In this document: positions 1-64,000 of the stretch, piece by piece
Layout: every line of letters begins with the position of its first letter
How positions within the stretch are numbered: the stretch's first letter is position 1
Origin: Bifidobacterium breve
GTDB lineage: Bacteria; Actinomycetota; Acidimicrobiia; Acidimicrobiales; Acidimicrobilacustridaceae
Length of the DNA stretch: 64,000 bases
Reading direction: 5' to 3'
NCBI GenBank assembly: GCA_945878725.1
Contig: CAMCTY010000002.1
Span: 62,001 to 126,000, forward strand
Notes under the pieces: generated by a model
The model's database searches: none
What the model saw: the letters and a program-made list of their open reading frames with translations, nothing else
What the model was told of the DNA's origin: nothing
Translations under genes and position numbers: made by a program

Positions 1-40
1 CAGCGAGTGGCGACCCCATCGCTCCAACGTTCGCCGGCTA

Positions 41-90
41 AGCACCTGCTTTGCACGCAGGGAGCGTGGGTTCGATTCCCATCAGCGACG
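41..90 (+). tRNA. tRNA-Ala(TGC)-like 3' half, probable remnant
   Basis: Bases 45-61 form a perfect 5-bp anticodon stem with the 7-base loop TTTGCAC, whose central triplet TGC would read Ala. Bases 66-82 form a T-arm (GTGGG, loop TTCGATT, CCCAT) with all conserved T-loop bases. Bases 83-89 (CAGCGAC) would be the 3' acceptor strand. The 5' half does not fit. No GTCGCTG lies upstream, the would-be D-arm (about 20-43) pairs only over GCT/AGC with a 17-base loop, and no CCA follows base 90. The acceptor also cannot form the G3-U70 pair expected of tRNA-Ala. The last bases lie inside the C-terminal codons of the opposite-strand gene. It is probably a truncated or recombined tRNA gene; a gene with an unusual D-arm cannot be excluded. 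Confidence 0.35.
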
Positions 91-918
91 ACGCCAAAAG
101 CCATCGGTTGCGAAACTCATCAAGTAACGCTCGCACCATGGATCCCGCTCAAAATCTTCGCTGCCCTCAAAAAAGTCGACGAGAGCTTCCCATGGCCCGG
201 GGCCCCAGTTCGGAAGCACCGGATGTCCGTTGATGTTCGAATCCTCGACGATTACGTAACTTCCGGAAGTCACCATCGGGGCAAACGCTTCCAGTTCCCC
301 CCGGACGTGAGACGCCGTGTGATCGGAATCGAGAAACACCATGACGACGTCGTCTGGAGTGATCTGATCGCGCACCGCGCTGATGATCTCCTCGCTCGTC
401 GACGAGCCCAGCAGATACTCAATGCGTGGATGCACTGGGGGATTTCCGTGACGTTCGACATCCAGGGAGATCACCCGACCCGTACCGATGAGATCGAAGA
501 GCGACGCGAAGTACAGCGCTGATCCTCCCCGATTGGTGCCGCATTCGATGAACACTGTCGGACGGACTTTCCAGATCAGTTCTTGGTAGACCCACAGATC
601 AAGCGGCAGCTTGAGCAACTGATGGCCCAACCAATGTGTGTCCTCCCATGTGCTGCTGCGATGGTCGTACCACATGCGATGAAATGCATCCGCCAATGCC
701 CGTTGATCATCGCCGCTCCATTGAATCGGTGATCGGTCCTCTGGTACCGCCGGAACAGACTCCGCGAGGAGAGTGGCTGGCGTCGTGTCGATGAGCTTGC
801 CAGTCCGACGAGTAAAAACGGATCGATCCGATCTCACAACATTGGCGAGCGCAGACTCAAGTTCGACAATCCGCTTTCGCAAAATTTCGACTTCTGATGG
901 CGGTGTAATTAGCGGCAT
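82..918 (-). CDS. CmcI-family SAM-dependent methyltransferase/hydroxylase
   Basis: The 278-residue protein matches the cephalosporin hydroxylase (CmcI) / rhamnosyl O-methyltransferase family. A short helical N-terminus (about 8-28) precedes a Rossmann-type SAM-binding fold. The SAM loop is IECGTNRGGSALYFA at about 124-138. The motif LDSDHTASHV at 196-205 and the acidic pair in VEDSNIN at 224-230 are the likely metal-binding residues of the family. Members methylate or hydroxylate small molecules or sugars; the substrate here is unknown. The start at 918 gives the family's usual N-terminus, but there is no strong ribosome site. The stop lies inside the tRNA-like sequence at 41-90, so the last residues (FWRRR) are encoded by tRNA-derived DNA. 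The gene ends near the window edge and no partner gene is visible. Confidence 0.8.
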   Translation of the reverse strand: MPLITPPSEVEILRKRIVELESALANVVRSDRSVFTRRTGKLIDTTPATLLAESVPAVPEDRSPIQWSGDDQRALADAFHRMWYDHRSSTWEDTHWLGHQLLKLPLDLWVYQELIWKVRPTVFIECGTNRGGSALYFASLFDLIGTGRVISLDVERHGNPPVHPRIEYLLGSSTSEEIISAVRDQITPDDVVMVFLDSDHTASHVRGELEAFAPMVTSGSYVIVEDSNINGHPVLPNWGPGPWEALVDFFEGSEDFERDPWCERYLMSFATDGFWRRR

Positions 919-991
919 AGCCGGACAGTACCCGCCGGGCAGATTGAGGCCGAGGATCGACTGCTGTCAACGCTTGAACTAAATCGTGACC

Positions 992-1025
992 GAGGTGCGG
1001 TGAACCGGTCAGTTCACCGCACCTC
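992..1025 (-). terminator. Hairpin after the alcohol dehydrogenase gene
   Basis: A perfect 14-bp inverted repeat (992-1005 with 1012-1025) encloses a 6-base loop and starts 7 bases past the alcohol dehydrogenase stop codon. On the minus strand it is not followed by a U-run, so it is a terminator-like or mRNA-end hairpin rather than a textbook intrinsic terminator. Confidence 0.6.
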
Positions 1026-1031
1026 TACAAG

Positions 1032-2150
1032 TCACGGGTAAAGAATGACGCCGCGGATGTTCTTTCCGTCGCGCATGTCCTGGTAGCCCTCGTTGATCTG
1101 ATCGAGGGTGTACGTCTTGGTCACCATGGTGTCGAGATCAAGCTGACCCTTGCGATACAACTCCGCGAGTCGCGGGATGTCGGAACGCGGGTTGGCTGAT
1201 CCGAACAACGAACCGACAACCTGCTTCTCCGAAAGCGTGAGATCAATCATCGGGATGTTGTTGCTGGTCTCGGTCCAGGGATGAATGTTGGTGACAACGA
1301 TGCGGCCACGCTTGGCAGTGATCGCCATGATCTGCGCCATCATGTTTCCGTCGCCAACGCCCATCGTGAGGATGACCTTGTTGCACATGCGGCCCCAAGT
1401 CTCCTGCTGGATCAGTTCAAACGCTTCCTCGACGTTGTTTGCCGTATGGGTTGCACCGAACTTCTGAGCCGTCTCCCGCTTGAACTCGACGGGGTCAATG
1501 GCGAAGATGCGCTCTGCGCCGGCAAGACGGGCGCCCTGCACGGCCGCCGAACCAAGTCCACCGACACCGATGACGGCAACGTTGTCGCCGGGCTTCACCT
1601 CGGCCGCGTACACAGCTGATCCCCAACCCGTCGTTGCACCGCAACCGAGAAGGCAGAGTTTGTCGAGCGGAAGATCCTCAAGAACCTTGACTGCCGACCA
1701 CTCGTGGACAACGCAGTGATAAGCGAACGTTCCGAGACCGGCCATAACGAGTGCATCCTCGCCACGAGCACGGATACGTGAGGAACCGTCGAGCATGCGG
1801 CCACTCATGATGAGATGACCGTTGTCGCACAGGTTGGAATGACCCTCGGAACACGACGGGCACTGCCCACAGGCCGCCACGAACGAGTAAACGACGTGGT
1901 CGCCGACCTTGAAGTTGCGCACATCGGGACCTACCGCTTCGACGATGCCGGCACCTTCGTGGCCGGCGATCCACGGGTAGCCGCCATGCGGCATGTCACC
2001 CGTGATGAAGTGCTCGTCGGAATGGCACATGCCAGAGGCGACGTTACGAACGAGAAGTTCGCTGCCCTGCGGCTCGTCGATCTCGACATCTTCGACTGAC
2101 CAGTCGGTGTCCTCTGGACCCCACAACATTGCTGCTCTGCTCTTGATCAC
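1032..2150 (-). CDS. NDMA-dependent alcohol dehydrogenase
   Basis: This 372-residue zinc-dependent medium-chain alcohol dehydrogenase resembles the mycobacterial/actinobacterial NDMA-dependent family, in which NAD stays bound and an artificial or alternative electron acceptor reoxidises it. Catalytic zinc ligands are Cys42, His64 (GHE) and Cys170. The structural zinc site is Cys94, Cys97, Cys100 and Cys108 (CGQCPSC...C). The nucleotide-binding loop GVGGLGSAAVQGA lies at about 195-207. It oxidises primary alcohols or interconverts aldehydes in the cytoplasm. Its length matches the family. It is transcribed leftwards just after the amidohydrolase at 2210-3394, with a 59-base gap, so the two may form one transcript. 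A hairpin at 992-1025 closes the unit. In related bacteria such enzymes sit with mycofactocin-dependent metabolism, but no mycofactocin gene is in the window. Confidence 0.9.
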   Translation of the reverse strand: MIKSRAAMLWGPEDTDWSVEDVEIDEPQGSELLVRNVASGMCHSDEHFITGDMPHGGYPWIAGHEGAGIVEAVGPDVRNFKVGDHVVYSFVAACGQCPSCSEGHSNLCDNGHLIMSGRMLDGSSRIRARGEDALVMAGLGTFAYHCVVHEWSAVKVLEDLPLDKLCLLGCGATTGWGSAVYAAEVKPGDNVAVIGVGGLGSAAVQGARLAGAERIFAIDPVEFKRETAQKFGATHTANNVEEAFELIQQETWGRMCNKVILTMGVGDGNMMAQIMAITAKRGRIVVTNIHPWTETSNNIPMIDLTLSEKQVVGSLFGSANPRSDIPRLAELYRKGQLDLDTMVTKTYTLDQINEGYQDMRDGKNIRGVILYP

Positions 2151-2209
2151 TTTTCTCCTCGATCTAGTGGGCGCAATTACGACTACTGAAACAGATTGCT
2201 TCGTAAGAC

Positions 2210-3394
2210 TCAGTGCGGCTGCCGCTGAACCAGCTTCTTGCAGTTCGCGTACATGATGAGCTCCTGCTCGTCGGCAGTGAAGCCGGCCTCGGTGAGATCG
2301 TTCGTGAACGACATCGGATCAGAGAGACCTTCGGTGTGCGGCCAATCGGATCCGAGAAGCAGGTGATCAGCGCTGATGATGGTGCGGAGCTTGTCGAGAT
2401 CGTTCTCGTAGAACGGAGAGACCCACACGTTCGCTTTGAACTGCTCAACCGGATTGTTCTTGAACGCGGCGGGAGTCTGGCTGTAGATCTTGCCGAGACG
2501 CTTGAGCAGCGGTGCCACCCAGTCGGCGCCAGTCTCGATGCATGCAAAGCGCAGATGCGGGAACCGGTCGAAGAGACCATGGAGGATGAGCGCCGCAAAC
2601 GTATCGGCGACGGCATCGTGCGACAGCGCTGAACGAAGCGGTTCGAAGCGATGCGCTTCCATGTCCGCGCTCTCGCCCCACATCGTGATGAGGTTGTAAT
2701 ACGCGTTCGCTCCACCGTGAAAGGCGACAGCGACGCCGCTTTCCTGCACGCGTGCCCAGAACGGGTCGAAGCGGGGATCGGCCGGCGACTTGAAGCCTTC
2801 GACCGTGCTGACGGGACCCGTTCCAAGGAGGATCACGCGCGCATCGCGCTCGAGGACCCACTCAAGTTCGGCGAGGGCGTTGTCGAGATCAGAAAGAGTG
2901 ATGTACGGCGTTGCGAAGATGCGCTCTTCGTAGGCGAAGCCCCAGTCCTCGTGCATCCAGCGATTGAAAGCACGGAACGCAGCACGGGCGGCGGGAAGAT
3001 CGTTGCTCAGTGCCTGTTCCATGCCCACTGCAAGAGTTGGGAAGAAAAGTGCGCCTTCGGTGTCGAGGCTGTCCATCGTCTTGAGACGAATTTCGCGATC
3101 GCGGTAGGCCGGATCGCACGGGAGGAGTTCGCCGAAGAGGTCCTTAACGCTGTCGCCCTTGGGATTGTTGCCGCGGAAGTACTCCTCGAGGCTGCCGGGG
3201 GCGGAGAGCATGTCGAACGTCGGATTCGGGATGAAGCGATTGATCTTTCCGCCGACAAGCAGCATCTGGCGGCCGTTGACGTCGGCCCACTGCATGCAGC
3301 GCTTCTTGAATTCCGGTTCGATGTACCGCGTGAACGCGTCGATCGCCTCGTAATAGTGATTGTCGGCGTCGAAAAGTTTCGTGATTTCGGTCAT
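2210..3394 (-). CDS. Amidohydrolase-2 family metal-dependent hydrolase
   Basis: A 394-residue member of the amidohydrolase-related family PF04909 (TIM-barrel hydrolases and decarboxylases such as ACMSD and gamma-resorcylate decarboxylase). Visible signatures are the N-terminal metal motif FDADNHYYE at about 8-16, which has Asp where classical members have the first His of HxH, a central FHGG, and the C-terminal LLGSDWPHTEG carrying the usual metal Asp. The start is supported by the strong ribosome site GGGGGAAG just upstream. The substrate cannot be told from sequence; in actinobacteria this branch is common in aromatic and steroid catabolic clusters. It lies directly upstream of the alcohol dehydrogenase in the same direction, so co-transcription is likely. 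A second, divergent member of the same superfamily lies at 9316-10545. Confidence 0.85.
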   Translation of the reverse strand: MTEITKLFDADNHYYEAIDAFTRYIEPEFKKRCMQWADVNGRQMLLVGGKINRFIPNPTFDMLSAPGSLEEYFRGNNPKGDSVKDLFGELLPCDPAYRDREIRLKTMDSLDTEGALFFPTLAVGMEQALSNDLPAARAAFRAFNRWMHEDWGFAYEERIFATPYITLSDLDNALAELEWVLERDARVILLGTGPVSTVEGFKSPADPRFDPFWARVQESGVAVAFHGGANAYYNLITMWGESADMEAHRFEPLRSALSHDAVADTFAALILHGLFDRFPHLRFACIETGADWVAPLLKRLGKIYSQTPAAFKNNPVEQFKANVWVSPFYENDLDKLRTIISADHLLLGSDWPHTEGLSDPMSFTNDLTEAGFTADEQELIMYANCKKLVQRQPH

Positions 3395-3564
3395 GTCTTC
3401 CCCCTGATTCCCCCCGGCAAGCCCGGGAGGGCTGCCAGATCCTTGGCGGGTTCGATCGAACCCGGATACGCGGGACGAGCCGCACGCATTGCCCTACCGT
3501 AGCGAACGCAGCTCGCCCGAACGACTCCGGCACCACCTCCCGGACAGAAGGATCGCCTCGAACC

Positions 3565-4665
3565 ATGACCTCCCAAACCGCTTCGCCATCACCGGCCTAC
3601 TTCGACGATCCGAGCGGCTTCACCCCGTCGTGGCTAGCCGCTGCCCTCGCCACCTGCGGGATCGATGTCGAGATCGACGCTGTCGCAGCCGTTCGGGTGG
3701 GAACCGGTCAAATCGGGGCGAGTTATCGCCTCACCATCGACTACGCCGACTCGGCTGCAGCAAGCGCCGCCGGTGCACCCGAGTCGCTTGTGGCCAAAAT
3801 GGCCGGGGGTGATCCCGAGAGCCGAACACTCGTCGCCGACGGATTCCGCAACGAGTTCGGCTTCTATACCGAAATCGCTTCGACGGTGGCAGTCAACACG
3901 CCGCGCTGTTGGTACGCCGCCATCGCCGACGACAACATCGAATTCGTACTGCTCATGGACGATCTCGCACCTGCCGAGCCTGGTGTGCAGGTCAACGGAT
4001 GCTCACGCCCTGAATGCGAACTCGCAGTCGTAAACCTCGCCGGGCTGCACGGTCCGCGCTGGAACGATCCGGCACTCCTCACCATTGACTGGATGCGCCG
4101 GGCCGATCGCGACAGTGCTGAGTTCTTCTCACAGGTGCTCGCCGGTGCAATTCCTACGTTCGTCGAACGTTTCGGCGAGCGGATGGCCCCGGGCGATGCC
4201 GATCTCATCGCCACCATCCCGTCGCGTATCGCCGATTGGCAACTCACCCGGCCGGAGCGATTCAGCGTCACGCACGGTGACTATCGCCCCGACAACCTGA
4301 TGTTCATGCCCGATGGATCGTCGGTCTCGACTGTTGACTGGCAAACCCTCGGCATCGGTTTACCGGGACGCGACATCGGTTACTTCCTGGCCACAAGCGT
4401 CGAGCCTGAAATCCGTCGAACCAGCGAACGCGAACTTGTGGCGCGCTATCACGAAGCGCTCCTTTCGCACGGCGTCGTCGGCCATTCGTTCGACGAGTGC
4501 TTCGAGGATTACCGATTGGGCGTGGTCCAAGGTCCGCTCATCACGATCCTCGGTGCCGTCTATGCGACGGCCGAGCCGACTCCAGCCTCCGATGCCATGT
4601 TCCTCGCCATGATCACCCGCAGTTGCACCGCCATCCGCGATCTCGACCCGTTTTCTCTGCTCTGA
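3565..4665 (+). CDS. APH-type phosphotransferase family protein
   Basis: The 366-residue protein has the aminoglycoside/choline kinase-like fold. The catalytic Brenner motif HGDYRPDNL begins at His237, with catalytic Asp239 and Asn244, and the metal-binding DWQ is at Asp258-Gln260. The N-lobe VAKMAGG near 72-80 supplies the ATP lysine. It resembles the ecdysteroid-kinase/CHK-like branch (DUF1679-type) found in many actinobacterial catabolic clusters more than true antibiotic-resistance APH enzymes, so it probably phosphorylates a small hydroxylated molecule. It is divergent from the amidohydrolase at 3394 across a 170-base gap and convergent with the short-chain dehydrogenase. A 16-bp perfect hairpin lies between the two convergent genes. 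A role in drug resistance is not supported by anything visible. Confidence 0.8.
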   Translation: MTSQTASPSPAYFDDPSGFTPSWLAAALATCGIDVEIDAVAAVRVGTGQIGASYRLTIDYADSAAASAAGAPESLVAKMAGGDPESRTLVADGFRNEFGFYTEIASTVAVNTPRCWYAAIADDNIEFVLLMDDLAPAEPGVQVNGCSRPECELAVVNLAGLHGPRWNDPALLTIDWMRRADRDSAEFFSQVLAGAIPTFVERFGERMAPGDADLIATIPSRIADWQLTRPERFSVTHGDYRPDNLMFMPDGSSVSTVDWQTLGIGLPGRDIGYFLATSVEPEIRRTSERELVARYHEALLSHGVVGHSFDECFEDYRLGVVQGPLITILGAVYATAEPTPASDAMFLAMITRSCTAIRDLDPFSLL

Positions 4666-4692
4666 CGCCAAAACACTGACCCCAAAAACGCT

Positions 4693-4738
4693 CGCTGGCT
4701 CGTTTCTGGTTGCCGAAGCAAACAGAAACGAGCCAGCG
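4693..4738. terminator. 16-bp perfect hairpin between convergent genes
   Basis: Bases 4693-4708 and 4723-4738 are perfect 16-bp inverted repeats around a 14-base loop. They lie between the stops of the kinase gene (4665) and the SDR gene (4783). Neither side has a strong T-run. It probably serves as a bidirectional transcription end. Confidence 0.6.
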
Positions 4739-4782
4739 GAAGTTCGTGATCTTCAAGCGTAGGCCCGAGGTTGAAGTGTGAC

Positions 4783-5703
4783 TTAGGCCTGCAGGAAGTT
4801 GATGCCAGTCGGGGCCACGTTGAAGACCTCCGAGGCCATACGGGCCCCGAGCTTGGTGGCATCCCACTTCTTGTCACCGCTCTTGATGGTGACGCGCTCG
4901 CGCCAACCCTGCATCCAGATGATCTGGTCGTAGAGGGCACGGATGATTTGGCCATTGACGTAACCGGCCTGATCGCTGGCAAGCCACGCGACGAGCGGCG
5001 ACGAGTTGCCCGGATCCATCGGGTGGAAATCGTCATCAGCGATTGCGTCGGGCTCAAAGGCCTCGCCAGCACCCGGCATTGTTGCCGTGATGCGGGTGAG
5101 TCCGGCCGGGCCGATGCAATTGACGGTCACACCAGAAGCAGCGAGTTCCTGCGCCAGCGTGAGGGTGAGGCCGGCGATTGCCGCCTTTGCCGTTGCGTAG
5201 TTGGTCTGGCCGAAGTTGCCACCAAGACCAGCGCCCGACGTCGTGTTGATGATTCGTCCGGCAACCTTTTCTCCGGCCTTTGCCTGCGCACGGAAGTGAA
5301 CGGCGGCGAAATGCGACATCGACCAGGTTCCGCGCACGTGCACGTTCATGACCGCATCGAAATCGGCAACTGGCATGTTCCAGATCGCGGCATCGCGGAC
5401 GATGCCCGCATTGTTCACCACGATGTCGAGACGGCCGTAGGTGTCGATCGCCTGCTGCACGAGTTCGCCGCACTGCTCGTGATCGGTGACGTTCGCGTAG
5501 TTCGGGGAAGCTTCGCCGCCACGAGCGGCGATGAGCGCAACAGTTTCATCTGCGGCGCGGCCTTCGCCTTCGCCGTTGACACTGCCACCGAGATCGTTGA
5601 CAACGATCTTGGCGCCGTGCTTGGCCAGTTCCATGGCATGACCACGGCCGATGCCATGTCCTGAACCGGTAACGATGGCAACTTTGCCGTCAAGCATGCC
5701 CAT
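4783..5703 (-). CDS. Short-chain dehydrogenase/reductase (3-hydroxyacyl-CoA dehydrogenase-like)
   Basis: A 306-residue SDR close to the 3-hydroxyacyl-CoA dehydrogenase domain of multifunctional enzyme type 2 (HSD17B4-like), which oxidises a hydroxyl group in CoA-thioester beta-oxidation. The cofactor motif TGSGHGIG (about 12-19) is followed by an acidic VNDLGG (NAD preference), NNAG, a catalytic Ser in INTTSG, and the YATAK Tyr/Lys pair. The start at 5703 is chosen because AAGGAA lies about 9 bases upstream and the protein then begins MGMLDGKVAIV as in relatives; an upstream ATG at 5769 would add 22 unconserved residues. The roughly 50-residue C-terminal extension beyond the core SDR resembles that of the HSD17B4-like group. 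It is divergent from the 5873-8802 operon, which also carries acyl-CoA dehydrogenases, suggesting one shared degradative pathway. Confidence 0.85.
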   Translation of the reverse strand: MGMLDGKVAIVTGSGHGIGRGHAMELAKHGAKIVVNDLGGSVNGEGEGRAADETVALIAARGGEASPNYANVTDHEQCGELVQQAIDTYGRLDIVVNNAGIVRDAAIWNMPVADFDAVMNVHVRGTWSMSHFAAVHFRAQAKAGEKVAGRIINTTSGAGLGGNFGQTNYATAKAAIAGLTLTLAQELAASGVTVNCIGPAGLTRITATMPGAGEAFEPDAIADDDFHPMDPGNSSPLVAWLASDQAGYVNGQIIRALYDQIIWMQGWRERVTIKSGDKKWDATKLGARMASEVFNVAPTGINFLQA

Positions 5704-5872
5704 GAGCGGAATTCCTTTTCGTCGATCTGATCGCCATCCGGTCGGATGGCGAAACGCGCCGCACAACATCGGGCACAGGTCCCGAGCGGCAACTTCGTAC
5801 TATGTACTAGCAGCACACGGGCATCGAGCCCGAATGGCCGGATCGGCCAGCGATCTTCCGGGGAGCCATCAC

Positions 5873-6610
5873 ATGAACGACAGGGTCTATACCCACGAGT
5901 TCATCGACATCATCGGGCCGAACCGGGCCAATTACATGCACCACATGACCGCCAACTGGAGCCCGATGGCGCAGGAGGACCGAAACCAGAAGTGTTTCGG
6001 CGTCTGGGGCACCGTTGGCACCACCGGACACTGGCCGCAGGTCGTGAACATGTGGGAAGAGGCCGGCTTCGACGGTCTCGCCGAAGCCCTCGGCCACGAA
6101 CTGGGCCGCCCCACCCTCCAGGATCCCAAACTCGAGCGATGGTGGCTCGAGGCCTCCAATTTTCGCAGCGGCGGTTTCGACCGGGTCCTCATCCCTGCAC
6201 CATGGACTCGGACGATCACCGAATTGTGCGCCGACGGCGTCAGCGGCGTCGCCTACGCCCACGAAACCATTCAGCTCGATCACGGTGGCGCCGACGATTT
6301 TCTGTCACGGGTGCGAGACGAGGGCATCGCGGCCCACGAACCCTTCGGCTGGGACCTAGTCGGGGCGCTCAAATCGTCGATGCACAACGATTCCGAGTGC
6401 ATCGTCATCTGGGCGATTCCGGCTTGGGAGCAGTGGGCTGAATTCGAAAAGGCGGTCTATGCCGATCCCGCCCTCAGGGCGTGGCGCGATCTCCAGTGGA
6501 ACGCAAAAGGCTTCGAGCGATTCCTTATGTGCGATGCTCCGCTTTCGCCCATGAAGATCGGCCGCCAACCCGCCCGCACCGACAGCGACAAGGAGTGGAC
6601 GGACTTCTAG
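5873..6610 (+). CDS. Unknown protein, first gene of an acyl-CoA dehydrogenase operon
   Basis: The 245-residue protein is not confidently recognised. The start ATG at 5873 is preceded by GGGGAG. It has no signal peptide or membrane segment and is rich in Trp and His, including NYMHHMTANWSP near the N-terminus and a CIVIWAIPAWEQWAEF segment in the last third. The alternation of beta-like segments and repeated Trp-containing helices could suit a dimeric alpha/beta barrel (NIPSNAP/ABM-like) fold, but this is only an impression. It ends 23 bases before the first acyl-CoA dehydrogenase gene, so it is almost certainly co-transcribed and may act on the same substrate. Confidence 0.7.
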   Translation: MNDRVYTHEFIDIIGPNRANYMHHMTANWSPMAQEDRNQKCFGVWGTVGTTGHWPQVVNMWEEAGFDGLAEALGHELGRPTLQDPKLERWWLEASNFRSGGFDRVLIPAPWTRTITELCADGVSGVAYAHETIQLDHGGADDFLSRVRDEGIAAHEPFGWDLVGALKSSMHNDSECIVIWAIPAWEQWAEFEKAVYADPALRAWRDLQWNAKGFERFLMCDAPLSPMKIGRQPARTDSDKEWTDF

Positions 6611-6633
6611 TCCGTCCACCGACAGGAGAAACC

Positions 6634-7821
6634 ATGCACCTCCGAGATTCCGACGCAGACGCGGCGTTTCGCGCTGATCTACACACATGGCTCGACGCCA
6701 TCGTGCCCACCCTTCCCCCTGAACCCGATCCGAGGGACTGGCCGGCGCGCCGCATCCGCGATGCTCAGTGGCAACGTCTGCTGTTCGATGCCGGGTATGC
6801 GGGCATCAACTGGCCCGCCGCCTACGGAGGACGGGGCGCAACTCCGACCGAGCACTTGATCTTTCTCGAAGAAGCTGCAGCGGCACACGCCCCCGACGTC
6901 GGGGTCTTCTTCGTTGCACAGATGCACGCCGGGCTCACACTGATTGCTGAAGGAACACCAGAGCAGCAGGCCCATCATCTTCCCGGCATTCTCAATGGCG
7001 ATCATGTTTGGTGTCAGGGATTCTCTGAACCTGAGGCTGGCAGCGACCTCGCCAGTCTCCGCACTCGAGCAATGCGCGACGGCGACGATTACGTCATCAC
7101 CGGGCAGAAGATCTGGACTTCGCACGCGATCGTCGCCGACTACTGCGAGATGCTCGTCCGCACCGATCCCGATTCGCCAAAGCACAAGGGCATCACGTGG
7201 CTCATCGTCCCGATGGACTCGCCCGGCATCGAAGTGCGACCGCTCGTAACAGCGCAGGGATCAGCCGAATTCGCCGAGTTGTTCCTTGACGAGGTTCGCG
7301 TTCCCGTCTCAAACCGGGTCGGTGACGAGAACGACGGATGGCGTGTCGCCAACGTGACTCTCGGCTTCGAGCGCGGCACTGGATTCGTCAGCGAAATGCT
7401 CGACACCACGAACGTCATGAACGAACTCGTCGGCATCGCGCAGCGCACCCCACGCGGCAACGGAACGGCATGGGATGACATCGGTATTCGCCGCGACATC
7501 GGTTACGTCGCCGCGGAACTCGATGCCCTCTGGGCCTTTACGAAGCGAAACGTTTCGCAAGGAGCGAAGAGCGGTATCGCTATGGGTAACGGTTCGGCAT
7601 TCAAAGTCGCCTATGGAAGTGTCGTGCACCGTCTCGGCGACATCGCACTGCGGGTTCTCGATCGCTCGTCGTTGTCATTCGACGACGTCAATGGCGAGCC
7701 CACTGCCGCCCAGTTGCACGGCAAGTTGAAAGGCTTCGCCGTTTCTCTTGGCGGCGGAACGTCACAGATCCAGCAGAACATCATCGCCGAGCGCGTCCTC
7801 GGCCTTCCCCGGGAGCGTTGA
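6634..7821 (+). CDS. Acyl-CoA dehydrogenase, large subunit of a paired enzyme
   Basis: A 395-residue flavin-dependent acyl-CoA dehydrogenase of the FadE type. The start ATG at 6634 follows an AGGAG. FAD and substrate landmarks are CQGFSEPEAGSDL (about 130-142), the ITGQKIWTS strand, and the C-terminal GGTSQIQQNIIAERVLGLP, typical of full-length members. The second acyl-CoA dehydrogenase starts 3 bases after its stop. Such tandem, unequal FadE pairs in actinobacteria (for example ChsE-type enzymes of cholesterol catabolism) form alpha2beta2 heterotetramers sharing FAD sites; this arrangement is inferred here. The reaction would be alpha-beta desaturation of an acyl-CoA with electrons passed to ETF. 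The substrate is unknown. Confidence 0.9.
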   Translation: MHLRDSDADAAFRADLHTWLDAIVPTLPPEPDPRDWPARRIRDAQWQRLLFDAGYAGINWPAAYGGRGATPTEHLIFLEEAAAAHAPDVGVFFVAQMHAGLTLIAEGTPEQQAHHLPGILNGDHVWCQGFSEPEAGSDLASLRTRAMRDGDDYVITGQKIWTSHAIVADYCEMLVRTDPDSPKHKGITWLIVPMDSPGIEVRPLVTAQGSAEFAELFLDEVRVPVSNRVGDENDGWRVANVTLGFERGTGFVSEMLDTTNVMNELVGIAQRTPRGNGTAWDDIGIRRDIGYVAAELDALWAFTKRNVSQGAKSGIAMGNGSAFKVAYGSVVHRLGDIALRVLDRSSLSFDDVNGEPTAAQLHGKLKGFAVSLGGGTSQIQQNIIAERVLGLPRER

Positions 7822-7824
7822 CCA

Positions 7825-8802
7825 GTGGACCTTGATCCGAACGACGACCAGCGTGCACTTCAGGAAATGATCTCCCGTTTCGCTGCTGACCGATTTCCCT
7901 CCGACGTGACCCGAACCTTCGGCGATGTCGGAGGCTTCGATCGCAGTGCGTGGAGAGAACTTGCCGAGCTCGGCACGTTCGGAATCGCGCTTCCCGAATC
8001 AGCCGGCGGCGTCGGACTCGGCACGATCGAATCAGTCCTGGTTCACGAATCGCTCGGTGCCGGCCTTGTACCGGGACCACTGCTTGCGGCCACACTTTCG
8101 GCCGGACTCGTTCCGGGCGTGCTCGAGGGCGACGTGATTCCGGCAATCGTCACCCGCCCGATCCATCAGGTTGCACTCGTCGAACACTTCCAGAATTCCG
8201 ACGTGCTACTCGTCATCGACGACATGGGAATCGAGCGCGTGGAGATCGCTGCGATCGACGGACAGATCGTTGAACATCCGACCGATCCGACGACTCCGGT
8301 AACCGTCATCCGCGAACTCCCGCGTGGAGAACAGATCGGCGATGCCCATCTCGCCCTCGCTTGGCGCAGGCTCGGCTCCGTACTCGCTTCCGCCCAACTG
8401 GTGGGCAATTCCGAAGCCAGCACGTCGCTTGCGGTCGGCTACGCCAAAGAACGCGAGCAGTTCGGCCGCGCCATCGGTTCGTTCCAAGCGATCAAGCACA
8501 TGCTCGCCGAATCATTCACCCGCACCGAGGTAGCCCGGTCAAGCGTCTGGGCCGCTGGCGTCACGATCGACGAACCCGAGGTTGCCGATGTCGATCGTGC
8601 CATTGCCGGAGCACGCCTCATGGCCGCTCGCGCTGCCACCGAGAACGCCAAGACCGGCGTACAGGTTCACGGCGGCATGGGCTTCACGTGGGAAGTCGAC
8701 GCCCATCTCTACCTGAAGCGGGCATGGATTCTCGAGACACTTTTCGGAAATCTCGACGAGGATGCCGATCTCATTGCACTGCACGTCGCCGCCTCACGCT
8801 GA
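7825..8802 (+). CDS. Acyl-CoA dehydrogenase, small subunit with catalytic Glu
   Basis: A 325-residue acyl-CoA dehydrogenase, shorter than the family norm and starting with GTG 3 bases after the preceding FadE stop, so translation is likely coupled. The C-terminal motif HGGMGFTWE places Glu290 in the same position as the catalytic base Glu376 of medium-chain acyl-CoA dehydrogenase (GGNGFNTE). The middle beta domain is reduced. In characterised actinobacterial heterotetrameric FadE enzymes one subunit supplies the base and the partner supplies much of the FAD site; that fits this pair. It is the last gene of the 5873-8802 operon and is followed by the convergent MarR gene. Confidence 0.88.
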   Translation: MDLDPNDDQRALQEMISRFAADRFPSDVTRTFGDVGGFDRSAWRELAELGTFGIALPESAGGVGLGTIESVLVHESLGAGLVPGPLLAATLSAGLVPGVLEGDVIPAIVTRPIHQVALVEHFQNSDVLLVIDDMGIERVEIAAIDGQIVEHPTDPTTPVTVIRELPRGEQIGDAHLALAWRRLGSVLASAQLVGNSEASTSLAVGYAKEREQFGRAIGSFQAIKHMLAESFTRTEVARSSVWAAGVTIDEPEVADVDRAIAGARLMAARAATENAKTGVQVHGGMGFTWEVDAHLYLKRAWILETLFGNLDEDADLIALHVAASR

Positions 8803-8842
8803 GCGGACAACTCGAAACGAATCTTCGCGGCGTTCGGAACGC

Positions 8843-9316
8843 TCAGACGCCTGCCGACTCTTCAGTGTCAGCATCGGCGTCAGCATCGATAAGTTCCGTC
8901 AAGCGAGCGAGTGATTCGGCAAGAACACGGCGATCAGAACCTGAGACTCCCAGCGAGTCCTCCCAGCTATGAAGATCAGCGTTGACCTTCTTCGCCAGAG
9001 CGAGACCCGCAACCGTTGCCTCGACAACGATCCGACGGCGATCGCTTGGATCGGGCAGTCGACGAACGAGGCCGGCGGTTTCGAGTCGGTCAAGCGTCAG
9101 CGACATGCCGCCGGTGGTTCGTCCCAGCACGTCGCAGATCGCCGTCGGCGCGCTTCGATGCTGCGTTGATCGTCGGATCACACCGAGCACGAGGTAATCA
9201 GCAATGCTGATTCCCGAGGCGCCGGTGATCTCGGCAAGGACGCGGTCAACCGCGACGTTGAGACGAACCACATGACCAAGAAGCCCGTCCGCTCCCGGGA
9301 CAAGTTCCTGATCCAT
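8843..9316 (-). CDS. MarR-family transcriptional regulator
   Basis: A 157-residue winged-helix regulator. The recognition region CDVLGRTTGGMSLTLDRLETAGLVRR and the wing PDPSDRRR are typical MarR features. The start at 9316 is chosen because its ATG overlaps the stop of the upstream amidohydrolase gene as TGATG, implying translational coupling. An upstream start at 9385 would add 23 unconserved residues. The C-terminus is acidic (DADADADTEE). The gene is second in the operon 10545-8843, so it probably autoregulates that operon. A palindrome overlapping the operon promoter at 10576-10602 is a candidate operator. The ligand may be the amidohydrolase substrate. Confidence 0.85.
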   Translation of the reverse strand: MDQELVPGADGLLGHVVRLNVAVDRVLAEITGASGISIADYLVLGVIRRSTQHRSAPTAICDVLGRTTGGMSLTLDRLETAGLVRRLPDPSDRRRIVVEATVAGLALAKKVNADLHSWEDSLGVSGSDRRVLAESLARLTELIDADADADTEESAGV

Positions 9317-10545
9317 CAGGGTTTGATTCCCCAACGGCCGAGCCCGTAGGCCTTGATCGCGTTTCCGCGCAGTACGGCATGACATTCAGCGGCATCCATG
9401 CCCGCGGCCACGAAGAGTTCGTGTGCGATCTTGCGCGAGTGGGGGAATGTGCCGTCGGAGTGCGGGTAGTCCGTCTCGAACAGGATGTGCTCGAGTCCAA
9501 CGTCGTTGCGACTCTTGAGGCCGTGGAGATCATCGAACACGCAGCCATACACGCGCCCTTTGATCTGATCGCTTGGTCGGATCGTGACGTTCGGAATGTC
9601 GCCGCGTCCGTCCTGCCACACCGCGTCCATCCGCTCGAGCTGAAATGGCATCCAGCCGACCTGACTCTCGGCGAATGCGATCATGATTTCGGGGAACCGC
9701 TGAAGTGTTCCGGAGTAGACCCAGTCACACAGCGATCCCTGGGCGTTCTGCGCGTACAACGACATCGATGTGGCCAAGGGTGCATCCGCTGACGTCGCCG
9801 GCATGCTTGACGATGATCCGATGTGCATCGATACCGACGTTTCCGTTTCCTGACAGGCCTGCCACAGCACATCCCACTCGCCGGTGTACATCGACGGAAC
9901 ACCCAGCTTCGATGGATTCTCGCTGAACGCAATCGCGTGACTGCCCTTTGCGGCGCAGCGACGAACTTCCTCTGCGGCGAGAGCGGGATCCCAGAGCGGA
10001 ACAAGTGTCAACGGAATGAGTCGGCCGTATCCAGCGCCCGCCGACCAGTCATCGATCATCCAATCGTTGTAAATACGAAGACATGTGAGCGCGAGATCCT
10101 TGTCGGCCCGCTCGAGAAATCCCTGACCGGCAAACCGCGGGAAAATGTTCGGGTAGTTGATTGCCGCTTCGACATGGTTCATCGTCATGTCCTCAAGGCG
10201 AGCGGTTTGATCCCACGTGCCCGGCCGGAAGTCTTCGTAGGTGGCGGCGACATTGCGCTGTTCGTCGCGGGGCACGCCGGCGGGTGCGTGCAGGAAACCT
10301 GTTGGCGTGACGAGATCGTCGAACAACCAGACGTCGCACCATTCACCGTCGTCGGCGTTGCGCTCGAATCCGTAGTGCCCGCCCTGGAAGGAGAGCTTCA
10401 CCTTCTCGCGAACTGTGCGAGGACCTCGTTCACGCAGCGACGGCGGAAGTTGCTGCTGCCACAGATCCTTCGGCTCCATGACGTGGTCATCAACGGAGAT
10501 CATCAGCGGAAGATCGTGCTCGGCGGGCGTGACTGATTCGGACAT
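9316..10545 (-). CDS. Amidohydrolase-2 family hydrolase
   Basis: A 409-residue PF04909-type metal-dependent hydrolase. The N-terminus has ISVDDHVMEPKDLW, the Asp-x-His variant of the metal motif. Mid-protein it has MHIGSSS, and near the C-terminus FETDYPHSDGTFPHS, where the Asp is the expected metal ligand. The start is supported by AGGAGG about 7 bases upstream. It is related to, but clearly different from, the protein at 2210-3394. Relatives with the VDDHVxEP start are abundant in actinobacteria, and most are of unknown substrate. It heads an operon with the coupled MarR gene. Confidence 0.87.
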   Translation of the reverse strand: MSESVTPAEHDLPLMISVDDHVMEPKDLWQQQLPPSLRERGPRTVREKVKLSFQGGHYGFERNADDGEWCDVWLFDDLVTPTGFLHAPAGVPRDEQRNVAATYEDFRPGTWDQTARLEDMTMNHVEAAINYPNIFPRFAGQGFLERADKDLALTCLRIYNDWMIDDWSAGAGYGRLIPLTLVPLWDPALAAEEVRRCAAKGSHAIAFSENPSKLGVPSMYTGEWDVLWQACQETETSVSMHIGSSSSMPATSADAPLATSMSLYAQNAQGSLCDWVYSGTLQRFPEIMIAFAESQVGWMPFQLERMDAVWQDGRGDIPNVTIRPSDQIKGRVYGCVFDDLHGLKSRNDVGLEHILFETDYPHSDGTFPHSRKIAHELFVAAGMDAAECHAVLRGNAIKAYGLGRWGIKP

Positions 10546-10575
10546 GGTGGAACCTCCTGAAGGGACTCCACTATT

Positions 10576-10602
10576 TAGCTATGTCGAAAGCTACTTTGTC
10601 AA
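10576..10602 (-). promoter_or_regulatory. Promoter with overlapping palindrome, candidate MarR operator
   Basis: Read on the minus strand, a perfect TTGACA -35 box lies at 10602-10597, followed by an AT-rich segment (TAGCTAAATAG) suitable for a -10 region, about 30-50 bases before the amidohydrolase start at 10545. The arms TAGCT (10576-10580) and AGCTA (10589-10593) form an inverted repeat of 18 bases between the two boxes. A MarR dimer site placed there would block RNA polymerase. Assignment to the neighbouring MarR is inference. Confidence 0.5.
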
Positions 10603-10605
10603 GCG

Positions 10606-11736
10606 CTAGTCGGAATTAGGCAGTCTGCAGGCCGCGACAAGCCCCAGTCGGGCGGAGATCCGCTGGCGATTGCGGGCCACAAGCCGGTAGACGATGCCCG
10701 CTATGCCGTGAATCACCGGCAGCGCAATCAGTCCGCCGACGACTCGTCCGAGCAGACCGGTCCGGCTCAGCGCCATGGAGACGCCGTCCACCGCAAACCA
10801 CGGACCACCATCGCCGGTCACGATCAGGGCCTCTTCGGCAAGTCGTTCGAGGACCGGATCGTCGAGATATCGGTTCGGCTCGTAGGTCACGGTCTCATTC
10901 GTGAACCGGCGGAGGAATCTGACCGATGCGCTGCACACGCCGCAGTCATCGTCGAAGTGGATGACAATCGGCGAACGCGGCGCTTTCGGCTTCGCCACAA
11001 GTCGCGGCATTCCGACGAGAACCGAAACCATCGCGGCGTGATGCACGATCGGTTCGCCAGTGACCGGTAACCCCGCCGAATCGGCGAGTCCGGTACGCAC
11101 GTTGATGAGTTCCGCCTTCGTGAGTGGCCATGGCTCATGAATCAGGGGAGCAGTAAGAAGCACCCCACCGACTGTCGTGGCGTAGAGCCTCCAGCGCGCC
11201 GTGAGAAAAACCGCCAGCGGGTCCTGAGAAAAATCCACCCGTTCGTCAGTCAGTCGAACGGTGAGAGCACCGTCAGATTTGTCAGGCCAGGTCCGGCTAA
11301 CTGACCATCCGATCGTGGTGGCCGTGCGTTGCACATCGACCGAGCCGCGATCGTACGGAAGGGCAAAACCAAGTCGCGCAACAAGAACCGGCAACCAGTT
11401 CGGGACATCAAGCGAGCAGAACCACACGCCCGGCCCGGACGGACCCGTGACGTACGTGCGGACGTTGAACTCGGGAAAGTGCGACGTCGTCGGGATCGGA
11501 GGCAGACCGGTGACGCGCAATCCGTCCATGTCGAAACCAACCAGCGACACCCATGCACGACCGTCGAAAAGATCTGGTTCGAGTCCTACCGGAAGTACGG
11601 CCCGCACAAGACCGGGATCAACAGGCCAATGAGCAAAGGTCGCGTCGACCCAACGCTGGCGCATCACCGGACGTTTGATCTCATGGGGGCAGAACTCGCC
11701 GCCGTTGTTCGAACCGGCATTTATCGGATTCGACAT
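10606..11736 (-). CDS. DUF2071 (YqjF-like) - DCC thiol-oxidoreductase-like fusion protein
   Basis: The 376-residue protein has two parts. Residues about 20-245 match the YqjF/DUF2071 family (RQRWVDATFAHWPVDPGLVRAVLP near the start). Residues about 262-370 match the DCC family (DUF393), with the thioredoxin-like start VIHFDDDCGVCSASVRFL and the characteristic Cys-x-x-Cys. DCC proteins are predicted thiol-disulfide oxidoreductases; DUF2071 has a lipocalin-like or acetoacetate-decarboxylase-like fold of unknown role. The protein appears cytosolic, apart from a hydrophobic patch near LLGRVVGGLIALPVIHGIAGI. Its stop lies just upstream of the amidohydrolase promoter, so the two are probably separate units. 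Confidence 0.8.
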   Translation of the reverse strand: MSNPINAGSNNGGEFCPHEIKRPVMRQRWVDATFAHWPVDPGLVRAVLPVGLEPDLFDGRAWVSLVGFDMDGLRVTGLPPIPTTSHFPEFNVRTYVTGPSGPGVWFCSLDVPNWLPVLVARLGFALPYDRGSVDVQRTATTIGWSVSRTWPDKSDGALTVRLTDERVDFSQDPLAVFLTARWRLYATTVGGVLLTAPLIHEPWPLTKAELINVRTGLADSAGLPVTGEPIVHHAAMVSVLVGMPRLVAKPKAPRSPIVIHFDDDCGVCSASVRFLRRFTNETVTYEPNRYLDDPVLERLAEEALIVTGDGGPWFAVDGVSMALSRTGLLGRVVGGLIALPVIHGIAGIVYRLVARNRQRISARLGLVAACRLPNSD

Positions 11737-11870
11737 ACCCCGACCGTATCGGCGTCGGGCCCAATCCCCCCGATTGGCACGACTGATCGTGAAGAGATCA
11801 TGTCGTTTCCACTCTGGCCGCGGTTCTGAGCCAACCGCCCGCTTCGTCGACGATCGTGTAGAACGCAGGC

Positions 11871-12596
11871 ATGGAATACCGCGATCATCTCCGCCGAGAA
11901 GGCGTCGCCCTGCTCATCGGTGCACAGAGCGCCGGCATCGACGCTCCCATCGATGCCTGCCCCGGCTGGGACATTGGTCGGCTCACCAGCCACACGGCCC
12001 GTGTGCTCCAGCGAACGACCGTCCTTGTAGCCGAGGGGCTGAGTGCGCCGCCCGACAACGATCGTTTCGAGCGCCTTGCCCGCGATGAGGCCATCTTCGA
12101 TCAATACAGCGAGATCCTTGACGAACTTCTTGAGGTGCTCTTCGCCGCCGACCCAGATGCGCCGAGTTGGAACTTCACGGGCACCAACCTCACCAATGCG
12201 TTCTGGCTGCGGCGCATAACTCACGAGGTCGCCATCCACCGATGGGACGCCGAGGTTGCCGGCGGACACGCTGGCCAGTTTCCCGCCGACCTCGCCGTCG
12301 ACGGCATCGATGAACTCCTCACCGTACTCATTCCGATGTCGGCAGCACTCAAGGAGTCGACGCTTGACGCGAGCTTCCATCTCCATTGCACCGATACCGA
12401 GGGCGAGTGGCTCACGGTTTTCACGGGCGGCACCCCATCGACGACACGCGAACACGCCAAAGGTGATCTTGCGGTGCGCGGACCCGCATCATCGCTCTAC
12501 TTGTGGGCATGGAACCGACGCGGCGCCACCGAGGGTGACCTCGAAGCTCTTGGCAACACCGAGCTGCTCGAAAGCTGGGCGGGCATCGTCCCCTGA
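11871..12596 (+). CDS. Maleylpyruvate isomerase family, mycothiol-dependent-type protein
   Basis: This 241-residue protein belongs to the DinB/MDMPI superfamily (actinobacterial TIGR03083 type). The N-terminal four-helix domain includes the family hallmarks CPGWDIGRLTSHTARV (about 27-42) and the later RRITHEVAIHRWDAE, whose His residues, with an Asp or Glu, would bind a divalent metal. The C-terminal approximately 90 residues match the MDMPI C-terminal domain. Characterised relatives use mycothiol as cofactor, which fits an actinobacterial host. The substrate is unknown, and no maleylpyruvate pathway genes are adjacent. It is convergent with the PGPGW membrane protein gene, with a 29-base gap. 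Confidence 0.82.
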   Translation: MEYRDHLRREGVALLIGAQSAGIDAPIDACPGWDIGRLTSHTARVLQRTTVLVAEGLSAPPDNDRFERLARDEAIFDQYSEILDELLEVLFAADPDAPSWNFTGTNLTNAFWLRRITHEVAIHRWDAEVAGGHAGQFPADLAVDGIDELLTVLIPMSAALKESTLDASFHLHCTDTEGEWLTVFTGGTPSTTREHAKGDLAVRGPASSLYLWAWNRRGATEGDLEALGNTELLESWAGIVP

Positions 12597-12625
12597 GGCG
12601 ACACCGGACTCAGCGGCTACTTGGC

Positions 12626-13033
12626 TCAGCGGATGAAGGACCACCAGATGCTGAAGCAAATGCCGATCACGCTGACGGCCAATCCTCCGAACACAATTAG
12701 AAACGGAACGTTTCCATCGGCATCACTCGGAAGACGTTTGCGAACCTGAACGAGCAGTCGGTGAGCGAAAGGAACCTCGGGGGCCAGAATCGCGAGTCCG
12801 GCAGCCAGCGTGAGTAGTCCTGGACCAGGCAGAGGCAACATCAGCAAACCAGCGATGACGATCACGAAGCCGACCAGTATCCGCCCGAGGCGGATAAGGA
12901 CATGCCGTTTCGCCTCGTCGACGGTCTCCTCACGGGAACCGGTTTCTATCTCGGCCTCGACCGCCGCTTGCTCGAGTCGATCGATGAACCCCTCGTCAGG
13001 GGCGGGGGCATCACCGTCGGTCGTGCCGTTCAC
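12626..13033 (-). CDS. PGPGW-type small transmembrane protein
   Basis: A 135-residue protein with the hallmark LPLPGPGLLTLAAGLAILAPEVPFA of the PGPGW family, two hydrophobic segments in the middle (about 55-90), and a further C-terminal membrane helix (VFGGLAVSVIGICFSIWW). The acidic N-terminus is cytosolic or unstructured. The GTG start at 13033 is chosen because it overlaps the ATPase stop in the 4-base arrangement GTGA. The tight coupling suggests it works with, or is made in proportion to, the cation ATPase. Its function is unknown. Confidence 0.8.
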   Translation of the reverse strand: MNGTTDGDAPAPDEGFIDRLEQAAVEAEIETGSREETVDEAKRHVLIRLGRILVGFVIVIAGLLMLPLPGPGLLTLAAGLAILAPEVPFAHRLLVQVRKRLPSDADGNVPFLIVFGGLAVSVIGICFSIWWSFIR

Positions 13034-15801
13034 TGAGCGATCCCTGTCGCCTGCTTTCGTCGGGCAACAAACTTCCAGCATTCAGCGGCAACCAAAAGCG
13101 CGAGGGGCACAAGCAGGCACTGACCCCATTGGACGAGAGTGAGATCGGTGGTTCCAAACAACGACTCGAACGGAGTCCATGTCGTTGCAGCAACCTGAAG
13201 AAGGGTGACCCCGGCGACCACCACAATGAGCATCTTGTTCGTGAAGGTGTACATGCTGAATAGCGACTGCGTTTCGGATCGAGCGTTGAAGACATTGACC
13301 AACTGTGCGAGCACGAATGCGGTGAACGCCATCGTCGATGCGAGCACCTCGGAATGTCCGACGCTGTGCGCCCAGGCGAAAAGCACAAGCGTTGCCCCAC
13401 CCATCACGATGCCCTGGAACAGCACCTGGCTAAGGCGCGATTTTGTGAGGATCTCGGCATCGCTGCTGATCGGAGGCCGAGTCATGATGTCGCTCGCCGG
13501 CGCGTCGACCCCAAGAGTGATGGCTGGCGGACCATCGGCGATCAGGTTGACCCACAGAACCTGCAGCGGAGAGAACGGCACTGGCTGGTTGAACAATGAC
13601 GCTCCGAGAATCGTGCTGATAGCACCCATGCTCGTCGCCAACTGGAAGCGGACGAACTTGAGGATGTTGTCGTAGATCGTCCGACCGCGTTCGACGGCGC
13701 CAACGATCGTCGCGAAGTTGTCGTCGGTGAGCACCATGTCACCGGCTTCTTTCGTGACCTCGGTGCCCGTGATGCCCATCGCCACACCGATGTCCGCACG
13801 GCGGAGCGCAGCAGCATCGTTCACGCCGTCACCAGTCATGGCGACAACATGCTTGTTGCTCTGCAACGCCTCGACGACCCGGACCTTGTGCTCGGGCGAC
13901 ACCCGAGCACAGACACCGATCGAGTCAATCTGCGCCGCAAGTTCCTCGTCGGACATCTGATCGAGATCGTCGCCGGTAACGACCCGGCCATCGATCCCAA
14001 GTTCCGAGGCGATAGCGCCGGCGGTGACTGCGTGATCGCCAGTGATCATTTTCACGCTCACACCAGCAATACGACACAACCGAATCGCGTCGCGGGCTTC
14101 GGATCTCGGTGGATCCACGATCCCGACCAGCGCATCGAGACGCAGTTCATGAATCCAGTTTTCGGGATCCGTGATCGAACCGTCGTGATTCAGGATTTCG
14201 TCGGCAGCGATGCGTCGAGTCGCCAAGGCCAGTACGCGCATCCCCTTCGAAGCCAGCTGGTCGTTGTCGGCCTGACGAGCAATGCGGCCCGCTTCGTCGA
14301 TGGTCTGTTCATTGCCATCGCTGTCAACAAACGTTGTCACCCGAGCGAGCAACACATCGGGCGCGCCCTTCACACAGACGAGAACATCGCTGGTCGGATC
14401 GGCAGGATCGACCCGATGGAATGTCGACATGAACTTCGTCGTCGAATCGAACGGCACTTCGGCCAGACGGATCTGTTTCACGCGTATCGCCGCAACGTCG
14501 ATGCCCGACTTGGATGCAGCAACGACGAGAGCCGCTTCGGTCGGATCGCCCACGATCGACGCAACTCCGTCATCGTCGACTCTGACTACCGCATCGGAGC
14601 ACAACGCCGCCGCCAGCAGCGCCGAGATGCCTCGGCCGCTATCGACAACGGAACTGTTCGCATCGGTGATCTCGCCGACCGGCGAGTACCCCTCACCCGA
14701 AAGGCTCCATGCTGCACCGCCCTGCATAACTTCGCGAGCGGTCATCTGATTCAGCGTGAGGGTTCCGGTCTTGTCTGAACAGATGACGGTGGTCGATCCG
14801 AGTGTTTCGACCGAGTGCAGTCGCTTCACGATCGCGTTCTTCTTCGCCATCTGCGAAATGCCGATCGCAAGTGTCACGGTGACAACTGCAGGCAGACCCT
14901 CAGGAATGGTAGCGATCGCCAGCGCCACCGCACCGACAGCTGCCTCGGCGAAATCCTGCCCGCGAAGGCCCCACTGCAAGACAAAGACAAGTACCGCAGC
15001 ACCACCAGCAATGAGAGCCAGGCGCTTGCTCAGACCATCGAGTTGTCGTTGGAGAGGCGTGTTCACCGTCTCCGATTCATTCAGCAGATCGGCGACGTGA
15101 CCCATTTCGGTCTGCATGCCCGTCGAACTGATCAGGACTTCAGCACGACCACGTACGACCGTGGTGTTCATGAACACCATTCCGTGTCGATCACCAAGCG
15201 GTGAGTCGTCCGGCGCAAGGGACTCGGCGTGTTTGTCGACAGGCACGGACTCGCCTGTCAATGATGATTCGTCGATAGAGAGGTTGGCAGCGAGGAAGAG
15301 TCGACCGTCGGCCGGAACGCGATCTCCCGCTTCCAGGAGCACAACATCGCCGGGAACAAGATCCTCGGTCACGCATTCGACAACCTCGCCGTCCCTGCGC
15401 ACTCGCACGCGGGTTACGAGCATGCGTTCAAGGGCCGCAAGTGCATTTGATGCCCGCGCTTCCTGGGCGAACCCCAGAATCGCGTTGATCACGAGGACAA
15501 CCAAAATCACGATGGCGTCCTTGAGATCGCCCAGCGCTCCGGCGAGAACCGCAGCGCCGAAAAGCACGTAAACGATGCCGGCGCGGAACTGGTCGAGGAA
15601 GAGTTTCCATCGGGGACGGGTGGGCGGTGAGGTCAACCGATTCAGCCCATGACGTTCCACCCGTGCCGCAACCGCCTCAGTGGTGAGACCGACAAGAGGA
15701 TCGACGCCTAACTCGCGGGCAACCGCGTCGGGGCGCATTGTCGACCACGGCACCCGCGCAACCGGCGCAAGGGTGGAGGAAGAGGTTGTTTCAGGGGACA
15801 T
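13030..15801 (-). CDS. P2-type cation-transporting P-type ATPase
   Basis: A 923-residue P-type ATPase of the Ca2+ / Na+,K+ (P2) group. In order: an N-terminal cation-ATPase domain; TM1-2; an actuator domain with TGESVPVD; TM helices with the ion-binding IPEGLPAVV; the phosphorylation motif SDKTGTLT with Asp343; the nucleotide domain; the TGDGVNDAAALRRADIGVAMG hinge; and six C-terminal TM helices including VNLIADGPPA. The PEGL plus N..D pattern favours Ca2+ or a similar divalent ion over heavy metals (no CPx motif or HMA domain). The ATG at 15801 is preceded by CGGAG at suitable spacing; starts at 15816 and 15882 are possible but less supported. It is coupled to the PGPGW gene. Confidence 0.92.
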   Translation of the reverse strand: MSPETTSSSTLAPVARVPWSTMRPDAVARELGVDPLVGLTTEAVAARVERHGLNRLTSPPTRPRWKLFLDQFRAGIVYVLFGAAVLAGALGDLKDAIVILVVLVINAILGFAQEARASNALAALERMLVTRVRVRRDGEVVECVTEDLVPGDVVLLEAGDRVPADGRLFLAANLSIDESSLTGESVPVDKHAESLAPDDSPLGDRHGMVFMNTTVVRGRAEVLISSTGMQTEMGHVADLLNESETVNTPLQRQLDGLSKRLALIAGGAAVLVFVLQWGLRGQDFAEAAVGAVALAIATIPEGLPAVVTVTLAIGISQMAKKNAIVKRLHSVETLGSTTVICSDKTGTLTLNQMTAREVMQGGAAWSLSGEGYSPVGEITDANSSVVDSGRGISALLAAALCSDAVVRVDDDGVASIVGDPTEAALVVAASKSGIDVAAIRVKQIRLAEVPFDSTTKFMSTFHRVDPADPTSDVLVCVKGAPDVLLARVTTFVDSDGNEQTIDEAGRIARQADNDQLASKGMRVLALATRRIAADEILNHDGSITDPENWIHELRLDALVGIVDPPRSEARDAIRLCRIAGVSVKMITGDHAVTAGAIASELGIDGRVVTGDDLDQMSDEELAAQIDSIGVCARVSPEHKVRVVEALQSNKHVVAMTGDGVNDAAALRRADIGVAMGITGTEVTKEAGDMVLTDDNFATIVGAVERGRTIYDNILKFVRFQLATSMGAISTILGASLFNQPVPFSPLQVLWVNLIADGPPAITLGVDAPASDIMTRPPISSDAEILTKSRLSQVLFQGIVMGGATLVLFAWAHSVGHSEVLASTMAFTAFVLAQLVNVFNARSETQSLFSMYTFTNKMLIVVVAGVTLLQVAATTWTPFESLFGTTDLTLVQWGQCLLVPLALLVAAECWKFVARRKQATGIAQ

Positions 15802-15990
15802 CGAAACTCCGGTCATGTAGTGCCAACGGGTGTTGACAGGGATCACGCAGACGCGCTTGATCCGACCGGAGGTCTCCCCCACCCAAGTGGGTCAGCGGCA
15901 CCGGTTGGCCTGATTCGCAGATCAGACCGCCGTGATGACGACACCGCTAGTTACGGGGTACTCCCCTCACGCCCACAGTATGGCGCGTAA

Positions 15991-16018
15991 AACTCCCCGC
16001 CACTTGGCGCGTGGAGTT
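15991..16018 (-). terminator. Intrinsic terminator of the TrkA-type operon
   Basis: On the minus strand, just past the stop at 16039, a hairpin with arms AACTCC/GGAGTT and an inner CGCCA/TGGCG stem is followed by TTTTA. It separates the TrkA-type pair from the ATPase gene that starts at 15801. Confidence 0.65.
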
Positions 16019-16038
16019 CTTTCCTTCGTTTCGGGCGC

Positions 16039-16707
16039 TCAGCCGACCAGAATGCGACGGACTGCGTCCTCTGACTCGGCGGTTACGAGGACGATGACTT
16101 CGTCTCCCGCGCCGAGGCATGTGTCCCCACGAGGCACAACCACATGCGAGTCACGCACGACGGCGACGACCGAGGAATCCCGAGGAAGACCGAGATCCTT
16201 CAATTGGACCCCTTCCGCCGGTGAGTTCGGAGCGAGTGTCACTTCGGAGAGTCGAGCCCGATCGTTCTCGAACGACAGCAGACGGACCAGCGAACCGACC
16301 GAGACGGCCTCTTCAACCAAGGCGGTGAGCATGTGCGGTGTCGACACCGAAACGTCGACGCCCCAACTTGCGTTGAACATCCACTCATTGGAGGGGTTGT
16401 TCACACGAGCCACGACGCGCGGCACGCCAAATTCCTGCTTGGCCAAAAGCGAGATGACGAGGTTGTCCTCGTCGTCGCCGGTCACGGCGACAACGACGTC
16501 AGCCTTCGAAGGATCTGCCTTGGCAAACTCCGTGACCTCACAACCGTCGATGTTTAACCACTCGACGCCAGCGGGTTCTTTATCGGCAAGCGCCTGCTGG
16601 ACGCGCTGCGGATCGACTTCGATGATCAACACCTCGTGACCAGCGGTGTGAAGTTCCGTAGCGATATAGGTTCCGACGTTTCCGCCGCCAGCGATGATGA
16701 CGCGCAT
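16039..16707 (-). CDS. TrkA-type K+ transport regulatory subunit (second of pair)
   Basis: A 222-residue RCK protein. The N-terminal RCK_N Rossmann domain starts VIIAGGGNVGTYIATEL with an acidic EVDP after beta-2 (NAD(H)-binding). A C-terminal RCK_C/TrkA-C domain of about 80 residues ends VTAESEDAVRRILVG. Such subunits gate Trk/Ktr potassium channels on the cytosolic face in response to nucleotides. Its ATG overlaps the stop of the upstream TrkA-type gene (TGATG), like the ceoB-ceoC pair of Mycobacterium. No membrane TrkH/TrkG partner is visible in the window. Confidence 0.88.
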   Translation of the reverse strand: MRVIIAGGGNVGTYIATELHTAGHEVLIIEVDPQRVQQALADKEPAGVEWLNIDGCEVTEFAKADPSKADVVVAVTGDDEDNLVISLLAKQEFGVPRVVARVNNPSNEWMFNASWGVDVSVSTPHMLTALVEEAVSVGSLVRLLSFENDRARLSEVTLAPNSPAEGVQLKDLGLPRDSSVVAVVRDSHVVVPRGDTCLGAGDEVIVLVTAESEDAVRRILVG

Positions 16708-17381
16708 CAGTGACTTCCTCCGTGAGATGCCGGCGCAGAGGCGAGGCGGCGATCGAGTTCCTCTAAACGGTCACCGGCCACCGCTACAAACACGACGTCG
16801 CCCTCTTGAGCGAGAAGTGCCGGTGAAACCAACTGGGCAACGCCCAAACGGGTGAGCGCCACCAAGCGGGTGACACCATCGAGTTCAATCCCAACTAGCG
16901 GATGTCCGGCCCACGAGGCCGGAACAACTCGCTCGACGAGACACACCTTGGCGCTTGGATCGACCCATTCGACTCCGGTCGTTTCTGGTTCGATGCGGCG
17001 CAACACACGCTCGATCGCCCAACCGACAGTGGCGACCGTGGAGATGCCGAGTCGTTCGTAGATCGCGGCACGACGCTGATCGTAAATACGAGCAACGACC
17101 CGATCGACATTGAAGAACTCGCGGGCTGTCCGGGCGATGAGGATGTTGGAATTGTCACCGTTCGTCACGGCCGCAAGAGCGTCCGCTCGTTCGATACCGG
17201 CGGCAATAAGCCTCAAACGGTCGAACCCGACTCCGACAATGGTGTCGCCGGTGAATCCTTCCGGAAGCCGACGAAACGCCGTCGCCTTTCGATCAATGAC
17301 TGCGACGGTGTGTCCTTGACTTACAAGAGTGGCGGCGAGACCGGAACCGACTCGACCACATCCGACGACGACAACATGCAC
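16707..17381 (-). CDS. TrkA-type K+ transport regulatory subunit (first of pair)
   Basis: A 224-residue RCK protein beginning VHVVVVGCGRVGSGLAATL, with an IDRK acidic loop for NAD and a TrkA-C domain at about 140-215. The GTG start at 17381 is chosen because GGGAGG lies 9 bases upstream; an ATG at 17438 would add 19 residues outside the family alignment. It is the first gene of a coupled pair with 16039-16707. Both subunits have complete N and C domains, so they may form a hetero-octameric gating ring. It is divergent from zwf across 182 bases. Confidence 0.88.
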   Translation of the reverse strand: MHVVVVGCGRVGSGLAATLVSQGHTVAVIDRKATAFRRLPEGFTGDTIVGVGFDRLRLIAAGIERADALAAVTNGDNSNILIARTAREFFNVDRVVARIYDQRRAAIYERLGISTVATVGWAIERVLRRIEPETTGVEWVDPSAKVCLVERVVPASWAGHPLVGIELDGVTRLVALTRLGVAQLVSPALLAQEGDVVFVAVAGDRLEELDRRLASAPASHGGSH

Positions 17382-17563
17382 TGCAGTACACCTCCCGGGC
17401 CCGACTGGGCACTCGGTCCGATCGTACGACTGACCCACGTCGATACCAAACCCATCACCGTTTGTTCACCTTTCTGTCAGATCTGTCGAGCGAAGCAAAC
17501 CCTCGACAAAGCCCTACTGACTAGGTTGATCAGTCCACGCCTCTCCGATCGGGAGTCTGCTTC

Positions 17564-18985
17564 ATGCCCTTGATGTCAACGCCCATTGATCTTCCCCGCT
17601 CTGATCTTCTTGTGCTTTTTGGCGCCTCCGGCGATCTGGCCAGAAAGAAGCTCTTCCCCGCTATCTACCGGCTGGAAGCCCGCGGTCGACTCAATGTTCC
17701 GGTAATCGGCGTCGCCCGCAACGACTGGACGAACGGCGATCTGCGTAACCATTGCCGCGCATCGATCACTGATGCCGATGAGTTCTGGGATGAAGCGGCG
17801 TTCGACCGACTCGCCGACAAGTTGACCTACTTCAGGGGTGATTACAACGATCCCGAGACCTTCGTTCGTCTGAAGGTTGCTACCGGCGACTCCCAAAACC
17901 CGATCTTCCACTTCGCCATTCCGCCCTCAATGTTTGCGACGGTGGCCAACGGAATCGCCGCCGCCGGACTCGACAGTGGCGCTCGCCTCATCATCGAGAA
18001 GCCGTTCGGACGCGATTACGAGTCGGCCGTTGAGCTCAACGCGACTCTCCACGAGCATTTTCCCGAATCGGCAATTTTCCGAATCGATCATTTCGTCGGC
18101 AAAGAAGCCCTCCGGAGTCTGCTCGTAACGCGGTTCGCTAACGCAATCGTCGAACCACTCTGGAACAGGAACTTCGTTTGCTCCGTGAAGATCACGATGT
18201 CGGAGTCCTTCGGGGTCGAAGATCGTGGAGTCTTCTACGACTCGGTCGGAGCACTGCGCGACGTCGTACAGAACCATCTCCTGCAAATGGTTGCGCTCCT
18301 GGCAATGGAGCAACCAGTCAACGAACACTCACGTTCACTGCGCGATGAGAAGGCCAAAGTCCTCGAAGCGTGTCGTGCCATTGAGCCGGAGAACTTCGTG
18401 CGCGGCCAGTACGAGGGCTATCTCGACGTTGCCGGAGTAGCGGCCGATTCCGACACGGAGACCTATGCCGCTTTCCGACTCGACATCGATTCACCCCGAT
18501 GGAGCGGTGTTCCGTTTTTCTTGCGCGCCGGCAAGTCGCTCGGTGAAACCGTGACCGAGATGACGATTGAGTTCAAGAGCCCCCCTCGTCCACTCTGGAT
18601 CGACGAGCACTCCCATGTTCCGAACAACTCGATCCGCATTGAGGTCAAGCCGGAGAGCTTCGCCGCCATCACGTGGCTCCATAAAGAACCCGGCGAGACG
18701 ATGATGCCGTCGGCGATAACCCTCGCGCCGCCACCCGACGAACGAGCCGACACGGGACCAGAGCCGTACGAGTTGCTGCTTGAAGAAGCGATGAAGGGTG
18801 ATCCCACGCTCTTCGCCCGCGAGGATTCCGTTCTTGAGTCATGGCGAATCGTCGAGAAGATCCTCACCAATGCCCCGGCGGTTGAACGCTACGAACAGGG
18901 AACGTGGGGGCCGACAGGTGGGCGGAAACTGACGGAAGAATTCGGCGGTTGGCCACAAGAGCCTCCCGTGCCGTCAGAAGGCTGA
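17564..18985 (+). CDS. zwf: Glucose-6-phosphate 1-dehydrogenase
   Basis: A 473-residue G6PD catalysing glucose-6-phosphate + NAD(P)+ to 6-phosphogluconolactone, the entry to the oxidative pentose phosphate pathway. The coenzyme loop LFGASGDLARKKLFPAIY is at about 17-34. The catalytic signature RIDHFVGKEA (His as general base, Lys binding phosphate) is near 172-181. The second-domain EKPFGRD motif is also present. The start ATG at 17564 follows GGGAG. The length is close to the family norm of about 480-510. A histidine phosphatase gene follows after 10 bases and is probably co-transcribed. Confidence 0.93.
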   Translation: MPLMSTPIDLPRSDLLVLFGASGDLARKKLFPAIYRLEARGRLNVPVIGVARNDWTNGDLRNHCRASITDADEFWDEAAFDRLADKLTYFRGDYNDPETFVRLKVATGDSQNPIFHFAIPPSMFATVANGIAAAGLDSGARLIIEKPFGRDYESAVELNATLHEHFPESAIFRIDHFVGKEALRSLLVTRFANAIVEPLWNRNFVCSVKITMSESFGVEDRGVFYDSVGALRDVVQNHLLQMVALLAMEQPVNEHSRSLRDEKAKVLEACRAIEPENFVRGQYEGYLDVAGVAADSDTETYAAFRLDIDSPRWSGVPFFLRAGKSLGETVTEMTIEFKSPPRPLWIDEHSHVPNNSIRIEVKPESFAAITWLHKEPGETMMPSAITLAPPPDERADTGPEPYELLLEEAMKGDPTLFAREDSVLESWRIVEKILTNAPAVERYEQGTWGPTGGRKLTEEFGGWPQEPPVPSEG

Positions 18986-18995
18986 CGGACAACCA

Positions 18996-19562
18996 ATGGC
19001 ATCGAACCTCTACGTCGTTCGCCACGGCGCCACGGAGTGGAGCAAGAACGGACGCCACACGGGACTTACCGACATCCCACTCGTCACGGAAGGCGAAGAG
19101 CAGGCCCGCACAACAGGCCTGATCCTGCAGCGGGAACATTTCGCGCTTGTCCTCACCAGTCCGCTGCAACGGGCGCGTCGCACCTGCGAACTCGCCGGCC
19201 TCGGCGATCAGGCGGAAGTCGACCACGATCTTCTCGAATTGGATTACGGGGATTACGAGGGAATCACCACCTCCGAAATCCGCGAGACCATCCCGGACTG
19301 GTCAATCTGGTCCGGCGACTGCCCGAACGAGGAGACGCTCTCGGACGTCGCCGTCCGCGTCGATCGGGTGATTGAGCGAGCACGCGCCGTCGACGGCAAT
19401 GTCGCCGTCTTCGCTCACGGTCATGTGCTTCGCGTTCTCACTGCCCGCTGGTGTGACCTCGCTCCGGTCGAGGGTCGCCGCTTCGTGCTTGACCCGGCGA
19501 CGCTGAGCATTCTCGGATGGGAACGCGAGAACGCCGCGATTCTTCAGTGGAACCTGCGCTGA
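18996..19562 (+). CDS. Histidine phosphatase family protein (phosphoglycerate mutase-like)
   Basis: A 188-residue protein of the RHG superfamily. The active-site motif VVRHGATEW with nucleophile His10, the PLQRARRTCELAG helix with the second Arg, the Glu in LDYGDYEG, and the second catalytic His in FAHGHVLRV are all present. Members dephosphorylate phosphorylated small molecules such as sugar phosphates. Co-location with zwf suggests a sugar-phosphate substrate, but this is inference. It lacks the insertions of true dPGM-type mutases, so phosphatase activity is more likely. Confidence 0.85.
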   Translation: MASNLYVVRHGATEWSKNGRHTGLTDIPLVTEGEEQARTTGLILQREHFALVLTSPLQRARRTCELAGLGDQAEVDHDLLELDYGDYEGITTSEIRETIPDWSIWSGDCPNEETLSDVAVRVDRVIERARAVDGNVAVFAHGHVLRVLTARWCDLAPVEGRRFVLDPATLSILGWERENAAILQWNLR

Positions 19563-19694
19563 TCTGACGAATTCTTCTCGAGTTTCGTGCGGGGCCAGGC
19601 CGACCCCATGCAGGCGCAGCCCGACTCTGACACGCTGTAAATCACCTCGCGCACCAGCGCACATGCTCGGCCCAATCGATCTTTGGAGAATCCA

Positions 19695-20888
19695 ATGCCT
19701 GACGCAGTAATCGTCGACGTCATCCGCACCCCCGGCGGCAAACGAAATGGATCGCTCTCCGGATGGCACCCAGCTGATCTTGCCGGGGAACTGCTCGCCA
19801 CACTCGTCGAACGCAATGACCTCGATCCTGCCCTCGTGGAAGATGTGCTCATGGGCTGCGTGAGTCAGGTCGGTGCTCAATCACTCAACATCGGGCGCAA
19901 CGCGGCACTCGCCGCCGGGTTCCCTGAATCCGTGCCGGCGACAACCATCGATCGTCAGTGCGGATCATCGCAACAGGCCGCTGCCTTCGCGGCGCAGTCG
20001 GTCATGGCCGGCGTACATGACATCGTGATTGCCGCTGGCGTCGAAGTGATGAGTCTGGTGCCGATGGGTGCGAGCTTTGGTAAGGGTGTCGGATTTCCGT
20101 TCGGGCCTCGGGTCGAAGCCCGCTATGCCGACGAAGGCGGCCTTATTCCTCAGGGGCTTTCCGCTGAACTGATCGCGGAGCAGTGGGGAATCACTCGCGA
20201 CGAACTCGACGCGTATTCGGCGCAGTCGCAACAGCGGGCTGCACGTGCGCGAGATGAAGGTCGTTTCGAACGCGAACTCCATACTGTCGAGGCAAAGCGT
20301 CGCGACAAGGATTCCGGCGAAATGATTCCGACGGACGGTCGTCTTTCCGCCGACGAAGGAATCCGTGACGAAACGACTGCGGAGAGCCTTGCGAAGTTGA
20401 AGCCCGCGTTCCTCCCGGAGGGACTCGTGACTGCGGGCAACTCATCGCAGATCACCGACGGCGCATCAGCAGCGCTGATCATGAGCGAAAGCGCGGCATC
20501 CCGACTCGGCCTCACCCCTCGGGCCCGCTTCCACTCGTTCTCTCTTGCCGGGGTCAACCCGCGCATCATGCTGACCGGTCCGATTCCGGCAACGCAGAAG
20601 GTGCTCGCCCGAGCCGGACTCACAATCGACGACATTGATCTCATCGAGATCAATGAGGCCTTCGCTTCCGTCGTGCTCGCATGGGAACGCGAAATCCATC
20701 CCGACATGGACAAGGTCAATGTCAACGGTGGCGCCATCGCCCTCGGGCATCCGCTCGGCGCGTCAGGCACCAAATTGCTTGGCACCCTTCTCTGCGAACT
20801 CGAGCGCACCGGAGGCCGGTTCGGTCTCCAGACCATGTGTGAAGGTGGCGGCCTCGCCAACGCCACGATCATCGAACGTCTTGGGTAG
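19695..20888 (+). CDS. Acetyl-CoA acyltransferase (thiolase)
   Basis: A 397-residue degradative thiolase of the FadA type. Acyl-accepting Cys89 is in DRQCGSSQQ. The CoA-binding IEINEAFA, the HPLGASG catalytic His loop, and the C-terminal CEGGG with the second catalytic Cys are all present. It cleaves 3-ketoacyl-CoA with CoA in beta-oxidation. The ATG at 19695 is preferred because GGAGA is 6 bases upstream; the TTG at 19683 overlaps that ribosome site. It is transcribed alone, with no FadB partner next to it. It might complete the CoA pathway of the 4.8-8.8 kb genes, though the loci are 11 kb apart. Confidence 0.9.
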   Translation: MPDAVIVDVIRTPGGKRNGSLSGWHPADLAGELLATLVERNDLDPALVEDVLMGCVSQVGAQSLNIGRNAALAAGFPESVPATTIDRQCGSSQQAAAFAAQSVMAGVHDIVIAAGVEVMSLVPMGASFGKGVGFPFGPRVEARYADEGGLIPQGLSAELIAEQWGITRDELDAYSAQSQQRAARARDEGRFERELHTVEAKRRDKDSGEMIPTDGRLSADEGIRDETTAESLAKLKPAFLPEGLVTAGNSSQITDGASAALIMSESAASRLGLTPRARFHSFSLAGVNPRIMLTGPIPATQKVLARAGLTIDDIDLIEINEAFASVVLAWEREIHPDMDKVNVNGGAIALGHPLGASGTKLLGTLLCELERTGGRFGLQTMCEGGGLANATIIERLG

Positions 20889-20963
20889 ACGCCCTCCGCT
20901 CCTCGGAACCCCCGGCAGTGGCTCTAGCCTCTGGCGGAACGTTGTCGTCCAGGGAGTCGAAGC

Positions 20964-21284
20964 ATGAAGCATCGAGTGATCAACGGTCTTGTCCTGCTTG
21001 GAGCGATCGCGGCAATCTATTCGGGCTTTGGCTTCTGGCCGGTGCTCTTTGCGGCCGGCGCGGCGTGGTTGATCCTTCGCACGGGCGTGCTGATGCTCGG
21101 CGGGCTGGCCAGGCCCATCCCGGAACCACTTCCGGCCGGCGAGATGCGCAAAGTCAAGATCCGCTATCGCTGTGACATTTGCGGGGCAGAACTGCGGATG
21201 ACCGCCGCTCCCGACGAGGATCCCGAAGCGCCCCGCCATTGTCAGGACGAGATGACGCTCATGGCCCCTATCGACGAGATCTGA
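20964..21284 (+). CDS. Small membrane protein with C-terminal zinc-ribbon-like segment
   Basis: A 106-residue protein with two short hydrophobic stretches (about 7-24 and 27-48) that may form a hairpin in the membrane, followed by a cytosolic tail. The tail has CDICGAELRM (about 71-80) and a later His-Cys pair (RHCQDEM). This CxxC plus HC arrangement could bind zinc. GGAG precedes the ATG. Function unknown. Confidence 0.7.
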   Translation: MKHRVINGLVLLGAIAAIYSGFGFWPVLFAAGAAWLILRTGVLMLGGLARPIPEPLPAGEMRKVKIRYRCDICGAELRMTAAPDEDPEAPRHCQDEMTLMAPIDEI

Positions 21285-21414
21285 CGAGCCAAAAGCCCGT
21301 CGTTCAGGTTGTCCCCAGCCTGTGGACAGCATTGGGGAGGGTTACGACTGTGTAACTTGCCGGACAGGTGTCGTCCACGTCCCCGCCACCCGAAAGAATC
21401 CGGTAAAAGCCCAG

Positions 21415-21738
21415 CTAGCGATACTGAGTGGCCGTGATTATGCCGGCAAGGATGCAACCCAGTCCGCCGAGGAGCCACCAGTTGCTTGCGGCGCCGGGAA
21501 TCAGCAGATCGACATAATGCAGGAAGATGATCAGCAGGCCCAGGCCGAACAGGATCAGCATCACGATTGGCACCCATCGGGCACTCACCGTCTGCGAGCG
21601 CGGTGTCGGTGGGGTGTAGCGGGTAGAGGCCCCGGGCGAACCCGACGGGGTTCCCGGGCTGACATCGGTTTGGGCCGACTTCTTGGGAGTCACCCGGCCG
21701 CCGCCGGTCTTTTTGGAGGATCGCTTTTCGTTGGCCAT
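21415..21738 (-). CDS. crgA: Cell division protein CrgA
   Basis: A 107-residue protein with a basic N-terminus (KRSSKKTGGGRVTPKK), the YTPP motif, and two membrane helices (VPIVMLILFGLGLLIIFL and the C-terminal WWLLGGLGCILAGIIT) ending TQYR, as in CrgA proteins, which recruit FtsZ/FtsI-associated factors at the septum in actinobacteria. The ATG at 21738 gives the family start; an upstream start would add 21 residues. Its position, divergent from trpG and next to pknB, matches the origin-proximal locus of Mycobacterium and Streptomyces. Confidence 0.9.
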   Translation of the reverse strand: MANEKRSSKKTGGGRVTPKKSAQTDVSPGTPSGSPGASTRYTPPTPRSQTVSARWVPIVMLILFGLGLLIIFLHYVDLLIPGAASNWWLLGGLGCILAGIITATQYR

Positions 21739-21839
21739 TTCGAGGCCGATCGTAGCGTCATCGCCGCAACCGGGTTCACCGATTCCCCTCAACAACGTCA
21801 TGAACAGCCTCTGGGGCCGGAGCGATAGGGTCGCCTCCG

Positions 21840-22421
21840 ATGGCTGCCCGAATTCTTGTTCTCGACAATTACGACTCGTTTGTCTTCAACCTCGTCCAGT
21901 ACCTCGGCGAGATGGGGGCTGAGCCAACCGTCCACCGAAGTGACGCCCTGTCGATCGAGCAGATCATCGACATTGCCCCGGACGGAATCCTGATCAGCCC
22001 CGGACCCGGACGCCCTGAAGATGCCGGTATCTCGATCGAGGTCATCACCCAACTCGGCGGGAAGATCCCGATCTTCGGCGTCTGTCTCGGTCACCAGTGC
22101 ATTGGTCAGGTCTATGGAGGCGACGTCGTTCGTGCGCCACAAATCATGCACGGAAAAACATCGCTGATCTCACACGGCGGCGTCGGTGTCTTTGCCGGAT
22201 TGCCCGATCCATTCGAAGCGACCCGCTATCACTCACTCGTTGTCGAGCGCAGTTCGATTCCCGACGTGCTTGAGATCACTGCGCAAACCGAGGACGGACT
22301 CGTCATGGGCCTGCGTCATCGAGAGTTCGATGTCGAAGGTGTTCAGTTCCATCCGGAGTCGATACTCACGGTCGGCGGCCATCAACTCGTCGGCAACTTC
22401 CTCGAGCGCTGCGGCAACTAA
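21840..22421 (+). CDS. trpG: Anthranilate/aminodeoxychorismate synthase glutamine amidotransferase subunit
   Basis: A 193-residue class-I glutamine amidotransferase that supplies ammonia to TrpE or PabB. It has the NYDSFVFNLVQYL start, oxyanion-loop PGPG, nucleophile Cys in GVCLGHQC, and the His/Glu pair in QFHPES. No synthase partner (trpE/pabB) is nearby, which is usual for this locus in actinobacteria, where the subunit can serve both pathways. It is convergent with pknB and separated by a hairpin. Confidence 0.92.
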   Translation: MAARILVLDNYDSFVFNLVQYLGEMGAEPTVHRSDALSIEQIIDIAPDGILISPGPGRPEDAGISIEVITQLGGKIPIFGVCLGHQCIGQVYGGDVVRAPQIMHGKTSLISHGGVGVFAGLPDPFEATRYHSLVVERSSIPDVLEITAQTEDGLVMGLRHREFDVEGVQFHPESILTVGGHQLVGNFLERCGN

Positions 22422-22431
22422 TTCCGCATGC

Positions 22432-22462
22432 GGAACGCCGATGCCTCAGGCATCGACGTTCC
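22432..22462. terminator. Hairpin between trpG and pknB
   Basis: GGAACG...CGTTCC arms enclose a CGATGCC/GGCATCG inner stem with a 3-base loop, between the convergent stops at 22421 and 22470. A shorter palindrome (TTCCGCATGCGGAA) sits just before it. Confidence 0.6.
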
Positions 22463-22469
22463 GGAGTTC

Positions 22470-24239
22470 TTAGGGCGTCGAGACCGTCGTCGTGGAAGCC
22501 GGCGTCGTCGTGGTTGTCGTGGTAGCCGCAGGGCCACTCGACACGACGAGAGCAACCGTTGCTCCCTTGGCGAGCTTCGTGCCACCAGCCGGATTGGTGC
22601 TGATGACTGAACCCGACGGAACCGTCGACGACGACTGCTGCGTTGTCGTCACCTTGAACCCGAGTTGTCCAAGTTGATTCGATACCGTCGTCGCGTTCTG
22701 TCCGATCAGATTGTTTGGAACTTCGACCTGAGCCGGGCCGCTCGACACCGTGATCTGCACGATCGAATTCTTCGTGGCCATCGTGTTTGAGGTCGGGCTC
22801 TGGCTGATGACCTGACCAAGCGGAATGGTGTCGCTTGCTAGTTCCTTGACCTCGGGAATGAAGCCACTCGTTTTCAGTAGCGACTCCGCGGCAGCCTGTG
22901 TGCGCCCTACAACATCAGGAATCTTTGCGTCACCGATACCGCCGCTCACGACGATCTCGATAGCTGCGCCCGAGTCGGCCTTCGTGTTGCCCTTGGGGTT
23001 TTGTTCAAACACCTGATTGAGCGGAACCGTGTCGTTGGTCTGATTCTTCACCGTGACCTTAAAACCCTGATTTCGCAGGTTATTCGTAGCATCAACGACG
23101 TTCTGCCCGGTGACGTCGGGAACCTCAACCTGAGCTGTCGACTTGCCCATGTTCGAACCGACGAACAAAAGGATTCCGCCGATGACCACGAGCAGGCCGA
23201 CGAGAAGCCCGACATAGAGACCGGTGCGATTCTTGTCCGGAGGTGTTGCCTGGGGAAGACCAGTCGTGTGCGGACCAAGCGGACCGCCACCGGCGATCAT
23301 CGTGGTGGGAACGGCAGTTGTTGCATCGCCGGCAACACCCGCGACGATTGTCGCCCCTGCTGCGGCACCGGCAAGACCTGTTGCAGAAACCGGCTGACCT
23401 TCGAGGAAGCGGCGAAGATCGGAACGAAGATCCTCCGACGAGGGATAACGAAGGAACGGATCCTTGTTGAGGAGTTTCATGTCGATCGCTTCGAGCGATG
23501 ACGGAACATTCGAGTTGATGCGGCTCGGCGGAAGCGGTTGCTCCTGCACATGCTTGTACGCCACGGCAACAGGCGAGTCGCCGGTGAACGGCGGACGCGC
23601 CGTGAGCATCTCGTAGAGCACGCAGCCAAGCGAATAGAGATCGGAACGCGGGTCAACCGCGTGACCCTGAGCCTGTTCAGGCGAGAAGTACGTGGCGGTA
23701 CCCATGACGGCACCGGCCTGCGTGAGATTTACCGCCGCATCACCGGTTGTTGTGGCCTGGGCAATACCGAAGTCCGCGACCTTCACCTGACCGGTGGGTG
23801 TGATGAGGATATTCCCAGGCTTCACATCGCGGTGAATAACGCCATTGCGATGAGCGAACGCCAGAGCGGCAGCAACATCAGCGGTGATCTCCGCTGAACG
23901 GTTGGGATGAAGCGGACCCTCGGTCTGGATGATCTCCGAGAGCGGTCGACCCTCCACGTATTCCATGACGATGAAGTAGGTGCCGTACTGCTGACCCCAG
24001 TCGTAGACCGCCACGATGTTCGGATGGTTGAGGTTGGCAGCCGCTTGGGCCTCTCGGCGAAAGCGCTCGACGAACGCATCGTCACGGGCATGCTCCGGGA
24101 AGAGCACCTTGACAGCGACCGGTCGATCAAGAAGGAGATCACGGGCGAGATAGACGTCGGCCATGCCGCCGCGGGCGAGCTTTCGGTGCAGCTCGTATCG
24201 ATCGTTGAAGATTGTGGGTCCAGCCGGGGAGTCAGTCAT
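22470..24239 (-). CDS. pknB: Serine/threonine protein kinase PknB with PASTA repeats
   Basis: The 589-residue membrane kinase controls actinobacterial cell growth and division by sensing peptidoglycan. In order: a kinase domain (about 11-275) with glycine loop KLARGGMAD, ATP Lys in VAVKVLFPE, catalytic HRDVKPGN, DFG in VADFGIAQA, and an activation loop rich in Thr; a juxtamembrane linker; one TM helix (GLYVGLLVGLLVVIGGILLF); three extracellular PASTA domains; and a Thr-rich tail. Mycobacterial PknB has four PASTA repeats, so one is missing here. GGAG is 5 bases before the ATG. It is the last gene of the fhaA-fhaB-pstP-rodA-pbpA-pknB operon. Confidence 0.95.
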   Translation of the reverse strand: MTDSPAGPTIFNDRYELHRKLARGGMADVYLARDLLLDRPVAVKVLFPEHARDDAFVERFRREAQAAANLNHPNIVAVYDWGQQYGTYFIVMEYVEGRPLSEIIQTEGPLHPNRSAEITADVAAALAFAHRNGVIHRDVKPGNILITPTGQVKVADFGIAQATTTGDAAVNLTQAGAVMGTATYFSPEQAQGHAVDPRSDLYSLGCVLYEMLTARPPFTGDSPVAVAYKHVQEQPLPPSRINSNVPSSLEAIDMKLLNKDPFLRYPSSEDLRSDLRRFLEGQPVSATGLAGAAAGATIVAGVAGDATTAVPTTMIAGGGPLGPHTTGLPQATPPDKNRTGLYVGLLVGLLVVIGGILLFVGSNMGKSTAQVEVPDVTGQNVVDATNNLRNQGFKVTVKNQTNDTVPLNQVFEQNPKGNTKADSGAAIEIVVSGGIGDAKIPDVVGRTQAAAESLLKTSGFIPEVKELASDTIPLGQVISQSPTSNTMATKNSIVQITVSSGPAQVEVPNNLIGQNATTVSNQLGQLGFKVTTTQQSSSTVPSGSVISTNPAGGTKLAKGATVALVVSSGPAATTTTTTTPASTTTVSTP

Positions 24240-24305
24240 ACAGCTCCAACTCTACTTTCGAAGCAGTCGCCCGGTATCGCACCTCGACGAGGACGGATTT
24301 GCCGA

Positions 24306-25787
24306 TCAGCGTCCGGCTTGCGCGGCCAGAGCGGCCTGAAGAACAGCCCGTGCTATCGGAGCAGCAATCACACCGCCCGTCGCCTCGTTCCTGCCCGGCT
24401 GATCGAGAACCACGACTGCGATCGCCACGGTTGCCGGCTGCCCGGGGGGACCGGCAAAGCCGATCATCCATGTGTGGCTGCGCGGCGGCGTCGTTCCCAA
24501 CTGAGCGGTGCCGGTCTTGCCACCGACCTCGTAGCCCGGAATCTGGATTCCGGTAGCCGTGCCGCCCGCCACGACTCCGAGCATGTCCTCGCGCAAAATC
24601 GATGCATTCAGCGGAGACATTGGCTTCAGCCAACTACCGGGCTTGTATTTGTCGATCACGTTTCCCTGAGAATCACGGACCTCGAGCAGTACGTGCGGCT
24701 TCATGATGATTCCGTTGTTGGCCACACCCGCCGCCACAAGCGCCATCTCCAACGGCGTGGCCTGAACATCGTTCTGACCGATCGACGACTGCGCCAACTT
24801 CGGGGGATCGTTCCCCACATCGGTCGGGAATACCGAGCGGGCAGGATCCGGTAGGTCGATCGGGGGTGCGTCGTTGAAACCCCACTTGGCGACACCGGCA
24901 ACCATCTCGACCGGTCCGATCGTTTCCGTGCCCATCTCCGCAAACGCCGAGTTACAGGAGATCTTCAGGATCTCCGGCAATGTGCCGCCACAGATCTCAC
25001 CGCCGAAATTCTTAATGGCCAGATCGGTGTTCTTCGGGGTGTAGCCGTTCACGAACGGATAACTCGGGGAGGTGTTTGTGACCAATCCGGATTCAAGCCC
25101 GATGCCGGCTGTGACGACTTTGAACGTCGAACCGGGGAAGTAACGATCCTGATACTGATGAGCGCGCATCGGTTGGCCGGGGGCAGCGTTCAGCGTTTTC
25201 CATGCCGTTTCGGAAACTGCCTTGTCGAGAGAACTGATGAGGTTCGGATCGTACGAAGGGTCACTCCAGAACGCGAGGATCTCACCGGTGCGCGGATCCA
25301 ATGCAACAACGGAACCGGCCCGGTTGCCAAGCGAATCACGCGCAACCTGCTGAACGTCTTTCCGCACTGTCAACGTTACGTTTCCAACATTCTCACTAGC
25401 CACAAACAAGTCGGAAAAACCGCGGACCTGCTGGTTGAATGTCGATCCCGAAAGTTCTGACGAGTACTGGCGCTCAACCCCGGTCGAACCAAAACGGAAG
25501 GAGAAGAAACCGGTGATATGCCCGAAGAGGTCGCCTTCCGGGTACACCCGCATGCGATCAAATTCCGACGAACTGTCGGGATTCGCCACGCTCTGTGCAA
25601 GAAGCGCTCCGTCAATCGTCGAGATTGAACCACGCGGCCTGTTGAAATCGCGGCGAACCTGAGCCGTGTTCAGTGGATTGTCATCAAGATTCTGTTTGTC
25701 GACAACCTGGATCCAGTTGAGTTTGGCGAACAGGATCAGAAACAGAACGACCATCACCATTCCCAGGCGAGTGATGTTGCGATTCAT
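24306..25787 (-). CDS. pbpA: Penicillin-binding protein A (class B transpeptidase)
   Basis: A 493-residue class B PBP with an N-terminal TM helix (about 8-25), a dimerisation domain, and a transpeptidase domain carrying the active-site SxxK as GSTFK, SCN for SxN, and GGKTGTAQ for KTG. It cross-links peptidoglycan in partnership with the SEDS glycosyltransferase RodA, encoded immediately upstream with a 1-base TGATG overlap. pknB follows 66 bases downstream. In Mycobacterium, pknA lies in this gap; here it does not. Confidence 0.94.
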   Translation of the reverse strand: MNRNITRLGMVMVVLFLILFAKLNWIQVVDKQNLDDNPLNTAQVRRDFNRPRGSISTIDGALLAQSVANPDSSSEFDRMRVYPEGDLFGHITGFFSFRFGSTGVERQYSSELSGSTFNQQVRGFSDLFVASENVGNVTLTVRKDVQQVARDSLGNRAGSVVALDPRTGEILAFWSDPSYDPNLISSLDKAVSETAWKTLNAAPGQPMRAHQYQDRYFPGSTFKVVTAGIGLESGLVTNTSPSYPFVNGYTPKNTDLAIKNFGGEICGGTLPEILKISCNSAFAEMGTETIGPVEMVAGVAKWGFNDAPPIDLPDPARSVFPTDVGNDPPKLAQSSIGQNDVQATPLEMALVAAGVANNGIIMKPHVLLEVRDSQGNVIDKYKPGSWLKPMSPLNASILREDMLGVVAGGTATGIQIPGYEVGGKTGTAQLGTTPPRSHTWMIGFAGPPGQPATVAIAVVVLDQPGRNEATGGVIAAPIARAVLQAALAAQAGR

Positions 25788-27088
25788 CAGACAGCAACCG
25801 CTTCCGCATCGGGCATCTGCGCTTTACGGACGTTCTGATCACTTATGCGTAACAGCAGTGCGAGCAATACGTAGTTCACAACAAGTGATGAACCGCCGTA
25901 CGAGATGAAGGGAAGAGCTACACCCGTGAGCGGAAGGACTCGGAGGACACCAGCGAGGATGATGAACGCCTGCAAACCGACGAGTAGCGAAAGTCCCGTT
26001 GCCAGCAATTTGTCAAAGGCATGTTCAGCCTGAGACGCGATCCTGAGCCCCGATCCGACGATCAACATGTAGGCCATGATCACGAGTGCTGCGCCGAAGA
26101 GGCCGAGTTCTTCGGCGATGACGGCAAAGATGAAATCGTTCTCTGCTGCCGGGATGCGGACGTTTCCACCAAGACCGAGTCCCGTGCCCGTCACTCCTCC
26201 GAATGCCATGGCAAACATGCCTTGGATGATCTGGTACCCGGAGCCGCTCGGGTCCTTCCAAGGATCCAACCAGATGTCGACACGCAACTGGACGTGATCG
26301 AACGACTTCCACGCAAACCACGCTCCGCCCGCGAACAATCCCGAGCCAATCACGAGGAATGACGTTCGCTGCGTCGCAACCCACACCATCACCAAAAGCA
26401 ATGTGAAAAACAGCAGCGACGATCCGAGATCTTTTTCGTAGAACATCACGACGAGCGTGAATCCCCATGCGATCAACACCGGCCCGAGGTACTTCGGATC
26501 GGGCAGGCGAAACGGACCGACCTTCCACTGGCTGGTGGCGATGAGTTCCCGCTGATCGGCGAGGTAGGCGGCGAAGAAAATCGCCAGCACGACCTTGGCG
26601 ATTTCACCGGGCTGGAAATTGATCGGACCGAGACTCACCCAGATACGACTGCCACCGACCGACTTGCCGATACCCGGGACCAGCGGAAGCAACAGCAAGA
26701 CGATGCCAAGCAACGCAAACGTGTATCGGTAGCGCTCAAGATCACGCGGTCGCTTAACGATCCAAAGCGTGGCGACGAACCCGATGATCCCGATTGCGGT
26801 CCAGGATGCTTGCGCTGCCGCAAGCTTTTCGTTGAGCCCAGCGATCACCACGTAGCCGAGACCGTTAAGTAACGCGACCATCGGTAGAAGAATCGGATCG
26901 GCATTCGGCGCGAGCTTCCGTACTGCGACATGCGCACCGATAAGTAGACCAAGGACGATCAGCAGAAAGGGGATGACATTGGCAGGGATCTGCGCATCAG
27001 CGCCGAGACTCGCCAACACATACGCGCCGGCCGTGATGAACACCACGAGAAGCATTAGGCCAAGCTCGGTATTTCGCCGATTGGTCAT
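25787..27088 (-). CDS. rodA: SEDS peptidoglycan glycosyltransferase RodA/FtsW
   Basis: A 433-residue polytopic membrane protein with about 10-12 TM helices and SEDS family motifs, including the GGSRIWVSLGPINFQPGE segment, the YEKDLGSSLLFF catalytic-Asp region, and the C-terminal LPFISYGGSSLV. It polymerises lipid II. It forms a functional pair with the coupled PbpA. The position between pstP and pbpA matches the conserved actinobacterial order. Confidence 0.94.
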   Translation of the reverse strand: MTNRRNTELGLMLLVVFITAGAYVLASLGADAQIPANVIPFLLIVLGLLIGAHVAVRKLAPNADPILLPMVALLNGLGYVVIAGLNEKLAAAQASWTAIGIIGFVATLWIVKRPRDLERYRYTFALLGIVLLLLPLVPGIGKSVGGSRIWVSLGPINFQPGEIAKVVLAIFFAAYLADQRELIATSQWKVGPFRLPDPKYLGPVLIAWGFTLVVMFYEKDLGSSLLFFTLLLVMVWVATQRTSFLVIGSGLFAGGAWFAWKSFDHVQLRVDIWLDPWKDPSGSGYQIIQGMFAMAFGGVTGTGLGLGGNVRIPAAENDFIFAVIAEELGLFGAALVIMAYMLIVGSGLRIASQAEHAFDKLLATGLSLLVGLQAFIILAGVLRVLPLTGVALPFISYGGSSLVVNYVLLALLLRISDQNVRKAQMPDAEAVAV

Positions 27089-27094
27089 GGATGA

Positions 27095-28357
27095 CTATTC
27101 CGGCATCGTGGATGTGGTTGTGGTCGGCCTCACCGATGCCAAAGTGGTCGATGTTGTCGAGGCCGTTGATGTCGCCCGTTCGTGTTGCTCAACGAGGTTT
27201 GCCACATAGCGACGGGACGCTGACTGCGATGGTTGCTCGACACCGGCGGTGACCGCCGCAAGCGATGCGGCCGGAATATCGGACAGCGGAAGTGCCGTGA
27301 TTTCGGACAGTTCGGGATCGATCCAGAGAAGGCCACCCGGCTTGCCGCGGAAGATCGCCACCGAGTCACCTTCGACGCCGACATACCAAGTGTTTGTTCC
27401 CGTCCAAACGATAAAACCGAGACCGAACAAGACGACGGCGAGCAATGCGCCGAGGAACGCACCAACCCGCCACGTGTAGCGGGATCGAATGCTCTGACCA
27501 GCCCGACGCGCTTTCGGCTTGATCTGTTGATCCGCACCTTGCTGCGCTGAGCTCATCGTCGGCGCGTCGACCGGGTTGTCGCCACCCGTGTGCGCTGACA
27601 TGACCCGACCGGCAGGATCGCGCCCGGTGTCGCGCCCGGTGTCATCACTCACATCGACAACCACACAGGTGATGTTGTCGCGGCCTCCGCTCTCATTGGC
27701 TAGACGGGTGAGCTCGCGAGCTGCTTCTCCCGGATCGGCGAGTTGTCGGAGCGTCGCGGAAATCCGATTTTCATCGACCTCGTTGAATAATCCATCGCTG
27801 CAAAGCAGATAACGATCGCCGACGACAGGGATGATCTCCCACGAGTCGACCATCACGGTTCCATCGATTCCGAGAGCGCGCGTGAGGATGTTGCGTTGCG
27901 GATGCGTAGCGGCTTCGGCGGCGGTGATCCGACCCTGTCGCTCAAGCGTCGCCACGAGGCTGTGATCCTCGGTGATCTGGCGGAGTTCCCCATCGCTCAT
28001 CAAGTAGAGGCGCGAATCGCCGACATTGACGACGCCGACCGCATCACGCCCGCCGATGTCGACAAGGGCCATGGCACACAGGGTCGTGCCCATACCGGCA
28101 AGATCCGGATTGTCGATTGACCGTGAAACGAGTTCGCGGTTCGCCTTCTCTACCGCGGCGACGAGCACATCAGTGCCGGCCGAATCGAATTCCTCACGCA
28201 CGGTTTCGACGGCGAGTCGACTCGCCACTTCACCAGCCTGATGCCCGCCCATCCCATCGGCGACGATGAACAAACCGTCGACTGCCAAGAAGAAGTCTTC
28301 GTTGGCCTGCCGGATCTGACCGGTGCTGGTCGAGGTTCCCCACGCGAACTTCGTCAT
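27095..28357 (-). CDS. pstP: PP2C-type serine/threonine phosphatase PstP
   Basis: A 420-residue phosphatase opposing PknB. The PPM domain (about 1-235) has NEDF, the metal motif DGMGGH, VGDSR, and SGGRDNITCVVV. A linker, one TM helix (VGAFLGALLAVVLFGLGFIVW), and an extracellular domain ending in a Ser/Thr-rich tail follow. The ATG at 28357 overlaps the fhaB stop in ATGA; a far upstream start would add 29 unrelated residues. Co-translation with fhaB and placement beside rodA and pbpA agree with a growth-signalling operon. Confidence 0.93.
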   Translation of the reverse strand: MTKFAWGTSTSTGQIRQANEDFFLAVDGLFIVADGMGGHQAGEVASRLAVETVREEFDSAGTDVLVAAVEKANRELVSRSIDNPDLAGMGTTLCAMALVDIGGRDAVGVVNVGDSRLYLMSDGELRQITEDHSLVATLERQGRITAAEAATHPQRNILTRALGIDGTVMVDSWEIIPVVGDRYLLCSDGLFNEVDENRISATLRQLADPGEAARELTRLANESGGRDNITCVVVDVSDDTGRDTGRDPAGRVMSAHTGGDNPVDAPTMSSAQQGADQQIKPKARRAGQSIRSRYTWRVGAFLGALLAVVLFGLGFIVWTGTNTWYVGVEGDSVAIFRGKPGGLLWIDPELSEITALPLSDIPAASLAAVTAGVEQPSQSASRRYVANLVEQHERATSTASTTSTTLASVRPTTTTSTMPE

Positions 28358-28839
28358 TGCATCTCCAGAACCGTATTGCCGATCTGGATGCGATCGCCGC
28401 GTTGGACAACCATCGGCCCTGAGACCTTGTGACGGTTTAGCCACGTGCCGTTCGTGCTGCCGACGTCCTCAACCTGCCACTGGTTGTCGCGGGCGAATAC
28501 ACGCGCATGGATCTGCGAGGCATACGTATCGTCGAGCGTGATCTGACATCCCGCGGCGCGACCAATCGAAACTTCGCCATCGAGGAAGAACGAACGACCC
28601 GCGTTCTCCGCCGGTTCAAGGATGACGAGCGTCGGCTTCGACGGCGTCGCTATGGCCCGATCTTTCCGACTGCGCTTCGCCAGGGGCAGTGCGGGTGCCG
28701 CGCCGGATACCGGAGGGACCGGAACCGAAGGTGACGGACGAAGTTCGGCCCAAACGGCACGGACGACGCGGAAGAAGAACAAGTACAGGACGGCGAGAAG
28801 ACAAAGCTTCAGAACGAATAGCAGTTGGTCCGAGATCAT
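28354..28839 (-). CDS. fhaB: FHA-domain protein FhaB (FipA)
   Basis: A 161-residue protein with an N-terminal membrane helix (LFVLKLCLLAVLYLFFFRVV), a short linker, and a C-terminal FHA domain (about 70-160) with IGRAAG, a Ser-x-x-His-like region (SQIHAR) and GSTNGTWLN. It binds phosphothreonine peptides, for example from PknB targets. FhaB links to FtsZ/FtsQ complexes in Mycobacterium. The 2-base gap to fhaA and 4-base overlap with pstP indicate one operon. Confidence 0.92.
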   Translation of the reverse strand: MISDQLLFVLKLCLLAVLYLFFFRVVRAVWAELRPSPSVPVPPVSGAAPALPLAKRSRKDRAIATPSKPTLVILEPAENAGRSFFLDGEVSIGRAAGCQITLDDTYASQIHARVFARDNQWQVEDVGSTNGTWLNRHKVSGPMVVQRGDRIQIGNTVLEMQ

Positions 28840-28841
28840 TC

Positions 28842-29501
28842 TCAGGAAGCCTGAAACGTGAGCCGGACGTTTCCGAAGCTGAGTTCATCGCCGTCGCGTA
28901 GGTCGCGTTCGGTGACCGGCACTCCGTTGACCTTGCTGCCATTGGTGGAACCAAGGTCGACCAGCACAAAACCATCGCCCCGGGGCTGGATCTCGGCATG
29001 GAGACGGCTGACGTTCGGATCGACGATCGTTACGTCACATTCCGGAAGTCGACCGATAACGACAACCTGTTCACGCAGCACGTATCGCTCGCCTGCCGGA
29101 AGAAGCAGTGATCCGGCACCACTTCCCCCCGCACCCTCACGGAACCGTGCCTCAATCAAGAACGTGCCCGTTCGCTGCGAAGGATCGACCGCCAGTTCGA
29201 CTTCGACTGGGCCGAGGAATGCGTAGCCCTCATCACGGGCGTGTTCTCGAGCCGCATCGCACAATTCGCGTGCGAGCGTGTCGGCGATGTCCGAGAACGA
29301 ATCGTGATCGTCGGACGAGATCACAATGGTGAACGAATTCGGGGCCGCCGTGCGACCCCGGACATCGACGGTACGACCGTCATCCATCTCCCGGGTCAGC
29401 TTGCGACCGATCTCGATCGGACGGACGCCGCTTTTAAAGACGCGGGAGAAAACTCCCTCAACCGCATTCTCAAGCCGACGCTCAAAACCCTTCAGACCCA
29501 C
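28842..29501 (-). CDS. fhaA: FHA-domain protein FhaA
   Basis: A 219-residue protein with an N-terminal DUF3662 domain (about 1-120) followed by a C-terminal FHA domain (about 145-219: VIGRLPECDV, SRLHAE, GSTNGSKVNG). Mycobacterial FhaA is about 527 residues because of a long central linker; here that linker is reduced to a few Gly/Ala residues. The FHA domain binds phosphorylated MviN/PknB targets at the growing wall. It heads the leftward operon; the promoter must lie in the 120 bases between it and tRNA-Leu. Confidence 0.92.
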   Translation of the reverse strand: MGLKGFERRLENAVEGVFSRVFKSGVRPIEIGRKLTREMDDGRTVDVRGRTAAPNSFTIVISSDDHDSFSDIADTLARELCDAAREHARDEGYAFLGPVEVELAVDPSQRTGTFLIEARFREGAGGSGAGSLLLPAGERYVLREQVVVIGRLPECDVTIVDPNVSRLHAEIQPRGDGFVLVDLGSTNGSKVNGVPVTERDLRDGDELSFGNVRLTFQAS

Positions 29502-29622
29502 GAGGGGACACGTTACCTACGCAAGCCCCGCTACCCCGGCCGTCCCCTCAGATTCCGGTCTCCCGCCCATTGTGGATTCGTGGCGATTGCCGCAGAGCGG
29601 TAGGGTTCCCCCTCTTCACCAC

Positions 29623-29706
29623 GCGCGAGTGGCGGAATAGGCAGACGCGCAGGATTCAGGTTCCTGTGCCCGTAAGGGTGTGGGGGTTCAAGTCCCCCCT
29701 CGCGCA
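29623..29706 (+). tRNA. tRNA-Leu(CAG)
   Basis: An 84-base type II tRNA. Acceptor strands GCGCGAG and CTCGCGC pair over 7 bp. The anticodon stem CAGGA/TCCTG encloses the loop TTCAGGT with anticodon CAG. A long variable arm (CCCGTAAGGG) and a T-arm GGGGG-TTCAAGT-CCCCC follow. The discriminator is A and CCA is not encoded. It follows fhaA as in other actinobacteria. Confidence 0.95.
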
Positions 29707-29854
29707 CTTCATAGCGGACAGCACTAGTTGCCAAGCGCCTGTGCTCCTCCGCCAGCGACGAGGCCGACCTAACTGAGGCCGCATCCACCTTGGCATCCGG
29801 ACCCCGCATGATGGAACTGTTCTAACGAGATGTTCACCGTGATAGTGTAACTCT

Positions 29855-30634
29855 ATGTTCTACATTCCTACACACCGCCCCCTTCGCCCCCACCGCACGC
29901 TGCTCGGTCTCGGAATTTGCCTGACTCTTGGGGTGTCCTCACTGCTCGCCGCATGCGGATCGAGCAATAACTCGGCGACGAAGGCTGAAGAGTCGACCAC
30001 CTCAACGAGCACGGCACCGCAGCAGATCCGGGGCGATCGCTATTGCGAGATTCTGCTCATCACGCTGAATGCAGGGTTAGCTACTGCCGAAGTGTGGAAC
30101 ACGTATCCGCTGAACGATTGCCCGCAGGCCCCCTGGGACGCGCTTGATGCCAAAACGCTGGCCACCCAGAACAATGTCCCTTTCGCCATGCTCAATGGCC
30201 CCCGCTACTGGCTCATGAACTCTGTCGAGAAGGCAGGGGGCACAATTGACCTGCCCAAAAAGAACTTTGGCGGACTAGAGATGTACCGCCAAGCCACCGT
30301 GGAGATCGGCTCAATGATTGATGCAGCCAAGCCCTATTCACCGAAGTTGGTCAATCGTACGGCAGCATTCACCTACGACGCAGGGGCACGCGTCTACGAA
30401 CTCCGCACAACCGAGGGCACCACGTACGTGATGCAGACCTACAGCGCGCAGATCGACCCAACCCTCACAGAAGCGCAGCTCACCGATCTGGGTTTACGTC
30501 TCAAACTTCCCGAGGGCTGGACCTACAGTTCTCGGATCCTTGATACTTCCTTGACGGTCCAGACCGTCACCACCGCAGCACACGTGCTGCAAGACGAACT
30601 CGGTAACAGCTATTCCGAATTCGTCAAAAACTGA
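29855..30634 (+). CDS. Putative lipoprotein of unknown function
   Basis: A 259-residue protein with a basic N-region, hydrophobic segment and lipobox SSLLAACGS; Cys34 would be the lipidated residue. A Ser/Thr-rich spacer (about 35-55) precedes a globular domain starting RYCEILL, with Cys63 and a second Cys (NDCPQ) possibly forming a disulfide. No catalytic motif is recognised. It appears between tRNA-Leu and the metallo-hydrolase gene (14-base gap), and may be co-transcribed with the latter. Function unknown. Confidence 0.75.
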   Translation: MFYIPTHRPLRPHRTLLGLGICLTLGVSSLLAACGSSNNSATKAEESTTSTSTAPQQIRGDRYCEILLITLNAGLATAEVWNTYPLNDCPQAPWDALDAKTLATQNNVPFAMLNGPRYWLMNSVEKAGGTIDLPKKNFGGLEMYRQATVEIGSMIDAAKPYSPKLVNRTAAFTYDAGARVYELRTTEGTTYVMQTYSAQIDPTLTEAQLTDLGLRLKLPEGWTYSSRILDTSLTVQTVTTAAHVLQDELGNSYSEFVKN

Positions 30635-30648
30635 TCCGGAGTACACCG

Positions 30649-31911
30649 ATGAGTGAAGCCACGTCTGAACCACTGCACGGGGCTCAAGCGCTCACTACTT
30701 CAGCGAAGCGGCACAAGAGCAAAGAGATCGCACCGGGCGTGCATTTCCTCGCTGGGTTCGGTAACACCACGTTCCTCGTGGGATCCGAAGGCGTCGCGGT
30801 TGTTGATCCCGGATTACTCACAAGCGGTCCACGAGTCGTTCGCGAGCTTCGAGCCATCACTGACCTGCCGGTTCGCTATGTGATCTACACGCACGGCCAT
30901 TTCGACCACGCGTTCGGCACGCCGTCGATCCTGGCCGACGCGCGCGAGCGCGGTCATGCCGCCCCCGACATCGTGGGTCATGTCAACGTGGCCAAAAGGT
31001 TTGAGCGATATCAGAAGACCTCCGGGCACATAGCGAAGACATTCGATTTCCAGTTCGCCATTTGGGAAGGCGACGGCGGCGATGTTGTTCGTCATGCCGA
31101 GTACCACCCGCCCACCATCGAGTTCACCGATTCCATCACGCTCGACGAACTCGGTGAACTTGCACTCGAATGCCATCACGGTCTCGGTGAGACCGACGAT
31201 CACATCTGGGTGTGGGCACCCGAGTCGCGGACCATCGTTGGCGGCGATTTCATCGTGTCGTCATTACCCAATGCCGGTACACCGTTCCGAGTGCAGCGCT
31301 ACGTACTCGAATGGGCCCAAGCCCTCGAAGCGATGGCGGCGGTTGAGCCGCAGTTCGTCATCAGTGGCCACGGTGGCGTCTACACCGAGAAGGCCGCCGA
31401 GATGCTCGATGTCACCGCTCGTGCCCTGCGCTGGATAGACACCGAGGTCGTGCGGCGCATCAACGATGGTCAGTGGCAAGAACAGATCCTCAACGAAATT
31501 GAACTGCCCCCGGAGTTCGAAGAGAGCGAACATCTGCAACCGCTCTATGGCTGCACTCAGTTCGCCGTGCGCGATGTGCTGCGCCGCTACATGGGCTGGT
31601 ACGACGGCAATCCGTCGATGGTGTTTCCTTCCACTCGCGCTCAAATCGCCACTGAGGTGGTGGGACTCATCGGTGGAGTCGATGCGCTGCTGGCCCGGGC
31701 CGATGCTCTTGCCGTCGGCGATGCCACCGATCAGCAACTCGCCCTGCACCTCGTGGACTATGTGATCTTCAACGGAGGCGAAGGTGTGGCCGAAGCCCGT
31801 CGCCGCAAGGCCGACCTGCTGGAGTCACGTGCCGCCGGGGAGCGTTCGTTCGTGGCCCACAACGTGCTGAAGTCAGCGGCTGCCATCGAACGCGAAGCCC
31901 TCGGCGAGTAG
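30649..31911 (+). CDS. Metallo-beta-lactamase-fold hydrolase, alkylsulfatase-like
   Basis: A 420-residue MBL-fold protein. The zinc motif THGHFDHAFG is at 81-90 (His82, His84, Asp86, His87). Further metal ligands are His178 region (CHHGLGETDDH) and Asp in VGGDF, then SGHGG. The C-terminal approximately 115 residues, starting MGWYDGNPSMVFP, match the alkyl-sulfatase dimerisation domain, so it is related to SdsA/BDS1-type enzymes that hydrolyse alkyl sulfates or similar esters. It has no signal peptide, so it acts in the cytosol. It precedes the polyamine decarboxylase gene by about 60 bases in the same direction. Confidence 0.85.
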   Translation: MSEATSEPLHGAQALTTSAKRHKSKEIAPGVHFLAGFGNTTFLVGSEGVAVVDPGLLTSGPRVVRELRAITDLPVRYVIYTHGHFDHAFGTPSILADARERGHAAPDIVGHVNVAKRFERYQKTSGHIAKTFDFQFAIWEGDGGDVVRHAEYHPPTIEFTDSITLDELGELALECHHGLGETDDHIWVWAPESRTIVGGDFIVSSLPNAGTPFRVQRYVLEWAQALEAMAAVEPQFVISGHGGVYTEKAAEMLDVTARALRWIDTEVVRRINDGQWQEQILNEIELPPEFEESEHLQPLYGCTQFAVRDVLRRYMGWYDGNPSMVFPSTRAQIATEVVGLIGGVDALLARADALAVGDATDQQLALHLVDYVIFNGGEGVAEARRRKADLLESRAAGERSFVAHNVLKSAAAIEREALGE

Positions 31912-31972
31912 ACGCTTCGGTGACCAGTCGCAATTGGGTACACGCAATTGGGAATCGAATAGCGTCGGGCAA

Positions 31973-33079
31973 GTGAACGCACCCCGCACTCCGTACTTTC
32001 TGCTCGACGAAAGCGCCTTGAAGCGCAATCTCATGGTCGTCGATCAGATCCGATCGCTGTCGGGAGCGAAGTCCGTGCTCGCGCTCAAATGCTTCTCGAC
32101 CTGGAGTGTGTTCCCGCTGATGTCCGAACACCTTGATGGGACGACGAGCAGCGCTCCGTTCGAGGCCCGGCTCGGTCATGAACGATTCGGTGGTGAAGTC
32201 CACGCCTACAGCGTGGCGTTCTCCCGCGACGACGTCATCGAAGTCTCGAAGTATTCGGACAAGGTCATCTTCAACTCGGCTTCGCAGTTGCGAGACCTCG
32301 TCGCTCTAGTCGATGGACCCTCAATCGGCATTCGCGTGAATCCCGGTGTGAGCCATTCCCATTACGACTTGGCCGACCCGGCCCGGCTCCACTCGCGCCT
32401 CGGTGTCACCGACGACGCCGAACTCCGGGCTGTCGCACCGATGGTCGACGGACTGATGTTCCATTTCAATTGCGAGAACGACAAGGTCGACGAACTCGAG
32501 CGACTCATCGGCGCCATCGCCGAGCGTTACGCCGATGTCCTCGATGGCGTGTCGTGGGTGAGCCTCGGCGGCGGCATCGCATTCACCGCTCCTGGCTATC
32601 CCGTTGATCGTTTCTGCGAAATCCTCCGGTCGTTCGCCGAGCGCTTCGCCGTGCAGGTCTATCTCGAACCGGGAGAGGCGGTCATCACCCAATCGGCCGA
32701 ACTCGTGACTACCGTCCTCGACGTCATCCACAACGAGATCCCTGTCGTGATCGTCGACGCCGCCGTCGAGCCTCATCTTCCCGATCACCTGATCTACGAC
32801 ACCTCCCCATCGCTCACGGCACCATCTGCCGGTCACGTCCGGGTGGAGATCGCCGGCCGCACGTGTCTGGCCGGCGACGTGTTCGGGGAATATTCGCTGG
32901 AGGCGATCCCTGCCGTTGGCGCCGAGATTCGTTTTGGCGATGCAGCGGGCTATTCGATGGTGAAGACCTCATGGTTCAACGGAGTCGTAAAACCTTCGAT
33001 CGTTGTGCGACGTCTTGACGGTTCGATCGAGATCGTTCGTGAATTCAGCTACGAGGATTTCGAATCCGATCTGTCATGA
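31973..33079 (+). CDS. Carboxynorspermidine decarboxylase-like PLP enzyme
   Basis: A 368-residue fold-III PLP-dependent decarboxylase (alanine racemase/ODC superfamily) resembling NspC. It starts TPYFLLDESALKRNL, with the PLP lysine in LALKCFS, the HFNCEN strand, the phosphate-binding SLGGGIAF, and EPGEA near the dimer interface; the Cys-Asp active-site loop of ODC is altered, as in NspC. The GTG at 31973 is selected as the family start; a TTG at 31934 is also possible. With the dehydrogenase gene next to it, it would make norspermidine or spermidine via carboxylated intermediates. Confidence 0.85.
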   Translation: MNAPRTPYFLLDESALKRNLMVVDQIRSLSGAKSVLALKCFSTWSVFPLMSEHLDGTTSSAPFEARLGHERFGGEVHAYSVAFSRDDVIEVSKYSDKVIFNSASQLRDLVALVDGPSIGIRVNPGVSHSHYDLADPARLHSRLGVTDDAELRAVAPMVDGLMFHFNCENDKVDELERLIGAIAERYADVLDGVSWVSLGGGIAFTAPGYPVDRFCEILRSFAERFAVQVYLEPGEAVITQSAELVTTVLDVIHNEIPVVIVDAAVEPHLPDHLIYDTSPSLTAPSAGHVRVEIAGRTCLAGDVFGEYSLEAIPAVGAEIRFGDAAGYSMVKTSWFNGVVKPSIVVRRLDGSIEIVREFSYEDFESDLS

Positions 33080-33201
33080 GCCGTTTCCCGTCTCGCAACC
33101 CGCGTCTGCCAAACTTCGTGTAAGGCCATCAACTTTGTATTGGTGACTGTCGCTTCGGAAACACCGGAGATGACGACGAAGCGAAGGGGAGTGGGAACAG
33201 A

Positions 33202-34548
33202 GTGAAGAGGAACGTGCTCATCATCGGCGCTGGCGGAGTGGCCCATGTTGCGGCCCACAAGGCGGCACTGAACAACGACGTGCTCGGCGATATTTGCATC
33301 GCCTCCCGCACGGTTGAGAAGTGTGAAGCGATCCTCGAAAGTGTCCGACGCATGGGACATGTGAAAGACGAATCTTGTCGACTCCACGCCCGTCATCTCG
33401 ATGCCCTTGACGTCGACGCCACTATTGCTCTGATTCGCGAAACTGACTCGCAGATCGTCGTAAACCTCGGCACCGCGTTCATCAACATGTCGGTTCTCGA
33501 GGCCTGCCTCGCCACCGGTGCCGCCTACATCGACACGGCCATCCACGAGGATCCCGACGTCGTATGCGAGGACCCGCCCTGGTACGCAAACTACGAATGG
33601 AAGCGTGCCGATCAGTGCGCCGAGGCCGGCGTGACGGCGATCCTCGGGGCCGGTTTCGATCCCGGCGTCGTCAACGCCTACTGCGCGCTGGCCGTGAAGA
33701 AGTACTTCGACACGATCGACACCATCGACATCATTGATGTGAATGCCGGCAGCCATGGGCGTTACTTCGCCACCAACTTTGACCCCGAAATCAACTTCCG
33801 CGAATTCATCAAGGTCTGGACCTGGATCGACCGCGAGTGGCAGGAGTTCCCGACACATTCCGTCAAGCGCGTCTGGGATTTCCCCGTGGTCGGTCAGCAG
33901 CCCGTGTACCTAAACGGTCACGATGAACTGCACTCGCTCTCGCGGTACATCGACGCCAACTCGATCCGGTTCTGGATGGGGTTCGGCAACCATTACATCA
34001 ACGTGTTCACGGTGCTGCGCACACTCGGGCTGCTCTCACACGAACCCGTCACGCTCGACGACGGCTCCGAGGTCATCCCGCTCAAGGTCGTCAAGGCGGT
34101 TCTTCCCGATCCCCAAACACTCGCCGAGGGCTACGTGGGCAAGACCTGCATCGGCAACGTCGTGAAGGGCACCAAGGATGGCGAGCCGCGCGAGGTATTC
34201 ATCTATCAAGTCTCCGACCATGCTGCCGCCTATGCCGAGGTCGAATCGCAAGGCATCAGCTATACGGCCGGTGTCCCCCCAATAGCCGCAGCAATGCTGG
34301 TGGCCGATGGCACGTGGGACGCCGGCACGATGGTGAACGTCGAACAACTCGATCCCGAGCCGTTCATCGCCATCCTCGATCGCATCGGACTGCCCACCGA
34401 GGTACTCGAACTCGAGCCCGGCGCGGCAAGTTCGTTCAACGGAACCGTCGGACCGATTGCCGACGAGATCGCCCGAGCCACAGCCACAGTTACCGTGGCG
34501 GCCGCTGATCCGATGATCGCGCTCGACCCGGGACGTCAGCCAGGCTGA
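33202..34548 (+). CDS. Carboxynorspermidine dehydrogenase-like (saccharopine dehydrogenase family)
   Basis: A 448-residue protein with an N-terminal nucleotide-binding motif LIIGAGGVAHVAAHKA and the saccharopine dehydrogenase C-terminal domain. It begins with GTG and is 122 bases after the decarboxylase stop. Adjacent to a NspC-like decarboxylase it is probably the carboxyspermidine/carboxynorspermidine dehydrogenase, which couples a diamine with aspartate semialdehyde using NADPH. The catalytic assignment rests on family resemblance and neighbourhood. A strong terminator follows. Confidence 0.85.
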   Translation: MKRNVLIIGAGGVAHVAAHKAALNNDVLGDICIASRTVEKCEAILESVRRMGHVKDESCRLHARHLDALDVDATIALIRETDSQIVVNLGTAFINMSVLEACLATGAAYIDTAIHEDPDVVCEDPPWYANYEWKRADQCAEAGVTAILGAGFDPGVVNAYCALAVKKYFDTIDTIDIIDVNAGSHGRYFATNFDPEINFREFIKVWTWIDREWQEFPTHSVKRVWDFPVVGQQPVYLNGHDELHSLSRYIDANSIRFWMGFGNHYINVFTVLRTLGLLSHEPVTLDDGSEVIPLKVVKAVLPDPQTLAEGYVGKTCIGNVVKGTKDGEPREVFIYQVSDHAAAYAEVESQGISYTAGVPPIAAAMLVADGTWDAGTMVNVEQLDPEPFIAILDRIGLPTEVLELEPGAASSFNGTVGPIADEIARATATVTVAAADPMIALDPGRQPG

Positions 34549-34570
34549 GGCCCTTTTTGGACGAACGCGA

Positions 34571-34609
34571 CGAGGGGGCAGAGTCGACGACTCTGCCCCC
34601 TCGAGTTTT
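34571..34609. terminator. Strong bidirectional terminator
   Basis: A perfect 14-bp stem (34571-34584 with 34590-34603) with loop CGACG, followed by AGTTTTC on the plus strand. On the other side CCAAAAAGG gives a shorter A/T stretch. It lies between the convergent stops at 34548 and 34630. Confidence 0.85.
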
Positions 34610-34629
34610 CTATCCGCCGATCCGAGCTT

Positions 34630-37600
34630 TCAGAGCATGACAGTTGTGAAAGCACCTTCGGACATCCATTTGTACGCTCCATTGCGGAAACTCATGGCTG
34701 ATTCGCGCTCAATCATGCTGATGGCGAAGCGTTCAGCGATAACATGGCGAGCCAATTTTGTCCCTGGATCGCTTCGCACCACTCCGAACAGAAGTTGTCC
34801 ACTCAAGAGAGGATTTGCCTGCTGCGCTTGTTGCGCGAGTGATCGCTCGTAATAGCGGTAGTACCGCTCCCGTTGAAGGACCGACAGCCTATCCACTATA
34901 GGCGGTTGGGCCGGTGCGGCAGGGGCAACAGCAGGAGGGGGATTGCCATTCACATTGCCGCCCGCACGATTCTGTGCCTTCGACCATTTGATCCTTCCCC
35001 TAATGCCTCCGCCAGCGGCGCCGGCCAAAATCGAGAGCCCGAGCCGCATCGCCGAGAATTCGGTCTGCCCGGTGAAGGCAAACTCAATGGCGTGCGATGC
35101 GCCAGCAACGGCCGCACCCGCCAACGCGCCGACCACCATGCCGACCAGAGCTCCCCGTGCTGGAGCGACCAACGCCGCAAGGCCAAATGCTGCCAAAGCA
35201 GTCAATCCGTTGGTGAGCCAGTTCTCCGACTCGTTACCACTGGGATCGGAGTTGTTGATCGGATCCTGATTGACGTAGTCGTACCCATTCGCCGAGCCGC
35301 CGACGACCGGGTCGAGTTGGGCGAACCGGCCGAGCGCCGGGATGTACACACGGGCACCCATCATTTGGTAGGCGGTCTTCAACGCTTCGGTTTCATTGCC
35401 CATTGCGGCCTCGAACGTCGTGTTCGGAAGCGTGGATTGGACCGGATTCGGCGTGGTGAGAACCTGACCATAGGGATCGAACATCTGCGCAGCGCCCTGA
35501 AGAACACCTGCGCCATCGGCGACGAAGAACAGATCTCCATCGAGCGTGGTGAACTGCCATTGCGAGGCGGCACCAGTCGCCAGGGAGAGTGTCATCATGA
35601 CGCCAAGGGGCAGCGCGATCTGCTGGTTCAACGGCCTCGCATCGGCATCAAGCAACACCCCGCTACCCGAGTAGAGAATCGTTCCGGCACCGGTTCCACC
35701 GGTTGTCGTCTTCGCGACGATTTCGCCGTTCAAATCGCGTTGGTAGGAAACGGTAAGAGTTCCATCCGTTGCGCTCACCAAACGATTGCCGTTGTCATAG
35801 GTGAACGAGTCAGGGCCAACCTTGGTGGCATTGCCGCGATCGTCATAGGTGATTCCCGCCGATGCCGCCGGATCGGTGGTTGCAACCAATTGCGACGCGT
35901 TGTTGTAGCTGTAGGTGTAGTCACCCGACGCTGCGCCATTGTCGGTGATCTTCTGCGTGAGCCGGTTGGATGCGTCGTCGAAGGTCCAGGCCCAGCTCTT
36001 CGCCGTTGGTACCAGCCCGGCGGTGACCGACGCCGCCGACAGACGATTGTCGGCGTCGTGCACATAGGTGAACGTCGATGCGCCCGACGGAGCGCTCAGC
36101 GTTTCACTCGAGATGTTTCCACCTGCCGAGATCACCCGATCGTCCGCGAATGTGCCCGACGGAGTTGTCGACCGCGCCGAGACCTTACGGTTCTGTGCGT
36201 CGTACGAGGCAGAGGTTCGAACACCGTTTCCGTAGGAAACCGAGGACACAATCCCGTCGGCGCTGTACGACAACGTTGCCGCTACCGATCCGTTGACTGA
36301 AACGACCGTCAACCATCCTCGGGCGTCGTAGGTATTCGATTCCACAACCGGGGTTACTCCCGGGGCCGTCGTGGTTGTCGTCGCAATTCCACCCGTCCGG
36401 CCATCAAAAACGTAGCGAACCTCGATGCCGAAGCGATCTACTGTCCTGACCACCCGCCCGCGGAGATCGACTTCGAATCTCGTTGTGGTCACCTCGGTAC
36501 CGATTGTTTCGGTCGTTTCGGTGATCAGTGGATTCCCGTTCAGCGCGAAATTCGTTTGGCTCTTCTGCAGACTTCCCATGTTGATCAACTCAGTGGAAAG
36601 TACCTGACCACCACTTCCATAGGTCACACACGAGAGAGCCCCTCCAGGGGCCTGGGTGGCAGTGACGCGACCGGCGGCATCGAACCATTTCGTGGTGATC
36701 GGGCCATTTCCTCCATCAGGGCCAGGGGCACTGACCGTCTTTGATGCACCACCCTGATTTGCAGACTTCGCACCGGGGCATTTCGGGGCGGCATTTTCCT
36801 TGTCGCCCCAGTAGGTGTAGCTGTACGTGGCACCCGAAGCACTCGTCACCGCAGTCTGGCGTTCCCAACTACCATTGCCACTCTTGCTTCCTTCGTAAGC
36901 GAACGTCACCTTCGAGTTGGACTGGTTCAAACGGGACGAAATGCGACCGGATGATGGTGCGTCGTAGACAGACTTCGAGATGTTTTCCGCCTGCGCATTC
37001 ACTGCGCTCGGATCGTTTGCCCTCGTTGTCGTGACATAGCCGTATTGCGGACGAAGCGCGCCGGTCGGAATCGACTGCAGCACGCCACCCGTGTCGGGGC
37101 CAGACCACGAAATGTCCATCGATGCCTGCGAGGTGTTTGCCGAAACATCAACTCGAATCGCGTTGATGCCCTTCTGCAATGGAAGGGAATCGCAGCCACC
37201 ATCAGCACAGAGAATGCTGTTGACCCGCACCTGTGCAGTCGTGTTGCCAGAAACAATTCGATAGGTACCCGCAGTTTTGACATCGATTGCACCGGTCATA
37301 AGAGCCGACCAGCCCCCGTTGTTACCCGCTGGTGATTTCTCCCAGTTCACAGTCAAGGAAGACGTGAGTGACCCACCAAGTTGGGGACCAAGTTCCTGTA
37401 CCCCTCCCTCGCCCGACGTGGTGGCACTGGGCCAATAGGTTGTGTCGAGGCCGATCATGGCCACACCTTCAGGCGAGTTTGCGAAGGTCTCGTCGTATTC
37501 CCGCAGGGTCGATTGTGCTTCGGCCGACGAGCCCTTTGAGGGGCCCCACGACTGAATCAGTTCGCCACCTTCGTAACGGTTCACGGTTGTCAGGCCGGCG

Positions 37601-39153
37601 TAGTCGGTCGCCGACAACAACTGACCGGAGGCAAAATCCCAGTTGTTCCGAAGCGTGAGACCTGCGGCGTTCGTGGCGGAAATCGTGAAGAACGTTGTGG
37701 GGTCGAACACCACCGCGAGCACACGTCCGCCAAAACATGAATCGATCACGTTCGTGGACTGGGCGCTCTCGTAATCGTAGGAACGCACACAACGAGCTTC
37801 TCCGGCCGATCCGACCGGCTCGCTCACGGTCGCAACTTTTCCTTCCGGCGTGTAGGAAATCTCGGTCCAGAATTGTGAATCGTCAGCACCAATGATGTTC
37901 GAGGCCGCGGCGGCCGCAACAAGTGGAGTACGCGTTCGGGCCACACGGCCGGCCCCGTCGTAGGCCACGTCGAACACACTGGCGCCTTCACCCTTACCTT
38001 CGGGGAAGTCGGTGATGCGACCAATTGACACGCCGAATCCAGGAATGTCGACGTACGAAACTGCCGAGGTTGAGCCATCCCAAAATTTGACCTGACACAA
38101 CATTCCCGCCGGGGCTGCGACAAATCCAGTTACCGGTTTCGGACAAGCACCGCCGCCATAGACAAATGTGATTTCGCGCCCCGAAACCGGATCCGCGACA
38201 TTCTGAATACGACCGCTATTCCACTTCTGCCCGAGCACCGGGTTCTCTTTGCTACTTATTGACGAGAGATAGGCGCTGTCGGTGCCGTCATCGGGGGTAA
38301 ACACCGAGGTTGCATTTTTTGTCGTCACCGAGAACGTGCCATCGTCATTTTTGATGACGACCGGCGCCAGTCCGCTGGTGTTGACGTCACTTGAACCAAG
38401 TTGCACCGGCACGTACGAACCGCCAGTGGCTTCGCGGTAGTTCGACACCATGCCGTTCGTGCTCACCAGTCCGAGACTTCCGTTTTCGGCGACAACGATT
38501 CGCTGGTAGTCAGAACTCGATGCGGCCTGAAGGCTCCACCCTTCGGGGACACCGGGTTCGGCCGGATTCGAGGCCTGATATTGGAGGCCAAAACCTACTG
38601 ATCCGGGGACTGCATTCATTGAATGCGAGGACCACGCCAACGATGCTTCCCCTGAGGAAAGTCCGACGTTCAAACCACCGACTGAATCGAGTTGTTGTAC
38701 GCCACCCATCTGCAGATCGACGGAGAACGAACCACCGACTGTCGGCTGTCCCGGGCTCTCGGCCTTCCATGTGTACGCGTTGCCCTGCTGAAGCCCGGCA
38801 CCGAGTGGGACCCGAGTGCTGTTGCCACTTTCTGAATACGTCTTCGTACCGAATGCCGACTTGCCGTCGCTCAGATCGCTGAGCGTGAATGTCCATGCTC
38901 CCGTTCCATCGGGTACCGACAACGTCGGTGAAAGTGAGGTCGACACCCACGAGGACGGTGTGACTACCGCACCGAAATACAACGGTGTGCGTTCGCCAGT
39001 GCCCGCACCTGCGGGAAGCGCGGCCAGAGCGGTCGGATCGCCAGCGGCCAATGCCGCCGATCGATCCTTTGAGGACGTCGAAGAACACGCAGTAGCCAAC
39101 AACGCAACGGAAAGCACGATCGCTGTGAGATCCAGAAATTGCCGACGCAGCAT
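34630..39153 (-). CDS. Large RHS/YD-repeat lipoprotein with PA14-like domain
   Basis: A 1507-residue exported protein. The N-terminus is MLRRQF plus a hydrophobic stretch ending ATAC, with Cys23 as probable lipidated residue. About 60-180 has an Ig-like/fibronectin-like look; about 570-680 contains a PA14-like segment with a CADGGC disulfide; multiple YD-like repeats fill 430-1270; and the RHS core is near 1275-1306 (YIPALGRFAQLDP, NQDPINNSDPSG). A 201-residue tail follows with glycine-rich hydrophobic helices, a Pro/Ala linker, and a C-terminal domain of about 85 residues of unknown fold. RHS proteins are polymorphic toxins or adhesins. No obvious immunity gene follows; the next gene downstream is convergent. 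Confidence 0.85.
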   Translation of the reverse strand: MLRRQFLDLTAIVLSVALLATACSSTSSKDRSAALAAGDPTALAALPAGAGTGERTPLYFGAVVTPSSWVSTSLSPTLSVPDGTGAWTFTLSDLSDGKSAFGTKTYSESGNSTRVPLGAGLQQGNAYTWKAESPGQPTVGGSFSVDLQMGGVQQLDSVGGLNVGLSSGEASLAWSSHSMNAVPGSVGFGLQYQASNPAEPGVPEGWSLQAASSSDYQRIVVAENGSLGLVSTNGMVSNYREATGGSYVPVQLGSSDVNTSGLAPVVIKNDDGTFSVTTKNATSVFTPDDGTDSAYLSSISSKENPVLGQKWNSGRIQNVADPVSGREITFVYGGGACPKPVTGFVAAPAGMLCQVKFWDGSTSAVSYVDIPGFGVSIGRITDFPEGKGEGASVFDVAYDGAGRVARTRTPLVAAAAASNIIGADDSQFWTEISYTPEGKVATVSEPVGSAGEARCVRSYDYESAQSTNVIDSCFGGRVLAVVFDPTTFFTISATNAAGLTLRNNWDFASGQLLSATDYAGLTTVNRYEGGELIQSWGPSKGSSAEAQSTLREYDETFANSPEGVAMIGLDTTYWPSATTSGEGGVQELGPQLGGSLTSSLTVNWEKSPAGNNGGWSALMTGAIDVKTAGTYRIVSGNTTAQVRVNSILCADGGCDSLPLQKGINAIRVDVSANTSQASMDISWSGPDTGGVLQSIPTGALRPQYGYVTTTRANDPSAVNAQAENISKSVYDAPSSGRISSRLNQSNSKVTFAYEGSKSGNGSWERQTAVTSASGATYSYTYWGDKENAAPKCPGAKSANQGGASKTVSAPGPDGGNGPITTKWFDAAGRVTATQAPGGALSCVTYGSGGQVLSTELINMGSLQKSQTNFALNGNPLITETTETIGTEVTTTRFEVDLRGRVVRTVDRFGIEVRYVFDGRTGGIATTTTTAPGVTPVVESNTYDARGWLTVVSVNGSVAATLSYSADGIVSSVSYGNGVRTSASYDAQNRKVSARSTTPSGTFADDRVISAGGNISSETLSAPSGASTFTYVHDADNRLSAASVTAGLVPTAKSWAWTFDDASNRLTQKITDNGAASGDYTYSYNNASQLVATTDPAASAGITYDDRGNATKVGPDSFTYDNGNRLVSATDGTLTVSYQRDLNGEIVAKTTTGGTGAGTILYSGSGVLLDADARPLNQQIALPLGVMMTLSLATGAASQWQFTTLDGDLFFVADGAGVLQGAAQMFDPYGQVLTTPNPVQSTLPNTTFEAAMGNETEALKTAYQMMGARVYIPALGRFAQLDPVVGGSANGYDYVNQDPINNSDPSGNESENWLTNGLTALAAFGLAALVAPARGALVGMVVGALAGAAVAGASHAIEFAFTGQTEFSAMRLGLSILAGAAGGGIRGRIKWSKAQNRAGGNVNGNPPPAVAPAAPAQPPIVDRLSVLQRERYYRYYERSLAQQAQQANPLLSGQLLFGVVRSDPGTKLARHVIAERFAISMIERESAMSFRNGAYKWMSEGAFTTVML

Positions 39154-39288
39154 GAAAACACTCCGGTGATCGATGGGTCTAGGAGCAATCAGACTACACC
39201 GAACGTCAACGTCGTTGACATCACCTGATGGTCACCCGAGTCACATGAACGAGTCTCAGTTGAGCAGTTGCTTCTCAACTCTGGTCCG

Positions 39289-40923
39289 CTAACGGATGGA
39301 GAAACCCTCGTAGTCGTTGGCGGCCAAATCGCGGGCCCGGGCCATGAACCGGTCGAGACCGCCGAGATAGATCGGCAGGACACGCGCCTTGCCCTCGATG
39401 TTGCCGCCGTTGTACCAGGAGTTGCAGGAAGGGGCGGTGAACATCGAACCCACTGCTGCGGCTTCGACTTCAGCACACCACTGTTCTTGTGCTTCGGGTT
39501 CGACCTCCACATGCGTGTTGCCATTCGCTGCAAGGTGATCGAGAAAGTCGGCGATCCAACCAACCTGCAGCTCAATGTGCGGTGGATAGGTCGCGAGAAC
39601 GCCGACGCTGCCCGGTCCGATGATCATGAACATATTCGGATAGCCCGCCACGCCGAAGCCCATGAATGCTCGCGGTCCATCAGCCCAATCGTCACGCAGT
39701 AGTCGACCATCGTTCCCACGCAAGTCAATGCGAGTGAGCGCCCCGGAGACCGCGTCGAAACCGGTAGCGAAGACGAGTACGTCGAGTTCGTTCAAGCCAT
39801 CGGCAGTGATGACTCCTTCGGGGACAACTTCCACGATCGGGTTCTTGCGGAGGTCGACGAGCGTGACGTTTTCACGGTTGAAGGTCTCGAAGTATCCATT
39901 GTCGAGTACCGGTCGCTTGCAGCCAATCGGATAGTCCTTGGGGCAAAGCGAATCGGCCACCTCCGGGTCTTCCACCGTTCGTCGCACCATTTCACGGAAC
40001 AGTTCGACCGCCATCTCGTTGGCATCAAGATTCTTCGCCGCGTCGCCCCAGAGGCGCGACGCACTGAACCCATGCTCTGTGAGCGCGGCCTCGCGCTCGT
40101 CCGGCGTGCTCTCAAGAATGCGTCGATCGGGATCGGCGATCGTAAAAATCACCGCCCCGGTGGTGTTGGCGGTCGCAAGCGGCGATGCGTACTGCTGCGC
40201 TCGCAGTTCGCGATAGCGAGCCTTGAGTTCGACCTGTTCCGTATCGGTCAACGGTCGGTTCTGCGAGGGCCACGTGAACGCAGCGGTGCGCTGAAACACC
40301 GTGAGATGACCGGCCATCTTCGCGAGTTCCGGGATGGCCTGAACACCAGACGAACCATTGCCCACGATGCCAACGCGTCGGCCCTCAAGCTCGACTCCGC
40401 CCTCGGGCCACAGACTGGACTGCAGGATTTCTCCGGCGAAACTATCGAGACCCGGCCAGTCAGGGCGGTGAGGTGCCGACAATCCACCGGTTCCCATCAC
40501 GCAGAAGCGGGCGCTCAGTTGCTCGCCTGTCTCAGTGTCGATGATCCATGTGTCGGTCGCCTCGTCGAAGGTCATCGCAGCAACGCCGGTCTCGAGACGG
40601 ATGTCGCGACGCAGGTCGTAGCGATCAGCGATGTGATTGAGATAGCGCTCGATCTCGGGCTGGGGCGAGAACTGCTCACTCCATTCCCATTCCTGTTCGA
40701 GCTCGGGATCGAAGCCGAAGGAGTACTCGAAGCTCGGAATGTCACAACGCGCACCGGGATAGCGGTTCCAGAACCACGTGCCGCCCACGCCCGCCGCTCT
40801 ATCAAGGACGATCACTCGGAATCCCCGTTCGCGCAGCACCTTCAGCGCGTAAAGGCCGGACATACCGGCTCCCACCACGATCACGTCGGCATCCAATGCG
40901 ACGTCGTTGACCCCCATGGTCAT
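39289..40923 (-). CDS. Baeyer-Villiger-type flavin monooxygenase with variant fingerprint
   Basis: A 544-residue class B flavoprotein monooxygenase similar to cyclohexanone monooxygenase. The FAD motif VVGAGMSGLYAL is at about 16-27, GGTWFWNRYPGARCD at 47-61, and the NADP motif VGNGSSGVQAI at 187-196. The BVMO fingerprint FxGxxxHxxxWP appears as FAGEILQSSLWP (162-173): Gln168 takes the place of the usually conserved His. The remaining motifs are intact, and the length is typical. It would oxidise ketones or heteroatoms with NADPH and O2; the His-to-Gln change may alter this. It stands upstream of the RHS gene in the same direction with a 135-base gap. Confidence 0.88.
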   Translation of the reverse strand: MTMGVNDVALDADVIVVGAGMSGLYALKVLRERGFRVIVLDRAAGVGGTWFWNRYPGARCDIPSFEYSFGFDPELEQEWEWSEQFSPQPEIERYLNHIADRYDLRRDIRLETGVAAMTFDEATDTWIIDTETGEQLSARFCVMGTGGLSAPHRPDWPGLDSFAGEILQSSLWPEGGVELEGRRVGIVGNGSSGVQAIPELAKMAGHLTVFQRTAAFTWPSQNRPLTDTEQVELKARYRELRAQQYASPLATANTTGAVIFTIADPDRRILESTPDEREAALTEHGFSASRLWGDAAKNLDANEMAVELFREMVRRTVEDPEVADSLCPKDYPIGCKRPVLDNGYFETFNRENVTLVDLRKNPIVEVVPEGVITADGLNELDVLVFATGFDAVSGALTRIDLRGNDGRLLRDDWADGPRAFMGFGVAGYPNMFMIIGPGSVGVLATYPPHIELQVGWIADFLDHLAANGNTHVEVEPEAQEQWCAEVEAAAVGSMFTAPSCNSWYNGGNIEGKARVLPIYLGGLDRFMARARDLAANDYEGFSIR

Positions 40924-40975
40924 TCCCCCTATGTAGCTGCGAACACCTTGATCATCGCACCGATAGAGCGCGAGA

Positions 40976-42187
40976 TCAGTTTCGTTTCGACCATGCGCTG
41001 AAACTGGCGATCGACCCGGACCTTGGGCGCTCCAACCATGGCCATGGATGCACCTCGGCCAGAGTCAATGAACGCGCCCGCCGCCGCCAACCTGGAACCG
41101 GGGCAAAGGTGACTGCGAGTGGCCGATCAGCAAGTACCTGGACCGGATCACCGAGATGCACCTCCAGTTCGCGCTGAGCCCCAAGCTCGGCAAGCCGATC
41201 GGCGAGGAACACCAACCGCTTCGATGACAACTGGAGCTTTGCGAGCAATGGTTCGTCGAAGACGAACACGACCGGTAACTGCGGATGTGCAGCCAGTGCC
41301 GGGTCGTCATCACCCAGCGACTCCGCTGTTAGCCACACCGCTTCGGGAGTTGAGTGACGCTCCGCCCGTCGAGGTCCAGTAGTTCGCTCCACATCAGGAT
41401 CATGCCGAAGGCGCGGATCGACATCGACATCGGTGAACTCCGGATCGTCCGGCCAATCGCCGATCGGACATGAATTTCGATGCGAACACCCGCCGCAGAG
41501 TCCCGGTGCACGCCGAAGAACCTGCGACTGCGAAAACCCATATGCCTTCGCGGTGCCAGTCCCGATAGTCCACTGCCAGCCGAGACGATTCGCGGCACGC
41601 GAGCCATCGAGAAGATGCGTGAAGAAGTGATGTTCGCCCTCTCGCCAGTCGGCACCATGACGCACGGACCATTGCGAGGCCAGCCACATGCGGGTTTGGT
41701 TCACCATCCAACCGTCGCGTTCGAGTTCGTCGAGGTTCACTTCCATGCAACGCATCGATCGATCCCAAGGATCAGCCGCCGCGTTTGGTTCCGATGCGAG
41801 CGCGCGGCGCAGCGGCTCGCCGGTGACCGAGCCGAGCCGCGCGTAGAGATGCCGGCCGTACTCCTGCCAGCGAAGTTCGTCGCGAAACTTCCGGAGGTCA
41901 GCCGACGGGCCATCGACCGCACGATGCACGCCCGGCAACGTGAGCAAACCGTGACGAATCCACGGTGACAATCCAGATGCACCGCGTTGGGACAGCGGCA
42001 AAACCTCGTTACGACGCTTGGCATATCCGGTGAGATCAAGCGAGGCGAGTGCGGCATCAGCGGCTGTCTGCGTGCCGACAAAACGGCTCGACCGACGTGC
42101 TTCATCGACACAGAGATTTCCGAGATGATCCGATACCCATTGCACCTCGTCTCCGGGTTCGGGTGGAGAAAGCGTCGTGTCGTTCAT
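40976..42187 (-). CDS. Photolyase/cryptochrome-like protein with domain order swapped
   Basis: A 403-residue protein. Residues 36-225 match the helical FAD-binding domain of the photolyase/cryptochrome family (SGLSPWIRHG, FRDELRWQEYGRHL, WMVNQTRMWLASQW, GWQWTIGTGTA). A Cys cluster follows (Cys231, Cys234, Cys240). Residues about 283-385 match the start of the antenna domain that in photolyases is N-terminal: VWLTAESLGDDDPALAAHPQLPVVFVFDEP. The order FAD domain then antenna is reversed from normal. The start is set by the ATGA overlap with the upstream DUF2256-DUF3253 gene. It probably uses FAD and blue light for DNA repair or signalling; substrate is unknown. Confidence 0.85.
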   Translation of the reverse strand: MNDTTLSPPEPGDEVQWVSDHLGNLCVDEARRSSRFVGTQTAADAALASLDLTGYAKRRNEVLPLSQRGASGLSPWIRHGLLTLPGVHRAVDGPSADLRKFRDELRWQEYGRHLYARLGSVTGEPLRRALASEPNAAADPWDRSMRCMEVNLDELERDGWMVNQTRMWLASQWSVRHGADWREGEHHFFTHLLDGSRAANRLGWQWTIGTGTAKAYGFSQSQVLRRAPGLCGGCSHRNSCPIGDWPDDPEFTDVDVDPRLRHDPDVERTTGPRRAERHSTPEAVWLTAESLGDDDPALAAHPQLPVVFVFDEPLLAKLQLSSKRLVFLADRLAELGAQRELEVHLGDPVQVLADRPLAVTFAPVPGWRRRARSLTLAEVHPWPWLERPRSGSIASFSAWSKRN

Positions 42188-42552
42188 GACAGCCCAATTC
42201 GAATTGGGCCCTTCGCGGTTGACGGATCAACCGTTCGTCCACCTTGCGTAATCACCACGCGACCACCGGCGCTGAGGCGACGGGCAGCCGCGCGCGCCGG
42301 CTCACCCAACAATTCCCAGTCGTCTCCTCCCACTGCTTTCGCCGCCTCGCTGGGACAGATGGTGCCGGTGCGCGGTTTACCTGCGAGGAGACTCATGATC
42401 GCCGTTTCAAGATCAGTATCGACAGGGCGCACCCCCCGCCGACGGCATGCATCCGAGCAGTGACGGACCTCGTCCCAGGAACGCTCCCACTTCTTTCGCC
42501 AGCGCATTGTTCGGCCGCAGACAACACAGTTCTTTGCAGCGGGCTCGGCCAT
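42184..42552 (-). CDS. DUF2256-DUF3253 zinc-binding fusion protein
   Basis: A 122-residue protein. The N-terminal DUF2256 has CVVCGR, WRKKW and HCSDACRRR (about 9-40), four Cys in a zinc-ribbon pattern. The rest, VDTDLETAIMSLLAGKPRTGTICPSEAA, matches DUF3253, a small winged-helix-like domain. The start ATG at 42552 is preferred over TTG at 42561. It overlaps the photolyase-like gene by 4 bases (ATGA). DUF2256 genes are often found next to photolyase/cryptochrome genes; the coupling supports a shared role, perhaps DNA binding or light response (inference). Confidence 0.82.
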   Translation of the reverse strand: MAEPAAKNCVVCGRTMRWRKKWERSWDEVRHCSDACRRRGVRPVDTDLETAIMSLLAGKPRTGTICPSEAAKAVGGDDWELLGEPARAAARRLSAGGRVVITQGGRTVDPSTAKGPIRIGLS

Positions 42553-42706
42553 CACCGGCAAGCTACCAAGCCTGCGCCCGAAGACTCAGCCCGGCGAGAG
42601 GGTCACTGAATACAAGCCGTTTCCACTGACGCAACTTCGAGTCGCCTGCATACCGCGAAGGGCGGGTCGGTCAGGCACCATCGTGCCCGGCCGACCCACC
42701 TGCGAA

Positions 42707-45109
42707 TCAGACTGTGTCGTTCCGGCGTTGCAGGATGAAGAGCGTCACTCCAAGGCCGGCCAGAAGCACGACTAGGACAAGAACGATCTCAAGCATCGGG
42801 CCCGAATTGTCGCCGTCGCCGCCAGCGGGCTCAGCAAGTGCCGTGAGCGGTGCTCCGACCTGCGTGGCTTCAAGCACCGGCGTTGCGGCGTCCTTCGCAT
42901 CGCTTGCCTTGTCGACGACCGATGCCGTTACGTTCGGTGCCGTCGCTCCGGAGGTCTCTACGCGCCATGTTCCACCGGCAGGCTGACCCACCAGCACATA
43001 GGAGATGGTGTCGCCTGGTTCGCGGAACACCAGCCATCGAGGATTGAACGGATCGCTCATACTCGACTGTTCGATGCCGGTCACTGAAATCACTGTTCCA
43101 TCGGGACCGGTCACCGTCGCCGAATCACTACCTGCGTTGATGGCAAACGTCACCATCTTCTGACCATCGGCGACGGCAACTTCGAGAGTGCCTGCTCCGC
43201 TCGGACCTTCGGAGTCAGCACCAGCGGCATTGCGCCCGGCCCCCATCTCCGTCGAACCGTTCTCCGCCTTGACGGGTACTTCGTATTCCTTCGAGTTGCA
43301 GTCGCTGTTGCGCAGGCGCCACACCGGTTCGACCCAGTCTTTTGAAAGTCCGAGGCGAACATCGTCGAACCACAGACCCTTGAACACGCCGCAGGCAATG
43401 ACGCCCTTTGTCGAAACGGCCGACGTTCCCGAAAGTTTCACGAGTCCGAGCGAAAGGGTTGCATCACCCCCAAGGCTGAGATCGGTTGCATTCGCCGCTC
43501 CGCGCAGATTGACGCCGATGCCCCATTCCTTTTTGTCATCCAGAAAGAGTTCGCCTTTGCCCGAGATCGATGCAAGACCATCCCAGTAATAGGCGACCGT
43601 CATCGCGCCGACCCGCATTCCCTTGAGTTCCAGATTGCCGATCATGATCTTCCCGATGGTTCCCTCGCCCGCCACCGACAGTTCGTCCGTATCAATCGTG
43701 ATGACGCCGTCGATCGTCGCGACGTTGCCAATGTTGGGGACAAATGGCCCAACGCCGAGTGTCGAGATCGCCTTGATACCGAACGGGTCGAGTTTCAATG
43801 TTCCGCCGAGCGAGTTGATCGACGCGACGCCATAGATATTGAGGGGCAAGCCCTGGACGGTAACTCCAATCTCTTTGAGTTGACCATCCTTGATTACGAC
43901 TGTTCCGCCGAATCCAAGAGCATCAGCACCAGGGCCAAAGAGCACCGTGACTTTGCCAGCCCAGAGATTCTCACCCACGCTGTATTTAAGGTCGACGCCC
44001 TTTAGGCGGACGACCGCGAGATCGATCTCTGGAATCTTGACGTAGAGCTTCTCGAGACGCCCTGCTCCGTTTACGGGCCAGAAGATCCCGAGCTCGCCGT
44101 CGTAACCCTGGAAGACACCGGGAAGTTTGAGCTTGCCGAAGACCGCCATACCCAATGCGCCGTTGCGCTCAACCGGTTCAATCGTGAGCGCCGCTTCGAC
44201 TGTGAGTCCTGCGATCTTTTGGATCAACTGCGTCGGCAGCGACAACGTGTAGGCGGGAATCTTCTGCAATCCAACTTGGTCGAGCGTGAACACAACTTGA
44301 GGCGTGGACAGCGAGGGAACAGCCCCGGCGAGCTGCGCCACAGAATCCTCAGCGACGTCGCTGTAATCGGGAAAGCCGTTCACCGGTTGCTTTGGAAACG
44401 ACGCGACATCTGACAGACCCGGGAGGCGACCGATGGTCGAGGTCTTGATGACATCGCTCTTGATCGGCATCGCCCAATCCGGGGCGGAACTCTGGCTCGG
44501 TGAATACTGGAACGACCAGTCGATCACCCCCTCGTCGACGATCAAGTCGCCTCCGAGGATCGAGCCCACGGCCTGATAGCCAGTCGCTTGGATGTGTGCG
44601 TTCAGGGGATCAAACGTCACTACCGCCTGCGGTGCAACGGGGCGGAACTCCATTCCGCCGACGAACACTTTTTGCGATGACGTCCAGACCAATCCCCTTC
44701 GGGTCAGGCAATCCTCGGGAGCAGAGACCGACATCTCGAATGGCCCCAATCGCACTGAGCTTGCGCAGGGATAAGAAATCCCCTCATCGGGTGGAATCAA
44801 GGGGACAGTAGATGTCGTTGATGTCGATTCATCGGGAGCGTCAATGAGCGTCGTGGTCGACGATGAACTCGAATCGGTTGGTGCGGTTGTGGAAGTCACC
44901 GCCGTTGAAGTCGTCGGAAGTGCGGTTGTCGAAGGGATAACTGTGTCCTCCGGTGCAAAGGTGTTCACGACATCGGTGTCGTCGGTGATACCTGACGCCG
45001 AACGATTGGTGGTCTCGCCGGCACAGGCCGCGAAAAGAACGCCGCAAGCAACCGAGATCACCAGGACCCGAGCCGCGGTTTGTGCCCGATTTTTTACCTT
45101 TGCGTTCAT
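42707..45109 (-). CDS. Large envelope protein with lipobox-like N-terminus and C-terminal TM helix
   Basis: An 800-residue protein of unknown function. It has an N-terminal signal (ARVLVISVACGVLFAACAG; Cys29 could be lipidated), a Ser/Thr-rich region (about 35-105), then a large beta-rich domain with many repeated GVxLxG-like and KVTVLFG-like segments. A disordered stretch (about 615-650), a small domain resembling a pre-peptidase/sandwich fold, and a C-terminal TM helix (MLEIVLVLVVLLAGLGVTLFIL) followed by QRRNDTV complete it. It therefore appears attached to the membrane at its C-terminus with its body outside. No enzyme motif is visible. Confidence 0.78.
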   Translation of the reverse strand: MNAKVKNRAQTAARVLVISVACGVLFAACAGETTNRSASGITDDTDVVNTFAPEDTVIPSTTALPTTSTAVTSTTAPTDSSSSSTTTLIDAPDESTSTTSTVPLIPPDEGISYPCASSVRLGPFEMSVSAPEDCLTRRGLVWTSSQKVFVGGMEFRPVAPQAVVTFDPLNAHIQATGYQAVGSILGGDLIVDEGVIDWSFQYSPSQSSAPDWAMPIKSDVIKTSTIGRLPGLSDVASFPKQPVNGFPDYSDVAEDSVAQLAGAVPSLSTPQVVFTLDQVGLQKIPAYTLSLPTQLIQKIAGLTVEAALTIEPVERNGALGMAVFGKLKLPGVFQGYDGELGIFWPVNGAGRLEKLYVKIPEIDLAVVRLKGVDLKYSVGENLWAGKVTVLFGPGADALGFGGTVVIKDGQLKEIGVTVQGLPLNIYGVASINSLGGTLKLDPFGIKAISTLGVGPFVPNIGNVATIDGVITIDTDELSVAGEGTIGKIMIGNLELKGMRVGAMTVAYYWDGLASISGKGELFLDDKKEWGIGVNLRGAANATDLSLGGDATLSLGLVKLSGTSAVSTKGVIACGVFKGLWFDDVRLGLSKDWVEPVWRLRNSDCNSKEYEVPVKAENGSTEMGAGRNAAGADSEGPSGAGTLEVAVADGQKMVTFAINAGSDSATVTGPDGTVISVTGIEQSSMSDPFNPRWLVFREPGDTISYVLVGQPAGGTWRVETSGATAPNVTASVVDKASDAKDAATPVLEATQVGAPLTALAEPAGGDGDNSGPMLEIVLVLVVLLAGLGVTLFILQRRNDTV

Positions 45110-45285
45110 AACGCGAGATGTTAGACCCGCTAGTCAACACCGTGGACAGCAGGGAGCCGCCGTGTTTGCTGCATCACTTGCGAACCGCGACCCGCCGGAG
45201 GGCCATGTCAGCAGCCTGGCATCGGCGAAACCTTCGGCTGAGACACAACGCACCGGCCACGGCCTTCTCATGACTTGCGTCACCT

Positions 45286-45879
45286 ATGGTCGTGACCGTT
45301 ATGGCCCTGGAACCGCGAAAACGAGCACCTCGCATATCAGCTGAACAGGTCTCCGAACTTCTCATCGAAGCCGTGATCGACCTGGTTCTAACCATGCCGA
45401 TCGAGGAAATCACGACCCGATCCATCGGCGAAAAGATCTCGATGGACCCTCAGGTGATCTTCCGAAATTTCGGTTCGCTGAACAACCTGTTCGTTGCCGT
45501 TTCGAAGGAAATGGGTGTTCGATTTTCCCCCGCGGTCAACGCGGACAACTTCATCGAACATCTTCCAGTCCTGATACCGCGATTCAAGCTCCTCACCTAC
45601 CTCTTGGGCAACGGCGTGCCCGGTGAGCAGTTGATGTTCGACGATGACGCCACGTTGGACGCCATCCGTTCTCGGCCGGAATTCGACGCTGTTCCCGACC
45701 GCCTCACCAACGCCATGGCTGTGCTCAATATTTACGTGCTGGAAGGATTCCTTGCCTTCAACAGCATCCATCGATTCACGATCGACGAAACCATCGATGC
45801 TGCACGACTCTTGAGCGTGCTTACGCGAAATCTACCGACGATCGCCAAAGACTTCGACTGGGGCTACACCGCCCCATAG
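45286..45879 (+). CDS. TetR-like transcriptional regulator
   Basis: A 197-residue protein with an N-terminal HTH (about 18-64; ITTRSIGEKISMDPQVIFRNFGSLNNLF) and an all-helical C-terminal ligand domain. The HTH resembles TetR, although it lacks the common YYHF spelling. The start could also be ATG at 45301. It is divergent from the large envelope protein and convergent with the BVMO operon; it may control either. Confidence 0.75.
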   Translation: MVVTVMALEPRKRAPRISAEQVSELLIEAVIDLVLTMPIEEITTRSIGEKISMDPQVIFRNFGSLNNLFVAVSKEMGVRFSPAVNADNFIEHLPVLIPRFKLLTYLLGNGVPGEQLMFDDDATLDAIRSRPEFDAVPDRLTNAMAVLNIYVLEGFLAFNSIHRFTIDETIDAARLLSVLTRNLPTIAKDFDWGYTAP

Positions 45880-45889
45880 CCAAAAGCCA

Positions 45890-45972
45890 CGAACTGCTCC
45901 TACGGGGAGTTCGTTTGCGGATCGTTGTGCAATGAAGTGGCACCCACTGCACGTGCGCAGGTAGGTGCCACT
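45890..45972. terminator. Hairpin pair between the TetR gene and the BVMO gene
   Basis: On the plus strand CGAACT...AGTTCG (45890-45913) is followed by TTTG, fitting the end of the TetR-like gene. A second inverted repeat AGTGGCACC/GGTGCCACT (45936-45944 with 45964-45972) fits the end of the minus-strand BVMO gene at 45981. Confidence 0.55.
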
Positions 45973-45980
45973 GATCGCGT

Positions 45981-47768
45981 CTAGACCTTCGTTACCAAAG
46001 CTCCCGGGAAGTCACCGGCGGCGCGGAACTCGTCGAGATGGGCGTGATAGTCGAGAAGGCTGCCGGCGAAGACAAGACCCTTCGCCGCCTTCTCGTCCGG
46101 TGCCGCAAGTTCACTGTTGAAGTAACCGGGCGTGCACGTCGTGACATAGTCGGCGCCACCGCCGATTGCTCCGTACAGGACCATGAGCCAGCCCTCTTCG
46201 GATTCCGGCGTCGCTTCGATTGTGGCGACGCCCTGCGCTTCGCATGCACCGATGAGTTCGGCGACGTGACGAGCGGAACGGCCAAGGAAGTGAACGAAGT
46301 TCGTACCGAAACCAGCCTGCACAAGGCTGATCACCATCATGTTCGGGAAGCCTCCCGACAAGACACCGTGCAGCGTGTGAGCACCATGCGACCAGGACTC
46401 GCTGAGCGAAACGCCATCGCGGCCGATCGGATCGAAACCAACGCGCGAGTCAAGATCGGTCTGCACCTCAAAGCCCGACGCGAAGATCAGGCAGTCGATC
46501 GGGTACTCGACACCGTCGACAACGATGCCGGTCTCCGTGACGCGCTCGATGCCCTTGCCTTCGGTGTCAACCAGGTGAACATTCGGCTTGTTGAATGCCG
46601 GAAGGTAATCATCGTGGAAGCACACCCGCTTGCAGTTCTTGCCGTAATAGGCCTTGAGCTTCGCGGCGGTCTCGGGATCTTCGATGATCGAATCAACACG
46701 ACGGCGCAGCTTCTCCATCGTCTGGAAGTCACTGACTTCCATCGCGGCAAGATGCTCAGGTGACTCGGCGGCAGCCTGCGTGTTGGTCCACATGACGTCG
46801 GTCCAACCGTCGTTGACGAGATCAACGGCAGGCTTTGCGCCAGTCACGGACTGGGTGAAGTTAACGACTCGCTCTTCCTGCCAACCCGGCTTGAGGCTCT
46901 TAAACCACGCTTCGTCAGTCGGACCGTTGTTACGGACACCAACAGCACTCGGCGTGCGCTGGAATACGAACAGATCCTGCGCGGCTTCCGCCAACTTGGG
47001 AACGGCCTGAATTGCGGTTGCACCCGTTCCGATAATTCCGACGCGCTTGTCGCCGAGCTTGTCCATGAATTCGCGCGGACCGCCGCCGGTGTAGTCGTAG
47101 TTCCAACGCGTGGTGTGGAACATCTTGCCCTTGAAGGTTTCGATGCCCGGGATGCCGGGGACCTTGGGCTTATGGAGGATGCCACCAGCAATCACGATGT
47201 ACTTCGAACTGATCGTGTCGCCACGCGAGGTGGTGACGATCCAGCGACCGGCGCTGTCGTCCCACACTGCTCCGGTAATGACGGTCTGGAAGAGCGCACG
47301 GTCGTAGAGATCAAACGTGCGACCGAGCAACTGGCAGTACTCAAAGATTTCGGGAGCACCGGCGTAGCGCTCCGTCGGCATGTAGCCGGTCTCTTCGAGG
47401 AGAGGGAGATAGGTGTACGACTCAACATCGCACATGCAACCCGGATAACGGTTCCAATACCAGGTGCCCCCGAAGTCTCCGCCCTTTTCGACGATGCGGA
47501 AATCCGTGACGCCCGACTTCTGAAGATCGATTCCCGTCAGCATGCCGGCGAAGCCGCCGCCCACGACGACGACCTCAGTCGACTCCGTGATCGGATCGCG
47601 GCTGAAGGTCGGATCGGCATAAGGATCAGAGTCGAGTTCGGCGAACTTGTCCTTCAACGACACGAACTGCTTGAGGCCGTCAGTACGCAGGCGCTTGAGC
47701 TGCTCCTCCTGGTACTTGGAACGCAGTTCCCCGACCGAAATCTCGATTCCTTCGTTCTGTTCTGGCAT
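45981..47768 (-). CDS. Baeyer-Villiger-type flavin monooxygenase
   Basis: A 595-residue class B monooxygenase with an N-terminal extension of about 55 residues. The FAD motif [15 protein letters not shown] is at about 67-81, [15 protein letters not shown] follows, the fingerprint [11 protein letters not shown] keeps the conserved His, and the NADP motif [14 protein letters not shown] is intact. It resembles the long BVMOs (cyclopentadecanone/phenylacetone-type relatives). Products would be esters or lactones from ketones. GGGGAG precedes the start. It lies downstream of the AMP-dependent ligase in the same direction with a 96-base gap, so one pathway is likely. Confidence 0.9.
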
Positions 47769-47864
47769 TGCCGACTCCCCATGTCATACCGACGGGGGAA
47801 TCCCACGTCGTACTGGCCGACCCGCATTGTGTCAGATCGCACAAACTCCCGCTCCAGAGCTGGC

Positions 47865-49364
47865 TCAGGCAGTGAGTTCGGCGACCTGCGCCCGAATCCG
47901 ATCCTTCTGGATCTTCCCCATGAGGTTTCGTTCGATCGAGTCGAGAACCACGATCTGTTCGGGGCACTTGAACCGTGCGAGTCCCAATGCCATGCAGTGC
48001 GCTCCCAAGTCATCGACCCCGAGTTCCGTCCCCGGCGCAAGGACCACCACCGCGCACACGCGTTCACCGGTGCGCGTATCGGGCATGCCGACAACTGCGA
48101 CATCGGATACCGAAGGATGCCGGATCACGGCGTCCTCAATCTCGACAGCAGAAATGTTCTCGGCATTGCGGATGATGACGTCTTTCAGTCGTCCGACAAT
48201 GGTGATCCGATCGTCCGTATCGACGGTTGCGAGATCGCCCGTGCGGAACCATCCATCATCGAACGCATTCGCGTCGAGCGCCTGATCGACGTACCCGAGG
48301 AAGCACTGGCCACCGCGCAACTGGAGTTCCCCGTCCACGACGCGAGCCGAAACCCCGGGCGATGCCGGTCCGACCGTCGTTCCTACAAGTCGATCGTCCG
48401 GCCACTCGCACGTTGCCATCGGGAATTCGGTGAGGCCATACGCGCCCACAACTCCAGTGACACCGAACATCTCGATCAGTTCGTCGTTGACCTGCGAAGG
48501 GATCGGTGCGCCACCGCCGACGCAGCCGCGCACATCGGGGAAGAGCGCTCCAGCTCCATGTCGCGTCTGCGCCTCGATAAACGCCCGGAAGAACGGCACC
48601 GCCGATCCGAACATCGTGGGCCTATGCGCAGCCATCCGGTCGGCGGACATCGCCGGGTCGAACGTATCGAAGAGCACCAGCCGCACGCCGGTCTGAAGCG
48701 CGGTGACCATCATTGCGATCCCGCCGATGTGGGTGAACGGCCACGCGATCGGATACACGTCGTTTTCATCGAAGCCCAGGCGCTCGATCATCCCGAGCGC
48801 CGATGCCATGACCGACGAGTCGGAATGCCGTGCTCCTTTGGGAGCCGCCGTCGTGCCCGACGAGAAGTAGATCCAACGGCACTCGTCGACCGACGTCGGC
48901 GGCGAGGGCAGGCGCGCCGGATCCCCGACCGGAAGACGCAAAGCCGTTGTCATGTCGACAGGGCTCTCGTAGTCGAATGCCACAACCTCGAGTCCGAGTT
49001 CCCTGCCCATTGCGGCATGGTCGAAACCTCGCCAAGACTCGGGGACGAGCAGCAGACGGGTCCCCAGTTGCTCGCTTATCAATCCCACCTCGCGATGTCG
49101 CAGCATCGGGATGACGGGATTCTGAACGATCCCGATCCGAGCGCAGGCCATCATCAACACTGCGGCCTCGATGGTCGTCGGCAATTGCCACGAGATGACG
49201 TCCCCTGAAGTCATCCCGAGGTCGAGGAGTCCCGCTGCGACCCGCTCAGCCTCGTTTTTCAGACCCAGTGACGTGAGGGTCCGGCCGTGATCGTCGGCCA
49301 GCAAGACCCGACTGGGATAGTTCTTCGCCGTTTCCTCGACGATGCTCCAAACGCTTCCGCCCAT
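47865..49364 (-). CDS. Acyl-CoA synthetase/AMP-dependent ligase
   Basis: A 499-residue class I adenylate-forming enzyme. The P-loop-like A3 motif YFSSGTTAAPKGARHSD, the A5 region GAYGLTE, A7 WFRTGDLATVD, A8 RLKDVIIRNAENIS, and the A10 Lys in RNLMGKIQKD are present. It activates a carboxylic acid with ATP and transfers it to CoA. The acid is not identifiable; the BVMO gene next in the operon suggests a ketone- or terpenoid-derived substrate. Start ATG at 49364 gives MGGSVWSIVEE. It is divergent from the sulfotransferase fusion gene. Confidence 0.9.
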   Translation of the reverse strand: MGGSVWSIVEETAKNYPSRVLLADDHGRTLTSLGLKNEAERVAAGLLDLGMTSGDVISWQLPTTIEAAVLMMACARIGIVQNPVIPMLRHREVGLISEQLGTRLLLVPESWRGFDHAAMGRELGLEVVAFDYESPVDMTTALRLPVGDPARLPSPPTSVDECRWIYFSSGTTAAPKGARHSDSSVMASALGMIERLGFDENDVYPIAWPFTHIGGIAMMVTALQTGVRLVLFDTFDPAMSADRMAAHRPTMFGSAVPFFRAFIEAQTRHGAGALFPDVRGCVGGGAPIPSQVNDELIEMFGVTGVVGAYGLTEFPMATCEWPDDRLVGTTVGPASPGVSARVVDGELQLRGGQCFLGYVDQALDANAFDDGWFRTGDLATVDTDDRITIVGRLKDVIIRNAENISAVEIEDAVIRHPSVSDVAVVGMPDTRTGERVCAVVVLAPGTELGVDDLGAHCMALGLARFKCPEQIVVLDSIERNLMGKIQKDRIRAQVAELTA

Positions 49365-49488
49365 ACCCCGGAGACTGCCACAGTCGACCCCGTTTCAGGC
49401 CGCTTTCCCCTCGACGCCCTTAATCGGTAAGTATTGAACGAAATTTCTCGGCCCGAACAACAGCATGGGTCAAAACACCGGAGTTGTC

Positions 49489-52400
49489 ATGCATCTCACC
49501 CAACCGTTCGTCATGTTGCCCATCCAGACCGATGTGGCCGCCCTTGTGGCCGAGGTGCTGGCCATTCCCGAAAACGTTTGGCGTCCTCATCCCGAAGGCA
49601 TGCCGGGTAACAGCGCGCTTCCGCTCGTTGCAGTCGGCGGTGACCCTGAGGACGATTCGGTCGAAGGTCCGATGCGCCCGACACCGCATCTCCAAGGCCT
49701 CCCGGCGATCATCAATGTTCTTGCCGGACTCAGCGCTCTCGGTTGCCCAATCGGCCGCACCCGCCTCATGCGGATCGATATCGAGTCCGAAGTGAAGCCA
49801 CACGTCGACACCAATCGCTACTGGTGGGACCACTTGCGCGTCCACATTCCGATCGTCACAAATCCCGCCGTGGAATTCGCGGTCGAAGATTCGACTGTCC
49901 ACATGGCCGCCGGCGAATGCTGGGTGTTCGACACCTGGTCGCGTCACCGGGTAATGAATCCGGTCAACGCGCCTCGAATCCACCTTGTCGTTGACACCGT
50001 CGGTGGCGCTGGCTTCTGGACTCTCATTGACCGCGCGACCGGCGCGATTCCCGCCGACTCGCCGCTTCCCGAACTCGCACACGCCAACAGCATTGCGTTC
50101 GAGACGATGAACCAACCGACTGTCCTCCCGTCATCGGAAATCGATGCGACGCTCGGCTCGATTCTGCGCGACTACGCCGAGAGCGACCTCGACGCGGCCG
50201 TCGAACTCGATTCGAGACTCATTCCGTTCCGCCGTTCCTGGAAAGCGTGCTGGGCTCATTACGGAGACAGCCCCACCGGCTTCCCCGCGTTTTCACAATT
50301 GCGTGACGACGCCCTCGCCATCGTCGCCTCGTCCACAGCAACCCTTGCCAACGGTGTCGAAGTAGCCGAGGCCATTCGCCAACTTGTCATCCGCCCCGGA
50401 CTCTCCAATCGCGCCGTGGCCAGCATCGGCGCCGTGCCGCCGGTGGCACCAACGGCACCAACGGCTCCAACGGCAACTGCCGCAACTGCTGCGCCCGCCG
50501 CGGCGCCGGCACCTGGACCGCTTGTCGCTTCGCAGCCGCAGGGAGAAGCGGCCGCGACGCTCGACGCCGCTCCAGCCGCCCCCGGCGTACCAGCATCACC
50601 AGCGCGCCGAGTCCCACCTGAACCGATCATCCTTGATCGTCCCGTCTTCATTGTCTCGTCGCCGCGCGCCGGCAGCACCATGTTGTTCGAAGCGCTCGGA
50701 CGAGCGAAAGAAGCACTCACGATCGGCAGCGAGAGCCACCAGATCTTCGAGAACATCCAGCCTCTTCGGCCTTCGACTCGCGGCTGGGATTCCAACCGCC
50801 TGACCGCCGAGGACGTCACACCGGGCGTCGTGAACGAACTCAGTTCCGCCTTTGTGCACCGCCTCAAGGACCGAGAAGGCAACCCTGTCACTCCTGGTTC
50901 CGTCGTGCGCATGATTGAAAAGACGCCGAAGAACGCTCTTCGAATTCCTTTCCTCGCCGCCGCCTATCCCGATGCGAAGTTCGTGTACCTGTTCCGCGAT
51001 CCACGCGAGACGGTGAGCAGCATGCTCGATGCATGGCGCTCTGCGAGGTTCGTCACCTATCCCGACCTTCCCGAATGGACGGGTGATCGCTGGTCGCTCC
51101 TCCTCACACCGGGATGGCGCGATCTCATCGGAAAGTCGATTCCCGAGGTCGTCGCCACCCAGTGGGCGGTCACTACCTCGACGTTGCTGGACGATCTCGA
51201 GGCTCTTGAGGCGGATCGCTGGTGCGTTGCCAGCTACGCCGCTCTCGTCGCCGATCCCGACGCCGAACTCACTCGCATCTGCTCGAACCTTGATCTCACG
51301 TGGGATCACAACACCGAGGGAGCGCTGCCGAACTCGGCGACAACTCTTGAAGCTCCTCGGGCCTCGAAGTGGGAACGCAACGCTGAAGAACTGCGCAAGG
51401 TTTGGGGCATCGTTGATTCCGTCGCGGTGCGGGCCCACGATGTATTCGCCGAGCCGCCCACCATCACCCCGACTCGCACCCGATCGGCCGAAGCCGTCTC
51501 TGTCAGTCTCACCCACGAACCCGATGGAAACATCCCCACCGATTTCTCGAGCGTGTTCACCGGTTCGTTTGGCGCCATCCTGCAGGCCGCGAATGTTTCG
51601 CTCGCAGCTACGACCTATCAAAGCGGACGCCTTGTGCTCGTCCGCCGCGACGGCGACAAGGTCAACACCCACCTTCGTTTCTTTCCAAGCCCGATGGGAG
51701 TTGCCGTTCAGGGTTCCAAACTGGCGCTCGGCACCAAGACCACCGTGTGGGAGTTCTGGAACCAACAGGCGGCCGCGAAAACTATCGATCCCGAAGGCAA
51801 GGTTGACGCCTGCTACATGCCCCGCCGCGGCCACGTCACCGGCGATGTCCGCATTCACGATCTCGCCTATGACAGCGAGGGCGAGCTCTGGGCCGTGGCC
51901 ACCCGTTTCTCCTGCCTCGTCAAGTTCGATCGCGAGTACAGCTTCACGCCGCGCTGGCGGCCGCCGTTCATCTCGGGTCTCGCTGCCGATGACCGCTGCC
52001 ATCTCAACGGTATGGCCATGGTCGAAGGCAAGCCCCGTTACGTCACCGTGCTCGGCCTCACCGACACTCCCAACGGTTGGCGCGACGACAAGGCCGCCGG
52101 CGGTGCGATCCTCGATATTGAGGGTGGCGCTCCGGTAACAGTCGGACTTTCGATGCCACATTCACCGCGTTGGTACGACGGGAAACTCTGGGTCCTCGAA
52201 TCGGGCCGCGGCGCACTGTGCACTGTCGACGTCGAGACCGGTCAGGTCGAAACCGTCGCCATCCTCCCGGGTTTCACGCGCGGTATGTCCTTCGTGGGCC
52301 AGTACGCGTTCATTGGTCTTTCAAAGGTCCGCGAGACCGTTTTCGACGGACTCCCCATCACACAGACCGACACTCCCCGTGAGTGCGGCGTCTGGGCCGT

Positions 52401-52596
52401 CGACATCCGTACGGGCGAGATCGCCGGGTTCCTCCGCTTCGAGGGAACCGTCTCCGAACTGTTCGAGGTCGCGATCCTTCCTGGCCAGCAGTTCCCCGAA
52501 CTCGTGGAACCCGGTGCCGAAGCAACCAACGACGCGTTCGTACTCTCTGACGAAGCACTCGCCGACGTCGTGAAGACCGACGAACCGGCGAAGTAA
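49489..52596 (+). CDS. Three-domain fusion: Asp/Asn hydroxylase-like, sulfotransferase, TIGR03032
   Basis: A 1035-residue protein. Residues about 1-200 match the aspartyl/asparaginyl beta-hydroxylase family (cupin-like 2-oxoglutarate/Fe oxygenase) with HVD at His105-Asp107 and distal His153 (SRHR). A 60-residue Ala/Pro/Thr-rich linker (about 312-375) leads to a sulfotransferase domain (about 378-640) with the PAPS loop FIVSSPRAGSTML and the 3'-phosphate motif FVYLFRDPRETVSSML. The C-terminal approximately 350 residues match TIGR03032 (DUF4915), a probable beta-propeller. ATG 49489 follows CCGGAG; an ATG at 49465 is also possible. Hydroxylation and sulfation of one target is inferred. Confidence 0.85.
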   Translation: MHLTQPFVMLPIQTDVAALVAEVLAIPENVWRPHPEGMPGNSALPLVAVGGDPEDDSVEGPMRPTPHLQGLPAIINVLAGLSALGCPIGRTRLMRIDIESEVKPHVDTNRYWWDHLRVHIPIVTNPAVEFAVEDSTVHMAAGECWVFDTWSRHRVMNPVNAPRIHLVVDTVGGAGFWTLIDRATGAIPADSPLPELAHANSIAFETMNQPTVLPSSEIDATLGSILRDYAESDLDAAVELDSRLIPFRRSWKACWAHYGDSPTGFPAFSQLRDDALAIVASSTATLANGVEVAEAIRQLVIRPGLSNRAVASIGAVPPVAPTAPTAPTATAATAAPAAAPAPGPLVASQPQGEAAATLDAAPAAPGVPASPARRVPPEPIILDRPVFIVSSPRAGSTMLFEALGRAKEALTIGSESHQIFENIQPLRPSTRGWDSNRLTAEDVTPGVVNELSSAFVHRLKDREGNPVTPGSVVRMIEKTPKNALRIPFLAAAYPDAKFVYLFRDPRETVSSMLDAWRSARFVTYPDLPEWTGDRWSLLLTPGWRDLIGKSIPEVVATQWAVTTSTLLDDLEALEADRWCVASYAALVADPDAELTRICSNLDLTWDHNTEGALPNSATTLEAPRASKWERNAEELRKVWGIVDSVAVRAHDVFAEPPTITPTRTRSAEAVSVSLTHEPDGNIPTDFSSVFTGSFGAILQAANVSLAATTYQSGRLVLVRRDGDKVNTHLRFFPSPMGVAVQGSKLALGTKTTVWEFWNQQAAAKTIDPEGKVDACYMPRRGHVTGDVRIHDLAYDSEGELWAVATRFSCLVKFDREYSFTPRWRPPFISGLAADDRCHLNGMAMVEGKPRYVTVLGLTDTPNGWRDDKAAGGAILDIEGGAPVTVGLSMPHSPRWYDGKLWVLESGRGALCTVDVETGQVETVAILPGFTRGMSFVGQYAFIGLSKVRETVFDGLPITQTDTPRECGVWAVDIRTGEIAGFLRFEGTVSELFEVAILPGQQFPELVEPGAEATNDAFVLSDEALADVVKTDEPAK

Positions 52597-52607
52597 GACG
52601 TAACTGT

Positions 52608-52628
52608 TCCGGGGGCACTGCCCCCGGA
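52608..52628. terminator. GC hairpin between convergent genes
   Basis: A perfect 9-bp stem (TCCGGGGGC/GCCCCCGGA) with a 3-base loop lies 12 bases past the stop of the fusion gene and just before the carD stop. No U-run follows. Confidence 0.55.
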
Positions 52629-52635
52629 GGAAGAT

Positions 52636-53142
52636 TCAGTCTTCGGCCAGAACCTTGTCGACGCGGTCGCCCGCTTCTTCCATCGTCACGTTCCAAGAAA
52701 CCGAAAGTTCGGAAACGAGAATTCGACGCGCCCGGATCTGCATCGCCTTCTCAGCGCTCGAGAGCGATGACTGACGATCGCGAAGCGCAAGGTTGCGAAC
52801 AACTTCGGCGCATTCGTAGATGTCGCCTGACTTCATCTTTTCCTGATGGTTCTTGAAGCGGCGGGACCAGTTGGTCGGAACACGAACGTTGCGAACCGCA
52901 AGAACGGCGAGCACGTCGTCGACTTCCTCGAGCGAAATGGCGGGACGTACGCCGAGGTCCTCGGCCCGATCTTCGGGAACGGAAACCTTCAGTGCACCAC
53001 CGCGCCAAGACTCATCACCTGCGGCAACCGACAACTCGAGGTATTTCACCTTCTTGCCATCGACAACACGGGTAGCGCGGCCAGTGACCTCGGCAGTGCC
53101 GTGAGCGGGATAAATGACCTTGGAACCAACAGTGAACTTCAT
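52636..53142 (-). CDS. carD: CarD-family RNA polymerase-binding regulator
   Basis: A 168-residue CarD protein. The N-terminal Tudor-like RNAP-interaction domain (about 1-60) starts FTVGSKVIYPAHGTAEV, and the helical DNA-binding domain includes VPTNWSRRFKNHQEKM. CarD stabilises the open complex at rRNA and other promoters and is essential in mycobacteria. AGGAAGG lies upstream of the ATG. In mycobacteria ispD follows carD; here it is followed by the convergent fusion gene instead. Confidence 0.93.
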   Translation of the reverse strand: MKFTVGSKVIYPAHGTAEVTGRATRVVDGKKVKYLELSVAAGDESWRGGALKVSVPEDRAEDLGVRPAISLEEVDDVLAVLAVRNVRVPTNWSRRFKNHQEKMKSGDIYECAEVVRNLALRDRQSSLSSAEKAMQIRARRILVSELSVSWNVTMEEAGDRVDKVLAED

Positions 53143-53228
53143 GGGCGCCTTCCTGCGAACCGACCGTCAAGTATGCCCAATGAACGGGGCTTTGGCACTA
53201 TCGCCTCTACGGACAGGCGATCGGACCT

Positions 53229-54284
53229 CTAGAGCGGGGTCGGAGCGGGATCGTTTGGTCCCCGCCCCTCCGGGTCAAGACCTTCGATTGCGCGCAACGT
53301 GGCGATCCGGTCGGACAAAGGTGGATGGGTGTCCATGAGCCGGCCAAATGACCCCCGAATCCCCTGTTCGGAACCTCTTTCGAGGGGGGACTCGATCCAA
53401 AGATGAGCGGTTGCGGCCGAAGGATGCGAAACCACGGTCGTATCCGCTTCGAGTTTCTCGAGAGCAGAACGCAGACCGGCCGGCTCGCGGGTCATCTCCA
53501 CGGCCGTCGCATCGGCGAGGCTCTCCCGCTTCCTCGAAAGGGCCGCCTTGAGGAGCAGCGCGGCCGGAACCGCAATCAGATAGAGCACGAGCGAGACGAG
53601 CATTAGAACGGCAAGACCATTGTCGTTACTCCGACGGCGGCCTCCACCCATGATTCCGATCCGGAGGGAAATGTCGGCGATCACTGCGATGGCACCGACC
53701 GCGAGAACCGCGAGGGTTGTCACGGCGATGTCGCGGTTGCGGATGTGGGACATCTCGTGAGCGAGCACGCCTCGCAGTTCGCGGCGCGACATCACGGTTA
53801 GAAGACCGGTCGTGACCGTGATGGCCGCTCGCTTCGGGCTACGACCGGTTGCGAATGCATTCGGCGCTGGGTCGTCGACGACATAAACAGACGGGACCGG
53901 GACACCGGACGCAATGGCCATCTGCTCAACGAGATTGCGGAGCTCCGCGAATTCAGGACCATCGGCCGGACGGGCCTTAACCATCGTGAGCGCAGCCTTG
54001 CCCGAAGCAAACCAGGCAATCACGAGATAGGAGAGCACGACCGCGGCGGCAACCAAAAGAACCGTGGGGCGGAACTCGTAGGTCGTGACACACGACTGCG
54101 TTACCGGATAGCCGCGACGGGCGACGCTCGTCGTGGCCACACAATTATCTGAGGAAAATGCGCCAAGGGCACCGGCAACAACGTTCGCCACAAGAAAGAG
54201 CAGCGCAAACGTGCCGCCCAAAATCACGACGGTGGCTCGACGATTGTTCTTCTGATGTTGGATGAATCCGGTTGCGTCACTCAT
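53229..54284 (-). CDS. M48-family zinc metalloprotease (HtpX-like)
   Basis: A 351-residue membrane protease. Two N-terminal TM helices (about 18-42 and 73-92) precede the catalytic domain with the HExxH motif as LAHEMSHIRNRD; two further TM helices follow (VTTLAVLAVGAIAVIADI and LVSLVLYLIAVPAALLL). The third zinc ligand Glu is in SRKRESLADATAVEM. It degrades damaged membrane proteins. The gene follows lemA by 85 bases; HtpX and LemA genes often occur together. The start MSDATGFIQHQKNN is the usual form. Confidence 0.9.
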   Translation of the reverse strand: MSDATGFIQHQKNNRRATVVILGGTFALLFLVANVVAGALGAFSSDNCVATTSVARRGYPVTQSCVTTYEFRPTVLLVAAAVVLSYLVIAWFASGKAALTMVKARPADGPEFAELRNLVEQMAIASGVPVPSVYVVDDPAPNAFATGRSPKRAAITVTTGLLTVMSRRELRGVLAHEMSHIRNRDIAVTTLAVLAVGAIAVIADISLRIGIMGGGRRRSNDNGLAVLMLVSLVLYLIAVPAALLLKAALSRKRESLADATAVEMTREPAGLRSALEKLEADTTVVSHPSAATAHLWIESPLERGSEQGIRGSFGRLMDTHPPLSDRIATLRAIEGLDPEGRGPNDPAPTPL

Positions 54285-54369
54285 GGACAGCTGCTGCCCT
54301 TATGCCGAGAACTTGTATGTCCGGGGTGCGAGATAGTGATCAACGAGGTGCCGATCAGAGAGTTGTTGA

Positions 54370-54918
54370 TCAGAACTGGACCTTGGGAACAGCCCTATCG
54401 GCCTCGGCAGCTTCGAACAGTTCGCGATGAGGGAAGGTGCCCATCTTTGCAACGACCATTCCGGGGAAGGTGTCGATCTTGTTGTGAAAGTGCGTCACCG
54501 AGTCGTTGTAGAACTGACGCGCGTAGGCAATCCGGTCTTCGGTAGAGGTGATCTCTTCCTGCAACTGACGGAAGTTCGCGTCGGCCTTGAGATCGGGATA
54601 CGCCTCGGCGAGAGCAAACAACTTGCCCAGCGCCGCGGTGATCGGACCTTCGGCGGCGGCGGCCTCTGCCGGCGAAGCCGCGGTGAGACTTGCATTGCGA
54701 GCCTGAACCACGGCCTCGAAGGTTCCACTCTCGTGCGCGGCGTATCCCTTGACCGTCTCGACAAGATTCGGAATGAGATCGGCACGACGCTTGATCTGAA
54801 CGTCGATCTGTGACCAGCCGTTGTCGACCTGATTGCGCAGGCGGACGATGCTGTTGAAAATCAGAACGACCGCGCCCACGAGCACGACGATCAGGATGAT
54901 GATGATCAATACGATCAC
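54370..54918 (-). CDS. lemA: LemA-family protein
   Basis: A 182-residue protein with an N-terminal TM helix (VLIIIILIVVLVGAVVLIF) and the LemA helical-bundle signature (NQVDNGWSQIDVQIKRRADLIPNLVETVKGYAAHE). It is anchored in the membrane with the helical body most likely outside. The start GTG at 54918 is chosen because GAGGAGG lies 8 bases upstream; an ATG at 54969 would add a Cys-containing N-terminus ahead of the helix. Genetic linkage with the HtpX gene is typical. Confidence 0.88.
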   Translation of the reverse strand: MIVLIIIILIVVLVGAVVLIFNSIVRLRNQVDNGWSQIDVQIKRRADLIPNLVETVKGYAAHESGTFEAVVQARNASLTAASPAEAAAAEGPITAALGKLFALAEAYPDLKADANFRQLQEEITSTEDRIAYARQFYNDSVTHFHNKIDTFPGMVVAKMGTFPHRELFEAAEADRAVPKVQF

Positions 54919-55020
54919 GATCGTTTCCTCCTCAGGAACCGAACGGGCACACGCCCACCCGAATGGCATAAGCCACGATCTAAGTGAATCACGACTCGGG
55001 ACGAACTGCTCGTCGCGGAC

Positions 55021-56346
55021 CTACGAATCCTGCGTCGAAATGTGGCGGGGCATGGAAGAGGACTTATCCGATACTGCATCCTCGGCGACGATCACAGCGC
55101 GTTTCTCGATCGCCGCATCTTCGGCCTCGGAAAGAACGGGTTCGGTGACCCGAGCCAATGATCGCCAGGCCGCCAGCGCCGTGAGAATGCAGGCCATTCC
55201 GCCGGCGACGAACGTGGCACGCGCCCCGAACTGCTGGCCGATCCACCCAATGATCGGTCCGCCGATCGGAGTCGTTCCGATGATCGCTGTCACATAAAGG
55301 GCCATGACTAGGCCGCGCACCTCAACGGGGGCGTTCATTTGAAGCGTCGCCGAACCCATCGTGATGAACGCCACGCTGCCGGCTCCGACAACGACAAGTG
55401 CAATGACCATGAATCCAATCGACGGCATCGCGCTCGCGATCAACATCGCGGCGCCGAGGAATAGCGCAGCCATCCCCATCCGCCGATGACTCGCCCTACC
55501 AAAACGGGCGATTAACAAGCCACCAATCACCGAGCCGATTCCCATGGCCGATGACAACACGCCGTAGCTCCCGGCGCTCCCCCCAAATTCGTATTTCGCG
55601 AAGAGTGGCAGCGCTATCTGGTTCTCGTAGGCAAGAGCACCGATCACGACGGTCATGAGAATCGGTGTCCGCAACCGCGGATCGGCCCACACGACCCGCA
55701 CTCCCTCGCGTACCTGGCCGGGGCTTTTGGCAACCGGCGCCTTCGGAACAAATTCCGCTCGTCTCATCATTAGGAGAGCCACAGTTGCCGCGAGATAGCT
55801 GACACCGTTCACAAAGAACGGTGTGGACAGACCTACGAGCGCTATGAGCGTGCCTGAAATCGCCGGACCAAAAATACGCGACACGTTGTTCGTTGTGCTT
55901 CCAAGACCTACGGCACCGGTGATGTCGTCGGGACCGACCATCTCGTAGACGAACGATGATCGCACCGGCGTGTCGAATGCGTTCACCGTTCCGAATGCAG
56001 CAGCGAGAGCGAACAGGCTCCACACACGGATGGTGTCGGTCACAATCATCACGCCGAGGAACGTTGCTAGAAGGCCGGCGAGAATCTGTGTGGTCTGCAG
56101 GATGTGCCAGCGACTGCGTCTGTCGGCCACAGCTCCAGCAAACGCCCCAAGCAACAATGTCGGCACGAACTGAGCGGCCGTAACAAGGCCAAGCATGCCA
56201 CCGCTACCGGTCAGTTTGAGTACGAGCCAACCCATGGCAACGGTCTGCATCCAGGTTCCGGTCTGGGAAACGCCTTGGCCGATCAGATAGAGCCGGAAGT
56301 TCCGATGATGGAGGACGGCGAACCCGCCGATGCCGCGTTCGCTCAC
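55021..56346 (-). CDS. MFS transporter (EntS/MFS_3-type exporter)
   Basis: A 441-residue major facilitator with about 12 TM helices and a cytosolic loop between TM6 and TM7 (RRAEFVPKAPVAKSPGQVREGVRVV). The start HRNFRLYLIGQGVSQTGTWMQTVAMGWLVL and AGAVADRRSRWHILQTTQ are typical of the PF05977/EntS group of exporters for siderophores or drugs. The start is GTG at 56346 (TTG at 56349 also possible). The substrate is unknown. It is divergent from modA. Confidence 0.87.
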   Translation of the reverse strand: MSERGIGGFAVLHHRNFRLYLIGQGVSQTGTWMQTVAMGWLVLKLTGSGGMLGLVTAAQFVPTLLLGAFAGAVADRRSRWHILQTTQILAGLLATFLGVMIVTDTIRVWSLFALAAAFGTVNAFDTPVRSSFVYEMVGPDDITGAVGLGSTTNNVSRIFGPAISGTLIALVGLSTPFFVNGVSYLAATVALLMMRRAEFVPKAPVAKSPGQVREGVRVVWADPRLRTPILMTVVIGALAYENQIALPLFAKYEFGGSAGSYGVLSSAMGIGSVIGGLLIARFGRASHRRMGMAALFLGAAMLIASAMPSIGFMVIALVVVGAGSVAFITMGSATLQMNAPVEVRGLVMALYVTAIIGTTPIGGPIIGWIGQQFGARATFVAGGMACILTALAAWRSLARVTEPVLSEAEDAAIEKRAVIVAEDAVSDKSSSMPRHISTQDS

Positions 56347-56492
56347 CAAGTAGCAGTCAACGCGACTGCGCCCCTCCCCCTCGGCACTGAAACCATGCTC
56401 CGACTGTACTGGTGAAGATGACCAGTCAATCTTCGATAAGCACGGTCGCCTACCGTTGCCCTGTGCCTAGATTTTTGATCCGACGACTAGTC

Positions 56493-57275
56493 ATGCGACA
56501 ACTTCTCGTGTGTGCGGCACTGGCGATCGGTGTCGGTGCCATCGCAGGTTGCCGCACCAGTCCGGGAAACAACCCAAGCGGCACGGCCACACCGGGTATC
56601 TCCGGAAACCTCTCCATTTCGGCAGCGGCGTCGCTACAGGGTGCCTTCACCGAGATGGCTGCCGCATTCGAGAACGCCCATCCGAAGGTTTCGGTGTCGA
56701 TCAACTTCGGGGCCTCGTCAACCCTCGCCCGACAGATCATCGACGGCGCTCCTGTCGATGTGTTCGCCTCCGCTGATCAGACGACCATGACGAAGGTGGC
56801 CGACGCCCAACTCCTGAGAGACATTCCGACCGTCTTTGCGACCAACTCCCTCGAGATCATCGTGCGCAAGGGCAACCCTTCGAGCATCGACTCTCTCGCC
56901 GACCTTACGGGGACCGGATTGATCTACGTCACCTGTGCACCAGAGGTGCCGATCGGCCGGTACGCCGCCGAGGCGTTGCTGGATGCAGGCGTCACTGTGA
57001 AGCCGGCGAGTTTCGAACCCGACGTCAAGGGAATCGTCACAAAGGTCTCGTCCGGTGAAGCCGACGCGGGCATCGTGTATCGGACCGACGTGCTCGCGGC
57101 CGGCAAAACCGCAGCCGGTGTCGCGATTCCCGATCAGTTCGATGTCCGGGCCACCTATCCTCAGGCCGTGCTCATGAGTTCGCCGAACGAAACCGCCGCC
57201 AGCGCGTGGATGTCGTTTATTTCCGGGGCAGAAGGACAAGCAATTCTCCGCGCCTACGGCTTTGGTCAACCGTGA
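56493..57275 (+). CDS. modA: Molybdate ABC transporter substrate-binding lipoprotein
   Basis: A 260-residue periplasmic binding protein. It has a signal peptide with lipobox GAIAGC, then the ModA fold: SISAAASLQGAFTEMAAAFE, INFGASSTLARQI, VDVFASADQTTM and VCSS-equivalent VTCAPEVPIGRYA. The Ser/Ala residues in these loops bind molybdate or tungstate. The start is uncertain: ATG 56493 gives a short signal peptide, GTG 56463 a longer one. It precedes modB and modC in an operon. Confidence 0.9.
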   Translation: MRQLLVCAALAIGVGAIAGCRTSPGNNPSGTATPGISGNLSISAAASLQGAFTEMAAAFENAHPKVSVSINFGASSTLARQIIDGAPVDVFASADQTTMTKVADAQLLRDIPTVFATNSLEIIVRKGNPSSIDSLADLTGTGLIYVTCAPEVPIGRYAAEALLDAGVTVKPASFEPDVKGIVTKVSSGEADAGIVYRTDVLAAGKTAAGVAIPDQFDVRATYPQAVLMSSPNETAASAWMSFISGAEGQAILRAYGFGQP

Positions 57276-57291
57276 CGCCGAGGGCGCAGTC

Positions 57292-58128
57292 ATGAACTCG
57301 ACCGTCGGAGATCGGCGGCGCGCACGACGGACCAACCGCCCACCGGTACTCGCCGTCCTCATGGCCGGGATCGCTGTGGCGTTCTTTGCTCTTCCGTTCT
57401 TCGGGTTGCTCTGGCGGGTCCCATGGTCCGAAGCGTGGTCGTTACTCACCGACCCGGAATCACTCAAAGCATTGCGACTCTCTGTGTACTGCTCGCTGTG
57501 GGCAACCGCCTTGGCCGTCGTGTTCGGCACACCGCTTGCATGGGTTCTCGCCCGCTACGGATTCCCCGGCCGGCGCATTGTGCGCGCGCTCTGCCTGCTG
57601 TCGCTCGTCCTTCCGCCCGTTGTCGGCGGCGTCGCGCTCTTTGCGGCATTCGGACGACGCGGCCTGCTCGGTGATCCTCTATTCGATTGGTTTGGCGTGC
57701 GACTGCCGTTCAGCACAGCGGGCGTGGTTCTTGCGCAGACGTTCGTCGGCATGCCGTTCTTCGTCCTCACCGTTGAGGCTGCCCTGCGCGGACTCGATCG
57801 TCGCGCCGAAGACGCCGCTCGCACCCTCGGCGCTAGCCCTTGGTACGCATTTCGGCGGGTCACCCTTCCCGCGATCAAGCCGGCCCTGTTCGCCGGAGCG
57901 GTTCTCGCATGGGCTCGTGCTTTCGGCGAGTTCGGCGCAACCATCACATTCGCCGGCAACTTCCCCGGTCGCACACGCACCCTTCCTCTTGCCGTCTACC
58001 TCGCACTCGAATCCAATCCGGGTCAAGCGCTCGTACTTTCGGTTTTCATGATTGCGATCTCATTCGCCGTGATTGTCGGATTACGCGACCGATGGCTCGG
58101 CGGATCCAGTGACGGAGATCCAACATGA
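57292..58128 (+). CDS. modB: Molybdate ABC transporter permease
   Basis: A 278-residue permease with six predicted TM helices, the EAA-loop motif EDAARTLGASPWYAFRRVTLPAIKP and the FGEFGATITFAGN segment typical of ModB. The ATG at 57292 follows GAGGGC with 16 bases between it and the modA stop; upstream TTG at 57262 would overlap modA. It overlaps modC by 4 bases (ATGA). Confidence 0.9.
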   Translation: MNSTVGDRRRARRTNRPPVLAVLMAGIAVAFFALPFFGLLWRVPWSEAWSLLTDPESLKALRLSVYCSLWATALAVVFGTPLAWVLARYGFPGRRIVRALCLLSLVLPPVVGGVALFAAFGRRGLLGDPLFDWFGVRLPFSTAGVVLAQTFVGMPFFVLTVEAALRGLDRRAEDAARTLGASPWYAFRRVTLPAIKPALFAGAVLAWARAFGEFGATITFAGNFPGRTRTLPLAVYLALESNPGQALVLSVFMIAISFAVIVGLRDRWLGGSSDGDPT

Positions 58129-59189
58129 GCCTCCATGCCCGCGTCGTGGCGGAACTCTCAACCTTCAGACTCGATGTCGACGTTGACATAGAGGACGGTG
58201 AAACCGTTGCGGTGCTCGGGCCCAACGGCGCCGGAAAATCGACGCTTGTAAAGGCGATCGCCGGACTCCGACCCCTCGACGAGGGATTCGTCCGGATTGA
58301 CAGCATCGTGTTCGACGATCCGGATACCGGTGTGTTCGTGGCCCCCGAACAGCGCAACATCGGCGTCGTGTTCCAAGATCACCGACTCTTCCCACAACTC
58401 GACGCCCTCGACAATGTGGCATTCGGATTACGTGCCCGAGGAATGTCGCGCACAGAAGCCCGCCGGGTTGCGCGCGCATGGCTCGATCGCATGCATCTCA
58501 GCGACCACGCCGCTCAGAAGCTCGACACGCTTTCCGGCGGTCAGGCGCAGCGCGTCGCGCTTGCCCGTGCACTCGCCAGCGAACCCCGACTGTTGCTGTT
58601 GGACGAACCACTCGCTGCCCTCGACGCCGCCACTCGCGCTGAAGTTCGCCGCGATCTACGCACACACCTCACCGGGACAACAGCCTCTGCGCTGCTCATT
58701 ACTCATGACCCGGTCGATGCCTACGCGCTTGCCGACCGCGTCATCGTCATCGAGGATGGGCGAGTCACCCAATCGGGTGATCTTTCCGAGGTGACTACCC
58801 ATCCCCAGTCGCGCTACGTCGCCGACCTAGTCGGCACCAACCTTGTGCCCGGAACGATCGATGCTGGAGTGCTGCGAACTAGTGATGGTGTCAGCATCGC
58901 CGTTCCTGCCGACTCGCCGGACGGCCCGGCCTTCGCGTCGATCCGGCCCGGTTCAGTCGCACTGCACCGGAGCGAACCCGAGGGAAGCGCCCGCAATGTC
59001 TGGTTGGTCGAGGTCATCGAACTCGACGTGCGAGCGGACCGGATCCGGGTCCGCCTCGACGGGCCCATCGGCCTTGTGGCGGAACTGACACCCCCGGGCC
59101 ATGAAGCACTCGCCCTTCGCCCTGGCGACCGGATCTGGGCCTCGGTAAAGGCCAGCGAAGTCGGGATTTCCGAGGACTTCTCCCGATGA
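58125..59189 (+). CDS. modC: Molybdate ABC transporter ATP-binding protein
   Basis: A 354-residue ATPase. Walker A GPNGAGKST, the Q-loop VFQDHRLFP, ABC signature LSGGQAQRVALARAL, Walker B LLLLDEPLAALD, and the switch His in ITHDPVDA are all present. A C-terminal TOBE-type domain (about 285-354; VWLVEVIELDVRADRIRV) binds oxyanions in ModC proteins. It drives molybdate import for molybdopterin enzymes, none of which is encoded in this window. Confidence 0.93.
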   Translation: MSLHARVVAELSTFRLDVDVDIEDGETVAVLGPNGAGKSTLVKAIAGLRPLDEGFVRIDSIVFDDPDTGVFVAPEQRNIGVVFQDHRLFPQLDALDNVAFGLRARGMSRTEARRVARAWLDRMHLSDHAAQKLDTLSGGQAQRVALARALASEPRLLLLDEPLAALDAATRAEVRRDLRTHLTGTTASALLITHDPVDAYALADRVIVIEDGRVTQSGDLSEVTTHPQSRYVADLVGTNLVPGTIDAGVLRTSDGVSIAVPADSPDGPAFASIRPGSVALHRSEPEGSARNVWLVEVIELDVRADRIRVRLDGPIGLVAELTPPGHEALALRPGDRIWASVKASEVGISEDFSR

Positions 59190-59493
59190 ACACAGGGCTG
59201 TTTTGCAGGAACCAGGCGCAGCGACAGTAGGGTGACGATGTCGGAATGGCGGCCAGGCAATTTCCCCTGACTACCGATCTGACTCGAATGGATCAACTGT
59301 GTTGGTTGTTTCATTGCTCCGGGTAGCGGTCCCCAACCCTGCATCGGAGCCGTGCGGAACGCACTAACCGGACTCCCGCTGCATTGGGACCGGCTCCAGA
59401 GCGAACAGGGTGACGGCTCGGGGACCGGCTCACACCACCGAGGGGTACGGCGCGCCACATGCCCGTGCCCTGCAGTTCATTACGAGGACCTAC
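59190..59493 (+). other. 304-base non-coding stretch before the SNF2 gene
   Basis: No convincing gene lies here. A GTG-initiated in-frame extension of the SNF2 gene from 59410 is possible but lacks a ribosome site. GGAGCCG (59346-59352) can pair with CGGCTCC (near 59391), and GGTTG/CAACC arms occur near 59311-59340, so part of it may be a structured 5' leader. It must contain the SNF2 promoter. Confidence 0.4.
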
Positions 59494-62400
59494 GTGCCCG
59501 ATATCGAAGACAGCATCGAAGAACCCGCGAGCGGTGATTCCGTTGTCGCGTCCATCGTCATTCCTTCGATTGATGTCAACAGTTCCCGTTTCGAGACGCT
59601 CGTCGAGGCTGCCGCATGGGGCGAAGCATCGCCCACTGATCTCGCCGTGCTCGAGACCCACCGCCCGGCATGGCAACGAGTACTCGTCGAACGGTTGAAC
59701 GACACCGACGATTCACTCGACCGCCTGCGCTCGCAGCGCCGGCCCGATGACCAGCAGATCGTCGCCGACCTTGAACACGAACAACGCGTTCTCGAAATCG
59801 CGCTCGACCGCTTTCTCGGCATCGAACCTGAGGTCGAAGAAATCACAGTCGGAGTCACCGCGCTGCAGTTGTCATGGGTTGCGGGTCGTCTCGTCGCATG
59901 GCTCGGCGGTCCCGATGCACCCGCCACGACATCCGCCGATCTTCAACGAGTGCTCGCCGCGACTGGCGCCCCCGCCGTTTGGGGCGGACGAGCACCAGTG
60001 CCGCTCCCAAATGGCGAGAAAACCGTCTCCGTCGAAGCGAACACAAGCGATGTCCTCGGATGGCTACTCGCTCTTGCGTCTGATCCTCCTGAAGAGGAAC
60101 TCGGTGCAAGTTCCCGCTGGCTATCACTCGTTGCCGCATGGGCCGTCGAGATGACGGCGCGCGGGGCAATGGTGCCGACGCTTCGCCGCTCGCGCTCCGG
60201 CCGCAAGAACCAGAACCGCTCAGCGTTTGCGGTGTCTTGGAACCCTGCGCTCATCGACGCCGAGCATCTCAAGATCATCGCCGACGCCATGCCCGGTTCG
60301 GTCTCTGCTCTTTCTCCTTCGGTCGATGGCACCGCCATGGCACGTACCGTGCTTTCCGAAGTTGTCGATGTCATTTGCCACGACGCGGCGCGTCGGGTCG
60401 ATGTCCCCGAGGCGCCCGAAGATCCCAAGACCAATGCAGCCGCGGCCGAAGTGTTTCTGGCCCGTCTCGACGGCACGCCCTTCGAGATCTCACCCGGCAT
60501 CGCCGGCGAACTCACCAACGCCCTCGAGCGCTGGGCCGCGCCTGTCACCTCCAAGACCTACCGCGCCATCATCGTGCAGCTCGATCCTCCCGACTCCGGC
60601 GACGCGTGGCACTTGGCCGTCTATGCCCCCGGTCGCGGCGAACAACTCGTCCCCATCGAAGTGGCACTCGTCAACGCCGGGAACCAACGACGTGAACTCG
60701 AGGCCAATCTTCTGCGTCTCGAACACCTCTTCCCGCCACTGCTGCGCCCCGGAAGTCTCCGTCGCGGCGAAGTCGTTCTGAGTCAGGCCGAGGCGTGGGA
60801 ACTCATGACCGAGATCGGTCCCATCCTCGTCGACTCCGGTTTCGATGTGCGCGTTCCTGCGCTGTCGCGCAAACGACCGACCCCATCGCTTCGTCTCTTC
60901 GCCGAATCGTCCAGCGAAACCTCGGTCGGCGCACACCAACTCGCCAACGTCAGCTGGACGGCAGTGTTCGACGACATCGAACTCACCGCCGCCGATATTG
61001 CCCGACTCGCGAAAGAAGCGCGACCGCTGGTGCGATCGGGTGGACGCTGGGTAGCGATCGACCACGCCGATCTTGCAGCTGCAGCTAAGGCGCTTGCCGA
61101 GCGCGGAAAGAAGCCTCAACTCACCGGGGCGGAAATGCTCCGACAGGCTCTCGGGCTTGATGGGTCGCCGCTGGCCGGCGGCATCTCGATCGACGGCACC
61201 GGTTGGGCCGCCGATCTCCTTTCGAAAGCATCGAATGCATCACTCGAACCCGCTAGTACCCCGGACACTTTCAAGGGAGAGCTCCGCAGCTATCAGGCCG
61301 AAGCGCTCGCCTGGCTCCAGTTCCTCGACATAACCGGACTCGGTGGTTGCCTCGCTCTCGACATGGGTCTCGGCAAGACACCCACGATCCTTTCCCACCT
61401 TGTCGCCAGTCCCAACAGCGGCAACCCCACTCTTGTCATCGCTCCTCCCGCCGTTGTCGGCAACTGGGCGGCAGAGGCGGCGCGCTTCACCCCTGATCTC
61501 AATGTCGTTGTGCACCACGGCGCATCGAGAGCCGACGAGAGCGGCATCGCTGCAGAAGCTGATGGGGCCGACGTCGTCATCACCACCTACGGCACTGCAG
61601 TCCGCGATATCGACTCGCTCGAGAAGATCGAATGGGGCCGCATCGTTCTCGACGAAGCGCAGGCCATCAAGAACCCCGCCAATGAAACTGCGCAGCAACT
61701 GCGTCGGCTCAAGGCGAACTCGCGACTCGCGCTCACTGGTACTCCGATCGAGAACGGACTCGGCGATCTCTGGGCCATTCTCGATTTCACCAATCCCGGC
61801 CTTGTCGGACCCCGGCCACAGTTCATCGCCCAACTTTCCGGCGCAGGCGACAACGCTCGCTCGCAAGGAGAGCAGGCGCTCCGCGCTCTTAACGGTGTTC
61901 TTGTCTTCCGACGCACCAAGAGCGAACCGGCGATTGCGGCCGAACTTCCCGATCGCATCGATGAACTTGATCGTTGTTCGATGACACCCGAACAGATCGG
62001 CCTTTACCAGGCCGTTCTCGACAGTCTCGTCACTGGTGTTGCCAATGAACCGGGAGCCGACTCGCGTAACGGTCGGATCCTTGCCGCCATCACCGCCCTC
62101 AAGCAGATCTGCAATCATCCAGTCGCGTACCGACACGACGATGGACCCCTCGATGGTCGGTCAGGAAAGCTCGCCCGCCTCGAGGAGATCATCGAGCAGG
62201 TGTACGCAGCCGGCGAGCGCGCACTCGTCTTCACCCACTTTGCAGAGTGGGGTCAAAAACTTGCCGAACACCTCAGTGCGCGATTCGAAATTCCGGTCGG
62301 CTGCTATCACGGCGGCCAGTCGCGCGGCGCCCGCGATCAGCTCGTCGCCGACTTCCAAGCGCTCGAAGGTCCCGGCACCCTCGTGCTCTCGCTCAAAGCG

Positions 62401-62733
62401 GGTGGCACTGGCCTCAACCTCACGAACGCGAACCACGTCATCCTCTACGACCGCTGGTGGAACCCGGCCGTCGAAGATCAGGCCCGTGACCGGGCGTGGC
62501 GTATCGGACAGACAAAGACCGTGATCGCTCACCGTCTCGTTTGTCCCGGAACTGTCGATGAGCGCGTCGAGGAAGTCGTGGCCGGCAAACGTCACATCGC
62601 TGATCTCGTCCTTCCCAAGTCCAGTTCGCTCGGTGATCTTGATCACACACAACTCCAGACCGCCCTCGGCCTGCGGACCGACGAGTTGCTCACCGAACAA
62701 GCCGAAATCGATTCTGTCGGGAGTGCATCATGA
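59494..62733 (+). CDS. SNF2-family DNA-dependent ATPase/helicase
   Basis: A 1079-residue protein. The C-terminal half has SNF2_N and Helicase_C domains: Walker A LDMGLGKTPTI, DEAQ box in IVLDEAQAIKNP, motif III LTGTPIEN, motif V AGGTGLNLT and motif VI DQARDRAWRIGQTK. The N-terminal approximately 600 residues include the bacterial SNF2-associated domain. These enzymes translocate on DNA, often with RNA polymerase or in repair, and resemble HepA/RapA-like and YqhH-type proteins. GTG at 59494 is chosen because GAGGA is 5 bases upstream. It overlaps the next small gene by 4 bases. Confidence 0.9.
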   Translation: MPDIEDSIEEPASGDSVVASIVIPSIDVNSSRFETLVEAAAWGEASPTDLAVLETHRPAWQRVLVERLNDTDDSLDRLRSQRRPDDQQIVADLEHEQRVLEIALDRFLGIEPEVEEITVGVTALQLSWVAGRLVAWLGGPDAPATTSADLQRVLAATGAPAVWGGRAPVPLPNGEKTVSVEANTSDVLGWLLALASDPPEEELGASSRWLSLVAAWAVEMTARGAMVPTLRRSRSGRKNQNRSAFAVSWNPALIDAEHLKIIADAMPGSVSALSPSVDGTAMARTVLSEVVDVICHDAARRVDVPEAPEDPKTNAAAAEVFLARLDGTPFEISPGIAGELTNALERWAAPVTSKTYRAIIVQLDPPDSGDAWHLAVYAPGRGEQLVPIEVALVNAGNQRRELEANLLRLEHLFPPLLRPGSLRRGEVVLSQAEAWELMTEIGPILVDSGFDVRVPALSRKRPTPSLRLFAESSSETSVGAHQLANVSWTAVFDDIELTAADIARLAKEARPLVRSGGRWVAIDHADLAAAAKALAERGKKPQLTGAEMLRQALGLDGSPLAGGISIDGTGWAADLLSKASNASLEPASTPDTFKGELRSYQAEALAWLQFLDITGLGGCLALDMGLGKTPTILSHLVASPNSGNPTLVIAPPAVVGNWAAEAARFTPDLNVVVHHGASRADESGIAAEADGADVVITTYGTAVRDIDSLEKIEWGRIVLDEAQAIKNPANETAQQLRRLKANSRLALTGTPIENGLGDLWAILDFTNPGLVGPRPQFIAQLSGAGDNARSQGEQALRALNGVLVFRRTKSEPAIAAELPDRIDELDRCSMTPEQIGLYQAVLDSLVTGVANEPGADSRNGRILAAITALKQICNHPVAYRHDDGPLDGRSGKLARLEEIIEQVYAAGERALVFTHFAEWGQKLAEHLSARFEIPVGCYHGGQSRGARDQLVADFQALEGPGTLVLSLKAGGTGLNLTNANHVILYDRWWNPAVEDQARDRAWRIGQTKTVIAHRLVCPGTVDERVEEVVAGKRHIADLVLPKSSSLGDLDHTQLQTALGLRTDELLTEQAEIDSVGSAS

Positions 62734-63026
62734 GTCGTACCCGCCGTCGCCCCGCATCCGCCCAGGCCCAAGGCGGCCAGAAGAAACTTGCCGCCGAACG
62801 TGCCGCCGCCAAGAAGTTCTGGGGCGAATCCACACTCGACGATCCCGCACTGGTCCGCATGTCCAGCGATCCTGCCGCCCTCATGCTCTCGCTGGGCGAG
62901 CCACCGTTGCGCGGCAGCGAGAAGGCCGCGCAGGCGGCATTCACGCTGGTGTACCGCAAGGCCGCTCAGCTTGCCCTTCTGGCGGCCACCGCCGCTGGAC
63001 TCGACGACGACTCATTCGGCGTTTGA
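62730..63026 (+). CDS. Small unknown protein coupled to the SNF2 gene
   Basis: A 98-residue protein with a basic N-terminus (SRTRRRPASAQAQGGQKK), a segment AAKKFWGESTLDDPALVRMSSDPAALMLSLGEPPLRGSE, and a C-terminal Ala-rich helix. No domain is recognised. It starts with ATG within the SNF2 stop (ATGA), so translational coupling is expected. The basic N-terminus could bind nucleic acid (inference). It may be a partner of the SNF2 protein. Confidence 0.75.
   Translation: MSRTRRRPASAQAQGGQKKLAAERAAAKKFWGESTLDDPALVRMSSDPAALMLSLGEPPLRGSEKAAQAAFTLVYRKAAQLALLAATAAGLDDDSFGV

Positions 63027-64000
<974 letters not shown>

What the first reader, a model, noticed from the sequence alone, without database searches (positions are those of the whole stretch)
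40976..42187. Photolyase/cryptochrome with circularly permuted domains
In all photolyases I know the alpha/beta antenna domain precedes the FAD domain. Here the helical FAD domain (36-225) comes first, followed by a three-Cys segment and then a clear antenna start (VWLTAESLGDDDPALAA... VVFVFDEP) at 283-311. It is a circular permutation, with the Cys segment possibly holding zinc or an iron-sulfur centre at the junction.
Basis: partly seen in the sequence, partly recalled or inferred. Interest (0 to 1): 0.75.

Follow-up and report, generated by a model that had tools for sequence, protein, structure and literature searches.

The report
Domain-swapped photolyase, probably iron-sulfur
This gene encodes a light-driven DNA-repair enzyme whose two halves stand in the reverse of the usual order and which carries a conserved iron-sulfur-type cysteine site; the swap is real, but enzymes of this kind have been in print since 2020-2022.

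Summary
The 403-aa ORF (40976-42187, minus strand) is a photolyase with the FAD domain first (residues ~1-255) and the antenna domain last (~283-403). It is no artefact: full-length relatives occur across Actinomycetota and in Deinococcus. The permutation was tested directly. Rotating the family profile at residue 262 raises its hhalign score against ordinary photolyases from 164.5 to 193.6 and gives one collinear alignment over both domains; 20 shuffled controls reached at most 172.3. In three other genomes the profile hits an ordinary photolyase twice, in swapped order. The claim that every photolyase puts the antenna first is wrong: NewPHL/SPL enzymes (2020-2021) and cyanobacterial Phr4/5/6 (2022) have this order, Phr4 with nearly the same cysteine spacing. 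Best reading: a light-driven CPD photolyase with FAD and a [4Fe-4S] cluster; lesion-site residues match CPD, not (6-4), enzymes. Possibly new: an actinobacterial/deinococcal branch whose C-terminal domain is still recognisably an antenna, against calling the class 'antenna-less', and a linked DUF2256-DUF3253 gene.

The parts
40976..42187 (-). CDS of the domain-inverted photolyase, 403 aa
   Evidence: full-length relatives
41423..42187 (-). FAD (catalytic) domain, residues 1-255
   Evidence: Pfam PF03441; VIA superposition; hhalign 99.6% of residues 30-220 to ordinary FAD domains
41747..41749 (-).
   Evidence: C in 73 of 73; C in 8 of 8 FeS-BCP rows and 0 of 15 canonical rows
41468..41497 (-). 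Cys231, Cys234, Cys240: C-x2-C-x5-C segment at the end of the FAD domain
   Evidence: C in 73 of 73; aligned with FeS-BCP cysteines
40979..41341 (-). permuted antenna (alpha/beta) domain, residues 283-403, strands and helices alternating b-a-b-a-b-a-b-a-b in the model
40979..41017 (-). C-terminal GSIASFSAWSKRN, aligned with the VFTPFxRxW linker that follows the antenna in ordinary photolyases; would mark the cut point of the permutation
   Evidence: rotated alignment in permissive realignment (mact 0.05)
42184..42561 (-). upstream DUF2256-DUF3253 gene overlapping the photolyase start by ATGA; probable operon partner
   Evidence: linkage

Best explanation
A photolyase of the published inverted-topology kind. 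Blue light excites reduced FAD held by the N-terminal helical domain; FAD gives an electron to a UV-made pyrimidine dimer, most likely a cyclobutane dimer (CPD), splits it and takes the electron back. Oxidised FAD is re-reduced through the conserved Trp204-Trp181 pair. Cys147/231/234/240 hold a [4Fe-4S] cluster that ties the end of the FAD domain together at the junction. The C-terminal Rossmann-like domain is the ordinary antenna domain moved to the other end by circular permutation; it probably shields the flavin side (a role I recall for the NewPHL C-terminal domain) and may or may not still bind a light-harvesting chromophore. Shown here: domain order, homology of both domains to ordinary photolyases, four invariant cysteines, conserved catalytic residues. 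Inferred: FAD binding, the cluster, CPD repair, single-strand preference.
For: Rotation test: unrotated family profile against 18 ordinary photolyases scores 164.5 over the FAD domain only; rotated at residue 262 it scores 193.6 over 323 columns across both domains; 20 rotated controls with shuffled antenna columns 164.3-172.3. Same with three Deinococcus proteins: 189.3, then 219.4, 20 controls 189.2-195.5. HMM hits in swapped order within one open frame in ordinary photolyases of G261, G162 and G272 (antenna part E 3.1e-6, 4.4e-6, 9.7e-4), that is 3 of 102 rows (my count) that match by the FAD part. The Deinococcus C-terminal domain bridges to the window family (99.0%) and to ordinary antennas (96.7%). 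Four Cys 73/73, aligned with FeS-BCP cysteines. In the 50-row comparison E104, W107, N163, R166, W181, D194, N200, W204, W206 are present in 16 of 16 actinobacterial inverted rows and M167 in 14 of 16; they correspond to E. coli E274, W277, N341, R344, W359, D372, N378, W382, W384, M345 (numbering from the 1dnp alignment; roles recalled). FeS-BCP (6-4) rows have Q, H, L at positions 104, 163, 167 in 8 of 8. Trp dyad as reported for D. shibae NewPHL (PMC8948257 passage).
Against: No biochemistry. PMC9426592 reports that phr4/phr5 protect against UV-C but hardly against UV-B, which its authors read as (6-4) repair. The window protein alone has no PF00875 hit. Rotation did not raise the score against FeS-BCP proteins (65.5 to 65.1) nor for the alpha-proteobacterial inverted proteins against ordinary photolyases (193.9 to 193.8). 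The alpha-proteobacterial C-terminal domain does not match the window C-terminal domain directly (0.4%), so kinship of this branch with the alpha proteins rests on the FAD domain and the Deinococcus bridge. Position 104 is Q in 5 of 15 canonical and 1 of 4 Deinococcus rows, so it is not decisive for lesion type; R342 of class I is Q here (16 of 16).
Confidence: 0.72

Rival explanations
1. It is a (6-4) photolyase, as was predicted for the cyanobacterial Phr4/Phr5/Phr6 because they carry the four Fe-S cysteines.
For: Same cysteine set and nearly the same spacing as Phr4 (C169, C254, C257, C263); phr4/phr5 protected against UV-C but hardly against UV-B.
Against: The lesion-site residues are those of CPD enzymes: N163 and M167 where FeS-BCP (6-4) enzymes have H and L in 8 of 8 rows; W181 and W204 where they have P and M. 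The genome already has an FeS-BCP (G000:C25). SPLs are described as CPD photolyases with an FeS cluster (PMC9649867 citing Xu 2021, passages).
Confidence: 0.14
2. It is a cryptochrome-like blue-light sensor acting with the linked DUF2256-DUF3253 protein, with little or no DNA repair.
For: Overlapping upstream gene and co-occurrence in 10 of 12 against 3 of 29 genomes; the genome has two other photolyase-family genes.
Against: The lesion-contacting residues checked are kept; two of the 12 carriers lack a DUF2256 hit; NewPHL relatives repair CPDs according to papers citing Emmerich 2020.
Confidence: 0.09
3. Not a circular permutation: an unrelated Rossmann-like domain was fused behind a photolyase FAD domain.
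For: The antenna fold is common; the window protein by itself has no PF00875 hit; the C-terminal domain was not folded and searched alone.
Against: Rotation test with controls, swapped-order HMM hits, Deinococcus bridge, and apparent retention of the post-antenna linker motif.
Confidence: 0.04
4. Assembly or frameshift artefact.
For: None found.
Against: Open full-length frames, no internal stops, in 12 of 41 genomes including the window's own and 24 of 296 phylum genomes.
Confidence: 0.01

Closest known systems
Phr4/Phr5 and Phr6 of marine Synechococcus/Cyanobium (PMC9426592, mBio 2022; passages, section 5 whole, section 10 part 1 of 2 read)
   Same: FAD domain first, DNA-photolyase domain second; four Fe-S cysteines, Phr4 spacing x84/x2/x5 (here x83/x2/x5).
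   Different: Cyanobacterial; in many strains split into two ORFs; authors predict (6-4) repair. Their sequences were not fetched, so no direct comparison was made.
NewPHL (Emmerich et al. 2020, NAR 48:12845; not held, known through passages of PMC9426592 and PMC13274461)
   Same: Inverted topology; Trp dyad; CPD repair as cited, matching the CPD-type site here.
   Different: The alpha-proteobacterial proteins used here (taken as NewPHL-like from host group and order, not checked against characterised NewPHLs) lack the Fe-S cysteine set and have a C-terminal domain that does not match an antenna profile.
SPL, short photolyase-like proteins (Xu et al. 2021, MBE 38:4505; not held, known through passages of PMC9649867 and PMC9178010)
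   Same: Cited as CPD enzymes with an FeS cluster.
   Different: [quoted passage not shown] here that domain is present at the C-terminus.
FeS-BCP / prokaryotic (6-4) photolyases (PhrB, PDB 4dja/5kcm)
   Same: FAD domain fold (VIA Z 16.1, rmsd 3.5, 244 residues) and four aligned cysteines.
   Different: Antenna first (PF04244), different lesion-site residues; own genome has a separate copy (L128).
Class I/III CPD photolyases (1owl, 1dnp, 2j07, 4u63)
   Same: Active-site residues, Trp204/181, homologous antenna.
   Different: Opposite domain order; no Fe-S cysteine set.

Membership tests
Inverted-topology photolyases (NewPHL/SPL/Phr6 kind) | N-terminal FAD domain followed by a C-terminal domain | tested here: met
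Inverted-topology photolyases (NewPHL/SPL/Phr6 kind) | homology over the whole length with NewPHL-like alpha-proteobacterial proteins | tested here: inconclusive
   99.7% over 164 columns, FAD part; C-terminal domains do not match directly (0.4%), only through Deinococcus (66.2 and 32.0% by query direction)
Inverted-topology photolyases (NewPHL/SPL/Phr6 kind) | all inverted rows one clade on the FAD domain | tested here: inconclusive
   best tree needs 2 changes; one clade not rejected, p-AU 0.313
NewPHL/SPL | light-dependent repair of CPDs, in single-stranded DNA | not testable with these tools
   needs enzyme assay
Phr4/5/6 (reverse-domain, Fe-S) | four Fe-S cysteines with about the spacing of Phr4 | tested here: met
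   C147, C231, C234, C240 in 73/73 against C169, C254, C257, C263 as printed
Phr4/5/6 (reverse-domain, Fe-S) | sequence relationship to Phr4/Phr6 | not tested
   cyanobacterial sequences not fetched
FeS-BCP (6-4) photolyases | N-terminal PF04244 domain | tested here: not met
   no hit at E up to 1; FAD domain is N-terminal
FeS-BCP (6-4) photolyases | active-site His at the position of N163 (role recalled) | tested here: not met
   H in 8 of 8 FeS-BCP rows, N in 16 of 16 here
FeS-BCP (6-4) photolyases | four cluster cysteines | tested here: met
Class I/III CPD photolyase | N-terminal antenna PF00875, C-terminal FAD domain | tested here: not met
Class I/III CPD photolyase | lesion-contacting and electron-transfer residues (roles recalled) | tested here: met
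   except R342 (Q here, 16 of 16) and the third Trp of the triad (no conserved Trp there in the consensus)

The most novel reading that the evidence does not exclude
The inverted photolyases (SPL/NewPHL) are not antenna-less ancestors. They are circularly permuted photolyases; the actinobacterial and deinococcal branch keeps the older state (recognisable antenna plus Fe-S cluster), while the alpha-proteobacterial branch lost the cysteines and let the antenna decay into the 'Z-domain'. The branch works with a DUF2256-DUF3253 partner. This would remove one argument for SPL as the root of the photolyase/cryptochrome family.
Probability: 0.35. Interest if true: 0.6.

Novelty: new member of a known kind. 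Interest (0 to 1): 0.38.

Why it matters
To my knowledge, natural circular permutations that move a whole domain of a cofactor enzyme are uncommon; this one keeps both the Fe-S cysteine site and a readable antenna. It gives a sequence-level link between ordinary photolyases and the inverted class, and a concrete way to test whether the 'short' class is ancestral or derived. It also separates two ideas tied together in one paper (PMC9426592): Fe-S cysteines and (6-4) specificity.

Tried and rejected
Tried, little or nothing: the first AlphaFold job on 12 close orthologues gave mean pLDDT 51.9, with residues 34-219 under 50; replaced by the 73-sequence job. Whole-model PDB searches align residues 1-255 or so in nearly all rows shown, because sequence-order aligners cannot follow a permutation; one trypanosome mitoribosomal chain (7pub_Ff) also scores Z 14.7, so the Z values are not photolyase-specific by themselves. 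No NewPHL entry stood out by name in the rows shown; this excludes nothing. PF00875 over 41 relatives gave no match at the window gene (the one match of G000 is on C7) and five hits under the cut-off elsewhere, so Pfam alone misses the permuted domain. hhalign of the C-terminal domain against FeS-BCP: 0.3%; Deinococcus C-terminal domain against FeS-BCP: 7.1%. Rotation raised nothing against FeS-BCP (65.5 to 65.1) or for the alpha-proteobacterial set (193.9 to 193.8). The Persicobacter C-terminal domain matched nothing above 0.5%. Phages: 10 records, FAD part only (36-37% of the query), not examined further. Rejected: artefact; membership of FeS-BCP.

Rows dropped: A2 holds the window and 72 of the 80 loci. 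I left out L034, L036-L038 and L040-L043 without a test: six have the contig lengths of loci already in A1, L036 is cut by its contig end, L034 was simply not taken. The 'ordinary photolyase' profile has 18 distinct proteins that passed a motif filter in 31 loci scanned, several holding the same gene. The FeS-BCP profile has 13 proteins; L125, a partial one, was not used. The first tree lost 9 of 50 rows to a crude anchor; it was rebuilt with all 50. The trees use 16 of the 73 family rows.

Literature limits: nine searches, open-licence PMC only. Emmerich 2020 and Xu 2021 are not held; neither text nor abstract was seen here, only citing passages. Among those results I found no paper naming an actinobacterial or deinococcal inverted photolyase, and one search lists two papers with DUF2256, neither opened; both are weak negatives. 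PMC12029717 and PMC12059584 were searched for passages and do not bear on the question.

Full report
What is there. The minus-strand ORF 40976-42187 encodes 403 aa and starts with ATG. Pfam finds only FAD_binding_7 at residues 103-216 (E 1.4e-12). Solved structures matched by sequence are photolyases and cryptochromes of several classes, matched by their FAD domain, apart from four chance-level rows (E 0.4-0.58). With 73 aligned sequences AlphaFold2 gives pLDDT 94.8 and pTM 0.93. Residues 1-255 superpose on photolyase FAD domains: Z 16.2, rmsd 5.2 over 239 residues for 2j07; Z 16.1, rmsd 3.5 over 244 residues for Agrobacterium PhrB (5kcm). From residue 283 the model has five strands alternating with helices.

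Is it real? Eleven further full-length orthologues lie in the 41 genomes searched (12 with the window's own; 63-90% identity, no internal stops). In named genomes 264 of 280 pattern matches encode relatives; of the 80 kept, 79 reach residue 399 or beyond and the other (L036) runs off its contig. Twenty-four of 296 genomes drawn evenly across the phylum, the window's own included, have the full-length protein (my count from the listing). Deinococcus plasmids carry 456-472 aa versions annotated 'FAD-binding domain-containing protein'.

Is the C-terminal part an antenna? Profile against profile, residues 270-403 match the antenna of 18 ordinary photolyases at 86.6% (score 40.3, E 4.5e-6); the reversed profile scores 14.8, and 30 column shuffles stay at or below 2.3% probability; against the FAD domain the score is 8.7. 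The Deinococcus C-terminal domain matches the window family at 99.0% and ordinary antennas at 96.7%, and the whole Deinococcus protein hits PF00875 there at E 0.001, under the curated cut-off.

Is it a circular permutation? If so, moving the C-terminal part to the front should make one alignment with ordinary photolyases. Unrotated, the family profile scores 164.5 and aligns only the FAD domain. Rotated at residue 262 it scores 193.6 and aligns 323 columns, profile 21-351 with photolyase 4-380. Twenty controls with shuffled antenna columns scored 164.3-172.3. For three Deinococcus proteins: 189.3, then 219.4, 20 controls 189.2-195.5. Without any rotation, the family HMM hits an ordinary photolyase twice, within one open frame and in swapped order, in G261, G162 and G272, which belong to other families of the phylum. 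These are 3 of 102 rows (my count) that match by the FAD part; the rest show no antenna match at E 0.001. Rotation gave no gain against FeS-BCP proteins, whose antenna (PF04244) is different (65.5 to 65.1), nor for the alpha-proteobacterial inverted proteins against ordinary photolyases (193.9 to 193.8). In a permissive realignment the last residues, GSIASFSAWSKRN, fall on the VFTPFxRxW linker that follows the antenna in ordinary enzymes, which would place the cut just behind that linker.

Four cysteines. C147, C231, C234 and C240 are invariant in 73 of 73 sequences. They align with the four cysteines of FeS-BCP proteins from this and related genomes. In the 50-row set all four positions are Cys in 16 of 16 actinobacterial inverted, 4 of 4 Deinococcus inverted and 8 of 8 FeS-BCP rows. 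In the 15 canonical, 5 alpha-proteobacterial inverted, 1 DASH and 1 Persicobacter rows no sequence has the set; one alpha row has a Cys at the first position. That FeS-BCP enzymes use them for an Fe-S cluster is established (PhrB structure, as cited in PMC9426592). A cluster here is inferred.

How it probably works. The residues that in class I enzymes hold FAD and the CPD are kept (roles recalled). The electron path has two conserved tryptophans, W204 and W181. The family consensus shows no conserved Trp where E. coli has the third one (reading the consensus), and D. shibae NewPHL is described as having 'a mere Trp dyad' (PMC8948257, passage). FeS-BCP (6-4) enzymes differ at N163 (H), M167 (L), W181 (P) and W204 (M) in 8 of 8 rows. 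I therefore favour CPD repair, against the (6-4) guess made in print for Phr4/5/6 from the cysteines and from UV-B/UV-C survival. A CofH-type FO synthase gene over the curated cut-off, in a 784-aa frame as in fused FbiC, is in the genome, so the 8-HDF pigment is probably available; whether it is bound is unknown.

What is already known. PMC9426592 (passages, section 5, section 10 part 1 of 2) describes Phr4/Phr5 and Phr6 with reverse domain order and, for RS9916 Phr4, cysteines C169, C254, C257, C263, spacing x84/x2/x5; here x83/x2/x5. It also describes Phr7, FAD domain plus C-terminal 'Z-domain', citing Emmerich 2020.

What may be new. Between FeS-bearing members with a readable antenna and alpha-proteobacterial members with neither, Deinococcus is a bridge: its C-terminal domain matches the alpha-proteobacterial one at 66.2% with Deinococcus as query and 32.0% the other way; whole-length 99.9% over 318 columns. 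This fits decay of a permuted antenna into the Z-domain, but the failed rotation of the alpha set means it is not shown directly. The tree does not settle whether the inversion happened once: best tree 2 changes, one clade not rejected (p-AU 0.313), rival grouping support 70/28. Deinococcus sp. QL22 has the two domains on two ORFs overlapping by four bases, similar to phr4/phr5.

Neighbour. The upstream DUF2256-DUF3253 gene overlaps the start codon by ATGA. A DUF2256 match lies in 28 of the 80 loci, all on the photolyase's strand, 22 upstream and 6 at or behind its 3' end (my count); some loci have little flank, so this is a lower bound. In 41 genomes DUF2256 is present in 10 of 12 with the inverted photolyase and 3 of 29 without (Fisher 1.4e-5; within the genus 10 of 11 against 2 of 10, p 0.002). 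In 8 of those 10 it lies right beside the full-length gene; in G010 and G012 it is on another contig, in G012 next to a second, partial photolyase match. Relatedness and incompleteness of the genomes are not corrected for.

Noticed in passing
42184-42561 (-): DUF2256-DUF3253 fusion gene overlapping the photolyase start by ATGA; linked or co-occurring with the inverted photolyase across relatives (28 of 80 loci; 10 of 12 against 3 of 29 genomes).
   Followed up: partly
L145 1836-2609 and 2606-3127: Deinococcus sp. QL22 carries the inverted photolyase as two overlapping ORFs, FAD domain and antenna domain apart, reminiscent of cyanobacterial phr4/phr5.
   Followed up: partly
G000:C7 and G000:C25 (L135, L128): The same genome has two further photolyase-family genes: an ordinary class I/III type and an FeS-BCP (6-4) type.
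   Followed up: yes
34630-39153 (-): 1507-aa ORF with a lipoprotein-like start and RHS/YD-repeat-like sequence (by eye).
   Followed up: no
39289-40923 (-) and 45981-47768 (-): Two flavin monooxygenase-like genes (the first hits FMO-like and Pyr_redox_3 in Pfam; the second judged by eye) lie near the photolyase.
   Followed up: partly
L033, L034, L038, L052: Metagenome bins titled 'Bifidobacterium breve' carry 60-77% identical copies of this acidimicrobial-type gene; the titles look like wrong labels.
   Followed up: no
L144: Persicobacter (Bacteroidota) has another FAD-first protein, without the cysteine set, whose C-terminal domain matched nothing but ends in an FFAFWKK motif like the post-antenna linker.
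   Followed up: partly

Follow-up and report, generated by a model that had tools for sequence, protein, structure and literature searches.

The 64-kb stretch of DNA analysed here (the window) carries, on its forward strand at 49489..52596, a gene that is open from ATG to stop and encodes 1035 aa, in which a PF05118 oxygenase (H), a Sulfotransfer_3 sulfotransferase (S) and a TIGR03032/DUF4915 propeller (P) are joined in one chain, termed H-S-P. An alternative in-frame ATG upstream, at 49465, would give a protein of 1043 aa, but homologues begin with M-x-L at 49489. The domains were recognized by Pfam as PF05118 (residues 67-170, 58 bits, cutoff 22.6), PF13469 Sulfotransfer_3 (385-606, 87 bits, cutoff 27) and PF16261 DUF4915 (694-1005, 413 bits), and by NCBIfam as TIGR03032 (691-1016, 407 bits, trusted cutoff 251.5, covering profile positions 6-332 of 335). 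Between H and S lies an Ala/Pro-rich linker (residues 316-378; 50434..50622), which is predicted to be disordered (pLDDT about 27) and varies in length among homologues, and between S and P a second, short linker (residues 656-684; 51454..51540), with pLDDT <50 at 661-684. Profile matches and disorder prediction therefore agree with the first-pass annotation of this DNA, made from the letters alone, which had described an oxygenase, a sulfotransferase and a TIGR03032 propeller in a single 1035-residue chain connected by an Ala/Pro linker. In the full-length AlphaFold2 (AF2) model (pLDDT 79.7, pTM 0.42) each domain is well modelled, and the inter-domain arrangement is not interpretable.

The fusion gene forms a single-gene unit. 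An AMP-binding acyl-CoA ligase-like gene (47865..49364, reverse strand) diverges from it and a gene for a CarD-like transcription regulator (52636..53142, reverse strand) converges on it; both are syntenic in relatives, the former is not thought to belong to the system and the latter is not part of it. An operon partner within the window was rejected, given that the flanking genes are divergent or convergent and their order is kept in relatives, and a promoter and terminator scan gave nothing informative. Three genes from the fusion, the reverse strand (42707-45109) encodes an exported protein of 800 aa with a lipoprotein-like signal, a Ser/Thr-rich linker and a C-terminal transmembrane helix.

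The H module, which like S and P is encoded on the forward strand, spans about 315 aa and consists of an oxygenase core with the double-stranded beta-helix (DSBH) fold (residues 1-172; 49489..50004), as supported by PF05118, the AF2 model, conserved residues and the alignment with 4p7w, followed by a C-terminal helical part (residues 173-315; 50005..50433) that appears as helices in the model and is also conserved in H-only proteins from Lysobacter and others. Folded alone by AF2, it gave pLDDT 91.3 and pTM 0.86. Across 15 homologues, the putative iron ligands H105 (49801-49803), D107 (49807-49809) and H153 (49945-49947), the predicted 2-oxoglutarate (2OG) residues H119 and R163, the candidate carboxylate-binding residues R92, R95 and R117, and also R90, are all invariant. 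Membership of the PF05118 superfamily is thus borne out by the profile score together with the HxD..H..R residues. The two-His iron site of AspH, consisting of His679 and His725 only (PMC6817910), is not what H possesses, since the acidic residue D107 is invariant.

A fold search with the H model ended in a near tie among a nucleoside-antibiotic beta-hydroxylase (7v4m, Z 16.9), L-proline cis-4-hydroxylase (4p7x, 15.8), proline 3-hydroxylase (1e5r, 15.2) and human AspH (15.2), and the nearest relatives in sequence are L-proline cis-4-hydroxylase (4p7w) and proline 3-hydroxylase (1e5r), at 20-23% identity. For this reason the earlier label of H as Asp/Asn hydroxylase-like holds as far as the PF05118 match goes, but is to be read as the name of a Pfam family only. 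In a modelled cis-P3H, iron is held by H107/D109/H158 and the substrate carboxylate by R95/R97/R122 (PMC9968057), while in AspH Arg688 of the R-x-H motif holds the carboxylate of a peptidyl Asp (PMC6817910). The R117-x-H119 motif of H fits both, and it is therefore likely, judging from these residues, that a substrate carboxylate comes close to the reaction site. Given the behaviour of Arg688 in AspH, R117 does not separate a peptidyl substrate from a free amino acid.

The S module (PF13469; residues 380-655; 50626..51453) has the features of a PAPS-dependent sulfotransferase, and its assignment to Sulfotransfer_3 follows from a score of 87 bits against 27 and from the presence of both PAPS motifs: the 5'-PSB SSPRAGST (P392, R393, G395, S396, T397) and the 3'-PB RDPRE..SSM (R503, S511). 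PRxGST, R503 and S511, as well as the ESH (415-417) and EKTPKN (477-482) motifs, are invariant among seven H-S proteins. Its closest solved relatives are the tyrosylprotein sulfotransferases TPST1/2 and the sulfotransferase (ST) domain of CurM, a likeness that we take as one of sequence and fold proximity.

The P module (residues 685-1016; 51541..52536) is a beta-propeller according to PF16261, TIGR03032 and the AF2 model. Twelve of its residues are invariant across 35 diverse TIGR03032 sequences, namely, Y710, Q711, H790, D835, C837, H838, N840, H891, R894, R931, R948 and E990. In the AF2 model, with positions taken from DSSP order and not from coordinates, the innermost strands of successive blades begin at or close to H790, H838, H891 and R931, and these residues would therefore surround the mouth of the channel. 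Such an invariant His/Arg ring resembles a site for a ligand, a metal or catalysis, and so P may be more than an adaptor. Its best fold matches are nidogen, LRP6 and similar propellers (Z 22-24), and they also include ASST and virginiamycin B lyase, propellers with catalytic channels. Elsewhere TIGR03032 is fused to other transferases, of the OGT-type GT41, GT9-like and GNAT families, which fits a module common to several modifications. On cyanobacterial plasmids such fusions (L040 8911-13449; L043 8950-14628; L038 8947-11058; L039 8971-10965; L032 9944-12187) combine TIGR03032 with GT41 and TPRs, with GNAT, or with TPR plus a GT9-like domain, and giant repeat proteins adjoin them where the record allows. 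The literature searched contained no mention of TIGR03032, DUF4915 or choice-of-anchor Q.

The three-domain protein recurs. In a genome scan, at least seven MAGs of freshwater Acidimicrobiia (L005, L006, L007, L008, L009, L010, L014) proved to carry it in full, at 73-92% identity; copies in L012, L013 and L015 are contig-edge fragments, and in L011 (8001-11036) the fusion ORF is broken by a stop codon around 9430, probably an assembly error or a pseudogene. It occurs also in two other actinobacterial genera, from another family of the same order (G024, G142), and in a planctomycete-group genome (G410), where a complete H-S-P of 1135 aa has Ala/Pro-rich linkers. Since related MAGs and distant genomes carry the same ORF intact, a frame or assembly artefact was ruled out and the fusion is genuine. 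Other arrangements of the same parts include a split form on a Diaphorobacter plasmid, in which the genes for H-S and for TIGR03032 share 4 bp; S-P fusions that lack H (G003, G907); H-S fusions that lack P (Pseudoxanthomonas, SZAS-71, Wenzhouxiangella, G513, G787, G502); and, in cyanobacteria and planctomycetes, P on its own or combined with TPRs. In the S and P trees the window protein groups with its MAG relatives, and in the P tree the S-P proteins of G003 and G907 come next. The first-pass annotation had stated that its reading would fall if homologues lost the HxD..H or PAPS motifs, or if the domains never occurred together elsewhere. Neither is the case, because both sets of motifs are kept invariant and the domains co-occur, fused as well as in adjacent genes.

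H is also found as a separate gene adjoining TPR-sulfotransferases and/or TonB receptors (L145, L146, L026), and an H-S locus of Asticcacaulis comes after genes for a TonB receptor, a sulfotransferase, an Asp_Arg_Hydrox protein and a TPR-sulfotransferase. These proteobacterial loci, where PF05118 hydroxylase genes accompany TPR-sulfotransferases and/or TonB-dependent receptors (L145 9303-15270; L026 5000-8990; L030 5923-13791; L146 9508-12993), possibly represent a related system for receptors.

The genes that surround these proteins suggest secreted beta-helix proteins as partners. Outside the window's genus, all three H-S-P loci have a choice-of-anchor-Q neighbour: in G142 the fusion lies 97 bp upstream of a 1223-aa protein of this type on the same strand, in G024 the domain is found about 2.4 kb downstream, and in G410 the fusion is divergent from two such proteins. 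Both S-P loci (G003, G907) adjoin choice-of-anchor-Q/beta-helix proteins; the split pair of Diaphorobacter is divergent from an IPTL-CTERM/choice-of-anchor-Q/PMP-repeat protein, and the H-S gene of Wenzhouxiangella from a choice-of-anchor-Q and IPTL-CTERM protein. The genome of the window itself has, on contig 12, a pair of solo TIGR03032 genes flanked by two choice-of-anchor-Q beta-helix proteins and a Thr-rich protein with an LPxTG-like tail. One copy of this tandem pair (L079 3106-4500) keeps the CHLNG and PHSPR histidine motifs; the other (L079 2048-3142) has SPITG and MPYTPR instead, and because of this loss it looks degenerate or regulatory. Families were too diverse for a simple Pfam enrichment count of immediate against distal neighbours, and the NCBIfam domain choice_anch_Q (NF041518) proved a useful marker, being present in neighbours of the H-S-P, H-S, split H-S and P, S-P and P-only forms, the last in the window's own genome and in G471. 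The H-S-P locus of the window and its syntenic relatives has no beta-helix neighbour, and its clients would therefore be encoded in trans. An adjoining beta-helix protein is likewise lacking for most H-S proteins that have no P (Pseudoxanthomonas, G787, G502, SZAS-71), which argues that the association follows P.

When counted by genome, with adjacency defined as within 6 kb, a P-bearing gene stands beside a choice-of-anchor-Q protein in 8 of the 13 genomes that have both, against about 0.5-0.55 expected, in a genome list partly chosen after some neighbourhoods had been seen and leaving out the TIGR03032 carriers G333, G337, G369, G429 and G464. The nominal P = 9e-9 of this post hoc test is indicative only and overstates the certainty. 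In 15 plasmid records, most TIGR03032 genes lie at most two genes from an autotransporter, cadherin-like, FG-GAP, VCBS or choice-of-anchor-Q protein, as follows: choice-of-anchor Q in Planctomyces and Synechocystis; IPTL-CTERM in Diaphorobacter; autotransporters in Phyllobacterium, three Novosphingobium and Loktanella; and cadherin-like, Ig-like, FG-GAP and VCBS proteins in cyanobacteria. Qingshengfaniella clearly departs from this pattern, and one of the Nostoc loci sits at the end of its record. On two Nostoc plasmids cysC, for the adenylyl-sulfate kinase of PAPS supply, adjoins TIGR03032 (L037 7823-8329; L040 17314-17862), which suggests a local supply of PAPS, though no sulfotransferase is annotated there. 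Elsewhere, a planctomycete-group TIGR03032 gene (L126 3867-6865) lies directly 3' of a gene resembling secA, HlyD-type secretion proteins are encoded close by, and divergent relatives (L134 7170-10081; L083 10196-12134) are clustered with a GT2-like glycosyltransferase and not beside surface proteins, the L134 cluster also holding a sulfotransferase-like gene.

With moderate confidence, we propose that H-S-P works in the cytosol, where it would hydroxylate and sulfate beta-helix surface proteins bound for secretion, and that P recruits these clients. The proposal builds on the domain content, the conserved catalytic residues, the fused and split architectures and the genomic partnership with secreted beta-helix proteins; from these we infer that the client is the substrate, which residue is modified, in what order the steps follow, and that P is the recruiter. 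Before or during export, P would bring the enzyme to parallel beta-helix clients, such as choice-of-anchor-Q and similar repeat proteins. H, using Fe(II), O2 and 2-oxoglutarate, would hydroxylate a side chain near a carboxylate, by Asp-, Asn- or Pro-like chemistry, and S would transfer sulfate from PAPS to that client as well, onto the hydroxyl that H has introduced or onto one already present on Tyr, Ser or Thr. The earlier idea of protein modification with the propeller near its target is thus backed by the gene neighbourhoods, with the qualification that P is perhaps not a binding module only.

Two narrower forms of this proposal differ in what S acts upon. In one, which we regard as rather unlikely, H makes beta-hydroxy-Asp/Asn or hydroxyproline, and the hydroxyl so formed is the one that S sulfates. 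Fusion of H and S without P in Pseudomonadota is in keeping with it, as are H and sulfotransferase in adjoining genes (H with a TPR-sulfotransferase in L145 and L146, Asp_Arg_Hydrox with a TPR-sulfotransferase in L030). Yet S does not require H, since the S-P fusions of G003 and G907 sit beside the same type of client, and tyrosylprotein sulfotransferase and CurM, to which S comes closest, are not known to act on acceptors made by a neighbouring 2OG oxygenase. Sulfation of the new hydroxyl as a single pathway, as first suggested, is therefore not established. The S-P forms and the TPST-like character of S speak for the other form, in which the two activities address separate sites, H hydroxylating, for instance, Asp, Asn or Pro and S making sulfotyrosine on the same client in the manner of RaxST on RaxX, and Tyr does occur within the repeats of the Diaphorobacter, Wenzhouxiangella and actinobacterial clients. 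Nothing in client composition tracks H or S, however, and no pattern in Pro, Tyr, Asp or Asn tells H-bearing from H-less systems; this specific form is also unlikely.

An enzyme of small molecules, with a free amino acid as the substrate of H and the hydroxylated product as that of S, with a catalytic or sensory P and with surface-protein neighbours that are incidental, would account for the likeness of H to free-amino-acid enzymes in sequence (L-proline cis-4-hydroxylase, proline 3-hydroxylase) and to a nucleoside-antibiotic beta-hydroxylase in fold, and for its invariant Arg residues of the type that holds a substrate carboxylate. We consider it improbable, because across unrelated phyla P-bearing forms adjoin secreted beta-helix proteins much more often than expected by chance, and no biosynthetic cluster surrounds the copies examined; moreover, AspH has an Arg at the R117 position (Arg688; PMC6817910), where it holds the carboxylate of a peptidyl Asp. 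Compatible with our proposal, and also rather unlikely, is that P is itself an enzyme with a metal or ligand site in its channel, making H-S-P a three-step enzyme. The invariance of H790, H838, H891 and R931 at or near the starts of the innermost strands, together with that of Y710, D835, C837, R894, R948 and E990, and the catalytic-channel propellers among the fold matches speak for this, whereas the non-enzymatic LRP6 and nidogen propellers match with higher scores, one member of the tandem pair on contig 12 is retained without these residues, and the positions were read from DSSP order.

It is tempting to speculate further, as a quite doubtful extension, that TIGR03032 is the common centre of a bacterial system not yet described, whose cytosolic modification domains are exchangeable (2OG hydroxylase, sulfotransferase, O-GlcNAc-transferase-like, GT9-like or acetyltransferase) and act on giant secreted proteins of the beta-helix and adhesin types. 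The window gene would be its version with hydroxylase and sulfotransferase, and would place an O-sulfated beta-hydroxy amino acid in surface proteins, a modification that is not known from bacteria. Hydroxylated and sulfated surface proteins are known mainly from eukaryotic secretory pathways; if our proposal is true, a single polypeptide provides bacteria with this chemistry. TIGR03032/DUF4915, a family without a function in the literature searched, would gain a testable role in modifying the very large beta-helix proteins that planctomycetes, cyanobacteria, proteobacteria and freshwater actinobacteria secrete, and the client genes that adjoin P-bearing genes would provide ready substrates for assays.

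Among known systems, human AspH combines TPRs with a PF05118 oxygenase and hydroxylates Asp/Asn in EGF-like domains of secreted proteins. It shares with H-S-P the PF05118 DSBH fold (Z about 15), the R-x-H motif and a distal Arg for 2OG, and, with H-S-P as proposed, a separate repeat domain for substrate recognition and secreted repeat proteins as targets. The two differ in the iron site (two His in AspH, PMC6817910, against HxD..H) and in the recognition domain (TPR against propeller), and H-S-P adds a sulfotransferase and is bacterial, with no ER. L-proline cis-4-hydroxylase and proline 3-hydroxylase (4p7w, 1e5r) have a similar HxD..H..R and Arg pattern, but they are single-function enzymes of free amino acids, with 20-23% identity to H. 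TPST1/2 and the ST domain of CurM, the closest solved relatives of S, share its PAPS motifs, TPST being a eukaryotic Golgi enzyme and the CurM domain part of a polyketide synthase. In Xanthomonas, RaxST uses PAPS to make sulfotyrosine on RaxX. This bacterial sulfotransferase modifies an exported ribosomal product (PMC6637879), and by description it is set apart from H-S-P in that RaxX is a short peptide and RaxST has neither hydroxylase nor propeller. Finally, the cyanobacterial fusions of TIGR03032 with TPR-GT41 (OGT), GT9-like or GNAT domains use glycosyl or acyl chemistry in chains without H or S, and have in common with H-S-P the same propeller fused with, or next to, transferases, with giant secreted repeat proteins adjoining.
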